Positions 1-64,000 of a stretch of 64,000 nucleotides of DNA are shown piece after piece (the first letter of the stretch is position 1; each line of letters starts with the position of its first letter). Position numbers and translations under genes: made by a program. The stretch lies in NCBI GenBank assembly GCA_009773155.1, contig WOVA01000014.1:27434-91433 (forward strand), written 5' to 3'. The notes beneath the pieces are model-generated. The model did not search any database, was not told the origin of the DNA, and saw only the letters and a list, made by a program, of their open reading frames with translations. Source of the DNA: Elusimicrobiota bacterium. GTDB taxonomy: Bacteria > Elusimicrobiota > Elusimicrobia > Elusimicrobiales > UBA9959.

Positions 1-1283
1 CCCGGCGTGGTCCGCTCCTTGAGGGAGTAGGTCACGCGCAGGGACGGTTTATTGAACTTCAGATGCGCCGCCAGGTCTATCGGCGTGCCCACCAGCACCA
101 GGTCCGCGGGTATCGCGTTGATGGTGTCCTTGAGCTCCTTCATCTGGTCGTCGCCGTAGCCCATCGCCGGCAGTATATCCTCTAGCTGGCGGAAGTTCTC
201 GTAGACCGTCTTGATGGTACCGATGGCGTAAGGCCGGGGGTCAACTATCTCTTTGGCCCCGTACTGCTTGGCGGCCACATATCCCGCGCCGTAATCCATG
301 TCGCCGTGGGTCAGCGTCGGGCCGTCCTCCACCACCAGCACCTTCTTGTTCTTGATCTTCTCGCCGCCTACCACGCCCACCGGGCTCTCGGCCTCGATGA
401 TCTTCGCCTTGGGGTTCATCAGCTTGATATTGTCCTTTACGTCCTCCACCGCGTCGGGCTCGGCGGTGTCCACCTTGTTGATGATGACCACGTCCGCCTG
501 GCGCAGGTTGACCGCGCCCGGGTGGAACGTCGCCTCGTGGCCGGCCCGCAGCGGGTCGGTCACCACCACGTGCAGGTCCGGGGCGTAGAACGGCAGGTCG
601 TTATTGCCGCCGTCCCAGAGTATCACGTCGGCCTCTTTCTCGGCCTCCGCCAGGATCACGCCGTAGTCCACGCCCGCGTAAACTATCACGCCCGCGGCTA
701 TGTGCGGCTCGTACTCCTCCATCTCCTCGATGGTGCACTTGTGCCTGGTCAGGTCTTCCAGCGTCGCGTAGCGCTGGCAGGTCTGGGCCGCCAGGTCGCC
801 GTAAGGCATGGGATGGCGTATCGCCACCACCTTCTTGCCCATCTTCTTGAGCATGCCGGCTATGGCGCGCGTGGTCTGGCTCTTGCCGCAGCCGGTGCGC
901 ACCGCGCAGACGGCTATGACCGGCTTCTTCGACTTTATATAGGTATGGTCGCCCGAGAGCAGCTTGAAGTCCGCCCCGCCGGCCAGGGCGATCGAACCCT
1001 TCGCCATGACGGTATCGAAGCTCACGTCGGAGTAGGCGAAGACCACCTCATCCACCTTGAACTTCCTGATAAGCTCCGGCATCTCCTTTTCTTCGAATAT
1101 CGGGATGCCGTTGGGGTAGAGTTTCCCGGAAAGTTCCCTGGGATACTTGCGCCCGGCGATATTGGGGATCTGGCAGGCGGTAAAGGCGACGACCTCGTAA
1201 TCGGGGTTCTCGCGGTAGTACACGTTGAAGTTATGGAAGTCGCGGCCCGCGGCTCCCATTATAAGCACTTTCTTCCTGGCCAT
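1..1283 (-). CDS. cyclic 2,3-diphosphoglycerate synthetase-like GTPase (partial, runs off left edge)
   Basis: Reverse-strand reading gives MARKKVLIMGAAGRDFHNFNVYYRENPDYEVVAFTACQIPNIAGRKYP... with P-loop AVCAVRTGCGKSQTTRAI and IINKVDTAEPD; not in the ORF track because it has no stop within the window. Confidence 0.78.
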   Translation of the reverse strand, partial: MARKKVLIMGAAGRDFHNFNVYYRENPDYEVVAFTACQIPNIAGRKYPRELSGKLYPNGIPIFEEKEMPELIRKFKVDEVVFAYSDVSFDTVMAKGSIALAGGADFKLLSGDHTYIKSKKPVIAVCAVRTGCGKSQTTRAIAGMLKKMGKKVVAIRHPMPYGDLAAQTCQRYATLEDLTRHKCTIEEMEEYEPHIAAGVIVYAGVDYGVILAEAEKEADVILWDGGNNDLPFYAPDLHVVVTDPLRAGHEATFHPGAVNLRQADVVIINKVDTAEPDAVEDVKDNIKLMNPKAKIIEAESPVGVVGGEKIKNKKVLVVEDGPTLTHGDMDYGAGYVAAKQYGAKEIVDPRPYAIGTIKTVYENFRQLEDILPAMGYGDDQMKELKDTINAIPADLVLVGTPIDLAAHLKFNKPSLRVTYSLKERTTP

Positions 1284-1305
1284 GGTTGCTCCTTGAATTT
1301 TTGGA

Positions 1306-2358
1306 TTACAGGCCTTTTTTGACCATATAGGCGATGAGATCGACCACGCGGCAGGAATAGCCCCACTCGTTGTCGTACCAGGCCAGGACCTTGGCGAAGT
1401 TGCCGCCTATGACCTTGGTGCTCCCGGCGTCCACGCTGGAGCTGTAGGGCGAGTGGTTGAAGTCTATGCTCACCAGCGGCTCCTCCACGTATTCCAGGAT
1501 GCCCTTCAGCGGGCCCTCGGCGGCCTTCTTGATCGCCGCGTTGATCTCCTCGGCCGTGGCCGGCTTGGCCAGCTGCACGGTCAGGTCCACCACGGAAACG
1601 TTGGGCGTGGGCACGCGGATGGCGAAGCCGTCCAGCCTGCCCTTAAGCTCGGGCATGACCAGCGAGATGGCCTTGGCCGCGCCCGTCGAGGTAGGGATCA
1701 TGCTGACCGCGGCCGCGCGGGCGCGCCGCATGTCGCTGTGCGCCATATCGTGGACCTTCTGGTCGTTGGTATAGGCGTGGATGGTGGTCATCAGGCCCTT
1801 CTCGATGCCCCAGTTGTCCTGCAGCACCTTGGCGAAAGGCGCCAGGCAGTTGGTGGTGCACGAGGCGTTGGAGACCACGTGGTGGTTCCTGGGGTCGTAC
1901 TTATCCTCGTTGACGCCCAGCACCACGGTCAGGTCCTCGCCCTGCGCGGGGGCCGAGATGATGACCTTCCTGGCGCCGCCCTTGGTGATGTGATTCTCGG
2001 CGCCTTCCACGGTCTTGCCCTTCTTGTTGACGCCGTCCTTCTTGATGGTGAACAGGCCGGTGGACTCCACCACTATGTCCACGCCCAGGCTCTTCCACGG
2101 TATGGCGCCCGGGGACTTCTCCTTGAAGACCTTTATCTTCCTGCCGTCCACGGAGAGCTCGTCGTCGGCCGTGGCCTTAACTTCCCCCTCCAGGCGGCCG
2201 TGCACCGAATCGTACTTAAGGAGATGCGCGTTGGTCTTGGAGTCGGTGAGGTCGTTGACCGCCACCAGCTCGATATCGCCGGCCTTGCGGGCCAGTATAG
2301 CGCGCGCCACCAGCCGGCCTATGCGCCCGAAACCGTTTATGCCAATTTTAACAGCCAT
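1306..2358 (-). CDS. gap: type I glyceraldehyde-3-phosphate dehydrogenase
   Basis: [36 protein letters not shown] active site, [15 protein letters not shown]; true start at 2358 inside the longer ORF. Confidence 0.97.
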
Positions 2359-2423
2359 TTGTATCTCCTTGTCACCGGGAATTGACCGCAAAATCCGCCG
2401 GAACCGCGTCTGCTTGAGTCTTA

Positions 2424-3587
2424 TTATAGCAAAGGCAACAGCCTGTCCGCCCACATATCCGCGAGGAATTTACGCCACGGGTATATATTTATCCCGTCTA
2501 CGCAACGCGGTTCCGGATCCAGTGAAATAACGGCATAATCTCTCACAAGACCCTCCTCCCGAAGGGCTTTAAGACCGCGCAAGTGACGTTCTGTCACCAT
2601 ATCGCTCGACTTGAATTCCAGGGCCAGGAGGTCGCCCACCACGCAATCGACCTCAAAGCCGGCGGTGCTCCGCCAGTACTGCAACGCGGCGGCGCTGCGG
2701 CGGTAGCCCAGATACGCCCGCAGTTCCATAAAGAGAAAATGCTCGAAACATTTTACAAATAGCTCGCCGCGCGGGGCTATCACCCCCCGCTGCGCCATAG
2801 CGTTGACCACGCCCACATCGAAAAGGAAGAACTTGGAACGCGCTATCGCCTTGCGCTTTTTAGTGGCCCGGAAAGAATGCACCGGAAAGCCCACAAGCGT
2901 TTCCTCCAGTATCTGCACATAGTTGTGCAGGGTGCGGGCGGGAACGCCGCAATCCCCGGCTATCCCTTCGTAATTAAGTTCTTCCCCGTTCTGCAGCGCC
3001 ATAACATCCAGAAAGCGGGCGAATTGGGAAATGTTCCTCACCAGGGCCTCGGCGGTGATCTCTTCCCGCAGGTAGAGGTCGCAATAGCCGCGCAATTCGT
3101 CCGCGTAATCTTCGCGGGGCAGTATGCGCGGAATACCGCCGCGGTTAAGATAGGTTAAAAGATCGAAATCCGGGATCTCATTCGAACAAAGCGGATACAA
3201 CCGCGCCTGACGGGCCCTGCCGCCCAGCAGATTAACGCCGCCACGCCTCAACTTACGCGCGCTGCTGGCGGTCAGGAGGAAACGCGCGTTCTTAGTCTCT
3301 ATCAGCCTGTGAACCTCGTCCAGCAAAACGGGGAGTTTTTGGATTTCGTCAATCACCACTATCCGGCCAGGTTCGCCAAGCTCTTCCTCCAGTATTTTAG
3401 GGCGCCTGGCTAAACGGCTGAAGGTGTCTGAGTCCAGAAGGTCATACAGCTTCGCGTCAGGCAATTGTTGGTGTATAAGATACGTTTTGCCGATTGAACG
3501 GGGACCGAACAAGAAATGGCTGGATCTCCCAATCAGGTCCGGCAGAGAAAGGATTCGTGAATAGTTATTTTGTATCATAATCCGCAT
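2424..3587 (-). CDS. AAA ATPase with DUF4143-type C-terminus
   Basis: Walker [15 protein letters not shown], Walker [14 protein letters not shown]-terminal nuclease-like [16 protein letters not shown]. Confidence 0.85.
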
Positions 3588-3588
3588 A

Positions 3589-3610
3589 TATTATGCCAAA
3601 TATCATAATA
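3589..3610. promoter_or_regulatory. candidate operator: inverted repeat TATTATG-N8-CATAATA upstream of DUF4143 ATPase
   Basis: Perfect 7-bp arms at 3589-3595 and 3604-3610 just upstream of the ATPase start. Confidence 0.4.
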
Positions 3611-3654
3611 ATCCGCAACAGCATCTCGCAAACACCCGCCCCCGACCCTTTTTG

Positions 3655-4272
3655 TCAGGGGCGGCGCAGTTCGGCAAGCCGCTTGAGCACATGAGCCCGG
3701 GCCATGGGGTTTTTCACGAAAGCGGCCCAGCCGGCCGCCTTCTTGCGGTCCAGCCCCGACAGATCCAACTCCGGGAAATAAGAGAAACGCTTTTTCCGAA
3801 AAGCCGAAATGTACAGGCAATCCACCAGCGCCTTCTCGGGCGAAGCCAGCGGAAAGCCGCGCCCCGCGTCCCACTCGAAGCCGCGGAACATCCCGGGCGC
3901 CAGGTGATGCAGGACGAAATTCCCGGCGCGCGTCGCCAGCGCGCGGCTGTGCGAAGTGGAAGCCAGCGTCACCACCTGGGGGATCTGCCCCACGACGCCG
4001 TGCAGATGCAGCGCGCTGGTGAACGACACGTAGACGCGCTGCTTAGGCAGCAGGTAAGGCACCACTTCATACTGGCCGGGAAGCCCGGCCCCGGCGGCCC
4101 ACAGCCCGTGGCCGATCTTTACCGCCTGCCCCTGGCGCGCCAGAAAAGCCAGCCCCTGGGACACCACCGACCCGGAGCGCCCGGATACCGCCGCCAGCTC
4201 CCGGGAGGTGAACACCTTCCGCCCAAGCGCGGCCATATGGCCGGCGAGGGTCCGCTCACCCGTTGGCCGCAT
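3655..4272 (-). CDS. AbiEi-like winged-helix antitoxin-type protein
   Basis: MRPTGERTLAGHMAALGRKVFTSRELAAVSGRSGSVVSQGLAFLARQGQAVKIGHGLWA...; SPEKALVDCLY motif; overlaps AbiEii-like gene. Confidence 0.7.
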   Translation of the reverse strand: MRPTGERTLAGHMAALGRKVFTSRELAAVSGRSGSVVSQGLAFLARQGQAVKIGHGLWAAGAGLPGQYEVVPYLLPKQRVYVSFTSALHLHGVVGQIPQVVTLASTSHSRALATRAGNFVLHHLAPGMFRGFEWDAGRGFPLASPEKALVDCLYISAFRKKRFSYFPELDLSGLDRKKAAGWAAFVKNPMARAHVLKRLAELRRP

Positions 4273-5029
4273 AAAGTTCCTCCACGAAAGCGGACGCCTT
4301 CAGTTTCACCTCGTCCCACGCCTCCGGCGCGGAGTAAACAGCCCTGTCCGCGGGGGACAGGTACTCCGCCACGGCGTCCCGGAACGACTCGAAACCCGCG
4401 GCGAGCAGATTTTCCCGGACGCGGGCAAGCCCCCCCTCCGGCAGCGGCAGCCGCGCCTCTCCCGGCCTCACCTGTGAGGAAAGCAGATAGAGGTCGAAAA
4501 TATCCCTCGCCTGGGGCGTGGAGCGCGACAGCACCGCCCCGATCTTCTGCGCCGCCGCGGCTCCGGCCGGGTAATGCCGCACCAGGAGCGGCGCCATCGC
4601 GTACGGACGCAGCACGGAGGCCGGTACGCTTTCGGCCACGGCCTCCCCGGAAAAGCCCCGGCGGGAAAACTCCACCTTCGTAAAATAATCGCCCCCGTCC
4701 GCCGTCAGTATGTGCACCTTGAACCGCTGCGTGACGGACGTCTGCCTGGCCGCCGCCATATCCGGCGGGGTAACCCCGGTTATCCCGTAGGTCCTGAGGT
4801 TCTCCCGGAAAGAAGGGGAGGTCAGGATGCGCAGCACCCGCTTGCGCACGGAGTCCACCGGCAGGCCTTCTACGTCCAGGTCCATATCCTCGGAATACCG
4901 GACGCTCCTGAAAAAGAGCCGCAGATTCACCCCGCCCTTGAGCGCCCAGAACCGCGGCGGCATATCCGCGCCCAGGTAACGGAGGAACTCCAGGTGAAAT
5001 ATCTCCCGCAATTGAAGTTGCGTGTACAT
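4256..5029 (-). CDS. AbiEii/AbiGii-type nucleotidyltransferase (toxin-like)
   Basis: WALKGGVNLRLFFRSVRYSEDMDLDVEGL (GG...D-x-D nucleotidyltransferase signature), QARDIFDLYLL. Confidence 0.8.
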   Translation of the reverse strand: MYTQLQLREIFHLEFLRYLGADMPPRFWALKGGVNLRLFFRSVRYSEDMDLDVEGLPVDSVRKRVLRILTSPSFRENLRTYGITGVTPPDMAAARQTSVTQRFKVHILTADGGDYFTKVEFSRRGFSGEAVAESVPASVLRPYAMAPLLVRHYPAGAAAAQKIGAVLSRSTPQARDIFDLYLLSSQVRPGEARLPLPEGGLARVRENLLAAGFESFRDAVAEYLSPADRAVYSAPEAWDEVKLKASAFVEELYAANG

Positions 5030-5040
5030 GTATGTATTAT

Positions 5041-5060
5041 AATTTAGTTACAACTAAATT
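5041..5060. promoter_or_regulatory. candidate operator AATTTAGTT-AC-AACTAAATT
   Basis: Perfect 9-bp inverted repeat with 2-nt spacer, 12 nt upstream of the AbiEii-like start codon. Confidence 0.5.
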
Positions 5061-5189
5061 TCAATACTTATTATCTGCCGCCCCTGTGAGGGCGGCGGCG
5101 GAGAACGCCTGTTTCACCGGGAGGGGGTTAATTTCTAAACCAGAAGATATTGTAGGCCCTGGCCGGAGCGGCCAATGCGGGTGACGGCT

Positions 5190-5372
5190 TTAGCGCTCAC
5201 TGATACCTATGTTGACCGGCCCGGTGAAATCGGCGGGGCTCTCCATCATGCGCAGCATCCCCTCGAGCAGGTCGTCCACGTACTGGAAACTCCGCGTCTG
5301 CGAGCCGTCGCCGTAAATGGTGATATCCTGCCCGCGCAGGGCCTGCACTGCACTATAAAATTTTATCAAATA
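5190..5372 (-). pseudogene. fragment of an extended SDR (UDP-glucuronate decarboxylase-type)
   Basis: Reverse strand encodes [59 protein letters not shown]; internal slice of the family, truncated at both ends. Confidence 0.72.
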
Positions 5373-5445
5373 CCGTCCCGCCGCGGGGGCGCGAGTTCCG
5401 CCCCGGTTACTGCTTAAATTTTACAAATTGTATAATAACCCCACT

Positions 5446-6870
5446 ATGTTCTCCCCCACCAGGCTCAATAACCGCTTGGGCGTCCTGCTCCTGTTCCTGG
5501 CCGACGCCGCCGCCCTGGCGGGCGTCTTCTACCTCGCCCTGACCGTACGCATACACCTCCTTCCGAAATTCATAAAGGTCATCCCCGCCTTTTCCGAGGA
5601 CATCGGGGCCTACTGGTGGATATTCCTTTTCTGGCTGGCTTTCTTCGTCTACGAGGAGGGCTACTCCCGCCGCTTCGCCCTCTGGGACGAGGTCAAGTTC
5701 CTCTGGAAGTCCTCTTTCTTCGCGCTGGTGGCGATATTCACCGTCCTCTTCATCAGCAAAAAAGGCCCGGACTTCTCGCGCGCGCTGGTCCTTACGATGG
5801 GAGCGCTGTCCCTCGTCCTTCTCCCTTTAATACGCCCCCGGATAAAAAAGGCGCTATATAAACTCTCCATCCTTACCAGGAAAGTCCTCATCATCGGCTC
5901 CGGCGAGGCAGCCCTCAAAGCGCGCGAAGCGGTCCTTAACGAGCCCAACCTGGGTTACGAGGTCGTCGCCTTTGTGGACGATCAGGGCCCCAGGGAACTG
6001 GCCTGCTGCAAAGTGCACAGGGGAATAAAGAACATCGAGCGCTACATAAACGCCGGCGGCATACACGACGTCATAATCGCCAAGCCGGAACTACCCAAAG
6101 AACAACTCATCGACCTCATCAACCACGTGCAGCACAAGGCCGAGAACACCCTCTATATCCCCGATGTCAGCGGCATAGCGGTCTCCGGCACCGAGATACG
6201 CCACTTCTTCCGCGAACAGACCATGATGATAGAGGTCAAGAACAACCTGGCCAACCCTTTTATTTACGGGGCCAAGCGCGTCATCGACTACACGGCCGGG
6301 GTCTTTATTTCTATAGTATTTCTGCCACTAATGACCATCATCGCCATCCTGGTAAAAATGGACTCAAAAGGCCCGGCAATACTCTGCCAGAAGCGCCTGG
6401 GCAAGAACGCCCGCGAGTTCGGCTGTTACAAGTTCCGCACCATGCTACCGGACGCGGAAGAACAACTGCGGCGCATACTGGAAACCGACCCGGCGGCGAA
6501 AGAAGAATACGAAAAATACTGGAAACTGACCGACGACCCGCGGATAACCAAGGTCGGCAGAATACTGAGAAAGACCTCCCTGGACGAACTCCCGCAGATA
6601 TTAAATGTTCTGCTCGGCGAGATGAGCCTCATAGGCCCCCGCCCCTACCTCCCCCGCGAATGGGACCACATAAAAGAGGAAAGCCCGGTCATCCACGCCC
6701 TCCCACCCGGCATAACCGGGCTCTGGCAGGTCAGCGGCAGGAACAATCAGGATTACGCTTTCAGGATAACGATGGACACCTGGTATGTTAAGAACTGGAG
6801 CCTATGGCTGGATGTAATGATCTTGTTCAAGACGATCGGGGTCGTCATCAGCCGCGACGGGGCCCGCTAA
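5446..6870 (+). CDS. exopolysaccharide polyprenyl glycosylphosphotransferase (WbaP/WcaJ-type initiating sugar transferase)
   Basis: N-terminal membrane and CoA-binding-like domain, C-terminal YKFRTMLPDAEE, KTSLDELPQILNVLLGEMSLIGPRP, PGITGLWQVSGRN. Confidence 0.95.
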   Translation: MFSPTRLNNRLGVLLLFLADAAALAGVFYLALTVRIHLLPKFIKVIPAFSEDIGAYWWIFLFWLAFFVYEEGYSRRFALWDEVKFLWKSSFFALVAIFTVLFISKKGPDFSRALVLTMGALSLVLLPLIRPRIKKALYKLSILTRKVLIIGSGEAALKAREAVLNEPNLGYEVVAFVDDQGPRELACCKVHRGIKNIERYINAGGIHDVIIAKPELPKEQLIDLINHVQHKAENTLYIPDVSGIAVSGTEIRHFFREQTMMIEVKNNLANPFIYGAKRVIDYTAGVFISIVFLPLMTIIAILVKMDSKGPAILCQKRLGKNAREFGCYKFRTMLPDAEEQLRRILETDPAAKEEYEKYWKLTDDPRITKVGRILRKTSLDELPQILNVLLGEMSLIGPRPYLPREWDHIKEESPVIHALPPGITGLWQVSGRNNQDYAFRITMDTWYVKNWSLWLDVMILFKTIGVVISRDGAR

Positions 6871-7967
6871 CCCATAACTTCAGCGACTAGTTCCGACAAT
6901 TCCGTCCTGAATCTCTCGCTTGAAAATCTTTCCGCATTCCTGCGTATTTTAGCCACATCAAAGATTTTTCCGCCGGATTCAAACCGATTGACGGCGTCTA
7001 TAATAGATTCCACAGTCTGGTTTTCAAAATATAAGCCGGTTTCCCCTTCAATTATAGTCTCTTTAACAGCCCCCGCCCCATACGCGATCACCGGCGTACC
7101 GCAAGCCTGGGCTTCCAGCGGAGCAATGCCAAAATCCTCCTCGGCAGCGAAAACAAAAGCCCTGGCGCGCTGAAGATAATCCGTAAGCACATGATTTTCC
7201 TGGTAGCCCAGCAACTTAACATTAGGCCCGGCCTTTCCTTTTACCTTGGAGAATTCGGGCCCGTCGCCTATAATGAAGAGTTCTTTTTCGGGCATAGCAG
7301 AGAACGCCTCGGCAATAAGCGGAACCTTTTTGTAGGGGACCATTCTTGAAGCAGTCAGGTAAAAGTTTTCTTTTTTCTCTATCGGCGCGAATCTATCCAC
7401 ATATACCGGAGGATAAAGCACCGAATAATTACGCCCATAATTATTTTTTATTCTGCGGCCGATATACTCGGAAATAGCGGCGAAATGAGTCACCCTGGGG
7501 GTAACAGACAGATCCCAGGCTTTAATACGGTCGAGAAGAAAATTAGCCAAAACCCCTTTTAACCCCCTATCCAGTCCGGATTCTTCCAAATACTGTTGCC
7601 GCAAATCCCACGCGTACCGTATCGGCGAACAACAGAGACAGATATGACGCTGCCCGGGACAGGTACGAACACCTTTTGCCACGGCGTGCGAAACAGATAT
7701 CACAAGGTCATACTTGGAAACATCCAGACTCTCTATAGCCGCCGGCATGAAGGGGAGATAACTTCGGTACTTGGTGCGCACCAGTGGAAAATGCTGAAGA
7801 AAAGAGGTTTGAACCGGCTTATTCTTTATAAAAAAACGCCTGTCCGGAGGAAGAAAATCAATCAAGCTGAAAAGGTCGGCCTGCGGACAGACTTCCAGCA
7901 CCTGCTCCAGAAGACGTTCGGCCCCCGCGTAAGTTACAAGCCAATCGTGTATTAATGCAACTCTCAT
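6867..7967 (-). CDS. GT4-type glycosyltransferase
   Basis: MRVALIHDWLVTYAGAERLLEQVLEVCP; C-terminal EEDFGIAPLEAQACGTPVIAYGAGAVKETI. Confidence 0.92.
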   Translation of the reverse strand: MRVALIHDWLVTYAGAERLLEQVLEVCPQADLFSLIDFLPPDRRFFIKNKPVQTSFLQHFPLVRTKYRSYLPFMPAAIESLDVSKYDLVISVSHAVAKGVRTCPGQRHICLCCSPIRYAWDLRQQYLEESGLDRGLKGVLANFLLDRIKAWDLSVTPRVTHFAAISEYIGRRIKNNYGRNYSVLYPPVYVDRFAPIEKKENFYLTASRMVPYKKVPLIAEAFSAMPEKELFIIGDGPEFSKVKGKAGPNVKLLGYQENHVLTDYLQRARAFVFAAEEDFGIAPLEAQACGTPVIAYGAGAVKETIIEGETGLYFENQTVESIIDAVNRFESGGKIFDVAKIRRNAERFSSERFRTELSELVAEVMG

Positions 7968-9488
7968 TTACCGACCTCTGCCTTTTAAACCTCCCCCCCG
8001 CCTCTCAGAACTAAGAGCCCACACCTGTTGCCCAAGGCTAATAGCACAGGCGGGGCATAACATTAAACCCATAAGGATTGCCAACAGGTTCCATAAGAAT
8101 AGGGGGTTAAGGTCGGGAACGGAAATCATACCGACAAAGAGACTTGCGGCTATAGACACAGTTATACCACCAGTGAGATGATTTTCCTCGGTCGGGTAAA
8201 ACTTTAGACCCCCGCGTCTAAGACGCCTAATAATTGCATATCCCGTGTATATCGAGATAAGGAAGCCGGGGATCCCCAGATTCCCCAATATATTGGTCAA
8301 GAGACTTGAGGAGCGCGTACTCCCTATCCCTGCACCGAACCCATATGACTTAGGAAGAAGTCTTAAGGAATTCATGTCGGTTGAAAACCGGTCAGAGCCC
8401 GATTGACTTTTGCCTTTCTGGATTAACCCTGATACCATAAAATCACGAGAACCACTACCTTTTAAGTTCCCGGCCAATTCCTGTGCTTTTAAGTTCCCGG
8501 CCAATTCCTGTGCTTTTAAGTTCCCGGCCAATTCCTGTGCTCGAAAACCGAGGAAAGCCCCGAGGAACGCCAAGAGTACCGAAAAGAACACTTGTCTTAA
8601 AATCCTAACATGGAGCTTTGCCGCGACACAAAGCGCAAAAATCGACACCACAAAAAAACCGGCATATCCTGAGGCGGAAGTCGTTAGCAGTAAAATCATT
8701 CCAGAGAAAACGGATATATATATATATCCGAATTTCGCTGTCGACAAAAACGACCACAGACTAAACGCATAATACCCGGTGAGATAAAAAGCCAGCAAAG
8801 AAGGTTCGGTAAACGTAGCGTTGAGCCGCTTGATGTCGCCAAATGCTTGAAAAAAAAGCTGGGAATAGCCCAAGTTTGAATACAAAACCGTAACCGGATT
8901 ATAGACCTGGGTATGAGCGCTAAGCAATTGGAGCAACGCAGAGGCTAGCACTACCGCTCCACTAACCAGGTAGGCAATAATCATAAATCTAGCTAAGCGC
9001 GCGTTTTTTGAAATCTCCAGGGAAACAAAAAAAGCGAACACGATGTTGAAGCTCAAATACCCGGCCTGCGAAAGATTGGTAAGTGCCGGCCTTAAAAGAG
9101 CAAGATTTGTTGATGAGATTCCTCCCCTCGGAGGATTTACATACAGGTTATCCATAAAAATAAACGGGAAAGCCAGACTAAAGAGCGAGTATCCCCCAAA
9201 TATCAATAAGGGAGTATAGACGGAGACCGCCTCCTTGAAATACCGGGAGTAAAAACTGTTATCCAAGCGGGCCCTATAGATCAACAGTGGAAGAACCGCT
9301 AGGGCCAAGAAGTACCCGGGCTGTATCCCTATGTAATAACCGTCGGCTATTTTAATGTTGAACACCGCAGCTGCCTGAAAAACAGAAAAGAACGAACAGG
9401 TAGCGACAAAAAAGTTATGGCTCCGCGATAGGAACGCAAGGGAAAACGCCCCGGCAACAATGAAGGAAAATGGCGTAAATGCGAACAT
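7968..9488 (-). CDS. O-antigen polymerase/ligase-like membrane protein (Wzy-type candidate)
   Basis: Multi-TM protein; large loop with NATFTEPSLLAFYLTGYYAF; position between glycosyltransferases. Confidence 0.75.
   Translation of the reverse strand: MFAFTPFSFIVAGAFSLAFLSRSHNFFVATCSFFSVFQAAAVFNIKIADGYYIGIQPGYFLALAVLPLLIYRARLDNSFYSRYFKEAVSVYTPLLIFGGYSLFSLAFPFIFMDNLYVNPPRGGISSTNLALLRPALTNLSQAGYLSFNIVFAFFVSLEISKNARLARFMIIAYLVSGAVVLASALLQLLSAHTQVYNPVTVLYSNLGYSQLFFQAFGDIKRLNATFTEPSLLAFYLTGYYAFSLWSFLSTAKFGYIYISVFSGMILLLTTSASGYAGFFVVSIFALCVAAKLHVRILRQVFFSVLLAFLGAFLGFRAQELAGNLKAQELAGNLKAQELAGNLKGSGSRDFMVSGLIQKGKSQSGSDRFSTDMNSLRLLPKSYGFGAGIGSTRSSSLLTNILGNLGIPGFLISIYTGYAIIRRLRRGGLKFYPTEENHLTGGITVSIAASLFVGMISVPDLNPLFLWNLLAILMGLMLCPACAISLGQQVWALSSERRGGGLKGRGR
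8460..8540. repeat. three identical 27-bp tandem copies, in frame inside the polymerase gene
   Basis: ttttaagttcccggccaattcctgtgc x3 (8460-8486, 8487-8513, 8514-8540), encodes repeated AQELAGNLK. Confidence 0.97.
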
Positions 9489-9493
9489 TGCCG

Positions 9494-10573
9494 TCAGTTG
9501 ATCTTATCCAATGCCCGCAGCATCTCAGCCGCAGACCTATCCCAATTGAAGCGTTTACCGTTCTCAAACCCGTTCTCCACCAACCGGCCTCTTAACTGCT
9601 CGTTGCGAACAACTTCCCGGAACCCGTGCACTATGCTATCAATGCTGTATGGGTCGACATAATACGCTGCGTCTCCGCAGACCTCCGGGAGGCTGGCAAC
9701 ATCGGAAGTTATCACAGGACATCCACAAGCCATAGCCTCAAGAGGCGGCAGGCCAAACCCTTCATAAAAAGACGGGTACACAAAACAATGCGCATTAGAA
9801 TAGAGCGCGGGGAGGTCCTTGTCCGGCACGTACCCGAGAAAAACAACATCGTCCGTGGCGCGGCCCAGACTCTCCACTGCAAAATTAGTATTCCCCCCTC
9901 CAGCTATGACCAAGCGAAGCCCATTTTTGATATCCGCCGGCACCCGTCTCCAGGCTCTTATAACGGACCTGATATTCTTACGGGGATCACGGGAACCTAA
10001 TGAAAGGACATACCTCCCGTCCAGAACCGACTTTTCGTTAACACGGCAAAAACTGGAAGATATTGCGGCAGGCACCACGTCAACCTTGGCGGGAGGAACG
10101 CATAAATACTTTACAATCTCTCCCTTAGAAAAATCGCTGCAGGTGATTATGCGATTCGCAGAATATTTGTAACCGGCGAACACGGTCTTGTAGTATGCGC
10201 TAAACTTCCAGTCGAACCATTTCCTGTTATGATAGAGGGACCCGTCGAAGACTGTGATCACTTGCGGCTTTGAATGAAGAAGAGGCCCTATGTTGGCCGG
10301 GCTCCACAAAAAGTCAGCGCCTAGCCGTCCCCCCAGCAACGGAAAGCTCGCCTGCGTCCAAATAGCGGGATGGAGGACGGAGTTATCAAAATAGACATCC
10401 ATGCCACCAATTTCCTGGACAAGCTGACGCCTGCGCCCCGGCACAGCCAAAAGCCAATTATACCTATCCTGCCGGATGCGCACGAGCGCAGACAGCAATT
10501 CCGAGGCATAACGCTGCACCCCAGAAATTTGCTGTAGAAGGAAACAACCGTTTACAAGGACAGTCTTTGGCAT
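9494..10573 (-). CDS. GT4-type glycosyltransferase
   Basis: [70 protein letters not shown]. Confidence 0.93.
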
Positions 10574-10605
10574 ATCCCCACGCTCCACCAGGTACTTCCG
10601 CAAAA

Positions 10606-11592
10606 TCACCCGGCGGTTTGCCGCATACGGAATACCGCATGATGTAGCACACGCTTAAGGCCGCTATAAAGTGAATGGAGAGGCACGATTAGCCAGCGGG
10701 GAGAACAGGCTATTAGCCACGCCACCGACCTCCATAGAGCTCCGGCATTCCTAACGCCGAAATATTTAGAATACGCCTGAAAATCGTACCCCCCCAGACT
10801 TCTATGAAAAACAAGGTTCTTAAAATTCCGCCATGGTTCCATTCGGGTAACACTATTCTTAGCTTCGTCAGAAACGCTTTTCAAAGACCATATTAACTTG
10901 GGCCACTTGAACATCCAGATATCGAAGGCACGAGGCATCCAATGGGAGTTCCCCAACCTGATAATTATATGGGTATCGGCAATAACGAGCACCGACTTAG
11001 GAAGGGATTCCTGAAATATAACTCCCATGTGTATAAATTCGGTACCATAGTAGGTCTTCCTATCACGCGCCAGCCAAAGACTACGACGTATCACAACAGC
11101 GCCGATAAAGGAAAGACAAATTGCTGCGTCCCTGAGAATAGCGTCCATACAGCCTGGCGGATAAACACGATCCGCTCTCATGTTCATCCGCTGATGCTGC
11201 GTGACAGAGCTAAGGTCTAAACCCCGGAGTTCGGCGTTCACTATCACCAGGTCATGGCCTTGCGCTACGGCTTTCTTTACTGCAGCGACCGCCCCAGGAC
11301 GTAGCAGGTCGTCATCAGTAAAAAACCAGCAGTACTCGCCGCGGGCCAATTCCACGGAATGGTCATAATCTTGATCAACTCCTCCCTTTACAGGGCGCCG
11401 TATATAGCGCACCCGAGCATCCTTAAGCGCGTACTCCCGCATCACGGCTTCGGTATTATCTGTTGAGGCCCCATCTACTACCACAATCTCGACATCCTCC
11501 TCCAACTGCGGAAGAATGCTATCCAAGGTCTCACCAATAAACCCGGCGCGGTTGTACGTAGCGATACAAATTGACAGCAATGGTTCCTTCAT
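10606..11592 (-). CDS. GT2 family glycosyltransferase
   Basis: LLSICIATYNRAGFIGETLDSILPQ, VVDGASTDNTE, FFTDDDLL. Confidence 0.92.
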   Translation of the reverse strand: MKEPLLSICIATYNRAGFIGETLDSILPQLEEDVEIVVVDGASTDNTEAVMREYALKDARVRYIRRPVKGGVDQDYDHSVELARGEYCWFFTDDDLLRPGAVAAVKKAVAQGHDLVIVNAELRGLDLSSVTQHQRMNMRADRVYPPGCMDAILRDAAICLSFIGAVVIRRSLWLARDRKTYYGTEFIHMGVIFQESLPKSVLVIADTHIIIRLGNSHWMPRAFDIWMFKWPKLIWSLKSVSDEAKNSVTRMEPWRNFKNLVFHRSLGGYDFQAYSKYFGVRNAGALWRSVAWLIACSPRWLIVPLHSLYSGLKRVLHHAVFRMRQTAG

Positions 11593-11633
11593 TATTTCCC
11601 CATGTCAACCAGCCATAGCTTCGGCAAAGCTAA

Positions 11634-12863
11634 TTACACTATTTCGATCTCCGGCAACGGAAAGATAAATTTTCCGTCGTTCGCCATAAAATCCTTCTCC
11701 CGTTCCAGGATATTGTTCTTGAAATGCCAGGGCAACACAAAGAAATAATCGGGATTCATAGCCCTGGCATCCTTTTCGGAGACTATCGGGATATTGGTCC
11801 CTGGAGTAAAACACCCGAACTTATCCTTGTTTACTTCAGCGATATACGGAATATGCCGGCGCGTCAAACCACAAAACTGCAAGAGGACGTTTCCCTTCGT
11901 GCTCGCCCCATACCCGATTATCTTTTTACCGTCGTCCACCAGTGCCTGAATCAGCTCTATCAAGTTCTTGCGATGCTTAAAGACTCGCTCCTCGAAATCC
12001 CGATAAGGTTTAGGAGTGTCGAGTCCCATATCGTCCTCCTGCCTTAGCATCCAGTCGATTATAGGTGTATTGGACTCATACTTGGCTTTCCTCTTGCAGG
12101 CGGTAACGGCGAAACTACCGCCGTTTATAGCATTCATCTGAACATCTATCACCCGCATACCGTACTTCTCAAGGAGATTACGCACGACCCGGAAAGAATA
12201 GAACTCGAGGTGTTCATGACATATTGTATCGTAAGAGTTGGTACGCAGCATACTCGGCATATAGCTCTGCTCAAAATGCCACACGCCGTCATCCGCTAGG
12301 ACCGTCTCCACATCTCGCACAAAGCGGCCGGGATCCTCAAGATCGTAGAACATAGCTATCGAAGTTACGATTTTGGCCTTATCCTTGGGGAAAGCGGCCG
12401 CAAAAAGTTCAGCGGAGAAAAAGTCAGGCAGCAGGGCTATCCCTTCCGTGTAGAACTCTTTAAACTTCCTCCCAGTGGGGTCAATCCCCACCTTTCGGCA
12501 TTCCGCCGCATAGGCTTTAAGGGATGTGGCATCATTGCTGCCAATATCAATAACCAAGTCCTTAGCCGAGGGGCGGACCATCTTTTCTAGAAACTCTATT
12601 TTATGTGTTAAATGGCAAACCATCGACGCGTTCAACCCGGAACGATAGCCGTAATTGTCCCCGTACATCTCCCCCAGGTCGTAGGACTGCCGCATCTGCA
12701 ACAAGCCGCTGTCAGGACACCAGACGAGGTCAAGCGGCCCCTTGGTGACCTTTTCCTTGTCCGATTTTGGGAAAACCCCGGTAAGCGACTGCTCGCCCAA
12801 CGAAAGGACATTAATCAGATTCTTACTTCCGCTAATCCGGCATTTCGAAATTTCTGTATACAT
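11634..12863 (-). CDS. SAM-dependent methyltransferase, NDP-sugar C-methyltransferase-type
   Basis: N-terminal C-rich region (KCRISGSKNL...), IDIGSNDATSLKAY motif I, C-terminal KKIIGYGASTKGNVLLQFCG domain. Confidence 0.82.
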   Translation of the reverse strand: MYTEISKCRISGSKNLINVLSLGEQSLTGVFPKSDKEKVTKGPLDLVWCPDSGLLQMRQSYDLGEMYGDNYGYRSGLNASMVCHLTHKIEFLEKMVRPSAKDLVIDIGSNDATSLKAYAAECRKVGIDPTGRKFKEFYTEGIALLPDFFSAELFAAAFPKDKAKIVTSIAMFYDLEDPGRFVRDVETVLADDGVWHFEQSYMPSMLRTNSYDTICHEHLEFYSFRVVRNLLEKYGMRVIDVQMNAINGGSFAVTACKRKAKYESNTPIIDWMLRQEDDMGLDTPKPYRDFEERVFKHRKNLIELIQALVDDGKKIIGYGASTKGNVLLQFCGLTRRHIPYIAEVNKDKFGCFTPGTNIPIVSEKDARAMNPDYFFVLPWHFKNNILEREKDFMANDGKFIFPLPEIEIV

Positions 12864-12930
12864 TTTAGACACTCTCCCGTTATCTATATACAATCATCAA
12901 ACCTCAACAACATCTACACCCGTTAACCCG

Positions 12931-14829
12931 TTAGCTCCTCCCTAAAACGAAAAGATCGGGCACGTCAAGAAACAGGCGACTATTTCGCCCCCCGCACGGC
13001 AGTTTTTTTACGACAAAAGTCGCGAACGTATACCGATACTTATTCAGATAGCTAAAATCTGGACTCACACAATCCCAATTAGGCACATCTACGAGACTGC
13101 AGTTTGGCATTGCCGCCAACAACCGGACCTGCAAATCATGCTTGGTATAAAAACGCAAATTACACTCCGGCTTAGGATCCCCGGACCTCCAACCGTCCAG
13201 ATAATCACAAGTCAATATTGCCACTCCGCCGGGAGCCAATAAAGCATCGACACACTTAACAAAAGCTCCGTCATCGGGATCATGCTCGATTACCGAGGTA
13301 GAGAAGATTATGTCGTAGGAATTTTCCACCGTGGTTGGTTTAGTAAAATACTCCTGCAAGGAATAATTCAATACAGGGTCTATCTCTTCAAGTTTAATCC
13401 CCAACTTTCTCAAACTGATAGCTGCAGTATCCTCATAACTCCCCACACATAAGACTTTTGAGTTGGACCGGCCCTTTGCATATCGACAGACAGCATCAAG
13501 AACAAAAGCCTGCTGGACGTTTGCCTCGGGGATTTTCTTTGCGATAGTCTTAGGAGCGAGCTCGGCCAATTTAGCGATTGTGGCAGCATACAAAGCTCTC
13601 GCGCTATCATCCAGTATCCTGTTCAACGGGATTTCCCCCTCAAGCGGGGAGTACTGAACAGACGTGGAAGGGAGCACCTCGTCACCAACAGGAGTGTCGG
13701 AATCCCTAAGCCAAGAGAAATGTCTATTTGGTTTCGACAGAACCCGGTTCAGATTAAAATGCAATTTTCTCAAGCGGGATCCTTCAACGAGCGGCTCGCA
13801 CCTTCCACGCGCCAAGACTCCCGTCAATATCCTCTCATATTCCCACAACAGATTATCAGGCCCCCATGCCTCGTAATACTTGCTGAGTGGGGCAAACCCG
13901 TTTTTAACGATAGTAGTTAAAGCATTTTGAGATATGCGTACAGACGGCTCGACATTCATCAAGTGGCGAAACATCGAAGCATCGGAAATTGCAACTGGCC
14001 GCTGAACCGCCAAAGCGTTATCTAGTGCGCTGGAAATCCCCCGACCACCGCAATCCTCATATAAGAAAACATTGACCGTATTCTGAGCCAAAAAGTCTAA
14101 GACAGCCTCGTTACTCATATAATCGTGGGTTACGGTTAACCTAATCCCGGGTTTAAAATTGATTTCGCGGCATTTGTCTGCAATTCTTCGGGCCGAGACC
14201 CCATCTCTATCGCCATAATCCGCGGGAGGGATGTGAAATCTAATTAGCGCGTTATCAGACGCCTGCTGCACCACATTAACAATTCTTTCAAAACCCTTAT
14301 TGGGCATACCGAACCCATAACTTCCGACAGTCAAGATCTCCGGAACCGGGAAGTTGTTTCTATAGCGGGGAATAAGCCGGCCAGTTTTGTATACCAAAGG
14401 ATTCAAAAGACGCAACGTTGGATCCGGAGCGATGTAGTAATCGAAAATGGAACTCGCAAGTCTCCGCTCCCCTCCCGCCACAAAGAGATTACGATAAGCT
14501 ATTGCAGAATCCGCAACAGCCTGTGTGACTTCATGGATGATTCCAATTTGGAGAACAGGCATATCCGAAATATTATTTCGATACAAGCGAGGAGCCAATT
14601 TAGTCGTAAGCCATGGCATTACCGAAGGATAATAATTATATATGGCCACTGCAGGGGACTCTCTGGATATCGCCGCTTGGACTTCCTCAAGGGAGGAAAC
14701 CTCAGTCCACTGGAATTTAAACTTATTTGAGCGCTTTAAAACCTCAAAAACATTTTTTCCGAATTCATAAACACCACATTTAGAACTGCGGTGCGAGAAA
14801 AACAATACATTATGGGTCATTATGTTCAA
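12931..14829 (-). CDS. bifunctional glycosyltransferase-like / SAM methyltransferase fusion
   Basis: N-terminal half GT-B-like (EILTVGSYGFGMPNKGFERIV...FLYEDCGGRGISSALDNALAVQRPVAIS); C-terminal half FSTSVIEHDPDDGAFVKCVDALLAPGGVAILTCDY. Confidence 0.7.
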   Translation of the reverse strand: MNIMTHNVLFFSHRSSKCGVYEFGKNVFEVLKRSNKFKFQWTEVSSLEEVQAAISRESPAVAIYNYYPSVMPWLTTKLAPRLYRNNISDMPVLQIGIIHEVTQAVADSAIAYRNLFVAGGERRLASSIFDYYIAPDPTLRLLNPLVYKTGRLIPRYRNNFPVPEILTVGSYGFGMPNKGFERIVNVVQQASDNALIRFHIPPADYGDRDGVSARRIADKCREINFKPGIRLTVTHDYMSNEAVLDFLAQNTVNVFLYEDCGGRGISSALDNALAVQRPVAISDASMFRHLMNVEPSVRISQNALTTIVKNGFAPLSKYYEAWGPDNLLWEYERILTGVLARGRCEPLVEGSRLRKLHFNLNRVLSKPNRHFSWLRDSDTPVGDEVLPSTSVQYSPLEGEIPLNRILDDSARALYAATIAKLAELAPKTIAKKIPEANVQQAFVLDAVCRYAKGRSNSKVLCVGSYEDTAAISLRKLGIKLEEIDPVLNYSLQEYFTKPTTVENSYDIIFSTSVIEHDPDDGAFVKCVDALLAPGGVAILTCDYLDGWRSGDPKPECNLRFYTKHDLQVRLLAAMPNCSLVDVPNWDCVSPDFSYLNKYRYTFATFVVKKLPCGGRNSRLFLDVPDLFVLGRS

Positions 14830-14845
14830 CTCCTGGAATAAGTCA

Positions 14846-16351
14846 CTAGCCGTATATCAACTTAACTCTGCTTAAGTACTTATAGGCCTCGCCTCTAATG
14901 CTTGGCGCTGCCATTACTACCCCTATGGCCGTCAAAAGGAAAATTGCCGCCAGATAAAAACCCACAAAAACCGTGGTCCCGGTTTGATTAAGCAACAATC
15001 GCCCCAAGCCAGCAACGACGAGGCTGACAAAAAACGGTCCACCCACATCCACAATATACCAATGCCACTTTTCGGTGCGCAACAGCTTAAAATGCATAAC
15101 AGGGATTTCAAACACAAGATATCCAAGGTTCAAAAGAAGCCATGCAAATGCAGCCCCAGTTGCCCCATAGCGGTCAGCCATAAGAATTATCCCTGGCACC
15201 ACAAGCACAACCGCCACGATGTTTTTAATCACCGACAACCGTGTCCACCCGAACGCCAATTGAAGCGCATAAGGCGGATTCATGAGCCCATTAAGCGCCG
15301 AACCGCAGACCAGAATGCTAACCAAAAGATATGTCTGAGCGGCCGTCGCATTGGAATGCGTCCAAAACAACATAACTTCATAGGAGAATAGTACTAAAAT
15401 AGCCGCAACCGGCAGAATCAAAACCGAAATAAATTGACAACTCTTGTGATAAATTCTAATAAGTTCCGGCATATCACTAATTGCAACAAGTTGTGTGAAC
15501 TTAGGATATATACTGTAAAAGACAGGAGTAAAAAGTTTAGCCAAACTCATCGAAACCATTGTCGCAAGAGTATAATATCCGAATGCCTCCAATGACAACA
15601 TCTTACTCAAAATCACTTTATCGATTTGAGTAAGAATTACCGTCAGTATCGAGACCCCACTCATGCCAGCCGTAAATCGCCACACTCCTGATAATATTTT
15701 CATGCGGAATGTCGCACGATTTAATGTTTTTGGGAGCCTTCTCCATAAAAAATATCCCAAAAAAGATACCGAAAAAATGCCTACCACAACTTGCCAAACA
15801 AAGTATGCTTGAATAGTAGGAGAAACCAACCAAAGCACTAGAAGCGCCCCCCCCGAGCGCAAAATGGCCATCACCCCATTGATTATGTTTACAAGGACCT
15901 GCTCCTGCAATCCCATTAGTCCACCAGAATAAAATCCAGCGGGCATCTGAAGAGCAATTATAAACCCCATCATAACGCAAGACTGCTCAATTGACAGTAG
16001 CGATAACTGTCCAGGCCTCACCCAGTTGTGAGAAATATACTGTGAGAGAATCAAAACTCCGAACGCAACAAATATCGCGACGCCCCAATAAACTATTTCC
16101 AATGTGCGCACTAAATCACGCATTTCATCTTCTCTCCCCTTCAATGCGGAAAGCCTGGCGGTTTCACGAGTTAAAGTAGCGCTCAATCCCAAGTCCAGCA
16201 AACTTAAAACACCCTGCAAAGTAAAAAAGAATCCTATCAGGCCCCAAGCCTCAATGCCGAGAATTCTGATATAAAACGGAATAAAGATTAAACTGACAAG
16301 CGTTTGCCACGCGCTCCCTAAAAAATTAGCGACAATATTACGTCTAACCAT
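14846..16351 (-). CDS. oligosaccharide flippase (Wzx-type)
   Basis: 12-14 TM polysaccharide transporter: RRNIVANFLGSAWQTLVSLIFIPFYIRILGIEAWGLIGFFFTLQG. Confidence 0.92.
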   Translation of the reverse strand: MVRRNIVANFLGSAWQTLVSLIFIPFYIRILGIEAWGLIGFFFTLQGVLSLLDLGLSATLTRETARLSALKGREDEMRDLVRTLEIVYWGVAIFVAFGVLILSQYISHNWVRPGQLSLLSIEQSCVMMGFIIALQMPAGFYSGGLMGLQEQVLVNIINGVMAILRSGGALLVLWLVSPTIQAYFVWQVVVGIFSVSFLGYFLWRRLPKTLNRATFRMKILSGVWRFTAGMSGVSILTVILTQIDKVILSKMLSLEAFGYYTLATMVSMSLAKLFTPVFYSIYPKFTQLVAISDMPELIRIYHKSCQFISVLILPVAAILVLFSYEVMLFWTHSNATAAQTYLLVSILVCGSALNGLMNPPYALQLAFGWTRLSVIKNIVAVVLVVPGIILMADRYGATGAAFAWLLLNLGYLVFEIPVMHFKLLRTEKWHWYIVDVGGPFFVSLVVAGLGRLLLNQTGTTVFVGFYLAAIFLLTAIGVVMAAPSIRGEAYKYLSRVKLIYG

Positions 16352-16385
16352 CCATTAATCCTAAAATACCATAAAGGCCCATTGG

Positions 16386-17666
<1,281 letters not shown>

Positions 17667-17683
17667 TTTCTTCCTCGCGCAAG

Positions 17684-18961
17684 TTATTCTTCCAGCAGCC
17701 ATTCCCGGGCCGGCACGACCCTCACGGCGTTGCCGGCGGCTTTTTCCCGGCCGGAGGCGTCCATGGTCACTATGGTCATGGAAGAGGAGCCTAAACGCTC
17801 CGCCGCGCCCCGCAGGGCGCGCAGTTCGCGTTCCCGGGTCTCCGGCGCGGCCATCGAACTGCATACCTGTATAAGATCGGGAGCCCCGCCGCCCGGGGGG
17901 CGGCAGAGAAAATCCACCTCGTGCCCGCGCCTCGTATCGCTGTAATAGACCGGGGAGCGGCCGCGGCGCAGCAGTTCCAGGAAAACGAGATTTTCCAGCA
18001 GGCGGCCTTCGTTCCTGCCGCCGGAGACCGATATGGCGCGCAGCATGGCCGTATCTATGCCGTATATCTTGCGCGGCAGGCGCACGCGCTGCCTGGCCTT
18101 GTGCGAAAAAGCCTCCACGGCGAAAAAGAGGTACGCCTCCTCCATATAGGAGAGATAATTCTTGACGGTGTGGACGCTCCCGAGGGAATAGGCGTCCGCG
18201 ACGTTCTTATAGGAGAAACGCGAGGCGAAGTTATCGGCGGTATAAAGGGCTATATCCCTGAGGGTCCTTATATGCCGCACCCCGTGGCGGACGGCTATAT
18301 CCTGGACCAGGACCTTATCGTAGAGATCGCGCAGGTACGCCTTTTTGTCGGCGATAAGGGGCAGTTCCGGGAAGCCGCCCCGGTCGAAATAGCCGGCGAA
18401 GGCCGAGGCCAGGGCCGCCCTGGCGCGGGTGCCGGTCCCCTGACCGGCGGTCCCGCGCTCCTCCGAACGCAGGTATTCCCGGAAAGAATACGGGTATATC
18501 TCGAAAACCTTATGACGGCCGGTGAGATGCGTGGCCAGGTCGCGGCTCAGCAGATGCGCGTTGCTTCCCGTAACGACGACTTTGATGCCGCCGCGCTGCA
18601 GGCGGGAGGCGAAAAGCTCCCACCTGGCGATATTCTGTATTTCGTCGAGCAGGAGATACTCAAACCCGGGGCGCAGTTCATGGAGAGTCTCCAGGAGCAG
18701 GTCCAGGTCGCCCGTCTTGAGGTCCGCCAGTCTTTCGTCGTCGAAATTGACGTAGGCGTAAGGCAGGCCGCGCAGGACGCGATGGGCCAGGACGGATTTG
18801 CCGCAGCGGCGGACGCCGCTGATCACTTTTATCAGGCCGTCGGACAATGACCCGCGCAGTTCCTTTTCCAGGAGGCGCTCGACCCGGCACCTGGAGAGGA
18901 TGGCCGGAATATCCTCCGTCTGGTCCGCGATGACCCGCCTTAGTTTAGCTTTATCTGCCAT
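17684..18961 (-). CDS. AAA ATPase with DUF4143
   Basis: VISGVRRCGKSVLAHRVL, YLLLDEIQNI, VTGSNAHLLSRDLATHLTGR, RGHEVDFLC. Confidence 0.9.
   Translation of the reverse strand: MADKAKLRRVIADQTEDIPAILSRCRVERLLEKELRGSLSDGLIKVISGVRRCGKSVLAHRVLRGLPYAYVNFDDERLADLKTGDLDLLLETLHELRPGFEYLLLDEIQNIARWELFASRLQRGGIKVVVTGSNAHLLSRDLATHLTGRHKVFEIYPYSFREYLRSEERGTAGQGTGTRARAALASAFAGYFDRGGFPELPLIADKKAYLRDLYDKVLVQDIAVRHGVRHIRTLRDIALYTADNFASRFSYKNVADAYSLGSVHTVKNYLSYMEEAYLFFAVEAFSHKARQRVRLPRKIYGIDTAMLRAISVSGGRNEGRLLENLVFLELLRRGRSPVYYSDTRRGHEVDFLCRPPGGGAPDLIQVCSSMAAPETRERELRALRGAAERLGSSSMTIVTMDASGREKAAGNAVRVVPAREWLLEE
18431..18448. repeat. palindromic REP-like insert GCCGGTC-CCCT-GACCGGC in ATPase CDS
   Basis: Same 18-mer as 43108-43125 in rfbB; encodes AGQGTG in frame. 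Confidence 0.7.
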
Positions 18962-18977
18962 GTTCAGACTCTACCAT

Positions 18978-18999
18978 TTATTGCAGTATACTGCAATAA
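18978..18999. promoter_or_regulatory. 22-bp perfect palindrome TTATTGCAGTATACTGCAATAA upstream of DUF4143 ATPase
   Basis: Perfect palindrome 17 nt upstream of start; further half-site ACTGCATTAA at 19021-19030. Confidence 0.6.
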
Positions 19000-19042
19000 G
19001 TTGCCTATTTAGTGCATTACACTGCATTAAGTCCCCGCCCTG

Positions 19043-20446
19043 TCAGACTCCGGCGGCGCTTTTGCGGCCGTAAATGTCCCCGAAGCGGACGATATCGTCC
19101 TCGCCGGTATATTCCCCGTTCTGCACCTCTATCATCTCCAGCGGCACCCGGCCGGGATTCTCCAGGCGGTGGCTGGTGGACTTGGGCACGTAGGTGCTTT
19201 CGTTCTCATGCACCATCGAAACTTTCTTGCCTATCGTGACCTTGGCGGTGCCTTTCACTATTATCCAATGCTCGCTGCGGTGATAGTGCAGCTGATGGCT
19301 GAGCTTCTGGTTGGGCTTCACCACGATGCGTTTGATCTTGTAGCGCGGGCCCTCTTCGAGCACGGTATAAGAACCCCAGGGACGGTAGGTGGTGGTATGC
19401 TCCACCACCTCCTTGCGCTTGCGCTCCTTGAGCTGGTCCACCACTTCCTTGACCCGCTGGGCCTGGCCCTTTTTGACCACCAGCAGGGCGTCTTCCGTAT
19501 CGATTATTATCAGGTCCTTGACGCCAACGACTGAGATGAGGCGCTTGCCGCCGTAAACCGTGGTATTGCGGGTATCAAGGTCCAGCACGTCGCCGATATT
19601 GACGTTGCCCGAGGCGTCGGGCTTTACGACCTCGTGCAGCGAGTCCCAGGAGCCGACGTCGGACCAGAGTATGGTCATAGGGAGCACGGCGGCGCGTCTG
19701 GACTTCTCCATTACGGCGTAGTCGATGGAGATGGCCGGCATGGACTTGAATTCGGAAACCATTTTGGCGAAAGAGGCGCCCATCCGGCGGCTGATCTCGG
19801 GAGCGTAAGCCTTGAATTCGGAAAGCATCGTGCCGATGGTGAACGAGAACATCCCCGAATTCCAGTAATAATCCCCCGCCTTAAGATATCCACCGGCGGT
19901 CTTGAGGTCCGGCTTCTCGGCGAACCTGGCGACTTTGAAGACTCCCCCGCCCTGGGATGAACCCTTGCGGATATAGCCGTAACCGGTCTCGGGCCGGGAC
20001 GGTTTTATGCCGAAAGTCACTATGCCGCCCGCCTTGGCCGCGGTTTCGGCCTGCCCGGCGTAGGCGGCGAATTTTTCCACCGGCTCTATGATATGGTCCG
20101 AGGGGCAGATGAAGATGACCTCGTCCTTGCCGCATTTGAGCTTCTCCTGGCAGTATTTGATGACCAGCGCTATGGCCGGCGCGGTATTGCGGCCGACGGG
20201 CTCGAGGATGACATTGTCGGCTATGGAGGGCGAAACGGAGCGCAGGTCTTCCTGCACGTGGAAGCGGTAATCCTCGTTGGTGATGACGAAGATGTCCTTG
20301 AGCGGCACTACGGCCGCGAGGCGCTCCACCGTCTGGCAGAGCAGCGATTTCCCCCCGTTGAGCTTTATGAACTGCTTGGGCAGGCCGTAGCGCGAGACCG
20401 GCCAGAGCCTGGTGCCGGACCCGCCGGCGAGTATGACAGCCTTCAT
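19043..20446 (-). CDS. manC: mannose-1-phosphate guanylyltransferase / mannose-6-phosphate isomerase
   Basis: [79 protein letters not shown]. Confidence 0.96.
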   Translation of the reverse strand: MKAVILAGGSGTRLWPVSRYGLPKQFIKLNGGKSLLCQTVERLAAVVPLKDIFVITNEDYRFHVQEDLRSVSPSIADNVILEPVGRNTAPAIALVIKYCQEKLKCGKDEVIFICPSDHIIEPVEKFAAYAGQAETAAKAGGIVTFGIKPSRPETGYGYIRKGSSQGGGVFKVARFAEKPDLKTAGGYLKAGDYYWNSGMFSFTIGTMLSEFKAYAPEISRRMGASFAKMVSEFKSMPAISIDYAVMEKSRRAAVLPMTILWSDVGSWDSLHEVVKPDASGNVNIGDVLDLDTRNTTVYGGKRLISVVGVKDLIIIDTEDALLVVKKGQAQRVKEVVDQLKERKRKEVVEHTTTYRPWGSYTVLEEGPRYKIKRIVVKPNQKLSHQLHYHRSEHWIIVKGTAKVTIGKKVSMVHENESTYVPKSTSHRLENPGRVPLEMIEVQNGEYTGEDDIVRFGDIYGRKSAAGV

Positions 20447-21003
20447 AGTTTCCCCAGTATAGGCATTATTTTCCTCGGTATATCCTCTTCCGGTTTTATG
20501 GCGGCCAGGGGTTTAAGTCTTTCAAGTATGGTTTTTTTATCCAGGGCCGCGCCCTGACGCGCCACTATAGTGCGAAGGTCGGCCAGGTCTTTATCCCTGC
20601 AGGCGAAAGCTTTCATCACGGCCAGGTCCTCGGCCGAGCAGGTAAGCAGCCTTACCGACGGCGAAAAATCGAAGTAAGACGCCCTGTCGATTATCTCTTC
20701 CTCGAAGTCGAAAGCGGCGAGCGAGATATCGAACCTGGCGCCGTTGCCGGCTTCCACCGGCAAAACCCTGTTGTCGCGCGCGAAGGCCACGGCGTCGTTT
20801 ATCCGGGGCCGGTACGCGGCGATTATTTCGCGCGCCACTTCTTCTTCCCCGCCGAAACCGGTCAGCAGGGAGATATCCGCGTCCAGCGTAAGGCGCGGCT
20901 CGCCCCAGCGCTGAAGGGCTATGCCGCCTATAAAGCAGAATTTCCAGCGTTTGCCGGCCAGGAAGCGCTGCAGTTCGCCGGCGGCTTCAAAAAGAGTTTT
21001 CAT
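20443..21003 (-). CDS. AbiEii-like nucleotidyltransferase
   Basis: MKTLFEAAGELQRFLAGKRWKFCFIGGIALQRWGEPRLTLDADISLL (GG...DAD). Confidence 0.7.
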   Translation of the reverse strand: MKTLFEAAGELQRFLAGKRWKFCFIGGIALQRWGEPRLTLDADISLLTGFGGEEEVAREIIAAYRPRINDAVAFARDNRVLPVEAGNGARFDISLAAFDFEEEIIDRASYFDFSPSVRLLTCSAEDLAVMKAFACRDKDLADLRTIVARQGAALDKKTILERLKPLAAIKPEEDIPRKIMPILGKL

Positions 21004-21212
21004 GGGCGCAGCCTCTTGAAATATTTCCGCATCTCCACCATCCCGGTCAAGGGCCGGTCGTAAGTTTTCATGGCGCACAGATACGCGTCTTCCAGCAGAA
21101 GAATGGCGTTGGCCGTGTCGCCGGAGGCTATTTCCGCCTGCCGCAGGGGTTCCATGGCCCGGGCGGAACGCAGCCATTGGCCGGCGCAGGCGCGCATGTC
21201 CCCGGCGGTCAT
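21000..21212 (-). CDS. small (70 aa) protein partnered with nucleotidyltransferase
   Basis: 4-nt overlaps with both neighbours; MTAGDMRACAGQWLRSARAMEPLRQAEIASGDTANAILLLEDAYLCAMKTYDRP. Confidence 0.6.
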   Translation of the reverse strand: MTAGDMRACAGQWLRSARAMEPLRQAEIASGDTANAILLLEDAYLCAMKTYDRPLTGMVEMRKYFKRLRP

Positions 21213-22237
21213 AACCGCACCTTCTTTCCGTCGAGACGGTTAAGTTCCGCTTCTACCATGATACGGGCCAGTTCCTCGAACTTCGTCTTCGGCTCCCAGC
21301 CCAGGACCCTTTTCGCCTTGGCGGCGTCGCCGACCAGTTCTTTCACGTCGGCCGGGCGATAGAATTCTTTAGAGACCTCGACCCTGACCCTGCCGGTAGC
21401 GGCGTCGACGCCCTTTTCTTCCAGGCCCGCGCCCTTCCATTCCAGCCCGACGCCGGCGGCGGCAAAAACGGTGCCGATAAAATCGCGCACGGAGTGGACC
21501 TCGCCGGTGGCCAGGATATAATCGTCGGCCGCGGGCTGCTGGAGGACGCGCCACATGGCGTCGACATATTCCCGGGCGTAACCCCAGTCGCGCAGCGCGT
21601 CCAGGTTGCCGACGGCGACTTTCTCCTGGAGGCCCCTGCCGATGCGGGCCGCGGCGGAGGCGATCTTGCGGGTCACGAATTCCTCGCCGCGCAGGGGGCT
21701 TTCGTGGTTGAACAGTATGCCGTTGCAGGCGTATATATTCTGCGTCTGGCGGTAATTTACCGTGAGCCAATGGGCGTAGAGCTTGCTGACGGCGTACGGG
21801 CTCCTGGGATGAAAATCGGTGGTCTCGTTCTTCTGCGCGCTGCCCACGCTGCCGAAAAGTTCCGCCGTGCTGGCCTGGAAGAACCGGGCCTGCGGGCAGG
21901 TCTTGCGTACGCCTTCCAGCAGCCGGGCCACGCCCACCGCGTTCACCTCCGCGGTAAGGACCGGCCGGGTAAAGGAGGTCAGCACGAAACTCTGGGCGGC
22001 GAAGTTGTATATCTCGTCGGGCCGGACGCTTGCGAGCGCGGCGCATATGCCGGGCTCGTCCAGAAGGTCGAGCGCGACCTCCCTGACCCTGCCCTCTATC
22101 CCCAGCTCGCGCAGGCGCCAGGCCCCGGCGTCGCCGGGGATATCGGCGCCGCAGACCTCGTAGCCTTTTTCCAGCAGGAAACGGGACAGGTACGCCCCGT
22201 CCTGTCCGCGATAGCCGGTGATCAGCGCTTTCTTCAT
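21209..22237 (-). CDS. gmd: GDP-mannose 4,6-dehydratase-family protein (paralog 1)
   Basis: [75 protein letters not shown]. Confidence 0.9.
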   Translation of the reverse strand: MKKALITGYRGQDGAYLSRFLLEKGYEVCGADIPGDAGAWRLRELGIEGRVREVALDLLDEPGICAALASVRPDEIYNFAAQSFVLTSFTRPVLTAEVNAVGVARLLEGVRKTCPQARFFQASTAELFGSVGSAQKNETTDFHPRSPYAVSKLYAHWLTVNYRQTQNIYACNGILFNHESPLRGEEFVTRKIASAAARIGRGLQEKVAVGNLDALRDWGYAREYVDAMWRVLQQPAADDYILATGEVHSVRDFIGTVFAAAGVGLEWKGAGLEEKGVDAATGRVRVEVSKEFYRPADVKELVGDAAKAKRVLGWEPKTKFEELARIMVEAELNRLDGKKVRL

Positions 22238-23364
22238 CAGCAGTTCTTTACCGCGGCGTAGCCGCCCCGCCTGAGGTGCAGTTCGCTCAGAGCCAGCTTG
22301 AGGTCGGAGGCGGCCATCTCGGCGGCCAGCATGCCGGCGGTGGTTTCGGGAGTCCAGCCCAGGACCCTTTTGGCCTTGGACGGATCGCCCAGCAGGGTCT
22401 CCACCTCGGCGGGCCTGTAGAAGCGGGGGTCCACCCGCACGATGGTATCGCCTTTTTTTATCTTGATATCATGGGGGTCCATACCCTCCGGCGCTTCCAC
22501 GGACTTCACGATCCCCGTTTCCTCTTCGGCCTTGCCCTTCCAGGCAAGCCTTATCCCCAGCTCCGCGGCGGCCATCTCTATGAAGCGGCGCACGGAATAC
22601 TGCTTGCCCGTGGCGATGACGAAATCCTCCGGCTTATTCTGCTGCAGGATGAGCCACATCGCGCGCACGTAATCCCGGGCGTGGCCCCAGTCGCGCAGGG
22701 AGTTCATATTGCCCATGTAAAGGCAGGGCTGCGTGCCCAGCAGTATCCGGCCCAGGGCGCGGGTTATCTTGCGGGTGACGAATTCCTCGCCGCGCAGCGG
22801 GCTCTCGTGGTTGAAGAGGATGCCGTTGCAGGCGAACATACCGTAGGACTCGCGGTAATTGACGGTTATCCAGTAGGCGTACATCTTGGCCACGCCGTAG
22901 GGACTGCGGGGATGGAAAGGGGTCTTCTCGCTCTGCGGTATCTCGCGGACCTTGCCGTAAAGCTCGGAGGTGGAGGCCTGGTAGATGCGCGTTTTTCTGG
23001 CAAGGCCCAGCAGCCGCACCGACTCCAGTATGCGCATCGTGCCCAGTCCGTCGCAGTCGGCGGTGTATTCCGGCGCGTCGAAGCTGACCGCCACATGGCT
23101 CTGGGCGCCCAGGTTGTATATCTCCTCGGGCTTTATCTCGGATATGACGCGGGTGAGGTTGGTGGAATCGGTCAGGTCGCCGTAATGCAGCCTGACCTTG
23201 GAGGCCGCGGGATTGGCCAGGTCGCAGATATGGTCTATGCGGGCGGTGTTATGGGAGGCGGAGCGGCGGCGCAGGCCGTGGACCTCGTAGCCTTTGCCGA
23301 GAAGGAGTTCCGCGAGATAGAAGCCGTCCTGTCCTGTTATGCCGGTGATGAGAGCTTTTTTCAT
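22237..23364 (-). CDS. gmd: GDP-mannose 4,6-dehydratase (paralog 2)
   Basis: [79 protein letters not shown]. Confidence 0.96.
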
Positions 23365-23498
23365 GTCGTCTGGAAGTCCTCCGTAAAACTCCGCGCAATA
23401 TAAAAGCAAAATCACGGGAGGTGCCCCGTAGTGATATCTATATTATAGCAAAGGAGGACCGGGCGGGAAAACCCGGCTAAAGCACCCGGCTAAAACGG

Positions 23499-24242
23499 CT
23501 AAAGCGCAACCTCAAGGCCGTCGCTGGCGGCCAGCGTATCGCGAAAGGTATTTTTCGCCATCCGGAGGGCCGTACCCCGCAGGCCGGGCTTATGGTAGCG
23601 CTCGGCGGAAAAATGGGTCAGTATCAGTTTTTTGGCGCCGGACTCCGCGGCCAGCCGCGCGGCCGTCTCCGGGTTGAAATGCGGCCAGAGCGGATTGGTC
23701 TCGCCCGGCAGGTGGGCGCATTCGGTTATGAGCGCGTCGGCGCCGCGGGCGAGTTCCAGCGCGTTGGGGCAGTAGCCGGTGTCGGTACAGTAGGTCACGA
23801 CTTTTCCCTCCAGCGCCAGCCGGAAGCCCAGGACCGGGTCGGCGTGGACCAGCGGCAGCGCCTTCACGCGGAACGGGAGCCGGGCGTTCTCCGACGGTAA
23901 TTCCAGTATTTTAACCGGATAGGGAAGTTTGGCCAGCGGCACGGTGAACGGCCTGCCGACGAACTTTTTAAGGATACGGCGCGTTCCTTTCTGGCCGCAG
24001 ATGGTAAGGCCCTTTTTGAACTTAAACTTGACCAGCGTGTGCAGACCGGCGATATGGTCGAGGTGAAAATGGCTGAGCAGGATGAAAACGGGCCTGGTCC
24101 CGTCGCAATATTTATCCAGTTTGTAGAGGCCGTTGCCCGCGTCCAGGACTATGTCCCAGCGGCGCGTCTTTATCAGCGCGCAGACGGTATTGCCCGTAGC
24201 GGTGTCATACCAGCCGTTGGTGCCCAGGAATACAAGGTTCAT
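23499..24242 (-). CDS. MBL-fold metallohydrolase (RNase Z-like)
   Basis: ILLSHFHLDHIAGLH, TDTGYCPNALELARGADALITECAH. Confidence 0.88.
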   Translation of the reverse strand: MNLVFLGTNGWYDTATGNTVCALIKTRRWDIVLDAGNGLYKLDKYCDGTRPVFILLSHFHLDHIAGLHTLVKFKFKKGLTICGQKGTRRILKKFVGRPFTVPLAKLPYPVKILELPSENARLPFRVKALPLVHADPVLGFRLALEGKVVTYCTDTGYCPNALELARGADALITECAHLPGETNPLWPHFNPETAARLAAESGAKKLILTHFSAERYHKPGLRGTALRMAKNTFRDTLAASDGLEVAL

Positions 24243-24435
24243 TATTGACCTACGCGTAAGTAATAGAAATGCTGGCCGGGCCGATTTTGGAGCGAGACAA
24301 GGAACGAGGAGCGCGCATAGCGGGGGCTATGTAAGCGACTCACTCACAGACCGCCGGTATGCTCGTTCGTCGCGCCTCGCATTCATCTCAAATCCAAGCC
24401 TCCAGAAATTCTATTACTTACGCGTAGGTCAATAA
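24242..24435. repeat. 194-bp palindromic MITE-like element with perfect 25-bp terminal inverted repeats
   Basis: TTATTGACCTACGCGTAAGTAATAG (24242-24266) and its exact reverse complement (24411-24435). Confidence 0.88.
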
Positions 24436-25643
24436 CGGCTCTTCAGCCCCTTCGACCGGAGGAACTCCGCCACGGTCTTTATGAAGTAGGCCACGTGGCG
24501 CGGGCCCAGGTCCTGGTGCACGCCGATGTGCAGGCCGTTGTCGCCCACATACTCGGCCTCGGGGAACTGCCCTTTCTTATAGCCGAGGAAGGCGAAGCCC
24601 GGGCACTGGGTGGGCATCGACGAGAAAAGGTGGCGGGTCTCAATGCCGGCCCGCTCCAGGTACACGCCCAGCTCGTTGCGGGTGAACGGGGCCTTTGGCG
24701 AACGGATGATGGCGAAGGCGTGCGGGCCTATCTTTTCGTGCTTCTCCTCTTTTATCGTGTAGAGCCAGGGCGAGAAGCGGTCGAACTTCTTTATCATCGA
24801 GAGGAGGTTGGAGCGGCGCCTGGCGATTATCCGGCGGTAATTATCCATGCTGCCTATGCCGACGGCGGCTTCCAGTTCGTTCATCTTGCAGGAATAGCCT
24901 ATGCGCTCGAAGACGAAGCGTATGTCGGAGCCCTCGCCGTGCCTGAAGCGCTTGTCGCAGAAGGCGCCGGCGGCGTTGACGACGCAGACCCTGCATTTGC
25001 AGGCCCGGCCGTGGCTGCGCAGCGAGCGCAGGACTTCGGCGAAGTCCCCGCGGTCGGTGGTGACGATGCCGCCCTCGATGGTGGTGATGATATGGGCGAT
25101 ATAGGTGCTGTAGGCGGCCATGTCGCCCAGCGTGCCCGCGTTGCGGCCCTTGTAAACCGCGCCGTGCGCCTCGGCGGCGTCCTCCACGACGTAGAGTCCG
25201 TGCTTTTTGGCTATGCGGTTGACCGCGTCCATGTCGGCCGGCTTGCCCATCAGGTGCACCGGCATGATGGCGCGGGTGCGTTTTGTTATGGCCCGCTCTA
25301 TCTTTTTCGGGTCGATATTGAGAGTGTGCCGCTCCACGTCCACGAAGACGGGCCTGAAGCCGGCGTGAAGCACGGCGTTGCCGGTGGCGACGAAGGACAG
25401 GGCGGGGACGATGACCTCGTCGCCCCGCTTCGCGCCGAAATCGTGCAGGACCGCCAGGGCGAGAATATCGGCGTCGGTGCCGGTGCTCACCGCCACGGCC
25501 TCCTTCGTCCCGGTCAGGGCGGCGAATTTGGACTCGAACTCGCGCACCAGGCGGCCGCTGGAGAGTTTAAGCGTGTCGAGCGCCTCGTTTATAAGGCGGC
25601 GGGACCCGGGGGTGACGGCTATCGTGCCGAAAGGGATCTTCAT
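24429..25643 (-). CDS. DegT/DnrJ/EryC1/StrS-fold PLP enzyme lacking the catalytic Lys; predicted sugar 3-dehydratase (RfbH/ColD-like)
   Basis: STYIAHIITTIEGGIVTTDRG has His where the PLP Lys normally lies; CKCRVCVVNAAGAFCDKRF cluster; TRHLFSSMPTQCPGF. Confidence 0.8.
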   Translation of the reverse strand: MKIPFGTIAVTPGSRRLINEALDTLKLSSGRLVREFESKFAALTGTKEAVAVSTGTDADILALAVLHDFGAKRGDEVIVPALSFVATGNAVLHAGFRPVFVDVERHTLNIDPKKIERAITKRTRAIMPVHLMGKPADMDAVNRIAKKHGLYVVEDAAEAHGAVYKGRNAGTLGDMAAYSTYIAHIITTIEGGIVTTDRGDFAEVLRSLRSHGRACKCRVCVVNAAGAFCDKRFRHGEGSDIRFVFERIGYSCKMNELEAAVGIGSMDNYRRIIARRRSNLLSMIKKFDRFSPWLYTIKEEKHEKIGPHAFAIIRSPKAPFTRNELGVYLERAGIETRHLFSSMPTQCPGFAFLGYKKGQFPEAEYVGDNGLHIGVHQDLGPRHVAYFIKTVAEFLRSKGLKSRY

Positions 25644-26332
25644 TTTAGTTCCTCCAGCGCCCTGGCGTAGCCTTCGGGCGTGCCTATGTCCAGCAGAGGG
25701 GCGCCGGTCTCCCAGGCGCGCACCTGCCCGGCCGCGGCCAGCGCGGGCAGCAGGTCGCGTTCCATGGAGTACCTGACGCCCGGCGGGACTCTTTCCAGGA
25801 CGGTCTTCTCCAGCATGTATATCCCGGCGTTGACCAGGCCGGGGCCGGACGCGGACTTCTCCGCGAAAGCGAGCAGCCTGCCGTTCTCCCCGACGGAGAG
25901 GGCCCCGAAGGCGCCGGCGTCGTCGCGGCGGGAGGCGGCCAGCGAGACGGGCGAGCCGCCGGCCGCGTGGAACGAGGCGAAAGCCTCCAGGTCGGCGCGG
26001 CAGAAAGAATCGCCGTTGAGCAGCAGGAAGCGCGGCGTGCCGATCAGGCGCCCGGCGTTCTTCACCGCGCCGGCGGTATCGAGCGGCTCGGCCTCTATGG
26101 AGACCACTATCTCCAGGCCGGGCCGGCCGCCGTGAAAATGTTCCTCTATCATGCGGCCCATGTGGCCGGCGCAGAGGACGAAGCGGCGGAAGCCGAAGCC
26201 GGCCGCGTATTTCATCAGCAGGTCCAGGAAGGCGCCGCCGCCGACGGCGGCCAGCGGCTTGGGGCGGTCGGAGACCACGCTCCTGAGCCTGGTCCCCTTT
26301 CCGCCGCAGAGTATGACCGCGTCCATGCTCAT
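25640..26332 (-). CDS. hddC: D-glycero-alpha-D-manno-heptose 1-phosphate guanylyltransferase-type nucleotidyltransferase
   Basis: MDAVILCGGKGTRLRSVVSDRPKPLAAVGGGAFLDLLM; 4-nt overlap with upstream HddA-like kinase. Confidence 0.82.
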   Translation of the reverse strand: MSMDAVILCGGKGTRLRSVVSDRPKPLAAVGGGAFLDLLMKYAAGFGFRRFVLCAGHMGRMIEEHFHGGRPGLEIVVSIEAEPLDTAGAVKNAGRLIGTPRFLLLNGDSFCRADLEAFASFHAAGGSPVSLAASRRDDAGAFGALSVGENGRLLAFAEKSASGPGLVNAGIYMLEKTVLERVPPGVRYSMERDLLPALAAAGQVRAWETGAPLLDIGTPEGYARALEELK

Positions 26333-27312
26333 CGGTTGTAGAAGATCACCGAACTGCCGGAATCCTCGAATTTGAACGGCACGCGCAGCAGTTTGCGCAG
26401 CGCGCGCCGGATCGCCGCCTGCTTCCCGGGACCGGCGAAGAACAGCATGAAGCCGCCGCCGCCGGCGCCCAGCACCTTGCCTCCCAGCGCGCCCGCGCGG
26501 CGGGCCGAGGCGTAGATCTCGTCGAGGGCCGGCGTGGTGATGCGGTCGGTCAGCGAGCGCTTGAGCAGCCAGCTCTCGTGCAGCAGCCGGCCGAAGGCGG
26601 AGATATCCCCGCGTCCGTCTATTATCTCCACGGCGCGGTCCACCATGTCGCACATCCTGGAAAGCTCCCTGCCCTTGGCCGGGGTACATTTGACCTGCGC
26701 CGCGGCTATATCGGAGGCGGTGCGCTGTATGCCGGTGTAGAACAGCAGCAGGCGGTCCTGGAACTCCTTCATGCGCCCGGCGGAGGCGGTCAGCGGGCAG
26801 ACCTGCAGATGGCGCTTCGGGCCGAAACTTATAAGATTGCAGCCGCCGTAGGCGGCCGCCACCTGGTCCTGCGCGCCGACGTTCTCTTTGAGTATGTCCT
26901 GCTCGATCCGTATAGCGTCCAGGGCCAGCCTGTCCGCCGGCACCATCCGTCCCTTGAGAGCGTAGAGGGCTTTCAGCAGCCCGACGGTGAAAGAGGAGCT
27001 GGACCCTATGCCGGAGCGGGCCGGCAGGTCGCCGTCGTGATGTATCTCCACGCCGTCCTTTATCCGCATGAAGCGCAGGCAGGCGCGCACCGACGGGTGC
27101 TTTATCTCGGAGATCCTCATCACGTCCTCGGTGCGCGAATAGACGATGCGGTGCTTGTGGTCGTGGAAGGGCGGCAGCCAGCGGCAGGTGATATAGCAGT
27201 ATTTGTCTATGGTGGCCGAGAGCACCTGCCCTTTATTGCTGCGGTACCACGAGGGATAGTCGGTCCCGCCCCCGAAGAACGAGATCCTGTAGGGCGTCCT
27301 GCTGATTATCAT
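26329..27312 (-). CDS. hddA: D-glycero-D-manno-heptose 7-phosphate kinase-type GHMP kinase
   Basis: MIISRTPYRISFFGGGTDYPSWYRSNKGQVLSATIDKYCYI; PARSGIGSSSSFTVGLLKAL; GGKVLGAGGGGFMLFF. Confidence 0.92.
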   Translation of the reverse strand: MIISRTPYRISFFGGGTDYPSWYRSNKGQVLSATIDKYCYITCRWLPPFHDHKHRIVYSRTEDVMRISEIKHPSVRACLRFMRIKDGVEIHHDGDLPARSGIGSSSSFTVGLLKALYALKGRMVPADRLALDAIRIEQDILKENVGAQDQVAAAYGGCNLISFGPKRHLQVCPLTASAGRMKEFQDRLLLFYTGIQRTASDIAAAQVKCTPAKGRELSRMCDMVDRAVEIIDGRGDISAFGRLLHESWLLKRSLTDRITTPALDEIYASARRAGALGGKVLGAGGGGFMLFFAGPGKQAAIRRALRKLLRVPFKFEDSGSSVIFYNR

Positions 27313-27331
27313 TCCTTATCTCCCGGCCGTC

Positions 27332-28285
27332 TCAGACATTGGAATACCGGTCCCGCCTGATGATGCGGAACGACTTGAGCAGCTCGGCTATTCCCCGGTC
27401 CAGGGAAAACTCCGGGCGGAAGCCGGTCGCCTCTATCTTGGCGTTGCTGACGATATAGTCGCGCTTGTCCGGGTCCTCTCCTATGGGCGACTCGTAGAAG
27501 TAGAACTCCGGCACGCGCTTCTTTATCGCGCGGCAGAGCTCCAGCTTGCTGAGGTTGGCGTCGCTCAGGCCCAGATTGTAGGTCTCGCCGCTCATCCGGC
27601 GCCAGTTCTTCATCGCGTGCCTGAAGGCCCGGGCCACGTCGCGCACGTGGATGAAGTTGCGCTTGAAATGCGCCTCGAAGAGCACCACGAAGCGGTCGTT
27701 GAAGGCCCTGAAGGCGAAGTCGTTGACCAGCAGGTCCAGCCGCATGCGCGGGCTCACGCCGAAAGCCGTGGCCAGGCGGAAGGTGGCGGAATTGCCCGCG
27801 GCCAGGAGCTTCTCCTCGGCGGCGTTCTTGAGCCGCCCGTAGAGGGAAACCGGCCGCAGGGGGGTCTTCTCCGTGCAGTAGCGCCCTTTCCGGCCTATGC
27901 CGTAGCCGCTGTTGGTGGTGGGGTAGAGCAGCGCCTGCGCGGGGGCCCTGTATTTCAGTATCACGTCGAGGGCGTCCAGGATCACGCCCTTCGCCTCGGC
28001 GGGGTTCCGGTCGCAGAGCGGCGCGCCGGTCAGGCAGGCCAGCGGGATTATCCAGTCGGCGTCCTTCAGCCCCTCCTTCACCAGCCTCTCGTCGCGGGCG
28101 TCGCCGCGTTCGACGGTGAAATCGGGGTGGGCGCAGCAGTCCAGCAGCGGGGCCTGGCCGTACATAAAATTATCCAGCACCTGGACCCTGAAGCCTTCCC
28201 GGAGCAGGGCCGGCACAAGGATGGACCCGATGTATCCGGCTCCGCCCGTGACCATGACCTTCTGTTTTTTAGCGGCTTTTTTCAT
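27332..28285 (-). CDS. NAD-dependent epimerase/dehydratase (extended SDR)
   Basis: KVMVTGGAGYIGSILVPALLREGFRVQVLDNFMYGQ; VSLYGRLKNAAEE (YxxxK); NFIHVRDVARAF. Confidence 0.92.
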   Translation of the reverse strand: MKKAAKKQKVMVTGGAGYIGSILVPALLREGFRVQVLDNFMYGQAPLLDCCAHPDFTVERGDARDERLVKEGLKDADWIIPLACLTGAPLCDRNPAEAKGVILDALDVILKYRAPAQALLYPTTNSGYGIGRKGRYCTEKTPLRPVSLYGRLKNAAEEKLLAAGNSATFRLATAFGVSPRMRLDLLVNDFAFRAFNDRFVVLFEAHFKRNFIHVRDVARAFRHAMKNWRRMSGETYNLGLSDANLSKLELCRAIKKRVPEFYFYESPIGEDPDKRDYIVSNAKIEATGFRPEFSLDRGIAELLKSFRIIRRDRYSNV

Positions 28286-28527
28286 ACCCTTATCACCTTG
28301 ACAGAACTGCGGGATCCGGCGCCTGTCCGCCGTTGTTCTCATATATTATAACTGAAACAGCGCCTCCCGGCTACCCGAAGGATCGCCCGAAGAATTGCCG
28401 GCTCCTCCCTGGAACAGAAAAGAGCCGGCGGCCGCGCCGCCCGCGCCGCGGGCAAATCCCTGGTTTTTGCCGAAGCGGAGCGTTAAACGCTATAATTTCA
28501 TTGACCGGACCCCAAAGGAACTTCACA

Positions 28528-29760
28528 ATGAGCGGAAAAGTGCTGTATTTGTCCCATAAGAACACCGGATCCCCGATCGACATGGGCGACGGGTATATAC
28601 GCGAATTTCTGAAAAATGGCGTCGCTTTCCTCGATTACAAAGAACTGTATCTGCAATACGGCCGCAGAAAAACTGAAGAGTTCATAACCAGATACATAAA
28701 ACAGAACGATATCGGCATTTTAGTTTTCTCGGCCGAGGGAGGCTCGTTCAATTTCAGCCGGGAGTTTTTTCTCGGACTCAGAAGCGGCGTTTTCGTGTCC
28801 ATGATGGTCGGCGACGCTGTATATTATTTCGAGACAAGGGACAAGTTTTACGCGCAGGTCATGGACCTGGTCGTAGTCTGGGATTCTTATCCGCTGGTGC
28901 GGTCGTTCGAGGCGCTTGGGGCCGGGTCATTTCTGCTCCCGTGCGCGTTCGACAGAAAAAACTATCACAAGATAAGCCCGGTCGAAAAAACCATGGACGT
29001 TTCATTTGTCGGATGCGTTTCCGGAAGAAAAGGACGGATGGAGTATATCGAGCACCTGACAAAGAACGGGGTCGAGGTCCGCGTCTTCGGCCAGGGCTCC
29101 TCCGGCGGCATGGTATCCATGGCGGAAATGACCGGGATCTTCAACAGGACCAGGATCAACCTTAATTTTTCCGACGCCGGAGGCACGACCTGCCTGACCG
29201 GAAGAACGAGGTTCGGGAACGAGGTAAAACAGTTAAAAGGGCGCATAGGGGAAGTAAGCCTTTGCGGGTCCTTTTTGCTGTCGGAAGACACCCCGGGGAT
29301 AGAGAACCTTTTACTGCCGGGCAAAGAGCTTGATATTTTCCGGACAAAAGAAGAGCTGCTGGAAAAAGTGCGGTTCTATCTGGCTGACGAAAAAGAGCGG
29401 GAGGCCATAGCCGACGGCGGCTACAGGAAGGCGGTGAAAGATTTCGACGTCAGCCGGATGATCCCAGCGTTCCTGGCCGAATTGGAGCGGTTGCGCGCGA
29501 GCAAGGTCTCCCGTTCTTTCCGCAGCATAGTTCCGGATGCCGTGTTTGAAAGAAATTTCGCCACCTACAGATTTTTATACGCGATAAAGTTCGTTAAACG
29601 GTTCAGATTATCATTGGCGCTGGAAGAATTAGTTCTGGCCTTTAAGATCGGAAAGATAGATCTTTACCAGCTATACACTTTTTTCATCGAGGAAGTTGTG
29701 GATAAGTTCCCGAGGATCAAAAATTTCATAAAAAGACTCTTTTTTTACAGAACCAGCTGA
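28528..29760 (+). CDS. CgeB/DUF3880-like glycosyltransferase
   Basis: MSGKVLYLSHKNTGSPIDMGDGYIREFLKNG...MDVSFVGCVSGRKGRMEYIEHLTKNGVEVRVFGQG; paralog of 31569-32792. Confidence 0.75.
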   Translation: MSGKVLYLSHKNTGSPIDMGDGYIREFLKNGVAFLDYKELYLQYGRRKTEEFITRYIKQNDIGILVFSAEGGSFNFSREFFLGLRSGVFVSMMVGDAVYYFETRDKFYAQVMDLVVVWDSYPLVRSFEALGAGSFLLPCAFDRKNYHKISPVEKTMDVSFVGCVSGRKGRMEYIEHLTKNGVEVRVFGQGSSGGMVSMAEMTGIFNRTRINLNFSDAGGTTCLTGRTRFGNEVKQLKGRIGEVSLCGSFLLSEDTPGIENLLLPGKELDIFRTKEELLEKVRFYLADEKEREAIADGGYRKAVKDFDVSRMIPAFLAELERLRASKVSRSFRSIVPDAVFERNFATYRFLYAIKFVKRFRLSLALEELVLAFKIGKIDLYQLYTFFIEEVVDKFPRIKNFIKRLFFYRTS

Positions 29761-29811
29761 CTCCGGCCGCAGGACCGGGCGCGCGGAGCCTCCCCGCCCG
29801 GCGAGACGCGG

Positions 29812-31362
29812 TCAGCTGAATTTTGTTTTAAAAAGAAGATAAGTCTTTTGAAACTCTTCCAGCCGGAAGGCGGCTGAAATGAGAAGAAAGACCGCCAGCC
29901 CCGCGGAGGAAGCCGCCGCGAGGTTCATTATCTGGTACGGAATAGTGACATAGGCCGCGTCGTACAGGCCCCGGTAGGCAAGGAAGACCGCCAACCCGGC
30001 CACGAGAGAGATCGCCGTAATTCTGGCCAGGGATTTAAGGATGGCCAGCCCGTGAAGGTTTTGAACGCGTTTTTTCAGGGTTATAAAATACATGATAGCC
30101 GCGAGAAAAGAGACCACCGAGGTCGAAAGCGCGATGCCGCACGCCGGCGGGTCGAGCAGCTTCATGAAAATTAAATTAAAGACCAGGTTCAGGACCACGG
30201 TGACCGCGGTTATTTTGAAGATACTCTTGAGGCAGTGGAACGCGAACAATACCCGCTGCAGTATCACTATCACGTAGATGGAAAAAAGCTGGAGGGTGTA
30301 AAACACGAATATACTGGACGTCAGGTCGGTCGCGGCCGCGTCGAAGGCTCCCCTCTGGAACACAAGCTGTATGGCCGGCCTGGCCAGGATCATCATTATA
30401 ACGGCCATGGGGATGAAGATAAAGCCCGCCATTCTTATGCTGGTGGAAACGGTGTCTTTCAGTTCCGGGAGCTGGTCCCCCGCGGCCTGCGCGGCTACGA
30501 ACGGGTAGATGGCCGACGCGATGGAGCCGGAAAAGATGATCAGCGGGACCTGCACCAGTTTGTCCGCGTAGGCGAGACCGGCTATGCTTCCGCCCGGCAG
30601 CCAGGAGGCCATGAACCTGTTCGTCACCCCCGTGAGGCCCGCCACGAGCCCTATTAGAGAAAGGATAAAGGCCAGGTTCAGGAACCTCTGTATATCGGGG
30701 TGACCGAGCTCCAGCGCTTTATGGTACCTGAAACCGTGCTTCCGCGCGACGGGGACCAGGAACAGCGCCTGCAGGGCGGTCCCGATAAGCAGGCCCCACC
30801 CCACGACGAACACGCCCCATTCATTCGCGAAGCCCAAAATGAGAAAAATAGTGCTCAGGGTTATGAACATACCGGAGACCGCCGGCCAGAAAAAATGTTC
30901 GAAAGCGTTAAGTATCCCGGTCAGCAGGTTCGCGACCCCGGCGAAGAACATGCTGAAGCTTATTATCCTGAGCACCGTCGCCGCGCTGGCGGCGGTCTGG
31001 GCGTCCAGCCCGGGTGAAGCGAATTTTATGACAGTCCCGGCTAACGCGAAAATAACCAGGGACGCTCCGAACAGCACAAGCAAAGTAAGGTTGGAAACTA
31101 TGCTCACGAGCCTGTTCGCGGCTTCTTTGTCCGCCAGCTTGTGTTTTATGAATATAGGGACGAATATCAGAACGAAAGGAGAGAGGACGATGGCGCTGAC
31201 CAGATTAGGGATGGTCAAAGCAGCGTAATAGGAATCCATGACCTTTGAAACGCCGAAATAACCGGCGATCAGCATTTCCTTGACCATGCTCAGACCATGG
31301 CCGAGGATACTCGCGGCGACAAGTACAAGATACGCTTTGGCAATCTTTGTCTTCGTGCTCAT
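29812..31362 (-). CDS. MurJ/MVF-type lipid flippase
   Basis: AYLVLVAASILGHGLSMVKEMLIAGYFGVSKVMDSYYAALTIPNLVSAIVLSPFVLIFVPIF; 14-TM-like protein. Confidence 0.85.
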   Translation of the reverse strand: MSTKTKIAKAYLVLVAASILGHGLSMVKEMLIAGYFGVSKVMDSYYAALTIPNLVSAIVLSPFVLIFVPIFIKHKLADKEAANRLVSIVSNLTLLVLFGASLVIFALAGTVIKFASPGLDAQTAASAATVLRIISFSMFFAGVANLLTGILNAFEHFFWPAVSGMFITLSTIFLILGFANEWGVFVVGWGLLIGTALQALFLVPVARKHGFRYHKALELGHPDIQRFLNLAFILSLIGLVAGLTGVTNRFMASWLPGGSIAGLAYADKLVQVPLIIFSGSIASAIYPFVAAQAAGDQLPELKDTVSTSIRMAGFIFIPMAVIMMILARPAIQLVFQRGAFDAAATDLTSSIFVFYTLQLFSIYVIVILQRVLFAFHCLKSIFKITAVTVVLNLVFNLIFMKLLDPPACGIALSTSVVSFLAAIMYFITLKKRVQNLHGLAILKSLARITAISLVAGLAVFLAYRGLYDAAYVTIPYQIMNLAAASSAGLAVFLLISAAFRLEEFQKTYLLFKTKFS

Positions 31363-31568
31363 ACCCGGGTCACAATGTAGCATTTTTCTCAATGCCGGGC
31401 GCACGGCGCGCGCGCGCGCGATCCGCCCGGAAGAGCACGCGGCCCGCAGTCGTCATTGGACCTTCAAATAAAAAGTTGTATCATGGGTCTGGGATTCAAA
31501 TCGTCGGATCCGGCGGGTGGCGGCGGGACCTGTTTTGAACGGAGAAAACGCGCGCAACGCGCCGCTTC

Positions 31569-32792
31569 ATGGAAAACAATAAACCTTTTTCGGACAAGAA
31601 CCTGCTGCTGCTGGTGACCCTCAGGGAGCACCAATATATCGACTACCTGGCCGGGGACCTGGAAAAGTATTTCAAAAGAACGCACGTTTTCAATTTTATC
31701 GGCTACTCCCGGGAACACGGGCTCTCCGCCACGGAAGACCGCATCCGGGAACTCATCAGGGAAAATGACATCTACCTCGTGCTGGTGATCCAGCTGGCCA
31801 CCGATTTCGAGCTCTCCCCGGAATACTACGCTTCGCTGCGGGGGCCCGCTAAGCTGGTATTCTGGTTCTTCGACGACGACATGTATTTCAGCGCCGTGTC
31901 TAAATATTACGCCGCGGCCGCGGACGCCGTGATGACGCACGATTATTTCCCCTCGCTGGCATATAAACAACTCGGCATCCCCTCCATCTATGCCACGCCC
32001 ATATATGACCCGGAGATATTCCACCCGGTCCCGGCCGCAAAGGATATCGACGTTTGCTGTGTCTGCGACTGCACCAAAGCCGACAGGATGGAATACATCG
32101 ATTTCCTGACCGCCGGCGGGATAAAAGTGGAGACGTACGGACACGGCTCGAAGAACGGGTTCCTGCCGGAAGAACGCGACATCTCGGCGATCTACTCCAG
32201 GTCCAGGATCGTGATAACGTTCTCGAGGCTGGATAAACCCAGGTGGCCGGTCTCCGACGACCCGCTGCTGGAGCGGGTAAGACAGAACAAGGGACATTTC
32301 GCCCAGATCGCCCTGACACGGTCGTTCTGTCTTTCGGAATACGCCCCGGCCCTGAACCTCATCGCCGGGATCGGCTCGGAGGTCGCGGTATTCAACGACA
32401 AGAATGAACTGCTGAGCCAGGTCCGGTATTACCTGGCGCACGACAAAGAACGGGAAGAAATGGCGGACCGGGCTTACGAAACGGCTAAGAGGACCTTTGT
32501 CGGCGCCGTCGCCTTTCCAAAACTGCTGCATGAACTCCGGAAAACACTGGACGACCAGGCCCCCGTAGAGCCGGGGGCCTCCCCCCCGGCGCTCAGCGCC
32601 GCTTTCAGGTCGAACATCGTGAACGGTCTGACGTTCTCGTTCTTTATTTTGCTCGGCGAGGGAAGATTTTCAAACGCGGGCGAACTTTTAACCAGACTTT
32701 TCCGCTGCGGCCCCCGGGCCTTCCTGTCGGGCTTCCCCGCGGGGACCATAAGAGCGCTTACGGTCTTTTTCCACAAACTTACGGGCGGCTAG
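31569..32792 (+). CDS. CgeB/DUF3880-like glycosyltransferase (paralog)
   Basis: DIDVCCVCDCTKADRMEYIDFLTAGGIKVETYGHGSKNG...IYSRSRIVITFSRLDKP. Confidence 0.72.
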   Translation: MENNKPFSDKNLLLLVTLREHQYIDYLAGDLEKYFKRTHVFNFIGYSREHGLSATEDRIRELIRENDIYLVLVIQLATDFELSPEYYASLRGPAKLVFWFFDDDMYFSAVSKYYAAAADAVMTHDYFPSLAYKQLGIPSIYATPIYDPEIFHPVPAAKDIDVCCVCDCTKADRMEYIDFLTAGGIKVETYGHGSKNGFLPEERDISAIYSRSRIVITFSRLDKPRWPVSDDPLLERVRQNKGHFAQIALTRSFCLSEYAPALNLIAGIGSEVAVFNDKNELLSQVRYYLAHDKEREEMADRAYETAKRTFVGAVAFPKLLHELRKTLDDQAPVEPGASPPALSAAFRSNIVNGLTFSFFILLGEGRFSNAGELLTRLFRCGPRAFLSGFPAGTIRALTVFFHKLTGG

Positions 32793-32836
32793 AAGGCGCG
32801 GTCACGCCGGCGCCGCCGGTCACGAACACAACGCGC

Positions 32837-33802
32837 TCAGAGGCGCAATTCCCCCCGGTGCGCGGCGTACCAGCGCAGCGTCCGCCTTATGCCCTCTTCC
32901 AGTCCGACGCGGCTCTTCCAGCCCAGCCGGGCCGCGGCGCGCGAGGAGTCCAGGCAGAGCCGGGTCCTGATGGACGGCCCGGAGCGGTCGAAAACTATCC
33001 GGAGGTCGCGGCCCGAGGCGGCGATGATCCGGCGCACCAGGTCCTTCACCGCCACGGCGCGCCCCGCGCCCGCGTTGAAAAGGCCGAAGGGCGCGCGCTG
33101 GCGGACCAGCGCCTTCTCCACGAAAGAGACGAGGTCCGAAACATAGAGCAGGTCCCGGGCCTCGCCGCCGTCGCCCCAGACCTTTATCTCGCCGCCGGGC
33201 GGCGCCGTCATAACCTTGGTGACGGTGGCGCCGAAGACATGCGAGCGCCTGAGGTCGAATTTATCGTGGGGACCGTAGACGTTGGAATGCCTGACCACGG
33301 TGTAGCGGGTGCGGCCCAGGCCGGCGTAGAATTGGCACATCCGCTCCAGGTAGACCTTGGTCCAGCCGGCGCCGAAATAGGCGGGGTGAAGCGGCGCGTT
33401 CGCGTCCAGGTCGTCCTCTTTCACCGGCCGGCGCGAGGAACCGTACATGATGGAGCAGCTGAAGAAGAGGAGCTGCCCCACGCCGTGCTCGTGCGCGGCG
33501 CGGAAGAGCAGCGAGTTCATGACGGCGTTGTCGGTCACGTGCAGCCAGGGGCTGTTGACTATGTCGCCGGCGCCGGAGGTGACCGCAGCGGCCTGCACAA
33601 TTATGTCCACGCCCTTCACCGCCCTGGAGACCGCCGCGCGGTCGGTGAGGTCGCACTTGAAGATCCTGACGCCGGGGAGGCGGGGAGCCGGGGAGTGCAG
33701 CCGCGTGCCGCTGACCTCGTATTTCCCCCCGCGGGCCAGCGCCTCCGCTATATTGCGGCCGATGAAGCCGGTGGCGCCGCAGACCAGCACCTTCTTCTTC
33801 AC
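32837..33802 (-). CDS. NAD-dependent epimerase/dehydratase (GDP-fucose synthase/WcaG-like extended SDR)
   Basis: KKKVLVCGATGFIGRNIAEALARGGKYEV; RDLLYVSDLVSFVEKAL; GTG start overlapping upstream stop (GTGA). Confidence 0.85.
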   Translation of the reverse strand: MKKKVLVCGATGFIGRNIAEALARGGKYEVSGTRLHSPAPRLPGVRIFKCDLTDRAAVSRAVKGVDIIVQAAAVTSGAGDIVNSPWLHVTDNAVMNSLLFRAAHEHGVGQLLFFSCSIMYGSSRRPVKEDDLDANAPLHPAYFGAGWTKVYLERMCQFYAGLGRTRYTVVRHSNVYGPHDKFDLRRSHVFGATVTKVMTAPPGGEIKVWGDGGEARDLLYVSDLVSFVEKALVRQRAPFGLFNAGAGRAVAVKDLVRRIIAASGRDLRIVFDRSGPSIRTRLCLDSSRAAARLGWKSRVGLEEGIRRTLRWYAAHRGELRL

Positions 33803-34515
33803 CGGGCCCTCCCGCGCGGCCTGCCGTCGAGCACCAGCCTCTCCCCGCGGGAGCGGCTGAAAAAAGAATAGATCCGGCGGGCGGTCTCGTCGGCGCGCTG
33901 GCCGTGGGTGAATTCGGGCCTGGTCATGACGCGCGAGAGATAGACGTCCGCGATACGCACGCCCGTCCCCTCCGCCTCGCGGCGCAGCGCCGCCGAGAAG
34001 CCGCGCAGTCCCCACTTGGCGGCCGAATACACGGCGCGCCGGGGATGGGCCTCCAGCGCGCAGACCGAATTGATGTTTATGATGGCGCCCCTGCCGCGCG
34101 CGGCGAACGCCGCGTAGGCGCGGGCCGCCAGTTTGACGGGGGCGGCGAAGTCGACCTGTATCAGCTCGTCGACGGCGGGGCCGGAGACTTTCTCCAGCGG
34201 CAGGCCGGGGCAATGGATGCCGGCGTTATTGACCAGCACCGACAGGCCCGGCCGCCGGAAGAGGCGGAAAAGTTTCGCAAGACCGGCGCGCGAGCGCAGG
34301 TCGGCCCGGCGGACCTCGCAGCGCGCGCCAAGGGCGGTCACCGCGCGGGCCGCGCGCGCCAGGGCGGCGCGGTCCCTGCCGTGCAGGATCACGCCGTACC
34401 CGCCGGCGGCGAAGGCGAGAGCCAGCTCCAGCCCCAGGCCCCTGCCCGAACCGGTGATGAGGACGTCCCCCGGGGAAACCGCCCCGCCGGGAACGTTTTT
34501 TAGCGCCTTCAGCAT
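33799..34515 (-). CDS. classical SDR oxidoreductase (3-oxoacyl-ACP reductase-like)
   Basis: VLITGSGRGLGLELALAFAAGGYGVILHGRD; LVNNAGIH; INSVCALEAHPRRAVYSAAKWGLRGF. Confidence 0.9.
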   Translation of the reverse strand: MLKALKNVPGGAVSPGDVLITGSGRGLGLELALAFAAGGYGVILHGRDRAALARAARAVTALGARCEVRRADLRSRAGLAKLFRLFRRPGLSVLVNNAGIHCPGLPLEKVSGPAVDELIQVDFAAPVKLAARAYAAFAARGRGAIININSVCALEAHPRRAVYSAAKWGLRGFSAALRREAEGTGVRIADVYLSRVMTRPEFTHGQRADETARRIYSFFSRSRGERLVLDGRPRGRAR

Positions 34516-34621
34516 TGAGACTATTATAATATTTTTAATTTGAACGCGCGGCGCAAAATTGATAGATTAGCGTTGCGCCCGCGACCGCCGGAGGCGCGGC
34601 GGCGGCCCGGCACCGAGGAGA

Positions 34622-36586
34622 ATGATGCCCACTGACGGCAAAGACGGCCAGCTGACGATAGGCTTCGTCCAGATAAACTACGAGTTCTCAGGCCAGCATT
34701 ACCTGCCGCTCTCGGTGGGCATGCTGAAGGCCTATCTCAGGAAGAACGCGGACCGCCCGGCCCGCTACCGTTTTCTGCCCGTCCTTTTCAGGCGCGAGAA
34801 GATCGAGGAGGCGGCCCGGCTCCTCGCCGGGGCCGACATCGCCGCTTTCAGCGTCTACAGCTGGAACATCAACCTCTCGCTGGCCATAGCCCGCCGCCTC
34901 AGGGAGCTCAACCCCTCGGTCCTCACGGTCTTCGGCGGCCCGCAGGTCCCGTCGCGGGCGGGAGACTTCCTGCGCGATAACCCCTTCATAGATATAGTCT
35001 GCCACGGCGAGGGCGAGGAGGTCTTCAAGGCCGTGGCCGACCGCGCCGCCTCCCGCGACTGGTCCGGCGTGCCGTCGGTCAGCTACCTGCGCCCCGACGG
35101 CTCCTGCGTCAGTGCGGCCCGCGCCTGCCGCGTCGCCGACCTCGACAGCCTGCCCTCCCCCTTCCTCGACGGCACTTTCGACGAGCTGGCCGCGGAGAAT
35201 CCCGGCGTGAAGTGGCTGGGCCTGCTGGAGACCAACCGCGGCTGCCCCTTCGCCTGCGCCTTCTGCGAGTGGGGCGACAAGGGGATGAACCGCGTCTACG
35301 CCTTCGGCCTGGAGCGCGTGCGCGCCGAGATAGACTGGCTGGCCCGGCACGCCGTCGAGTTCGTCTTCTGCTGCGACGCCAATTTCGGCCTGCTGCCGCG
35401 CGACGTGGAGATAGCCGGCTTCGTGGCCGACGCCAGGAAGCGGACCGGCTACCCGCACACCTTCTCGCTGCAGGCCAGCAAGAACGCGCCGGAGCGGGTC
35501 TACAGGATACAGAAGCTCCTGGCCGACAGCGGCCTCAACAAGGGCGCCCTCTTCGCCCTGCAGTCGGTGCACCCGGAGACGCTGGAGCTCATACACCGGC
35601 GGAACATCTCGCTGAACTCCTTCGACGAGCTGCAGCGCCTTTTCAAGCGCGACGGCATCCCCACTTTCACCGACGTCATCGTGGGCCTGCCCGGCGAGAC
35701 CTACGACTCCTTCGCCGACGGCGTGGACGGCATCATCTCCAAGGGCCAGCACAACCGCGTACAGTTCAACATCCTCTCCATACTCCAGAACTCCGCCATG
35801 GGCGACCCCGCCTACCGCGCGCGCCACGGCCTGGTCACCGTCCGCTCCGAGCTGGCCAACAGGTACGGCCGGCACTCCCGCGACGCGGAGGAAGTGCTGG
35901 AATACCAGGACCTGGTGGTCGCCACGGCCGCCATGCCGGCGGAGGACTGGGTCAGGGCGATGACCTTCGCCTGGCTGGCCTCTTTCCTCCATTTCGACAA
36001 GCTGCTGCAGCTGCCGTCGGTGCTGCTCAACGCGGAGGCCGGCGTGCGCTACCGCGCTATCTTCGAGGCTTTCGCCGCCTGTCCGGCGGGGGAGTTCCCG
36101 GTGACGGCCGGCGTGCGCTCCTTCTTCGAGGAGAAGGCGCGCGCCATAAGGCGCGGCGAGCCCGAGTACTGCCACGCGCCGGACTGGCTGGACATCTGGT
36201 GGATGACCGACGAGCACGCCTATATCGGCCTCTGCCGCGGCGGAAAACTGGACGACTTCTACGCGGAGGCCGGCCGCCTGCTGCGCGGCCTGGCGGCGGA
36301 GCGCGGCGCCGGCGTGCCCTGGCTGGACGACGCGCTGCGGCTGAACCGCGAGCTCATAAAGCTCCCTTTCCTCTACGGGAAGAAGGAAGTGGCGCTCGGC
36401 TTCAATGTCCGCGAGAGCCACGCCGCCGCGCTGGCCGGCGCCCGGCTGCCGCTGCGCGGGGCCGCCGGCTCCTGTGCGGTGGACAGAAGTTCCCCCCGCT
36501 GGGACAACTGGGAGGACTGGATGAAGGAAGTCGTCTGGTTCGGCAACAAGACCAGGAATTATCTCTACGCCTGCGGGGACCGGTGA
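34622..36586 (+). CDS. B12-binding-domain radical SAM protein
   Basis: N-terminal B12-binding-like domain (VLTVFGGPQVPSRAGDF); RGCPFACAFCEWGDKG (CxxxCxxC). Confidence 0.92.
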   Translation: MMPTDGKDGQLTIGFVQINYEFSGQHYLPLSVGMLKAYLRKNADRPARYRFLPVLFRREKIEEAARLLAGADIAAFSVYSWNINLSLAIARRLRELNPSVLTVFGGPQVPSRAGDFLRDNPFIDIVCHGEGEEVFKAVADRAASRDWSGVPSVSYLRPDGSCVSAARACRVADLDSLPSPFLDGTFDELAAENPGVKWLGLLETNRGCPFACAFCEWGDKGMNRVYAFGLERVRAEIDWLARHAVEFVFCCDANFGLLPRDVEIAGFVADARKRTGYPHTFSLQASKNAPERVYRIQKLLADSGLNKGALFALQSVHPETLELIHRRNISLNSFDELQRLFKRDGIPTFTDVIVGLPGETYDSFADGVDGIISKGQHNRVQFNILSILQNSAMGDPAYRARHGLVTVRSELANRYGRHSRDAEEVLEYQDLVVATAAMPAEDWVRAMTFAWLASFLHFDKLLQLPSVLLNAEAGVRYRAIFEAFAACPAGEFPVTAGVRSFFEEKARAIRRGEPEYCHAPDWLDIWWMTDEHAYIGLCRGGKLDDFYAEAGRLLRGLAAERGAGVPWLDDALRLNRELIKLPFLYGKKEVALGFNVRESHAAALAGARLPLRGAAGSCAVDRSSPRWDNWEDWMKEVVWFGNKTRNYLYACGDR

Positions 36587-37563
36587 AATACAGACAACTG
36601 GGCGGGACCGGCCTCTCGGTCTCCGAGATAGGCTTCGGCGCCTGGGGGCTGGGCGGCGACAAGGGCGGCTCGCGGGCCTACGGCCCCGTCGACGACGCCG
36701 AATCCTCCCGCGCGCTGCGCCGGGCACTGGACCTGGGCGTTAATTTCTTCGACACTTCCGATTTCTACGGCTTCGGCCACAGCGAGGAGATCATAGGCCG
36801 CGCCTTTCGCGGCGACCGCGACAGGGTGATCATCGCCAGCAAGGCCGGCATGCTCGACGCCGAAGGGCGGCAGGATTTCTCCCCCGCCCGCCTGCGCTCG
36901 TCGCTGGAGGCCACGCTGCGCCGGCTGGGCACCGACCGGCTGGACCTTTACCAGCTGCACAGCCCGCCGGTCGGGCTGCTGCTGGAAAAACCCGAGATAC
37001 TGGGCACGCTCAGGGACCTGGCCCGCGAAGGCAAGATACGCGCCTGCGGGGTCTCGCTGCGCTCGCCCGACGAAGGACTTAAGCTCCTGGGGGCGGCCGT
37101 GACCGGCTGCGTGCAGGTGAATTTCAACCTGGCCGACCAGCGGGCCCGCGTCAACGGCCTGCTGGACCTGTGCCGCTCGAAGGGGACGGGCGTAATAGCC
37201 CGCACGCCGCTCTGCTTCGGTTTCCTGACCGGCCTCTACACCGAAACCTCTTCGCTGCCCGGGAGCGACCACAGGCGCCGCTGGTCCCCGGCGCAGGTGG
37301 AGCGCTGGAACCAGGCCGCCGGGCTCTTCGCCGCCGCGCTGGGCCTGCCCGGCGCGCAGACCCCCGCCCAGGCCGCGCTGCGCTTCTGCCTCTCCTACCC
37401 GGGGATAACCTCGTCCATACCGGGCATGCTGACCGCCGCCCAGGTGGAGGAAAACGCGGCGGCCAGCGGCCTGGGGCCGCTGACCGACGAGGCTCTCATC
37501 AAAGTGCAGGAACTTTACGGCAACGGCGATTTCATGGAAGGCCCGGTCAGAACGGGCCCTTGA
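36583..37563 (+). CDS. aldo/keto reductase
   Basis: KYRQLGGTGLSVSEIGFGAWGLGG; GVNFFDTSDFYGFGHSEEIIGRAF; GTG start overlapping radical SAM stop. Confidence 0.93.
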   Translation: MKYRQLGGTGLSVSEIGFGAWGLGGDKGGSRAYGPVDDAESSRALRRALDLGVNFFDTSDFYGFGHSEEIIGRAFRGDRDRVIIASKAGMLDAEGRQDFSPARLRSSLEATLRRLGTDRLDLYQLHSPPVGLLLEKPEILGTLRDLAREGKIRACGVSLRSPDEGLKLLGAAVTGCVQVNFNLADQRARVNGLLDLCRSKGTGVIARTPLCFGFLTGLYTETSSLPGSDHRRRWSPAQVERWNQAAGLFAAALGLPGAQTPAQAALRFCLSYPGITSSIPGMLTAAQVEENAAASGLGPLTDEALIKVQELYGNGDFMEGPVRTGP

Positions 37564-38605
37564 ATTCCTTGCGGAGCTTCCTCTTGAATTCTTCCGACGG
37601 CAGCGGGCGCCCGTGCCCGGGGCCCAGCGCCAGCGAATAACACTTGTCCACCACCGTCCCCATATCGGGGTAGAAGGAGTTCTCCAGCGCCTTGGCCGTA
37701 GGGCAGGGCGCGTGGGCCGGCGCGGCCTCGGCCACCGGCGCCTTGAGCGCGCCCGGGTCCGAGACGGCGACGGCGCGGCAGATCTCGGCGCAGACGCCGT
37801 AGGACGCCCAGCCGGTGTCGGCCACCAGCAGCCTGCCGGTCTTGCGCACGCTTGAAAGGACCAGGCCCAGGTCGCGGGCGGTGAGGCAGTGCAGGTCTAT
37901 GACCTCGGCCTCGATCCCCGCCTCCCTGCTCATATAATCGGCGGCGTGCAGCGCGTCTATCACCATCGAGGAGACGGCCACCACGGTCACGTCGCGGCCC
38001 GCGCGCGCCAGCCTCGGGGCGAAGGGGTCCGCCGGCGGCGGCGCGTCGGGCAGATTGAACGAATAGTCGTAGAGCAGCCGGTGCTCCAGCGAGATGACCG
38101 GCCCCTTGAATTTCTTCACCGCGTGGGCGTAGGTGTCCAGGACGGAGGCGGCCGAGGCCGGCATCACCACGGTCAGGCCCGGCACGTGCGCGAACAGGGC
38201 CTGCAGGCTCTGCGAATGCTGCGCGCCCTGCCCCCAGCTGCGCCCCACCACCGACCGTATCAGCAGCGGCAGCTGGAAAAGCCCGCCGTACATATAGCGG
38301 TACTTGGCGATGGAATTGACCACCTGGTTCATCGTCAGCAGCGTGAAGTCGTTGCGGATGTGTATGTGTATCGGGTAGAGACCGTTGAGCGCCGCGCCCA
38401 CGGCCAGCCCGGTCATGGCGTCCTCGGAGAGCGGGGTGTCGAAGACCCTGCCCGGTCCGAATTCCTTCTCGAGACCCAGCGTGGTGCCGAAGATGCCGGT
38501 GAAATCGGTCACGCCCAGGCCGTATATGAGGCAGCCCGGGTCGGAGACCATGGCGTCGCGCATGCTGAGCTTGAGCGCCTCGCGGTAGGTCATCGTCGCG
38601 GTCAT
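37547..38605 (-). CDS. TPP-dependent dehydrogenase E1 beta subunit-like (transketolase family)
   Basis: MTYREALKLSMRDAMVSDPGCLIYGLGVTDFTGIFGTTLGLEKEFGPGRVFDTPLSEDAMTGLAVGAALNG. Confidence 0.9.
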   Translation of the reverse strand: MTATMTYREALKLSMRDAMVSDPGCLIYGLGVTDFTGIFGTTLGLEKEFGPGRVFDTPLSEDAMTGLAVGAALNGLYPIHIHIRNDFTLLTMNQVVNSIAKYRYMYGGLFQLPLLIRSVVGRSWGQGAQHSQSLQALFAHVPGLTVVMPASAASVLDTYAHAVKKFKGPVISLEHRLLYDYSFNLPDAPPPADPFAPRLARAGRDVTVVAVSSMVIDALHAADYMSREAGIEAEVIDLHCLTARDLGLVLSSVRKTGRLLVADTGWASYGVCAEICRAVAVSDPGALKAPVAEAAPAHAPCPTAKALENSFYPDMGTVVDKCYSLALGPGHGRPLPSEEFKRKLRKEFKGPF

Positions 38606-39528
38606 ATCACGTCCTTGAAAGTATCGGAGGCCGGCGGCACCGGGCTGGCCTCGGCGAAAGCGACGGCCTCGTCTATCTCGCGTTCTATCTCCGGCCGCAG
38701 TTCGTCTGCCAGCGCCGCGTCCGTTTCCAGCGGGTCGCGGCAGCGCCAGTCGCCCACTTCCCGCGGGCAGCGGTAGCCTTTGTCCAGGTCGCCGTCCACT
38801 CCCACATGCTGCAGGTAACGGCAGGTCTTTATCTCGAACACCGCCGGCCCCTCCCCCGCCCGCGACGCGGCCAGCACGGGGGCGAAGGCCGCCGCCACGC
38901 CTTCCAGGTCGAAGCCGTCGGGCGCCATGGCGTACCGGATGCCGTAGGCGCCGGCCAGAGCCTCCAGGCGGTAGGCCTGCCTGTTCTCTATGCGCGCGTG
39001 TATGGCCAGGCCGTTGTTCTCCACCACGAAGACCACCGGCAGCTTCTTCAGCGAGGAGAAGTTGAGGCACTCGGAGAAGACGCCCTCCTCGGTGGAGCCG
39101 TCGCCGGTGACCGAGACTGCTACCCGGGGCTCGTTCTTAAGTTTGAAAGCGTAGGCGGCCCCCATCGCGTGCGGCAGCGTGGCCCCCACTATGGCCGAAG
39201 AGCCCATCAGCCCCGCCTCGGGGGCGCAGAGATGCATGGAGCCGGCCTTGCCGCCGGAGATCCCGCCGGCGCGGCCGTAGAGCTCGGCGAACATTTTCTT
39301 CATATCGCCGCCCTGCGCCAGGTAGAGGGCGTGGCTGCGGTAGGTGGTATAGACCTGGTCGCCGGGCAGCAGCGAGGCCGCCAGCGCGGCGGCGTGATGC
39401 TCCTGGCCCAGCGACAGGTGCACGGGGCTCTGTATCTTGTCGCTGGGATAGATCTCGGCCACCTTCAGCTCGGCCAGGCGCACGCGCAGGGCCTGGCGGA
39501 ACAGCTCCCGGTAAGAAGGCGCGGTCAC
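38602..39528 (-). CDS. TPP-dependent dehydrogenase E1 alpha subunit-like
   Basis: GDGSTEEGVFSECLNFSSLKKLPVVFVVENNGLAIH (TPP motif); GGISGGKAGSMHLCAPEAGLMGSSAIVGATLPHAMGAAYA. Confidence 0.92.
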   Translation of the reverse strand: MTAPSYRELFRQALRVRLAELKVAEIYPSDKIQSPVHLSLGQEHHAAALAASLLPGDQVYTTYRSHALYLAQGGDMKKMFAELYGRAGGISGGKAGSMHLCAPEAGLMGSSAIVGATLPHAMGAAYAFKLKNEPRVAVSVTGDGSTEEGVFSECLNFSSLKKLPVVFVVENNGLAIHARIENRQAYRLEALAGAYGIRYAMAPDGFDLEGVAAAFAPVLAASRAGEGPAVFEIKTCRYLQHVGVDGDLDKGYRCPREVGDWRCRDPLETDAALADELRPEIEREIDEAVAFAEASPVPPASDTFKDVI

Positions 39529-40517
39529 GCCGGCACCCCCGCGGCCCGCCTGCATTCCTCCAGCAGGAAGGCCACGCTCCCGGCGAAAGAGCGGCGCGGC
39601 CTCCAGCCGGTGGCGCGGCGGAACTTGGAGGTATCGGGCACCTGCAGCGTCACGTCGGTGGGGCGGAACAGGGCGGGATCTGGTTTTGACGGAATAGGCC
39701 GCCGGGCCAGCCGCTTGAGCTCCTTAAGGAAATCGGCCACGGTTATCACCGTCTCGCCGCCTATATTGTAGGCCTCGCCAAAAGCGCACTTCTCCGCCGC
39801 GACCCAGTAGGATTCCATGGCGTCGCGCACGTCGATGATGGTCCGCACGGAATCCAGGTTGCCGTGCAGCAGCGTCTTCTGCAGGCCGGCCTCTATCCGG
39901 GCCACCTGCATGGCGAAAGAGGTGGCGAAGAGGTCGGAGCGGCGCGGGTTGATGTAGGAGAACATCCGCGTCCGGATTATCTTCATCCCGTAGTTCAGGA
40001 AATAGGTGCGCCCCAGCAGGTCCTGCGCGGTCTTGGAGACGGCGTAGGGACTGGCCGGGTTCAGCGGGCAGTCCTCTTTGATGGGAACATCGCGCGGGGC
40101 CACCTGGCCGTACACCTCGGAGGTGCTGCAGAGCTGTATGACCGGGTCCAGGCCGGAGAGCCTGGCCGCCTCCAGGAGATTAGCCGTGCCCATGATGTTA
40201 TTGTTGAGGACGGCCAGGGGCGTGATGAAGGAAGCGCGCACATTGGCGTGCGAGGCCACGTGGAAGACGGCGTCGGGCCGTGAGGCCTTGAGCGCCGTGA
40301 GCACCGACGAAAAGTCGGTCAGGTCGCATTCGTGCACCCGCGCGGCGGCGGAGCGGCGGCGCGGGCCGGCCGACGGGGGCGCGGCGTGCCAGCGCGAAAT
40401 GCCGTGGATCTCCACGCCCGGCCTGTTCTCCGCTATATAGTCGGCCAGGTAACTGCCGCCCGAGCCGGTTATACCGGTTATCAGGACTCGCTTGATCTTT
40501 CTGGCTTTCGCGGGCAT
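39525..40517 (-). CDS. GDP-6-deoxy-D-mannose reductase-like SDR (Rmd/Gmd family)
   Basis: RVLITGITGSGGSYLADYIAENRPGVEIHGISRW; LCSTSEVYGQV; ASPYAVSKTAQDLLG; LFRPTDVTLQVPDTSKFRRATGWRP. Confidence 0.85.
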   Translation of the reverse strand: MPAKARKIKRVLITGITGSGGSYLADYIAENRPGVEIHGISRWHAAPPSAGPRRRSAAARVHECDLTDFSSVLTALKASRPDAVFHVASHANVRASFITPLAVLNNNIMGTANLLEAARLSGLDPVIQLCSTSEVYGQVAPRDVPIKEDCPLNPASPYAVSKTAQDLLGRTYFLNYGMKIIRTRMFSYINPRRSDLFATSFAMQVARIEAGLQKTLLHGNLDSVRTIIDVRDAMESYWVAAEKCAFGEAYNIGGETVITVADFLKELKRLARRPIPSKPDPALFRPTDVTLQVPDTSKFRRATGWRPRRSFAGSVAFLLEECRRAAGVPA

Positions 40518-40596
40518 CTCTTCTCCCCTTGCGTTCCCCCCGGGAGAACGCGACAATTGTATAATTTCGCCGCGGCCGCTTTCAACGGTTCCGCGG

Positions 40597-42321
40597 CTAT
40601 CTGCCGCCCCGCAGAATATGCGTGTAGGTCTCGTCGGGCCTGGGCGGCAGCGCTATAGTCGCGTTCACTTTGCGCAACGGTTCGCGGACAAGACCGAAAA
40701 ACGGCTTTTTCTTTACGGATATCATGCGGTAAACCGCCCTCAGCGTTGCGCGCGGCCCGCAGGATGCCAGCATCATCATATATTTCAGGAGAAAGCGCCT
40801 GACGCCCGCCGGCAAGAGCATGTAGATCGCCGCGTATCTGTACCGGTTGACCTTTTTGCGCTTTAAGGTCCGGAAGAGCCCGTGCTTCTTCATGTAGGCG
40901 ACGATCAATTCCAGAAAAACGTAGTTCTTCCAGTAGACGACCTCTTCTTTTTCGTAGTCGGTGAAATTCAGGTAATGCCTGATATCGTTCGCGTTGACGC
41001 CGTAGAGGTTCTCAATGTACCGCTCTTCGTCGTCCAGCGAGCGGCCGATCAGCCCCACGTTACGCGCATATTCATACCCCGGCGTTCCCGGAACGGCCTG
41101 GAAATAGTTGATGCAGATCTCGTAGGGCGTATCGATGTCGTCCGGTATCGCCAGGGCGAGGTTGCGGATCGTCTCGCCGATGGTCTCCTCCGTCTCTCCG
41201 GGCATCCCGATGAGGAGCAGCACCGTCGTGTGTACCCCGTTCCTGAACGCTCCGTTCAGGGCTTCCAAGTTTTGCGCTACCGTGGTCCTTTTCTCCATTA
41301 CATCCAGCATTTTCCGGGAACAGGACTCTATCCCGAAACTTATCAGCACGCAGCCGGCTTCTTTCCATTCCCGGATGGTGCTCTCGCTGATGGTGTCCGT
41401 CCTGGTGCCCCCGACGGTCCAGTTCAACCGGCGGGATCTCAGATAAGCGACCAGCTCCGCCGTCTTCCTTTTATCGGCGCCGAAATGTTCGTCCTGGAAC
41501 TGGATCAGCCCGATATCCCGCGTTCTTATCAATTCCTCGATGTGGGCTATCACGGACAGCGGGGCTAGGGTGCTGTGCCCCCTGAAAAATCTATGGCAGA
41601 ACGAGCACCTCCCCACGCAGCCCTTGCAGGACACGACGTTCGCCAGCCTCTTGTGGACGTTTTCCGGAAAGAACATCCCGTAAAAGCCGCCGATCTCATG
41701 GCGGTTGATCCAGTTCTTATACGGCCCGTCGGTGACCTTCGGGAAGAATTCGATACCGGTAAATTCGGCCATCCTGCCGTAATTCATCTGGAGCAATCCG
41801 TTCTTCCCCGGCTCCGCGTAGCCGGTAAAAAAGGGGATACCGCCGGACATGAAAGCCAGTCCTTTGATATCCGAGAATCTCCGGGGGTCCGACAGGTCGA
41901 AACCGGCTTCCGCCAGCCTGGAGATGAGGCCGCTGAACGCCGGCTCCGATTCGCCGGTGACGCAGAAATCGATCTTCGTCCTTTGCAGAAGGATGTTAGC
42001 CATCACCGACATCTGTCCCCCGAGAACCTGGACGACGCCGGGAAAATGCTCCTTGAGGCGCGAAGACAGGTCTTTCAAGTACGCGTACGCGTGGGTAAGT
42101 ATGGCGCTGAAGCCGAAAATGTGGGGCGGCGCTTGGGCGAGCCTGTCCCTGAGCTCTTCGAAACTAAGCGGGGCGTTGGCGAGATCTATGAAATCCACCT
42201 CGCATTCCAGGGCCGGGTCCAGGCCGTCGATCACCCTGGAAATGCCTATCGGGTAGGTTCTATCCGGGAAACCGCTGGGGAGGGTGAAGAGGGTTATTCT
42301 GGGACGGCAACGCTTATTCAT
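40597..42321 (-). CDS. B12-binding-domain radical SAM protein
   Basis: CKGCVGRCSFCHRFFRGH (CxxxCxxC); HIFGFSAILTHAYAYLKDLSSRLKEHFPGVVQVLGGQMS. Confidence 0.9.
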   Translation of the reverse strand: MNKRCRPRITLFTLPSGFPDRTYPIGISRVIDGLDPALECEVDFIDLANAPLSFEELRDRLAQAPPHIFGFSAILTHAYAYLKDLSSRLKEHFPGVVQVLGGQMSVMANILLQRTKIDFCVTGESEPAFSGLISRLAEAGFDLSDPRRFSDIKGLAFMSGGIPFFTGYAEPGKNGLLQMNYGRMAEFTGIEFFPKVTDGPYKNWINRHEIGGFYGMFFPENVHKRLANVVSCKGCVGRCSFCHRFFRGHSTLAPLSVIAHIEELIRTRDIGLIQFQDEHFGADKRKTAELVAYLRSRRLNWTVGGTRTDTISESTIREWKEAGCVLISFGIESCSRKMLDVMEKRTTVAQNLEALNGAFRNGVHTTVLLLIGMPGETEETIGETIRNLALAIPDDIDTPYEICINYFQAVPGTPGYEYARNVGLIGRSLDDEERYIENLYGVNANDIRHYLNFTDYEKEEVVYWKNYVFLELIVAYMKKHGLFRTLKRKKVNRYRYAAIYMLLPAGVRRFLLKYMMMLASCGPRATLRAVYRMISVKKKPFFGLVREPLRKVNATIALPPRPDETYTHILRGGR

Positions 42322-42378
42322 AGGTTCACCAGACCGCTCCCGCGCCGCGGCGCGGGCCGCCGGACCCTTCCGGGCCGG

Positions 42379-43509
42379 TCAGGCGCGACTGCGACGGTAG
42401 TTTTTGTCCAGCCATTTACGGTAAGCCCCGGTCTTGACGTTCTTCACCCAGCCTGGATTGTCCAGGTACCAGCGCACGGTGCGCAGTATGCCGCCGGTGA
42501 AGTCTGCCGACGGGCGCCAGCCCAGTTCGCGCTTCAGTTTGGAAAAATCTATGGCGTAGCGCCGGTCATGGCCGGGGCGGTCTTTGACGAAGGTTATGAG
42601 GTCCTCGTAATTCTTGCCTTTGAGGGCGGGATTCTCCGGCGAGGGGAGCAGTTCTTCAAGCGCGGCGCAGACATTCTTCACCACGTCGATATTCTTCATC
42701 TCGCAGTCGCCGCCCACATTGTAGGTCTCGCCGGGGCGGCCTTTAAGCAGGATGCGCCAGACGGCGGCGCAATGGTCCTCCACGTAAAGCCAGTCGCGGA
42801 CGTTCCTGCCGTCGCCGTAAACGGGCAGCGGTTTCCCCTCCATCGCGTTGAGTATGACCAGCGGGATGAGTTTCTCGGGGAAGTGCCAGGGCCCGTAATT
42901 ATTGGAGCAGTTGGAGATGGTCACCGGCAGGCCGTAGGTGTGATGGTAGGCGCGGACCAGGTGGTCGGACGCGGCCTTGGAGGCGGAATACGGGCTGCGC
43001 GGGTCGTAGGGAGTGGTCTCTTTGAACTTGCCCGTGGCGCCCAGCGAGCCGTAAACCTCGTCGGTGCTGACATGGTGGAAGCGGACGTCCCTGCGGCCGG
43101 CGGAGGCGCCGGTCCCCTGACCGGCGGAGGCGCCGGTCCCATGACCGGCCCAGGCCGAGCGGGCGGATTCCAGCAGCGCGAAGGTGCCGTGGATATTGGT
43201 CTCCACGAAATCCCTGGGGCCGAAGATGGAGCGGTCCACGTGCGATTCGGCGGCGAAGTGGGCCACGGCGTCGAACTTGTGCTTTTTGAACAGCCGGCCC
43301 AGCAGAGCGAAATCGCAGATATCGCCTTTGACGAAAACATAGCGGTCTTTGTACTTGCGGCCGATATCGGCGAGATTCTCCGGATTACCGGCGTAGGTCA
43401 GCTTGTCGAGGTTGACGATAAGGCCTTTAAATCCGGACCGCTCCAGGACATAGCGCACGAAATTAGAACCGATAAATCCGGCTCCGCCGGTGACAAGTAT
43501 CGTCTTCAT
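42379..43509 (-). CDS. rfbB: dTDP-glucose 4,6-dehydratase
   Basis: [62 protein letters not shown]. Confidence 0.97.
43099..43149. repeat. two 24-bp tandem units carrying the palindrome GCCGGTCCC(C/A)TGACCGGC inside rfbB
   Basis: 43099-43122 and 43123-43146, one mismatch; encodes [17 protein letters not shown] just before the conserved [12 protein letters not shown]. Confidence 0.88.
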
Positions 43510-44345
43510 TTGTTCTCCCCGATGAATTTCTCCATGGAATCCCGCCAATGCGGGAGCTTAATACCGATCTGGCCGCATAGCGCCGCGTTGGACATGGCCG
43601 AATAGCCCGGCCGGCGGGCGGCGAGACCAAAATCGGCCATTTTGGCCGGGACCATTTCCTTCTCCACGCCGTACGCCCTGAGGGCCGCCCGCGCCCAGTC
43701 ATAGCGCGAGCACGGCTCTCCTCCGGAAAGATGCCAGCGGCCGGTGAGGCCGGCCTTAAGCGCCTCCATGACGGCCGCGACGGCGTCGGAGGCGCGGGTA
43801 GGGACGGAAACCTCGTCGTCGGCCACGCGCAGCGGGCCGGGCTTCTCCGCCCAGCCCAGCAGCTTATGCATGAAGTTCTGTGTGCCCCGGCCGTATACCC
43901 AGCTCAGCCGCAGTACCAGCGAGCCGGGGCAGTCCAGGGCGTATTCCTCGCCCTTGAGTTTGGACCGGCCGTATTCATTGAGAGGGTTGACGGCGTCCGT
44001 CTCGACATAAGGGACGCGCTTCTCACCGTCGAAGACATAATCGGTGCCGAAGTGGAGCAGCTTGGATTCCAGCTGCCGGGCGGCGAAGGCCAGGTTGCGC
44101 ACGCCCCCGGCATTGACGGCGGCGGCGGCGGCGGGCTCGGCCTCGGCCTTGTCCACCAGGTTATAGGCCGCGCAGTTTATGATGAGGCCGGGGCGGTACG
44201 GCATGACGGCCTTCAGGACGGCGTCGCCGTCGGCGATATCCAGCGTATCCAGGTCGGCGGCGGCGTATTCCCAGCCGTTCCCCTCGAAAAGACGGACGAA
44301 CTCCGCTCCCAACTGGCCTTTTGAACCGGCGATGAAAACGCGCAT
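43506..44345 (-). CDS. rfbD: dTDP-4-dehydrorhamnose reductase
   Basis: [63 protein letters not shown]. Confidence 0.96.
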
Positions 44346-44887
44346 CAGAATTTTGCGTCCTTGAGAAAGGGCAGGGCGGCGTCCCTGGGCGAGAGCAGGG
44401 GCGAGGGATTCCCCCACCTCACTCCGACCTCCGGGTCGTCCCAGCGTATCCCCCCCTCGTCGGGCGGCGAATACTCAGCGGTGCATTTATACATAAACTC
44501 GGCCGTTTCGCTGAGGGTAAGGAAACCGTGCGCGAAGCCGGGAGGGAAATACAGCATGAAAGCGTTCTCGGCACTCAGTTCCACCGCCAGCCACCGGCCG
44601 AATGTAGGCGAATCCCGGCGTATATCCACGCCCACGTCGAGGACAGCGCCGCCCACGCAGCGCACCAGCTTTCCCTGGGCGGCCGCTCCGCGCTGAAAAT
44701 GCAGGCCGCGCAGCACGCCCTTGGCTGACCTGGAATGATTATCCTGGACGAAATCGCCGGGGACGCCGGCCTGGATGAAATCGCTCCGCTTGAAAGACTC
44801 CATCGCGAAGCCGCGGGGATCGGGAAAGACGCGCGGCTTCACCAGGACGCAGCCTTCGAGGGAGAGTTTCTCGAATTCGAAAGGCAT
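44345..44887 (-). CDS. rfbC: dTDP-4-dehydrorhamnose 3,5-epimerase
   Basis: VLRGLHFQRGAAAQGKLVRCVGGAVLDVGVDIRRDSPTFG; YFPPGFAHGFLTLSE. Confidence 0.97.
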   Translation of the reverse strand: MPFEFEKLSLEGCVLVKPRVFPDPRGFAMESFKRSDFIQAGVPGDFVQDNHSRSAKGVLRGLHFQRGAAAQGKLVRCVGGAVLDVGVDIRRDSPTFGRWLAVELSAENAFMLYFPPGFAHGFLTLSETAEFMYKCTAEYSPPDEGGIRWDDPEVGVRWGNPSPLLSPRDAALPFLKDAKF

Positions 44888-44888
44888 A

Positions 44889-45764
44889 TTACTCCCCGCC
44901 GGCCACTTTGCGCAGGTAGGCGCCGTAGCTGTTCTTGCTCAGGCCGTCGGCCAGTTTTAGCAGCGCGGCCCGGTCTATCCAGCCCTGCGAGTAGGCGATC
45001 TCCTCTATGCAGGCGATCATCAGGCCCTGCCGCTTCTCGACGGTGGCGATAAAGTCCCCCGCCTCCAGCAGGCTGTCGAAAGTGCCGGTATCCAGCCAGG
45101 CGTAACCGCGGCCCAGCAGCTCCACTTTAAGCGTGCCCTCCGCAAGATAGACCTTGTTGAGGTCGGTTATCTCCAGCTCGCCGCGCGCGCTGGGCTTTAT
45201 ACCGCGCGCCGCGCCGGCGACGCCACGGGGATAAAAATAAAGGCCGGTGACGGCGTAATTGCTCTTGGGCTTGGCGGGCTTCTCCTCTATGGAGAGCGCA
45301 CGACCGGACTTGTCGAAATAGACCACGCCGTAGCGCTCGGGGTCGTTGACATAATAGCCGAAGACGGTGGCCTGGCCGGCGGAGGCGGCGTGGACCGCCT
45401 TGCGGAAGGCCTCGGGCAGGCCGTGGCCGTAGAAGATATTGTCGCCCAGCACCAGGCAGGCGGTATCGTCGCCGATGAACTTCTCGCCGATGATAAGCGC
45501 CTGGGCCAGGCCTTCGGGCCGGGGCTGTTCGGCGTAGGAGAGCTTGAGACCCCAGCGCGAGCCGTCGGCGAAGATGGCCTTGAAGCGCGGCAGGTCAGCC
45601 GGCGTGGAGATGATGAGTATCTCCCGTATGCCGGCCAGCATCAGCGCCGACAACGGGTAATAGATCATCGGCTTGTCGTATACCGGCAGCAATTGCTTGC
45701 AGACCGGCATGGTGACCGGGTAAAGCCTTGTGCCGGACCCTCCGGCCAGTATGATCCCTTTCAT
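44889..45764 (-). CDS. rfbA: glucose-1-phosphate thymidylyltransferase
   Basis: [52 protein letters not shown]. Confidence 0.98.
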
Positions 45765-45780
45765 TTTGACTCCTGTTAAC

Positions 45781-45841
45781 GGGGACGTTGTTTAGTTCTT
45801 TAGTTTTATCCCGCAAAACTAAAGAACTAAACAACGTCCCC
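45781..45841. repeat. perfect 27-bp inverted repeat with 7-nt loop (palindromic element or terminator-like hairpin)
   Basis: GGGGACGTTGTTTAGTTCTTTAGTTTT-ATCCCGC-AAAACTAAAGAACTAAACAACGTCCCC. Confidence 0.95.
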
Positions 45842-45847
45842 CTAAAA

Positions 45848-46624
45848 TCACCAGCGCGTTTCCAGCACCCGGTCGTCGGCCTTGGGCTTGCGGAAGAACT
45901 GCGGCAGCTTGGCCAGGTTGCGCATCAGCACGGTAACCACGCCGCCCAGGCCGTATTCCTTGAGCACGCGGTAATCCTCGCGGCTGCGCGCCATCAGCCA
46001 GCCCAGCGACTTCTTCTTGTCGTCGTAACGCATCTTCACCAGCACCTCGGGCATATACCAGGTGGTGGCGTAGTTCTTGTAAAGGAACCGCGCTATCAGC
46101 TCGTAGTCGGCGCGCAGCTTGTAATCGGTGGCGAAATAGCCGAATCGCCTGAACAGGTCGCGGTGGATGAAGAACACCGGCAGCGGCGGCATCCAGCCGT
46201 TCTCGAAATTGTAGCGGTCGTACTCGCCGGCCTTATAGTAGCGCAGCGCGCGCTGCGAGTCGGTGGCGATATAGACCATGTCGCCGTAGAGGCAGTCGCG
46301 GCGCTTGGCGGCCATGGTGCGCAGCACATTGGCGACGGTATTGCGGTCGGTGTAGAAGCTGTCGGGCGGCAGCACGGCGATGATGTCGCCGGTCGAGGCC
46401 GAGAGGCATTTATTCAAAGCCGTGTAGTAGTCGTCTCCCCTGAGCTGCAGGAACTTGGTGAAGCGGTTCTGGTAGCGCTTTATCACGTCCAGCGTGCCGT
46501 CGGTGGAGCCGCGGTCGGCCAGAATATACTCCAGTTCGGTCCAGTTCTGGCCGAGCGCGCTCTGCATGCAGTCCTCGACAGTCTTCTTGGCGTTGAGGGC
46601 TACGGTAACTATGGTGATCTTCAT
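45848..46624 (-). CDS. GT2 family glycosyltransferase
   Basis: MKITIVTVALNAKKTVEDCMQSALGQNWTELEYILADRGSTDGTLDVI. Confidence 0.93.
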   Translation of the reverse strand: MKITIVTVALNAKKTVEDCMQSALGQNWTELEYILADRGSTDGTLDVIKRYQNRFTKFLQLRGDDYYTALNKCLSASTGDIIAVLPPDSFYTDRNTVANVLRTMAAKRRDCLYGDMVYIATDSQRALRYYKAGEYDRYNFENGWMPPLPVFFIHRDLFRRFGYFATDYKLRADYELIARFLYKNYATTWYMPEVLVKMRYDDKKKSLGWLMARSREDYRVLKEYGLGGVVTVLMRNLAKLPQFFRKPKADDRVLETRW

Positions 46625-48324
46625 CGTTTATCCTTAAGCGGGGTGACCAGGAAGTTGTTTATGGCCAGCAGGGCCGCGCCGGAGCTTTCAAAGCATTCCA
46701 GCGCCTGCTCGGGCGTGACCGGCAGCGGCTCGCCCGACAACAACGGGGCGCTGACCAGCATGGGTACGCCCACGCGCCTGTCGAAGGCCTCCAGCAGCGC
46801 GTAGAAACGGTGGTTGAACTCCCAGGTGACGGTCTGCACGCGCGGCAGGTCGCCGCCCGGCAGGCCGGGTACCTGGTCGCGGCGCGCGGAGCGCACTAAC
46901 AGGGCTTTGGCCATGAACGGCGACGGGTGGACGGTGTCGAACCACTCGCCCGCCTTCTCGGCCATCACGGCCGCGCCGCCGCCTTCCAGCTCGCGGCTGA
47001 CGGGGATGCGCGGATCGGAGAGCAGGCAGCGGCCGCCCAGCGGCCAGGCGCCCCACGGCGAGCGGCCCTGGAACCAGCCTACTCGTCCCCCGCCGGCCAG
47101 CGTGCCGGCGACGGTCTCGTACATCTCTTTCTCCCCGACTTTACCGTACGACATACCGCGTGACTTAAGCAGCGCCTCGACATAAGAATCGTCGTAATGC
47201 GGGCCGATGTAGGGATTTTCCAGCTGGTAGCTGCGGCGGTAGCCCTTGGCCTGGTTCCAGATCCAGTAGGCCGCGCCGATGGCCGTGCCCCCGGCGTGCG
47301 GCGCCGGCGGAACATAGACTTCGCGGAAGCGGGTCTTCTCGTATATTTTACCGACGGCCAGCGCGTTGCGCGCGCAGCCGCCCGAGAGGCAGAGCTTGTC
47401 GTTGCGGAACTTTTCGTAGGCGGAATTGAGCACGTGGAAGAAGATCTCCTCAAAGACCGCCTGCGTCGAGGCCGCGATATCGGCGTGGCGCTGCTCCAGC
47501 GGCTCATTGGCCTCGCGCGGCTTGCCGATGAGGCCCTCCAGCCTGGCCGAGAACAGCCGCGGCAGCGCGGGCGCGCGGTCGCGCCAGAACATGGCCGCCG
47601 CCTCGGGCCCGTGCGCGAAGTACGACTCGTCCACCCGGTAGAAACCGTCGGGCGAGGGCTTTATCAGCTGGCGCAGCTCGGTCTCGAACTCCGGGCGGCC
47701 GGTCCTGGAGAGCTCCATGAGCCGCCCCTCGCCGCCCCAGGCCCCGAAGCCAAGGAACTGCGCCATCGCCGCGTAGAACATCCCCAGCGAATGCGGATAA
47801 TAGCAGCGGTCGCGCTCGTAAATTTTATTATCGACGCCAGAGGCCCGCATGCCGCTGACATAGTCGCCGAAGCCGTCCAGCGAAACGCAGACGGCCGAAT
47901 CGTGCGGCGACACCAGGTAGGCGCCGGCTAGGTGGGCCTTGTGATGCTCCACATAGCGCACGCGCGCCTTCACGGCGCCCGGGTCGCGCTCCAGCGCGGC
48001 GCAGAGGTCCTTCTTGATATCGCCCAGCCTGGTGCCGAAGCCGAGGCGGTCCTTAAGAAGCCCCAGCGTTATCTTCTCCCCCCGGAGCGTGGCCACTTTC
48101 AGCCGCATATTGGCGTGCGGGTCGCGGCCGACGGCGATAAGGTCCACGTCCTTGAGGTCGAAATGGCAGTAGGCCAGGCAGGCTTTGACGGCCTCTACGG
48201 GCAGCCCCGCCCAGCCGGCGCTGCGGCGCACGCGCGCCTCTTCCAGCGCGCACATCAGCTTGCCGTTTATGACCAGGCAGGCGGAAGAATTCTCATCGTA
48301 GGCACTGATACCTAAAATTATCAT
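46621..48324 (-). CDS. carbamoyltransferase (NodU/CmcH family)
   Basis: MIILGISAYDENSSACLVINGKLMCALEEARVRR; VEHHKAHLAGAYLVSPHDSAVCVSLDGFGD; LCLSGGCARNALAVGKI. Confidence 0.92.
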   Translation of the reverse strand: MIILGISAYDENSSACLVINGKLMCALEEARVRRSAGWAGLPVEAVKACLAYCHFDLKDVDLIAVGRDPHANMRLKVATLRGEKITLGLLKDRLGFGTRLGDIKKDLCAALERDPGAVKARVRYVEHHKAHLAGAYLVSPHDSAVCVSLDGFGDYVSGMRASGVDNKIYERDRCYYPHSLGMFYAAMAQFLGFGAWGGEGRLMELSRTGRPEFETELRQLIKPSPDGFYRVDESYFAHGPEAAAMFWRDRAPALPRLFSARLEGLIGKPREANEPLEQRHADIAASTQAVFEEIFFHVLNSAYEKFRNDKLCLSGGCARNALAVGKIYEKTRFREVYVPPAPHAGGTAIGAAYWIWNQAKGYRRSYQLENPYIGPHYDDSYVEALLKSRGMSYGKVGEKEMYETVAGTLAGGGRVGWFQGRSPWGAWPLGGRCLLSDPRIPVSRELEGGGAAVMAEKAGEWFDTVHPSPFMAKALLVRSARRDQVPGLPGGDLPRVQTVTWEFNHRFYALLEAFDRRVGVPMLVSAPLLSGEPLPVTPEQALECFESSGAALLAINNFLVTPLKDKR

Positions 48325-48343
48325 GCGTATATTATATTAATTC

Positions 48344-48423
48344 GGGGACATAATACTTAACTCCCTTGAACCGAATTCCGCGGAACTCCCCCGGAGGAGC
48401 CGGGAATTAAGTATTGTGTCCCC
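48344..48423. repeat. REP-like element with inverted ends GGGGACATAATACTTAACTCCC / GGGAATTAAGTATTGTGTCCCC
   Basis: Arms 20/22 complementary, 80 bp end to end, intergenic. Confidence 0.82.
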
Positions 48424-48436
48424 AAAACTCCCAGAA

Positions 48437-48994
48437 TTACTTGACGGCTATGAAGGCGGGGTAATAGCCCTGGCCCGAAGAGCACCCCTCCAGGGCCTCC
48501 GCGCCGGGCCGGCATTTCAGGAAGCGGGCCCTGAACCCGCGCTTACGCAGAAGGGCCGGGACCTCGCCGGCGGAAAACAAACCGCACCTGAACCGGTCGG
48601 TCTCCACACTGAACCCGCCCTTGCGGCGTATCAGGAAGACGAAGCGGGTCTCATAGTGACTGTCGCTCGGATCGGGGTCGTAGAGATTCTCGATGAAGGC
48701 GATCTTCACGCCCTTCCCCCGCCCGATATAGCCGTCCACGGCGCCCTGCCGGAACTGCGCCCGGTCGGTATCGAGCAGGAAAAAGAAGACCCCGCCTTTT
48801 TCCAGGTGGCGGTAGGCCGTCGCGAACACCTTCTCCAGGTCCGCCGGCCCGGTCATGTGGTTGAGGGAATCCCAGGCCACCACCGCGTCGTAGGTCCGGC
48901 CCAGCCGCAGCGTCCGCATATCCCCGACGGCGTAGGCGACATCCGGGTTTAGCCGGCGCGCCAGCCGCCCGTAGAGTTTCCCAGTCGTCTTCAT
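48437..48994 (-). pseudogene. N-terminally truncated class I SAM methyltransferase
   Basis: Starts immediately before VAYAVGDMRTLRLGRTYDAVVAWDSLNHMTG; SAM motif I (GxGxG) region absent. Confidence 0.68.
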
Positions 48995-49103
48995 AGGCGC
49001 GCCTGGCGGGACGAGGACTGGCGCGCGGCCGGATCGGCCATGTACTTGCGCATGAACGACGCATGCGAAACCGTCCTTTTCATTTCAGCCTCCGCACCTG
49101 CAT
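48991..49103 (-). pseudogene. in-frame collapsed HI1419/HI1420-type TA pair (toxin MQVRRLK*, antitoxin MKRTVSHASFMRKYMADPAARQSSSRQARL*)
   Basis: Termini match the longer copies at 52034-52611 (antitoxin MRRYITHDSYMKECMADPA...RSSSRQAHL*, toxin MQ...YRRLK*), with the same ATGA overlap. Confidence 0.75.
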
Positions 49104-49120
49104 ACGGGTCTCCTTAATAG

Positions 49121-49137
49121 TGTATCCCAAAGATACA
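49121..49137. promoter_or_regulatory. candidate TA operator TGTATC-CCAAA-GATACA
   Basis: Matches the operator-like TGTATCC-CACA-GGATACA at 52628-52645 at the equivalent position. Confidence 0.5.
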
Positions 49138-49296
49138 GACTGTCAACCCCTCCGACGAACCACGTCGTGTCGCGCGTCAAGGGCTAAAGATATAGGATTT
49201 TCAGCGCTGCCGATGCGGGGAGGGCGCGGAGCCGGCCTTTTTTTGTCGTTACGCAGCTCTCCCTGGGGCCAAGCCACGGGAGGTTCGGCCCATTTC

Positions 49297-50100
49297 TTAA
49301 CCGGCTGAATTAATAGCGGCGGTGAGCGTATCTTTGCTGAAAAGCCTCAGCTCGGATTTATTCTCTAAAAATCTTTCGACATCTTTCTTCGCCGCGCCCA
49401 GGTCGATGCGCTCAGCCCTTTCCAGCATGAAGTCCTTAAAGTTCCCGGCGTTCACTCCGGGCGCCGTCCCCTGGCTTTGAGCCACGGCATTGTTGAGCAG
49501 TTCAAAATTCGGCTGCACCTTCCTGGCTAAATACCAGAAGAGATCATAAATATCGCGCCCCTTAGTATAGCGCCTGTAAAAAGAGGCGTGCAGCTTCCCC
49601 GCGAACAGTGACGGCAGGTCATAATGCGCCAGACTGAACAAATAGGTTTTATTAAGCACGGTGGTCTGCATTTTCCACCCGGCCGGCGGATTAGTGTCGA
49701 TCTCAAGTTTGATAGACAACTTTTCCCGTTTATGCCCCGACAAACCCAAAGCGTGCGGCAGTCCCGGGAAAGTCAAAAAAGCGGAATTCACGGTTTTATC
49801 CCTGTCCTTGTCCAGAACAGCGTTAAGACCGTTCAGCCGGAAATTTTTCTCAAGCCCGCCACAGAGCCCGCCGAAGTCATACCCGGCGGCGTTAAAAACA
49901 GAAAAGTCCAGATCCTCCGAAAACCGCCGCAGCCCGAAAACAACGCGCAACGCCGTGCCGCCGATAAAAGCGAGCCGGGAAAACGCGTCCTGGTCTGACA
50001 AAGATTTAAGCGCCAGTATCTGAAGGAACTCCCTGGCCTTATTGAGTTTATCTTCAACTGAGACTCCGCCCGCCAGTTCCTGCTTTAAAGCCTCGATCAT
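49297..50100 (-). CDS. AbiEii-type nucleotidyltransferase toxin
   Basis: LAFIGGTALRVVFGLRRFSEDLDFSVF; LFAGKLHASFYRRYTKGRDIYDLFWYLARKVQPNFELLNNA. Confidence 0.9.
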   Translation of the reverse strand: MIEALKQELAGGVSVEDKLNKAREFLQILALKSLSDQDAFSRLAFIGGTALRVVFGLRRFSEDLDFSVFNAAGYDFGGLCGGLEKNFRLNGLNAVLDKDRDKTVNSAFLTFPGLPHALGLSGHKREKLSIKLEIDTNPPAGWKMQTTVLNKTYLFSLAHYDLPSLFAGKLHASFYRRYTKGRDIYDLFWYLARKVQPNFELLNNAVAQSQGTAPGVNAGNFKDFMLERAERIDLGAAKKDVERFLENKSELRLFSKDTLTAAINSAG

Positions 50101-50726
50101 ACCTTTCCCCCCATGCCCCTCAAAACAGCGCCGATCTCACGCATCTTAGTGTTATTGAACAAGCCGAAATAGGCCGTAACTTTATTTTTATTCAACGAGT
50201 CCAGGTGCTGAAAACGAAACGATTCCAACAGCGTTTTTTCAACCAGGCCCGCGGGGATCTTCCCGAGATTAAGATAGATGAAATCAGCCACGGCTTTCTC
50301 CGGTTCGGCGATAAAATACGGCAGCCCGGCCTCATCTTTGACCGAGATAAACCCCCTGAAGGCGGAAGATTTCACCGTCTGGTAGCTGAACGTACCGAAA
50401 TCATTGGAAAACCTCGCGGTTTTTTTTGTGGAAACCGAGGTCACATCCGCCACCCTCTCCGGAATAAGGCTGTACCGGCTAAGGGCGTATTCCAAACTCA
50501 CATAGGAAGGCTGATAAAGCTGCCCCGCAAGGTAAAGTCTGCTCGGCTCAATTTTCCGGTCATCCTTTCCAAGGATATACAAGCCGCGCCGCAGTTGCAG
50601 CAAAAGCCCCTGTTTACACCAGCGCCCAAGCTGATTAAGGTCCTCCCCGCTGACCTTGCCAAAGACAACCCTAGTAGGCAGCAGAGGCAAATTTCTGAAC
50701 TTAACTTTAAAATCCCCAAATTTCAT
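50097..50726 (-). CDS. AbiEi-type antitoxin (winged helix)
   Basis: LGRWCKQGLLLQLRRGLYIL; YVSLEYALSRYSLIPERV; AEPEKAVADFIYLN; ATGA overlap with AbiEii gene. Confidence 0.85.
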   Translation of the reverse strand: MKFGDFKVKFRNLPLLPTRVVFGKVSGEDLNQLGRWCKQGLLLQLRRGLYILGKDDRKIEPSRLYLAGQLYQPSYVSLEYALSRYSLIPERVADVTSVSTKKTARFSNDFGTFSYQTVKSSAFRGFISVKDEAGLPYFIAEPEKAVADFIYLNLGKIPAGLVEKTLLESFRFQHLDSLNKNKVTAYFGLFNNTKMREIGAVLRGMGGKV

Positions 50727-50914
50727 ATATTTCTATAAGTAACCTTATTTGATTATCTACAGAAACAGTATAACAGGGCGCGCCCCTTCTGTCAAGTAAT
50801 CGACAGCACAGTGTCTACAGCATAGCAGACCAACCTGTGTGGCCTATGGTCCTGCAGCATCAAGCGCTTTGAATCCACGAGATTTCTAGCGCTGCCGATG
50901 CGGGGCCGGACGCA

Positions 50915-51988
50915 TCACGGACGCCTCAAAAACGCCGTGAGCTCCTGCGGCAGCCAGTGCGCGACCGCGCGGAGACGCGCGTTTATCCGGGACCTGGGCT
51001 TAGAGCTTCCTTCATAAAACCACTCCAGCCGGACGCAGTCCCGGACGCCCCACTCCGCGGGAAACGATTGCCAGGCGTAGGAAACATCCTCATCCCGGGG
51101 AATGATCCCCACCCAGTCCTGGTCCAGCAGACGGTCGATATAAGACCTTGCGTCATCGACGATGAACGGCAGGCCGGCCCGCGCCAGCGCCGCCGCGATC
51201 CTGCAGGTCTCGATCATGCGGGTGCTGGAGAGCGCGCGCAGATGGATTTCCCAGCCTCCGGGCCGGATATCGCGGCGCACGACGTACATATCGATGTGGG
51301 TACTGTTGCCGCCGCGGTAGATCTCCCAGGGATGACCGCCGCGGGATCCGCGCTTATACCAGCGCGCGAAGGCTTCGGCCGAACGGGGCGCGATATCCAG
51401 CAGCCCGTCATGGCGGCCGTCGGCGTATCGTTTATAGTATTCCCGCCCTGAAAGGCCCGGACGGAAGCCCGTCCGCTTGAAAGTGGAGGGATTGGCCTGG
51501 TAGGCGACCCTGCAGTATTCGAGAAACCTGTCCAGCGTCATCGCGCGGCCGGACTCCGGGGCGGGCTTGCGCAAAATTTCCAGGATATCCTTCAACTCTT
51601 TTTTGGACAATTCCGACGCTATCGGCATCCACCCGGGCAGCAAAAGCCGGACATTTTTCCGCGCGATAACGCCTTCACGGAGCCCGAGCGGCAGGGCCCT
51701 GAAAAGCCGCGCCTGTGCTTCGACCGGATCACCGGCCACGGCCCGCCGCCAGCGCGAGATTTCTCCGGCCCAGGCCGGAAAACGGTCCACGGGTCCGGTG
51801 TCGCCGGCCGTCCGGCCCGGGCAGCTGAAAGCGTCGAAGCCTGAGCCCGAAAAATAATAGACGCCGTCGTACCGGGTAACGCTGAGCCTGAGCCAGCGGC
51901 GTTTTTCTTTGAGGAAAAAAGTCCATCGCTCGTCCCGGCCGTCCCGGAACGGCTCGAATTCCTCAATGAGCCCGATCAGTTTTTTCAT
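50915..51988 (-). CDS. hypothetical protein (357 aa), no family recognised
   Basis: Long ORF with normal-looking protein composition; no motif I recognise. Confidence 0.6.
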   Translation of the reverse strand: MKKLIGLIEEFEPFRDGRDERWTFFLKEKRRWLRLSVTRYDGVYYFSGSGFDAFSCPGRTAGDTGPVDRFPAWAGEISRWRRAVAGDPVEAQARLFRALPLGLREGVIARKNVRLLLPGWMPIASELSKKELKDILEILRKPAPESGRAMTLDRFLEYCRVAYQANPSTFKRTGFRPGLSGREYYKRYADGRHDGLLDIAPRSAEAFARWYKRGSRGGHPWEIYRGGNSTHIDMYVVRRDIRPGGWEIHLRALSSTRMIETCRIAAALARAGLPFIVDDARSYIDRLLDQDWVGIIPRDEDVSYAWQSFPAEWGVRDCVRLEWFYEGSSKPRSRINARLRAVAHWLPQELTAFLRRP

Positions 51989-52033
51989 AGCCGTTTCCCC
52001 TACCTGTGTGCATTATCCCCAGAACTCCGGGCC

Positions 52034-52378
52034 TCACAAATGCGCCTGGCGGGAGGAAGAACGATGCGCGGACGGCCGCGGACCCTTAGCTATAGGGAAG
52101 AACCCCAGCCTCACGCCGTAAACGGCAAGGATGGCCTCCAGCGTGTGTATGCCCGGATTACCGGTGGGCGAAAGCGCCTTGTAGAGACTGGTACGGCTCA
52201 TCCCCACCGCCTTGGCGAGCTTCCCCATCCCCCCCTGCGCGCCGGCCACCGTGCGTATGGCCTTGAGCAGGAAAGGGATATCCCCGTCCTCCAGAACGAC
52301 ATTGAGATAGGTCGCGGCCTCAGCCGGGTCGGCCATGCATTCTTTCATGTACGAATCATGCGTTATATAGCGTCTCAT
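52034..52378 (-). CDS. HI1420-family addiction-module antidote (HTH)
   Basis: DPAEAATYLNVVLEDGDIPFLLKAIRTVAGAQGGMGKLAKAVGMSRTSLYKALSPTGNPGIHTLEAIL. Confidence 0.9.
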   Translation of the reverse strand: MRRYITHDSYMKECMADPAEAATYLNVVLEDGDIPFLLKAIRTVAGAQGGMGKLAKAVGMSRTSLYKALSPTGNPGIHTLEAILAVYGVRLGFFPIAKGPRPSAHRSSSRQAHL

Positions 52379-52611
52379 TTCAGCCTCCGATAACTTTCCC
52401 AAAAAACATGCGCTTTGGCATAGTGAACACGCAACTCCCAAAGGCCAGCCCCAAGACTATGGTGATCACCGAGGTTCCCCTCCTTAAGCCGGGAGATCCG
52501 CTTCCGCAGCACAGCACGCCCGACCGGATCTTGAAGCGACTTAACCCAATCCCCGAAAATATCCTTTCCACCCACGACATAATGCAGCACCGTACGCTTT
52601 TGTGACTGCAT
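52375..52611 (-). CDS. HI1419/RelE-ParE-type toxin, apparently internally deleted (78 aa)
   Basis: DIFGDWVKSLQDPVGRAVLRKRISRLKEGNLGDHHSLGAGLWELRVHY then directly AKAHVFWESYRRLK. Confidence 0.72.
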   Translation of the reverse strand: MQSQKRTVLHYVVGGKDIFGDWVKSLQDPVGRAVLRKRISRLKEGNLGDHHSLGAGLWELRVHYAKAHVFWESYRRLK

Positions 52612-52627
52612 ACAGGTCTCCTTAGAG

Positions 52628-52645
52628 TGTATCCCACAGGATACA
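52628..52645. promoter_or_regulatory. candidate TA operator TGTATCC-CACA-GGATACA
   Basis: Perfect 7-bp inverted repeat just upstream of the toxin ORF. Confidence 0.6.
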
Positions 52646-52737
52646 GATTGTCAACCCCTCGCAAGCACCTTTAATAGCGTAAACTACCGGTGCGACAACG
52701 TCGTGTCGCACGTCAAGGGATGTATTGTGTCCCCGAA

Positions 52738-54666
52738 TTAAACGGGATCGTCGCTGGAGGGAAGCCGGGGCGGGACGCCCCGGGAAATAGGTATTGTGTC
52801 CCCGGATTTGGGCCCGGAGGACCGCGGCCAGCCGGTATAAGCCGGCACCAGCCGCTTTATCAGGTCCATGACGGGGCCGTGGCCGGCGGAAGCGGCGGCG
52901 GACTTAAGCTCCAGCACATGCGCCTCGGTCAGCGCGGCGCCGGCCTCGCCGGGCACCGCCGCGAAAATATCGGAGTGGCCGGTATCGCGGCGCACGTCCT
53001 CGGCGCGGAACATCTCCTCGTACATCTTCTCGCCGGCCTTGAGCCCGGTATACGAGATCTCGATATCCCTGCCCGGCTCCAGGCCGTTCATCACTATCAT
53101 GTTGCGCGCCAGGTCGGCTATCCTGACCGGCTCGCCCATGTTCAGGACGAAGATCTCCCCCCCGTCGCCCATCGAGCAGGCTTTCAGCACCAGCGTGACG
53201 GCCTCTTCGGTGGTCATGAAGTAGCGGATGACGTCCGGATGGGTCACGGTGACGGGCCCGCCGGCGGCTATCTGCTCCTGGAAGATCTTTACCACGCTGC
53301 CGGAACTCCCCAGCACATTGCCGAAGCGCACCGACATGAAGCGCGTCGTCCCGCCGGCGAAGGCGCGCGCGGCCATCTCGGCCAGGCGCTTGGTGGCGCC
53401 CATCACGCTCGACGGCCGCACCGCCTTGTCCGTGGAGATCAATAAGAACCGCTCCGCGTTATAAGCCGCGGCCGCGCGCGCCAGCATATAGGTCCCCAGC
53501 GTATTGTTCTTGACCGCCTCCTGCGGGTTGCCCTCCATCAGCGCCACGTGCTTATGCGCCGCCGCGTGCAGCACCCAGGCCGGCTTATAGGCCTCGAAAA
53601 CGTTCTTGAGCAGGCTCTCGTCGCGTATATCGCCCGCGACGGGGACCACCACGCCGCCGTAGCCGGCCGCGCGCAGCTCCTTGTCGATATAGAACAGCGC
53701 CGTATTGTGGGTCTCCAGCAGCGCCAGGCGCGACGGGCCGAAGGCCGCTATCTGCCGGGCCAGCTCGGCGCCGATGGTGCCGCCAGCGCCGGTGACCAGC
53801 ATCGACCTGCCCGCCACGGCGCGCTTCACCGGGCTCATGTCTATGTCCACCACGCGGCGGTGCATCAGGTCGGAGACGTCTATGCGGCGGATATCGGTCG
53901 CCAGGCGGCGCTTGTTTATCAGCTCGTCCATGCCGGGCACGGTCTTGAATTCCACCTTGCGCCCGCAGCCCGAGGCGGCGTAGAGAGTCATCAGGTCCAG
54001 TATCAGCTTGCCGCGCGCGTGGGCCACGGCCACCACCACCTCGTCGACATTTTTGCGGGCGATGATCCCGCCGATCATCCCGCGACCGCCCAGCACCGGC
54101 ACGCCGTGGATGCTGCGGCCGTGCTTAAGGGCGTTGTCGTCGAGGAAAGCCACCACCTTGCGGCCGGTGTCGTGGCTGCGCTGCAGGTCGCGCACGATGG
54201 TCTCGCCCAGGTCGCCCGCGCCGAATATAAGAACCCTGGAGACCGGACCTTTCCCGACGCCGTAGCGCCGGTTGCGCGTAAGCCGGATGGCGAAGCGTAT
54301 GCCGCCGACGAAGAACAGCGTCAGCACCGGCCCGATGACCAGCACCGACCGCGGGAAGCCGCCGCGCCAGAAGAAAAGCATCACCGCCATCAGCAGCATC
54401 TGGCTGACGACGACGGCCTTGAAGACGGAAAGAAGGTCGTGTATGCTGGCGTAGCGCCAGAGCCCGCGGTAGAGGCCGAAGAAGTAGAAAGCCGCCAGCA
54501 GCAGGGCCAGCACCAGCGGCAGCGTGCGGGTAAAGTTGTACCACTCATTGCCCGGCCACTGGAAATCGAAGCGCAGCATGAAGGCCAGCCAATAAGCCAG
54601 CGCCACCGCCGCGGCGTCTGCCAGGGCGACGAACCATCTGGAATGCTTTTTAATGATAGTCCCCAC
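52738..54666 (-). CDS. CapD/FlaA-like nucleoside-diphosphate-sugar epimerase/dehydratase (membrane-anchored)
   Basis: N-terminal TM region; RVLIFGAGDLGETIVRDLQRS; RSMLVTGAGGTIGAELARQIAAFGPSRLALLETHNTALFYIDKEL; probable GTG start. Confidence 0.92.
   Translation of the reverse strand: MGTIIKKHSRWFVALADAAAVALAYWLAFMLRFDFQWPGNEWYNFTRTLPLVLALLLAAFYFFGLYRGLWRYASIHDLLSVFKAVVVSQMLLMAVMLFFWRGGFPRSVLVIGPVLTLFFVGGIRFAIRLTRNRRYGVGKGPVSRVLIFGAGDLGETIVRDLQRSHDTGRKVVAFLDDNALKHGRSIHGVPVLGGRGMIGGIIARKNVDEVVVAVAHARGKLILDLMTLYAASGCGRKVEFKTVPGMDELINKRRLATDIRRIDVSDLMHRRVVDIDMSPVKRAVAGRSMLVTGAGGTIGAELARQIAAFGPSRLALLETHNTALFYIDKELRAAGYGGVVVPVAGDIRDESLLKNVFEAYKPAWVLHAAAHKHVALMEGNPQEAVKNNTLGTYMLARAAAAYNAERFLLISTDKAVRPSSVMGATKRLAEMAARAFAGGTTRFMSVRFGNVLGSSGSVVKIFQEQIAAGGPVTVTHPDVIRYFMTTEEAVTLVLKACSMGDGGEIFVLNMGEPVRIADLARNMIVMNGLEPGRDIEISYTGLKAGEKMYEEMFRAEDVRRDTGHSDIFAAVPGEAGAALTEAHVLELKSAAASAGHGPVMDLIKRLVPAYTGWPRSSGPKSGDTIPISRGVPPRLPSSDDPV
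52782..52803. repeat. REP-like end GGGAAATAGGTATTGTGTCCCC overlapping 3' end of the CapD gene
   Basis: 20/22 identical to 48402-48423; second TATTGTGTCCCC at 52723-52734. Confidence 0.75.
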
Positions 54667-54712
54667 GATGTGATTATATAACTTAAGCAGGCGTCCCCGC
54701 CTGTAACAGTGG

Positions 54713-55138
54713 TTACACGGCCGCCAGCCGGCGGCAGGCCTCGTCGATGGCCGCGTCCCGCTTGGCGTAGCAGAAGCGCAGGAGATTGTCGGCCTCGGGC
54801 GCGCCGTCACGGTAGAACGACTCGCCCGGCACGGCGCCCACGCCGCAGCGGGACAGCAGCCCCATGGCCTTATCCTTGCCGGTGCGGCCCAGCAGGCCCG
54901 AAGCGTCGGCCAGCACATAATAGGCACCGGCGGGCACCCACGGCTTCATCCCCGCCTTGGACAAAGCCGCGCAGAACTTGTCGCGCTTGGCCTTATAGGC
55001 CGCGGCCACCACTTCCGGGATATCGGTATCGCAGACCCCCTGGGCCAGGTTTATCCCGCCCACCCGGTCGCATTCCACCGACATATTGCGTATCTCGGCC
55101 TTCTCTATGAAAGCCGAACGCGGACTTAATTTTGTCAT
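54713..55138 (-). pseudogene. internally deleted class I/II aminotransferase (141 aa)
   Basis: N-terminal SPRSAFIEKAEIRNMSVECDRVGGINLAQGVCDTDIPEVV joined in frame to C-terminal YKAKRDKFCAALSKAGMKPWVPAGAYYVLADASG...; PLP-Lys region missing. Confidence 0.78.
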
Positions 55139-56295
55139 GCGCCAGCCTCCGGGTCCGGACTGTCCCCGGCGGGATGGATAAACCCGGGATAATTCCCCCT
55201 GTTTATACCGGCATATACCGCGCCGGGATAGGCGTCAGAAAAAGCTTTTGGCGGCCGGGAACGGACCTTGCCCCATTTGATCTCGAAAGCGCGTATCGCC
55301 TCCCCCTCCACCTCCAGCAGGTCTATCTCCTGCTTCTGCTGTGTCCTCCAGAAGTAAAGCCGGCGGTCTATCCCGTGATTGGCCAGCCCTTTCAGGCGCT
55401 CGGCGACCAGAAAATTCTCCCACAGGGCGCCGGTATCCTGGCGCAGCGCCATTGGATTGAGATTATTGATCAGCGCGTTGCGCAGCCCCGTATCGTAAAA
55501 ATATATCTTCCTGAGCTTTTTCAGCTCATTGCGCAGATTCCGGCTGAACGGCCCCAGCCGGAACACGATGAACGCTTTCTCGAGTATCTGTATATACGAG
55601 GCCGCGGTATTTTTATCCACGCCGAGCAGCGAGGCGAGTTCGTTATAGGAGACCTCGCTGCCGATTTGCAGCGCCAGGGCCTGCAGGAGTTTCTCCAGCA
55701 CCTCGTGGTTCTTGATCTTGTGATGCGTCAGGACATCTTTGTAAGCGTAGCTCCTGGCCAGACTCTTGAGCTCGCCGGAAGGGTCGCCGCTTTTGAGAGC
55801 GATCTCCGGATACATCCCGTAGATCAGCCGGCGCTCCAGCAGCCGCCCGGCCTCAGGGCCGGGATAGCGGCTTTCCAGCTCTTCCATGGAGAACGGGTAA
55901 AGAGTGAACTCCGTTTTGCGCCCGGTCAGCGGCTCGGAAACCTTGTCCGAAAGCTCGAAAGAGGAGGAACCCGTGGCAAGCAGCTGTATATCCGGAAAAC
56001 TATCATGGAAAAGCTTGAGGGCCCTGCCGATATTGGGGACCCGCTGCGCCTCGTCCAGGATCAAAAGCTTCCGCCCTCCGGCGAAAGCCTTCATCTGGGT
56101 AGAAGTCTTTTCAGTAAAAGCTTCGCGCACATCCGGCTCGTCACAGTTAAAGTACGCCGCTTCATCCTTATAAAGGGACTGTATCTCCCGGGCCAGAGTG
56201 GTTTTCCCCACCTGCCTGGCGCCATAAAGGATGACGACTTTTCCCTTGAAAAGGCTGCGGATAATGGCCGGTTTAATGGTTCTTTTGATCGGCAT
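55135..56295 (-). CDS. AAA ATPase with DUF4143
   Basis: VVILYGARQVGKTTLAREIQSLYKDEAAYFNCDEPD; LLILDEAQRVPNIGRALKL; LLATGSSSFELSDKVSEPLTGRK. Confidence 0.93.
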   Translation of the reverse strand: MPIKRTIKPAIIRSLFKGKVVILYGARQVGKTTLAREIQSLYKDEAAYFNCDEPDVREAFTEKTSTQMKAFAGGRKLLILDEAQRVPNIGRALKLFHDSFPDIQLLATGSSSFELSDKVSEPLTGRKTEFTLYPFSMEELESRYPGPEAGRLLERRLIYGMYPEIALKSGDPSGELKSLARSYAYKDVLTHHKIKNHEVLEKLLQALALQIGSEVSYNELASLLGVDKNTAASYIQILEKAFIVFRLGPFSRNLRNELKKLRKIYFYDTGLRNALINNLNPMALRQDTGALWENFLVAERLKGLANHGIDRRLYFWRTQQKQEIDLLEVEGEAIRAFEIKWGKVRSRPPKAFSDAYPGAVYAGINRGNYPGFIHPAGDSPDPEAGA

Positions 56296-56394
56296 AATTC
56301 ACCGAAATAACATATATTTTAGCGAACGGATTCACCAAAGTCAATACCTTTTAGGTGATTTAGCCAGCCCGATATCCGCTGACAGGATAGTGTA

Positions 56395-56502
56395 GGGGCC
56401 GCTGAAAAAGTCCGGCCGCGGGTTTTACGCAAAAAAACCGTCTCCGGAAAGTGCTACCCCTTTGTTTTTCCCCCGGTTTTTGACTTCTTACGCAGCGGCC
56501 CC
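56395..56502. repeat. 108-bp element bounded by inverted repeat GGGGCCGCTG / CAGCGGCCCC
   Basis: Perfect 10-bp termini plus further imperfect pairing (AAGTC / GACTT); intergenic. Confidence 0.6.
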
Positions 56503-56536
56503 GAATTAAGTCTCGTGTCACCGAAACTTCCGAAAC

Positions 56537-57484
56537 TTAAAACCGGGGAGAATACTCCCGCAATCTTTCGATAACCTCTTTGAAGGAGGACCCCGGGGCG
56601 AGCAGCAGGCTGTTCAGCGCTTTAAATTCTTTTTCAAACAGGCTGTAAGCCCCGGCATCCGGAAGCGTAAAGGCGCTGCGCGCCGCGAACTCCTCCGCGT
56701 CCGCTCCCTTTATCTTTTCCGCCTTGTACGCTTCATACTCCGGAGTTCCCATAAACCGCTTAACCCTGTCTACGGCGAGCAGCATATAAAGATCGTAATA
56801 ATGCCGGCTGAACTGCCGCGGCCTGTCCTGCAACGGGTCATTGCGGTCCCGCCATTGCCGGAAGCGCCTGCAGATGGTCTGGAGTTTGTCGACAAAGGTA
56901 TATTCGGGATTAAAACACCTGATCCCGACGGCGCGGTTGTCCGCCACTTCAAACCCGGCGGCCAGGGCCTTCTCCAGCGCCCAGCTGCTGAAATCCCTGG
57001 GCTCATTGGGGGCGGTCCGGGCAAAGCCCGCCTCCAGCAGAACCTCGGGCTTCAGCCCGAGTTCAGGCCCCGGCGTAAAAAAGGAATCATACTTCAGCCC
57101 TATCCCCCCGTTCTGCGCTTTCTCGTCGTCATAGGCGCGGTTCCTGCCCGCGACAACCCCGGGGATCTTTATGCCCGCGGCAAGCGCGTCATAGAACCCG
57201 AAGCGGGCCGCGATCTGCGCCGGTTTGTCGCCCTTAACGCTTAATCCGGACGGAGGCTCGAAGCGGATATCGATGTCCTCGGAAAATCTCTCTATGACCC
57301 GCCAGCCTTTGGACAGGGAAGTGCCGCCTTTCATCTCAAAAGACAAGCCCAGCTGCCTGAGTCCCCACAGGCAGTGCATGACCCAGTAATCCTTTTCGAC
57401 CACGGCCGGAGGCAGGCCTTTCTGGGCGGCCAGCGTCTCGAAAAGTTCTTTGGCGTCGGGCCTGGAGTGAAAAAATTCAGGCAT
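56537..57484 (-). CDS. AbiEii/AbiGii-type nucleotidyltransferase
   Basis: AVVEKDYWVMHCLWGLRQLGLSFEMKGGTSLSKGWRVIERFSEDIDIRFEP. Confidence 0.92.
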   Translation of the reverse strand: MPEFFHSRPDAKELFETLAAQKGLPPAVVEKDYWVMHCLWGLRQLGLSFEMKGGTSLSKGWRVIERFSEDIDIRFEPPSGLSVKGDKPAQIAARFGFYDALAAGIKIPGVVAGRNRAYDDEKAQNGGIGLKYDSFFTPGPELGLKPEVLLEAGFARTAPNEPRDFSSWALEKALAAGFEVADNRAVGIRCFNPEYTFVDKLQTICRRFRQWRDRNDPLQDRPRQFSRHYYDLYMLLAVDRVKRFMGTPEYEAYKAEKIKGADAEEFAARSAFTLPDAGAYSLFEKEFKALNSLLLAPGSSFKEVIERLREYSPRF

Positions 57485-58049
57485 AAATTTCGCGGAAAGC
57501 TTTCCTGGCCCCGGGCCTGCCATACCGCCTCAGGCAGGCGGCCAGCAAGTCGCCGTCGAATTCATTTAAACGGCTTTTCAGATTTTTCAGGACACCCGCG
57601 GTATTGTCGGGCAGGCGCCTGAGATTATTCAGCAGGTCCACCAGCAGGAATTCCCTGCTTAGTTTGTCCGGATACGCCGGCACCAGACGGAATTCGAACC
57701 TCTTCCCCCCCAGCGAAAACTCACCCGCCCGCTTATGGTTATAAACCAGGGTGGTGCCGTAAACCTGCGTAAGACCCAGACCGAACTGGTTGAAATAATT
57801 ATACGAAGTCAGCAGGAAATCGTCCGTTTTGAGGAAGGCCCTCACAAACTCCCGCTCTTCAGGCATGGTAACGCCAAAGGCATTTTTGCCCGGGCGATAA
57901 TAAAGCCCGCCGGCCAGTTTCCGCACCTCGCCGCTCGCCGCAAGAGTATGCAGGTCCCGGTCCACGGCAGTCGAGTATCCCTCCAGGTCCTGGCGCCTAT
58001 AAACCCGGCCCGGTTCCATAGAATTCCTGAGTTTTTCCGCGTTCTTCAT
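57477..58049 (-). CDS. AbiEi/DUF6088-like antitoxin
   Basis: MKNAEKLRNSMEPGRVYRRQDLEGYSTAVDRDLHTLAASGEVRKLAGGLYYRPGKNAFG. Confidence 0.78.
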   Translation of the reverse strand: MKNAEKLRNSMEPGRVYRRQDLEGYSTAVDRDLHTLAASGEVRKLAGGLYYRPGKNAFGVTMPEEREFVRAFLKTDDFLLTSYNYFNQFGLGLTQVYGTTLVYNHKRAGEFSLGGKRFEFRLVPAYPDKLSREFLLVDLLNNLRRLPDNTAGVLKNLKSRLNEFDGDLLAACLRRYGRPGARKAFREIYA

Positions 58050-58174
58050 AATGCCTCTGTACTTATAGTATACAACACTTTTCCGCATTATGCAAGTTTT
58101 TTTTATTAAATTTCATGCACTTTCCCATGCCCGCGGCGCCCCTCCCCCGGAAAGGTCATCACCGCCGGAAGAAG

Positions 58175-59296
58175 TTACTTGCCGTAGAAGGCCCGGGCAG
58201 TGGCGATTATATACTCCACTTCCTCGTCGGTAAGCTCGGCGCACATGGGCAGCGAGCAGACCTCGCGCGAGAGGGCCTCGGTCTCCGGGAAGCCGGTATC
58301 CTTCAGCCCCAGCCCGGCGTGCTTATAATACGGCTTGCGGAACTGGGTCAGCACCTCCACGCCGTGCTCGCGCATCCAGGCGGAGAACTTCTCCCCCTCC
58401 CGGGCGCGCAGCGTGTAGTTCTGATAGACATGGTCGAAACCGGGCCGGTCATAATGCGGCAGCGTCAGGTTGGGCAGCTCGCCCAGCGCCGCCTTATACC
58501 GCGCGGCTATGGCCTTGCGCCGCGCTATCCACCCGGGCAGATGGCGCAGTTTTATGTCCAGCCAGGCCGCCTGTATATTGTCGAGCAGGCAGGTGTAGCC
58601 GTGGGCGTGGTATTCGCCGGTCTCGCGGTCCTCGCCGTTATAGCGCAGGCGGCGGGCCCAGGCGGCGAACTCCTCGTCATCGGTGGTTATGCCGCCGCCG
58701 TCGCCGTAGCCGCCCAGTATCTTGAAAGGGTAGAAACTCCAGCAGCCGGCGTCGCCCCAGCCGCCCGCGCCGCGGCCATCGATAGAAGAGCCCAGGCTCT
58801 GGCAGGCGTCCTCCACCACCCACAGGTCGTGCTTCTCAGCGATCTCCATCACCCGCGGCATATCGGCCATCCAGCCGCTCAGGTGCACGGGCATAATGCC
58901 GCGCGTACGGGGCGTTATCGCCGCCTTTATCTTTGAGCAGTCGATATTAAAATCAGCGCCGACATCCACCAGGACGGGCTTGGCCCCGGCGTTCACGACA
59001 GCCGAGCAGCTGGCCACAAAGGTATGCGCCGGCACTATGACCTCGTCGGCGGGCGACTTCACCCGGTATTTCACCGACAGCATCAGCGCGTCATAGCCGG
59101 AATTTACGCCCACGGCGTATTTTGTGCCCACGAATTTAGCCAAATTAGCCTCGAAATCGCGCAGCTCCCGCTGGTTTATCAGCGCCCCGCGCTCCATCAC
59201 GCTGAAATAAGCCGCGTCCAGCTCCGGCTTCAACATCCCGTAAAGCCTTCTCGGCGAAACGAATTTAACCTTTTTAACGGCGGTTTTCTCTGTCAT
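58175..59296 (-). CDS. DegT/DnrJ/EryC1/StrS aminotransferase (catalytic Lys present)
   Basis: VEDACQSLGSSIDGRGAGGWGDAGCWSFYPFKILGGYGDGGGITTDDEE. Confidence 0.96.
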   Translation of the reverse strand: MTEKTAVKKVKFVSPRRLYGMLKPELDAAYFSVMERGALINQRELRDFEANLAKFVGTKYAVGVNSGYDALMLSVKYRVKSPADEVIVPAHTFVASCSAVVNAGAKPVLVDVGADFNIDCSKIKAAITPRTRGIMPVHLSGWMADMPRVMEIAEKHDLWVVEDACQSLGSSIDGRGAGGWGDAGCWSFYPFKILGGYGDGGGITTDDEEFAAWARRLRYNGEDRETGEYHAHGYTCLLDNIQAAWLDIKLRHLPGWIARRKAIAARYKAALGELPNLTLPHYDRPGFDHVYQNYTLRAREGEKFSAWMREHGVEVLTQFRKPYYKHAGLGLKDTGFPETEALSREVCSLPMCAELTDEEVEYIIATARAFYGK

Positions 59297-59319
59297 GGCA
59301 GTTCCTGATCAAAAAGATT

Positions 59320-61209
59320 TTACCCGGCTTTCTTTGTACGATAAGCCTGATTCGGATGGTTCGCGACGCCCGGATATTTTTGCTCTATCAAACCCTCTTC
59401 AAGCATCGGCGCCAGGTATCGCTCACGGAGCGCTTTCGGGTCACGTTCCAGAACGGAAGAAAGCGTCCCGGCAGTCAGATGTTCCCCATCGCAAAGCTTT
59501 AAAATAACCTCCCGCATAAGCTGAGGTTTTAACTTTCCGGGCATCCTATCAAAGCCGAGCGCGGCTAATATTTTCAGCAATTTGTCGGGCAAATGTGGGG
59601 AGTTCCCGGGCAAATGTGGGGAGTTCCCGGGCAAATGTGGGGAGTTCACATTCACATCCTGGGGGGTCTCTCCGAATGGCGGGGTCTGAAAAGCAGGCAA
59701 ATCCTCTTGTAACGTTTTCCCGGGCACATAATACGTGCTTCCACGAGTTTCGCCCTGCTTAACCAGCATCTTCTCCTGGACAAGGCTGGCCAGGGCCGCG
59801 GAAATATCTTTTGGATGATCCGCGACCATTTCCTTGATACGCGCATGATTGACCCGATCTTCAGCCGCCGCTGAGATAAGGATTATCCTCTCCAGTTCCG
59901 GCAGGGCCCTGAACTTTTCGCCAAAAAGAGCATCAAGAACTTTCACACTTTCCTCAGGGAAAAGACTTATCATGCGCAACTCAAGCAGCGTCTGCTCATG
60001 AACCGGGTCCTCGTAGAGCAATGGCAAGCGCCAGTGTTGCTCTTTCCAGTTGCGGTAAATCTTGGGAATCCCGGACCCGGCATGGTCACCGAAGCCCACA
60101 TAGCGGAACATATGCTGGATACGGCGATTACGGCAGTCACTCACTCCTCCCTGAACGGCCTGTCCCACTGAAACACGCATAAGCCCCGGATTCCTGAACC
60201 CGAACATATCCGGCCGCTTCAGCGCCAATACCGAAGTACGGCCGGTAAAATCCGCGTGAATGATAGTATTGGTCAAAGCCTCGCGGATGGACTCATGCAG
60301 CGGGGTATCCTCGACCCTGGCCCCTTCTTTCAGCTTGAAGGGGATCTTCACGTCCGAAGCAAGCTTTCTATACGCCTTCTGAAAATAATCATATAGGTTT
60401 CCCGACCATGTCCCGTCCGGAACGACCCGGTCTATCCAGCGGACGGCTGCCCTGTCCGCTGAGCGCTCCTGATAGTCGACCATATAATTCGGGAAAACTT
60501 CCCTTATGGATTCGAACTTCCCGAACATCAGCAGGCCGGCGGCACGAATGCCGAGCCGGCCTGTCGCGCGATCCCTGGTGAGAGCGCCTATCTTAACCAA
60601 AAATTCCTCAGCGGGCAGCTCTATCCAGGGGCTACCCGGCTTTACCGCGGAAAAGCGGTTGCGATATGATGAGATGGTTTCCTTTTCAAGGTCGTCTATG
60701 GTGAAATCCTCAAGCACCCGGTCGTCGCGGGAATCCTCCACGCTTTCCGCCAGCATCCGGCGCACGGTCTCTTCGGAAGCCTTATAATCCCCCTCGTGAC
60801 GCCGCAAATACGTATTGCCTATCGGATTGCCATGAAGATAGACCGGCCGGTCCTGTCGGCGGGCGCGGGGAATGACGACGCGCAATACCGGCAGACCGTC
60901 CACCTGCACCTCCTGAACGCCCGTCTCAGGAAGGATATTGCGGCTCACTTTGGTATTAGAGTGCAGAGTATCCCAGAGGGCTTTCTTAAGTCTGGCGGTA
61001 TCGGCAATGCCTTTTACCTGGAAATTCCCAGCGGAGGGCTCCTCAATGCCGAGGTAGATCTCGCCGCCTTCGGTATTAGCCATTGCGGAGTATGTTTCCC
61101 AGAAATTGTTAGGCAATTCCCCTTTGCCGTCACGGCCCTGGGCTGCCTTGAATTCAAGGTCCACAGCTTCACCAAGGGCTATTATTTCGGAAAGCGTCAG
61201 CGATTCCAT
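59320..61209 (-). CDS. ATP-binding AlbA_2/Schlafen-type putative DNA-binding protein (RecG-like regulator)
   Basis: EAVDLEFKAAQGRDGKGELPNNFWETYSAMANTEGGEIYLGIEE; LHESIREALTNTIIHADF. Confidence 0.88.
   Translation of the reverse strand: MESLTLSEIIALGEAVDLEFKAAQGRDGKGELPNNFWETYSAMANTEGGEIYLGIEEPSAGNFQVKGIADTARLKKALWDTLHSNTKVSRNILPETGVQEVQVDGLPVLRVVIPRARRQDRPVYLHGNPIGNTYLRRHEGDYKASEETVRRMLAESVEDSRDDRVLEDFTIDDLEKETISSYRNRFSAVKPGSPWIELPAEEFLVKIGALTRDRATGRLGIRAAGLLMFGKFESIREVFPNYMVDYQERSADRAAVRWIDRVVPDGTWSGNLYDYFQKAYRKLASDVKIPFKLKEGARVEDTPLHESIREALTNTIIHADFTGRTSVLALKRPDMFGFRNPGLMRVSVGQAVQGGVSDCRNRRIQHMFRYVGFGDHAGSGIPKIYRNWKEQHWRLPLLYEDPVHEQTLLELRMISLFPEESVKVLDALFGEKFRALPELERIILISAAAEDRVNHARIKEMVADHPKDISAALASLVQEKMLVKQGETRGSTYYVPGKTLQEDLPAFQTPPFGETPQDVNVNSPHLPGNSPHLPGNSPHLPDKLLKILAALGFDRMPGKLKPQLMREVILKLCDGEHLTAGTLSSVLERDPKALRERYLAPMLEEGLIEQKYPGVANHPNQAYRTKKAG
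59586..59648. repeat. 21-bp x3 tandem repeat in frame
   Basis: cgggcaaatgtggggagttcc repeated; encodes (NSPHLPG)n. Confidence 0.95.
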
Positions 61210-61216
61210 AGAGCGC

Positions 61217-61423
61217 TCAGCCGCCCCCTACCAGTTTCCGGGCGGCTTTGACGATATCGGCGGCGTGCTTGTAATACACCTTCTCCAGCGGCACGCTGGC
61301 GGGGGCGGGGCAGTCGGGCAGGGCCAGGCGCATCGGCGCCGCGTCCAGCTCGGGCTTCAACATCCCGTAAAGCCGCCCGGGGCTCACAAATTCAACTTTT
61401 TTAATAGTGGTATTTTCGCTCAT
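61217..61423 (-). pseudogene. chimeric ORF: N-terminus of DegT aminotransferase fused in frame to C-terminus of a TPP E1-beta-like protein
   Basis: MSENTTIKKVEFVSPGRLYGMLKPELDAA (23/29 identical to the start of 58175-59296) + MRLALPDCPAPASVPLEKVYYKHAADIVKAARKLVGGG. Confidence 0.7.
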
Positions 61424-61499
61424 ATGGTCCTCATGGCGTCTTCTCTTATTGGTATTGCAGCAGCCACTTCAACTGTTCAAGAAGGTGTTTATCAAGCAT

Positions 61500-62042
61500 T
61501 TAGGCCCCGGTTAACGGGCAATAGCACAAAGTATGTATATCTTGTGCACTTAACTGCACACAGTATAATACCAGCACCGACTCGCCGTGCTCGAAAAGCG
61601 GTATTATCCCGGTCTTATACCCGCGGCAGAACGAAATATCCCTGTATACTTCCAGTTTGAGAAAAAGCAGGTCCGCTTCCGGCCGCGCCGCCAGCCCCAG
61701 GTCAAAAAGCACGGGAAACTTCAGCAACACGCGGAACTTCTGTATTTTTGTCCCGACCCGAAGGCCGTGCCTGGCCAAAAAATAACTCTTCAGGCCGGCG
61801 GCCAGCGCCGGCAGGGAAACCTCGCCGCGCGCGTCTACGAAATCCAGGTCCTCGGACAGGCGCGGCAGCCCGTGACAATGCTTCAACGCCGAGCCGCCGT
61901 AAAAGATAAGACCGGAATATTCCTTGCGCGAGTAAATAAAAGCCAGGCCCAGCGTCTGCAGGTACTCTTTTACCAGGTTGCGCCGAAAAACCCCGGACAG
62001 GCCGCTGTTTGCGGCCAGCAGGTTTTTAATGTCTTCGAGCAT
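61500..62042 (-). CDS. AbiEii-type nucleotidyltransferase, probably C-terminally truncated
   Basis: LAFIYSRKEYSGLIFYGGSALKHCHGLPRLSEDLDFVDARGEV; similarity appears to end after GIIPLFEHGESVLV. Confidence 0.78.
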   Translation of the reverse strand: MLEDIKNLLAANSGLSGVFRRNLVKEYLQTLGLAFIYSRKEYSGLIFYGGSALKHCHGLPRLSEDLDFVDARGEVSLPALAAGLKSYFLARHGLRVGTKIQKFRVLLKFPVLFDLGLAARPEADLLFLKLEVYRDISFCRGYKTGIIPLFEHGESVLVLYCVQLSAQDIHTLCYCPLTGA

Positions 62043-62673
62043 TCTTTATCCAGACCGCCGCCGCGGTCATTTTAGCCGTTTTTGAGACGACCGCGTATTT
62101 CCGGAATTCGGCCAGGTCCGCGCGGTTCAAATGTTCCAGGTTCAGGCGCAGCGCCTTAAAAGCGTCCTCCCCGGCGAGCAGGTTGCGCCTTAAGTAAAGG
62201 AAATCAAAGAGCGCCTTCGCTTTGGAGGCCCTGTACACGGGGAACCCGCCCTCCTCCGCGGTTTTATAGCCGCAAAAAAGCGGTCCTTTCACTTTATGAT
62301 AACTGAAAAGGCCCAGCGCGTTCCTATAGACCGCCGTTTTATTGGCGGTGACCAGCGTAAAATTAACCGGCACCTCGGTAAGCAGGTTGTGCTTATAAAG
62401 CACGTAATCAAGACTGAGGTAGGCGGGGCTGTAGAGTCTGGCGGCGATAAATTCCAGATACTGCGTCCATTTCCCTCTGGCTTTTATGGAGTCGCAGTAC
62501 GCCCGGCTGACATAAAAACCCCTCTTGAGGCGCAAGATCCCGCCGCGCTCCTCCAGCCGCGAAAGAAACACGCGCAGGTAAGCGGTTTTAAAACCAAAAA
62601 CATTAAGCCCGCCGATAACAAAATACGGCAGGCGCGCAAGCCGCGAAAGTATTTCCCGGGGTTTTAAGTCCAT
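62026..62673 (-). CDS. AbiEi-type antitoxin
   Basis: VFLSRLEERGGILRLKRGFYVSRAY; YLSLDYVLYKHNLLTEVP; ASKAKALFDFLYLRRN. Confidence 0.82.
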   Translation of the reverse strand: MDLKPREILSRLARLPYFVIGGLNVFGFKTAYLRVFLSRLEERGGILRLKRGFYVSRAYCDSIKARGKWTQYLEFIAARLYSPAYLSLDYVLYKHNLLTEVPVNFTLVTANKTAVYRNALGLFSYHKVKGPLFCGYKTAEEGGFPVYRASKAKALFDFLYLRRNLLAGEDAFKALRLNLEHLNRADLAEFRKYAVVSKTAKMTAAAVWIKNARRH

Positions 62674-62743
62674 TTCTGATAATATACAAAATATGATTAG
62701 TTTTGGAAACGTATGCTCTTGACGCCCCGCTGTGGCCGACGGC

Positions 62744-63883
62744 TCACCGAAAGCCGCCCGGGGCCGCTTCCGGCGGCCGCACTGACAGCTCAAAATCACC
62801 CACACGTTTTTTATACCCGGCGGACACCGGGCAGACAAGGTAATTATCGCCTTTAGGGTAGGCGGCGCGGAAAACCTTCAGCGCGTCCGGAGAAAAATCG
62901 GACGGACTCCATTTGCATTCGTAAACATCAACGCTGTCGCGCCCCCGGGGCAGCACAAAATCAAGTTCATGGCCGGCTTTATCGCGCCAGTACAGGACAG
63001 GGGTCTCCGGGTTGCGCGCGGCAAGCCAGTCCAGCGCCAGGTGCTCCCAGAGCGTTCCGTTATCTGAAGGGCGCAACTGGTCCCAGCCGCGGAAAAAACT
63101 GACGAACCCGGTGTCAAAACCATAGATCCGCGGCACCTTCACCAGTTCTTTGCGCCCGCCGCCGAAAAACGGCCGTACCGCCCTGACGGCCCCGGTAATT
63201 TCCATGGCCACAAGGTGGGATTCCACGGTAGGCCGGCTGATCCCCAGCGCTGATGCTGCCTTAGCCGCCTCCAACAGGCCGCCGCTCTGGCGCATCAAAT
63301 ACTCGAACAACAGGTTGAATTTAGCGAAGTCCCTGAAACCAAACAAGGCCTGAATATCCCGCGAAAAGAAGGAATCCGCCCATTCGCGAAAAAAAGAAGG
63401 GTCTTTTTCCGGGGCCAGCAAGGCCGGCGGCAGACCGCCGTGCAGCAGCCGGCGTCCCAAGGGGACCTTAAAAGCCTTCAATTCGGAATACAGGACCGGG
63501 GAAAGACGCACTTCCCGTTTTCTGCCGGACAGCGTATCCCTGAATTTTTTCCCGGCCGCCAGCGTGGATGAACCGGTGGCCAGTATCTTCAACTCCGGGA
63601 ACATATCGGCGCCTATCTTAAGCAACCGGCTGGGGTCTTTAAGCTGGTGTATCTCGTCAAAGACCAATACCGGCTTATCGCAATTACGAAAGAATAATTC
63701 CGGGTCCGCCACCCTGTCGGCCACGGAGGGCAGGTCGCAATTCAGATACAGCGCCTCCCCGCCCAGCATTTTCGCCAGCGTGGTTTTACCGCAGCGTCGC
63801 GCCCCGGACAGCCAGATTATGGAAGTCTTGCTCCACGCCGCCTGAATACGCCCCGCCCAGAAAGGCCTTTGTATCATAACCAT
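62744..63883 (-). CDS. AAA ATPase with DUF4143
   Basis: IIWLSGARRCGKTTLAKMLGGEALYLNCDLPS; VLVFDEIHQLKDPSRLLKIGAD; ILATGSSTLAAGKKFRDTLSGRK; GHELDFVLPRG. Confidence 0.93.
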   Translation of the reverse strand: MVMIQRPFWAGRIQAAWSKTSIIWLSGARRCGKTTLAKMLGGEALYLNCDLPSVADRVADPELFFRNCDKPVLVFDEIHQLKDPSRLLKIGADMFPELKILATGSSTLAAGKKFRDTLSGRKREVRLSPVLYSELKAFKVPLGRRLLHGGLPPALLAPEKDPSFFREWADSFFSRDIQALFGFRDFAKFNLLFEYLMRQSGGLLEAAKAASALGISRPTVESHLVAMEITGAVRAVRPFFGGGRKELVKVPRIYGFDTGFVSFFRGWDQLRPSDNGTLWEHLALDWLAARNPETPVLYWRDKAGHELDFVLPRGRDSVDVYECKWSPSDFSPDALKVFRAAYPKGDNYLVCPVSAGYKKRVGDFELSVRPPEAAPGGFR

Positions 63884-64000
63884 ACTTTACAAATAGTCTG
63901 ACCCACATTCCGCTTATCGCGGATAGGCCTTTCCTGAATTTCCTCCGACGGTGAGGCGTACGTCCCGCAATCGAATTTGCACCCGCAGTAACGCCATTTC

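Follow-up and report, generated by a model that had tools for sequence, protein, structure and literature searches.

In-frame decay of a toxin-antitoxin operon in an Elusimicrobiales genome

In a 64,000-nucleotide stretch of an Elusimicrobiales genome (hereafter, the window), two overlapping minus-strand ORFs of 7 and 30 codons are the remains of a toxin gene and an antitoxin gene. The locus is very probably a decayed orthologue of an HI1419/HI1420-type toxin-antitoxin operon, produced by deletions at short repeats together with weak selection for nonpolar scars that preserve translational coupling. This is ordinary gene decay at the locus, set within a genome that has an unusual habit of keeping the reading frame. 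An initial annotation, made from the sequence alone, had proposed that the pair collapsed in frame to these micro-ORFs and that they keep the start and stop ends of both genes. Intact orthologues at the same site in a genome of the same genus (G001) confirm the collapse, and the retention of the gene ends is borne out both by G001 and by similarity to a second module in the window (52034 to 52611).

The remnant operon and its intact orthologues

The toxin remnant (49080 to 49103, minus strand) reads MQVRRLK followed by a stop codon and lacks 306 bp relative to G001, while the antitoxin remnant (48991 to 49083, minus strand) reads MKRTVSHASFMRKYMADPAARQSSSRQARL followed by a stop codon and lacks 252 bp. 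The initial annotation was right that ATGA coupling is retained: the two remnants overlap by ATGA, and the antitoxin remnant overlaps the start of the next gene (48994) in the same way. That next gene is a third gutted member of the series, which the annotation had missed. It is a SAM methyltransferase remnant (48437 to 48994, minus strand) of 185 aa, compared to 252 aa in G001, with a 201-bp in-frame loss between 10-bp repeats (GCGGCTGGCC) that removed motif I (LHLGCGGG) and shrank its Pfam match from profile positions 2 to 97 in G001 to positions 41 to 97. Each of the three net losses in the alignment is a multiple of three. What the window keeps is the promoter, the ATGA overlaps, and the gene ends; what it has lost is the interiors of three genes in series.

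At the same site, G001 (JAVHLJ010000028.1; L011, G001:C20) carries an intact toxin of 109 aa that matches TIGR02683 at 113 bits (cut-off 62.85), an intact antitoxin of 114 aa that matches TIGR02684 and PF21716, and the full-length methyltransferase. The two genomes share the gene order of toxin, antitoxin, and methyltransferase, then carbamoyltransferase and glycosyltransferase. In a further relative (G002), an intact toxin-antitoxin pair lies directly before the same carbamoyltransferase gene, adding to the support from close relatives, and of 34 other toxin matches in the searched relatives, almost every one is approximately full length, this genome excepted. The alignment of the remnant with 52030 to 52720 that the annotation had proposed as a check gave matches of 67 bp at 72%, 34 bp at 79%, and 55 bp at 89% identity (E 2e-12), far beyond chance. 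Neither the intact toxin nor the intact antitoxin found a match among solved structures.

Because the toxin, the DNA-binding domain of the antitoxin, and the SAM-binding motif of the methyltransferase are gone, we infer from sequence that all three remnant products are inactive. The 30-residue antitoxin remnant matches no Pfam family, its helix-turn-helix (HTH) and nearly all of its PF21716 domain having been removed. The methyltransferase remnant has a dN/dS of 0.18, close to the 0.15 to 0.16 of its intact neighbours, which marks its loss as recent.

The interval from the CapD-like gene to the carbamoyltransferase gene serves as a slot for modules of the toxin-antitoxin kind. It holds differing type IV pairs, namely AbiEi/AbiEii in the window (49297 to 50726) and AbiEi_2 with an NTP_transf_8 nucleotidyltransferase in G001 (L013:7219-8692). 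The AbiE pair is flanked by 25-bp direct repeats (92% identity; 49196 to 49220 and 50881 to 50905, 1685 bp apart), which may be cassette ends. The slot also contains a 357-aa protein (50915 to 51988) with no Pfam, NCBIfam, or PADLOC match. Repeated inverted elements occupy intergenic positions 48337 to 48426, 52722 to 52803, and 45776 to 45846, and the first two share a REP-like motif resembling GTATTGTGTCCCCGAATTA. In another genome, a related toxin-antitoxin module is tandemly duplicated, with 1111 bp between the copies (G011:C15 99411-101114).

Deletion junctions and the reading frame

Three independent deletions, visible in the alignment, emptied the toxin, antitoxin, and methyltransferase genes, probably by slippage or annealing at short repeats ranging from 10 bp to almost none. 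Their junctions lie near 48968, 49028, and 49094. With G001 standing in for the ancestor, the methyltransferase junction has a repeat of 10 bp, and the toxin and antitoxin junctions have exact repeats of 0 to 2 bp, short or imperfect. Since the junctions of the antitoxin, the toxin, and OtsA (described below) are almost without exact repeat, the repeat mechanism is a proposal for these three. Loss of repair as a cause of the deletions was considered and rejected: MutS is present, and RecJ (TIGR00644) was undetected in this genome and its family mates alike (G000 to G008), so RecJ does not explain the deletions here.

The source is a fragmented MAG (2.76 Mb in 93 contigs, with the window on contig C28), which raises the prospect that the contig simply skips the interiors of full-length genes. 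We consider such an assembly artefact very unlikely. Assemblers normally use k-mers longer than the junction repeats of 0 to 14 bp and are blind to reading frames, and the genome contains no second full copy of the antitoxin, toxin, or OtsA gene.

The initial annotation had judged the retention of both frames unlikely for random decay. We evaluated this with a null in which breakpoints are drawn from equally good repeat pairs within each gene. The in-frame fraction under this null is 0.34 for the toxin, 0.37 for the antitoxin, and 0.86 for the methyltransferase, giving a joint chance of approximately 1 in 8 for the toxin and antitoxin and approximately 0.11 for all three genes. At the locus, therefore, the judgement is not supported (joint chance approximately 0.11 to 0.13), and taken by itself this site makes no strong case for selection; the judgement finds support only in the wider genome. 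In-frame deletion is common because codon usage phases repeats: among direct repeats located 60 to 400 bp apart inside ORFs of these genomes, the in-frame fraction is 48% for repeats of at least 4 bp, 58% for at least 6 bp, 74% for at least 9 bp, and 82% for at least 10 bp.

Across 264 kb of this genome aligned with G001 at the DNA level, with each deletion annotated, all 10 of the gene-gutting deletions are in frame, toxin-antitoxin cases included. Inside the window, an aminotransferase gene (54713 to 55138, minus strand) has lost 732 bp and now encodes 141 aa (387 aa in G001). At the trehalose locus (L097:13001-14700, G000:C16), three in-frame junctions have collapsed OtsA and OtsB to one open frame of 272 codons, with losses of 930 bp in OtsA, approximately 1638 bp at the OtsA-OtsB fusion, and approximately 330 bp in OtsB; OtsA is full length in three of three genus mates. 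Beside this locus, an antiporter gene has lost 1164 bp in frame, leaving a 16-codon remnant (MSAQARLKRIISGDFQ) that overlaps the start of the next gene by ATGA. An MFS transporter gene has lost 594 bp in frame, with 14-bp repeats at the junction (L134:16177-16193, G000:C16 36177-36193). The reverse direction yielded one comparable case: a cysteine-synthase-like gene (named by sequence alone; 306 aa in this genome) is reduced in G001 to a 16-codon ORF (MRPAPSWIPRAGEPRS; L192:10249-10299, G001:C17 30249-30299) that keeps its ATGA overlap with the next gene. Frame breaks do occur, with two frameshifted genes among 175 orthologues of this genome. A protein-level scan for two-piece genes, which is less sensitive than the DNA-level scan, recovered only two cases.

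Treating cases as independent and G001 as the ancestor, we obtained rough composition-aware chances of full frame retention of 0.006 for the eight measured deletions and approximately 0.001 with two more; the cases outside the toxin-antitoxin locus alone give approximately 0.025 (product of entries, with 0.45 assumed for the fusion). Purely neutral short-repeat decay, with frame retention as a by-product of codon-phased repeats, is in our estimation an evenly balanced proposition. It is favoured by the 48 to 82% of repeat pairs that lie in frame, by the locus-level chance, and by the long repeats at two of the junctions (MFS and methyltransferase), but the ten-of-ten record has a chance of approximately 0.001 to 0.006 even under this null. 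Neutral decay alone is thus strained genome-wide, yet less so at the locus or among the outside cases. In the explanation that we prefer, frame retention would have two causes, the codon-phased repeats demonstrated above and a lower cost of frame-keeping scars suggested by the genome-wide excess. In packed operons, scars that keep the frame with start, stop, and ATGA would be less harmful because ribosomes would still reach the next gene, and weak selection would favour those that leave translation of the operon uninterrupted.

Control region, second module, and possible roles for the micro-ORFs

A sigma-70-like promoter match (TTGACA-16-TACACT; 49119 to 49146, minus strand), inherited from the toxin-antitoxin operon, still precedes the micro-ORFs; its spacer is 17 in intact copies. 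Within it lies an operator-like palindrome, TGTATC-N5-GATACA (49121 to 49137, unstranded). The initial annotation was correct that such a palindrome is retained, but here its half-sites are separated by 5 bp rather than the 6 bp found in three intact copies (G001, G002, and the second module, where by sequence comparison TGTATC-N6-GATACA lies at 52628 to 52645, unstranded), so that it measures 17 bp instead of 18 bp. In addition, half of an upstream palindrome (GTGCGACA...TGTCGCAC) is absent from the window. To judge from these motifs, the remnant still displays a trait of the toxin-antitoxin family: overlapping genes in a shared operon with an operator-like palindrome in the promoter.

One use for this arrangement would be translational: the string of tiny coupled ORFs would be retained because it relays ribosomes to downstream genes or serves them as an anti-polarity leader, in effect a natural nonpolar deletion. 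The retained promoter, the ATGA overlaps at both junctions, the similar overlaps of the antiporter remnant and the G001 ORF, and the uniformly in-frame deletions are what such a relay would leave. However, the directly coupled methyltransferase has no SAM-binding motif and is itself presumably dead, a gap of 112 bp lies between it and the next gene, and a TATAAT just before the carbamoyltransferase gene suggests that this gene may have its own promoter. A leader or attenuator was also considered and rejected, as the RNA folds no better than shuffles (z +1.2) and has no terminator or Rfam match; this too counts against a relay. We regard selection for a relay as possible but doubtful. Doubtful to a somewhat greater degree is the broader idea that this lineage channels gene loss in tightly coupled operons into frame-keeping scars, with selection against polarity leaving chains of micro-ORFs that pass ribosomes along, together with its corollary that many micro-ORFs, whether annotated or not, are natural nonpolar deletion scars. 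Under the preferred explanation of decay with weak selection, the micro-ORFs would be at most ribosome relays rather than working peptides, and a micro-peptide function is unlikely.

The second module bears on one such function. Its antitoxin (52034 to 52378, minus strand) is full length at 114 aa, is constrained (dN/dS approximately 0.14), and matches PF21716/TIGR02684 at 59.7 bits, above the cut-off of 53.7. Its toxin (52375 to 52611, minus strand), which the initial annotation took as full length, is only 78 aa. Approximately 31 core codons (GPGYR...SQSRDI) are missing in frame relative to intact relatives, and the score against TIGR02683 is 45.4 bits, below the cut-off of 62.85. No further toxin of the family was found in the genome beyond this truncated gene and the gutted micro-ORF, so both toxins are probably dead, while the second antitoxin is intact and constrained.

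These observations make it extremely improbable that the micro-ORFs are themselves selected, with the 30-codon micro-antitoxin still binding toxin or operator and acting on the second module as an anti-addiction factor or regulator. The frame, starts, stops, promoter, and Shine-Dalgarno sequence are retained, and the first 14 residues are identical to those of the G001 antitoxin. On the other hand, the micro-antitoxin has lost its HTH and almost the whole PF21716 domain, the second toxin lacks its core and so offers no intact toxin to act on, the operator-like spacing is altered, and the dN/dS of the remnant relative to G001 is 0.33, based on few sites. The micro-ORFs, which the annotation had suggested seeking in relatives, were absent from all 100 relatives searched; the junction motif was absent from viral contigs, and there was no plasmid match.

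Comparison with known systems

Decay can produce coupled micro-ORFs that are not genes for small proteins, which is a caution for small-ORF surveys. If genome-wide frame retention holds, the genome would offer a natural test of the degree to which gene loss in operons is shaped by translational polarity. Searches of openly licensed texts turned up no paper describing toxin-antitoxin modules that decay in frame, although this is not proof of novelty.

The closest known systems are type II modules of the HI1419/HI1420 type (TIGR02683 toxin, Gp49/RelE-ParE-like; TIGR02684/PF21716 antitoxin), intact orthologues of which are present in G001 and G002. The G001 proteins match the family models, and the layout has the toxin first, an ATGA overlap, and an operator placed between the -35 and -10 elements. 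The window retains only the ends and control region of the two gutted genes. Pseudogenes formed by short-repeat deletion resemble the window locus in the repeats of up to 10 to 14 bp at some of the junctions, the recent loss, and the single copy, but here all ten gutting deletions are in frame, beyond the expectation from composition. In engineered nonpolar in-frame deletions, the start, stop, and coupling are kept and the interior is removed so that downstream translation is spared. The window scar keeps the same start, stop, and coupling, whereas its origin is natural and its benefit to downstream genes is putative.
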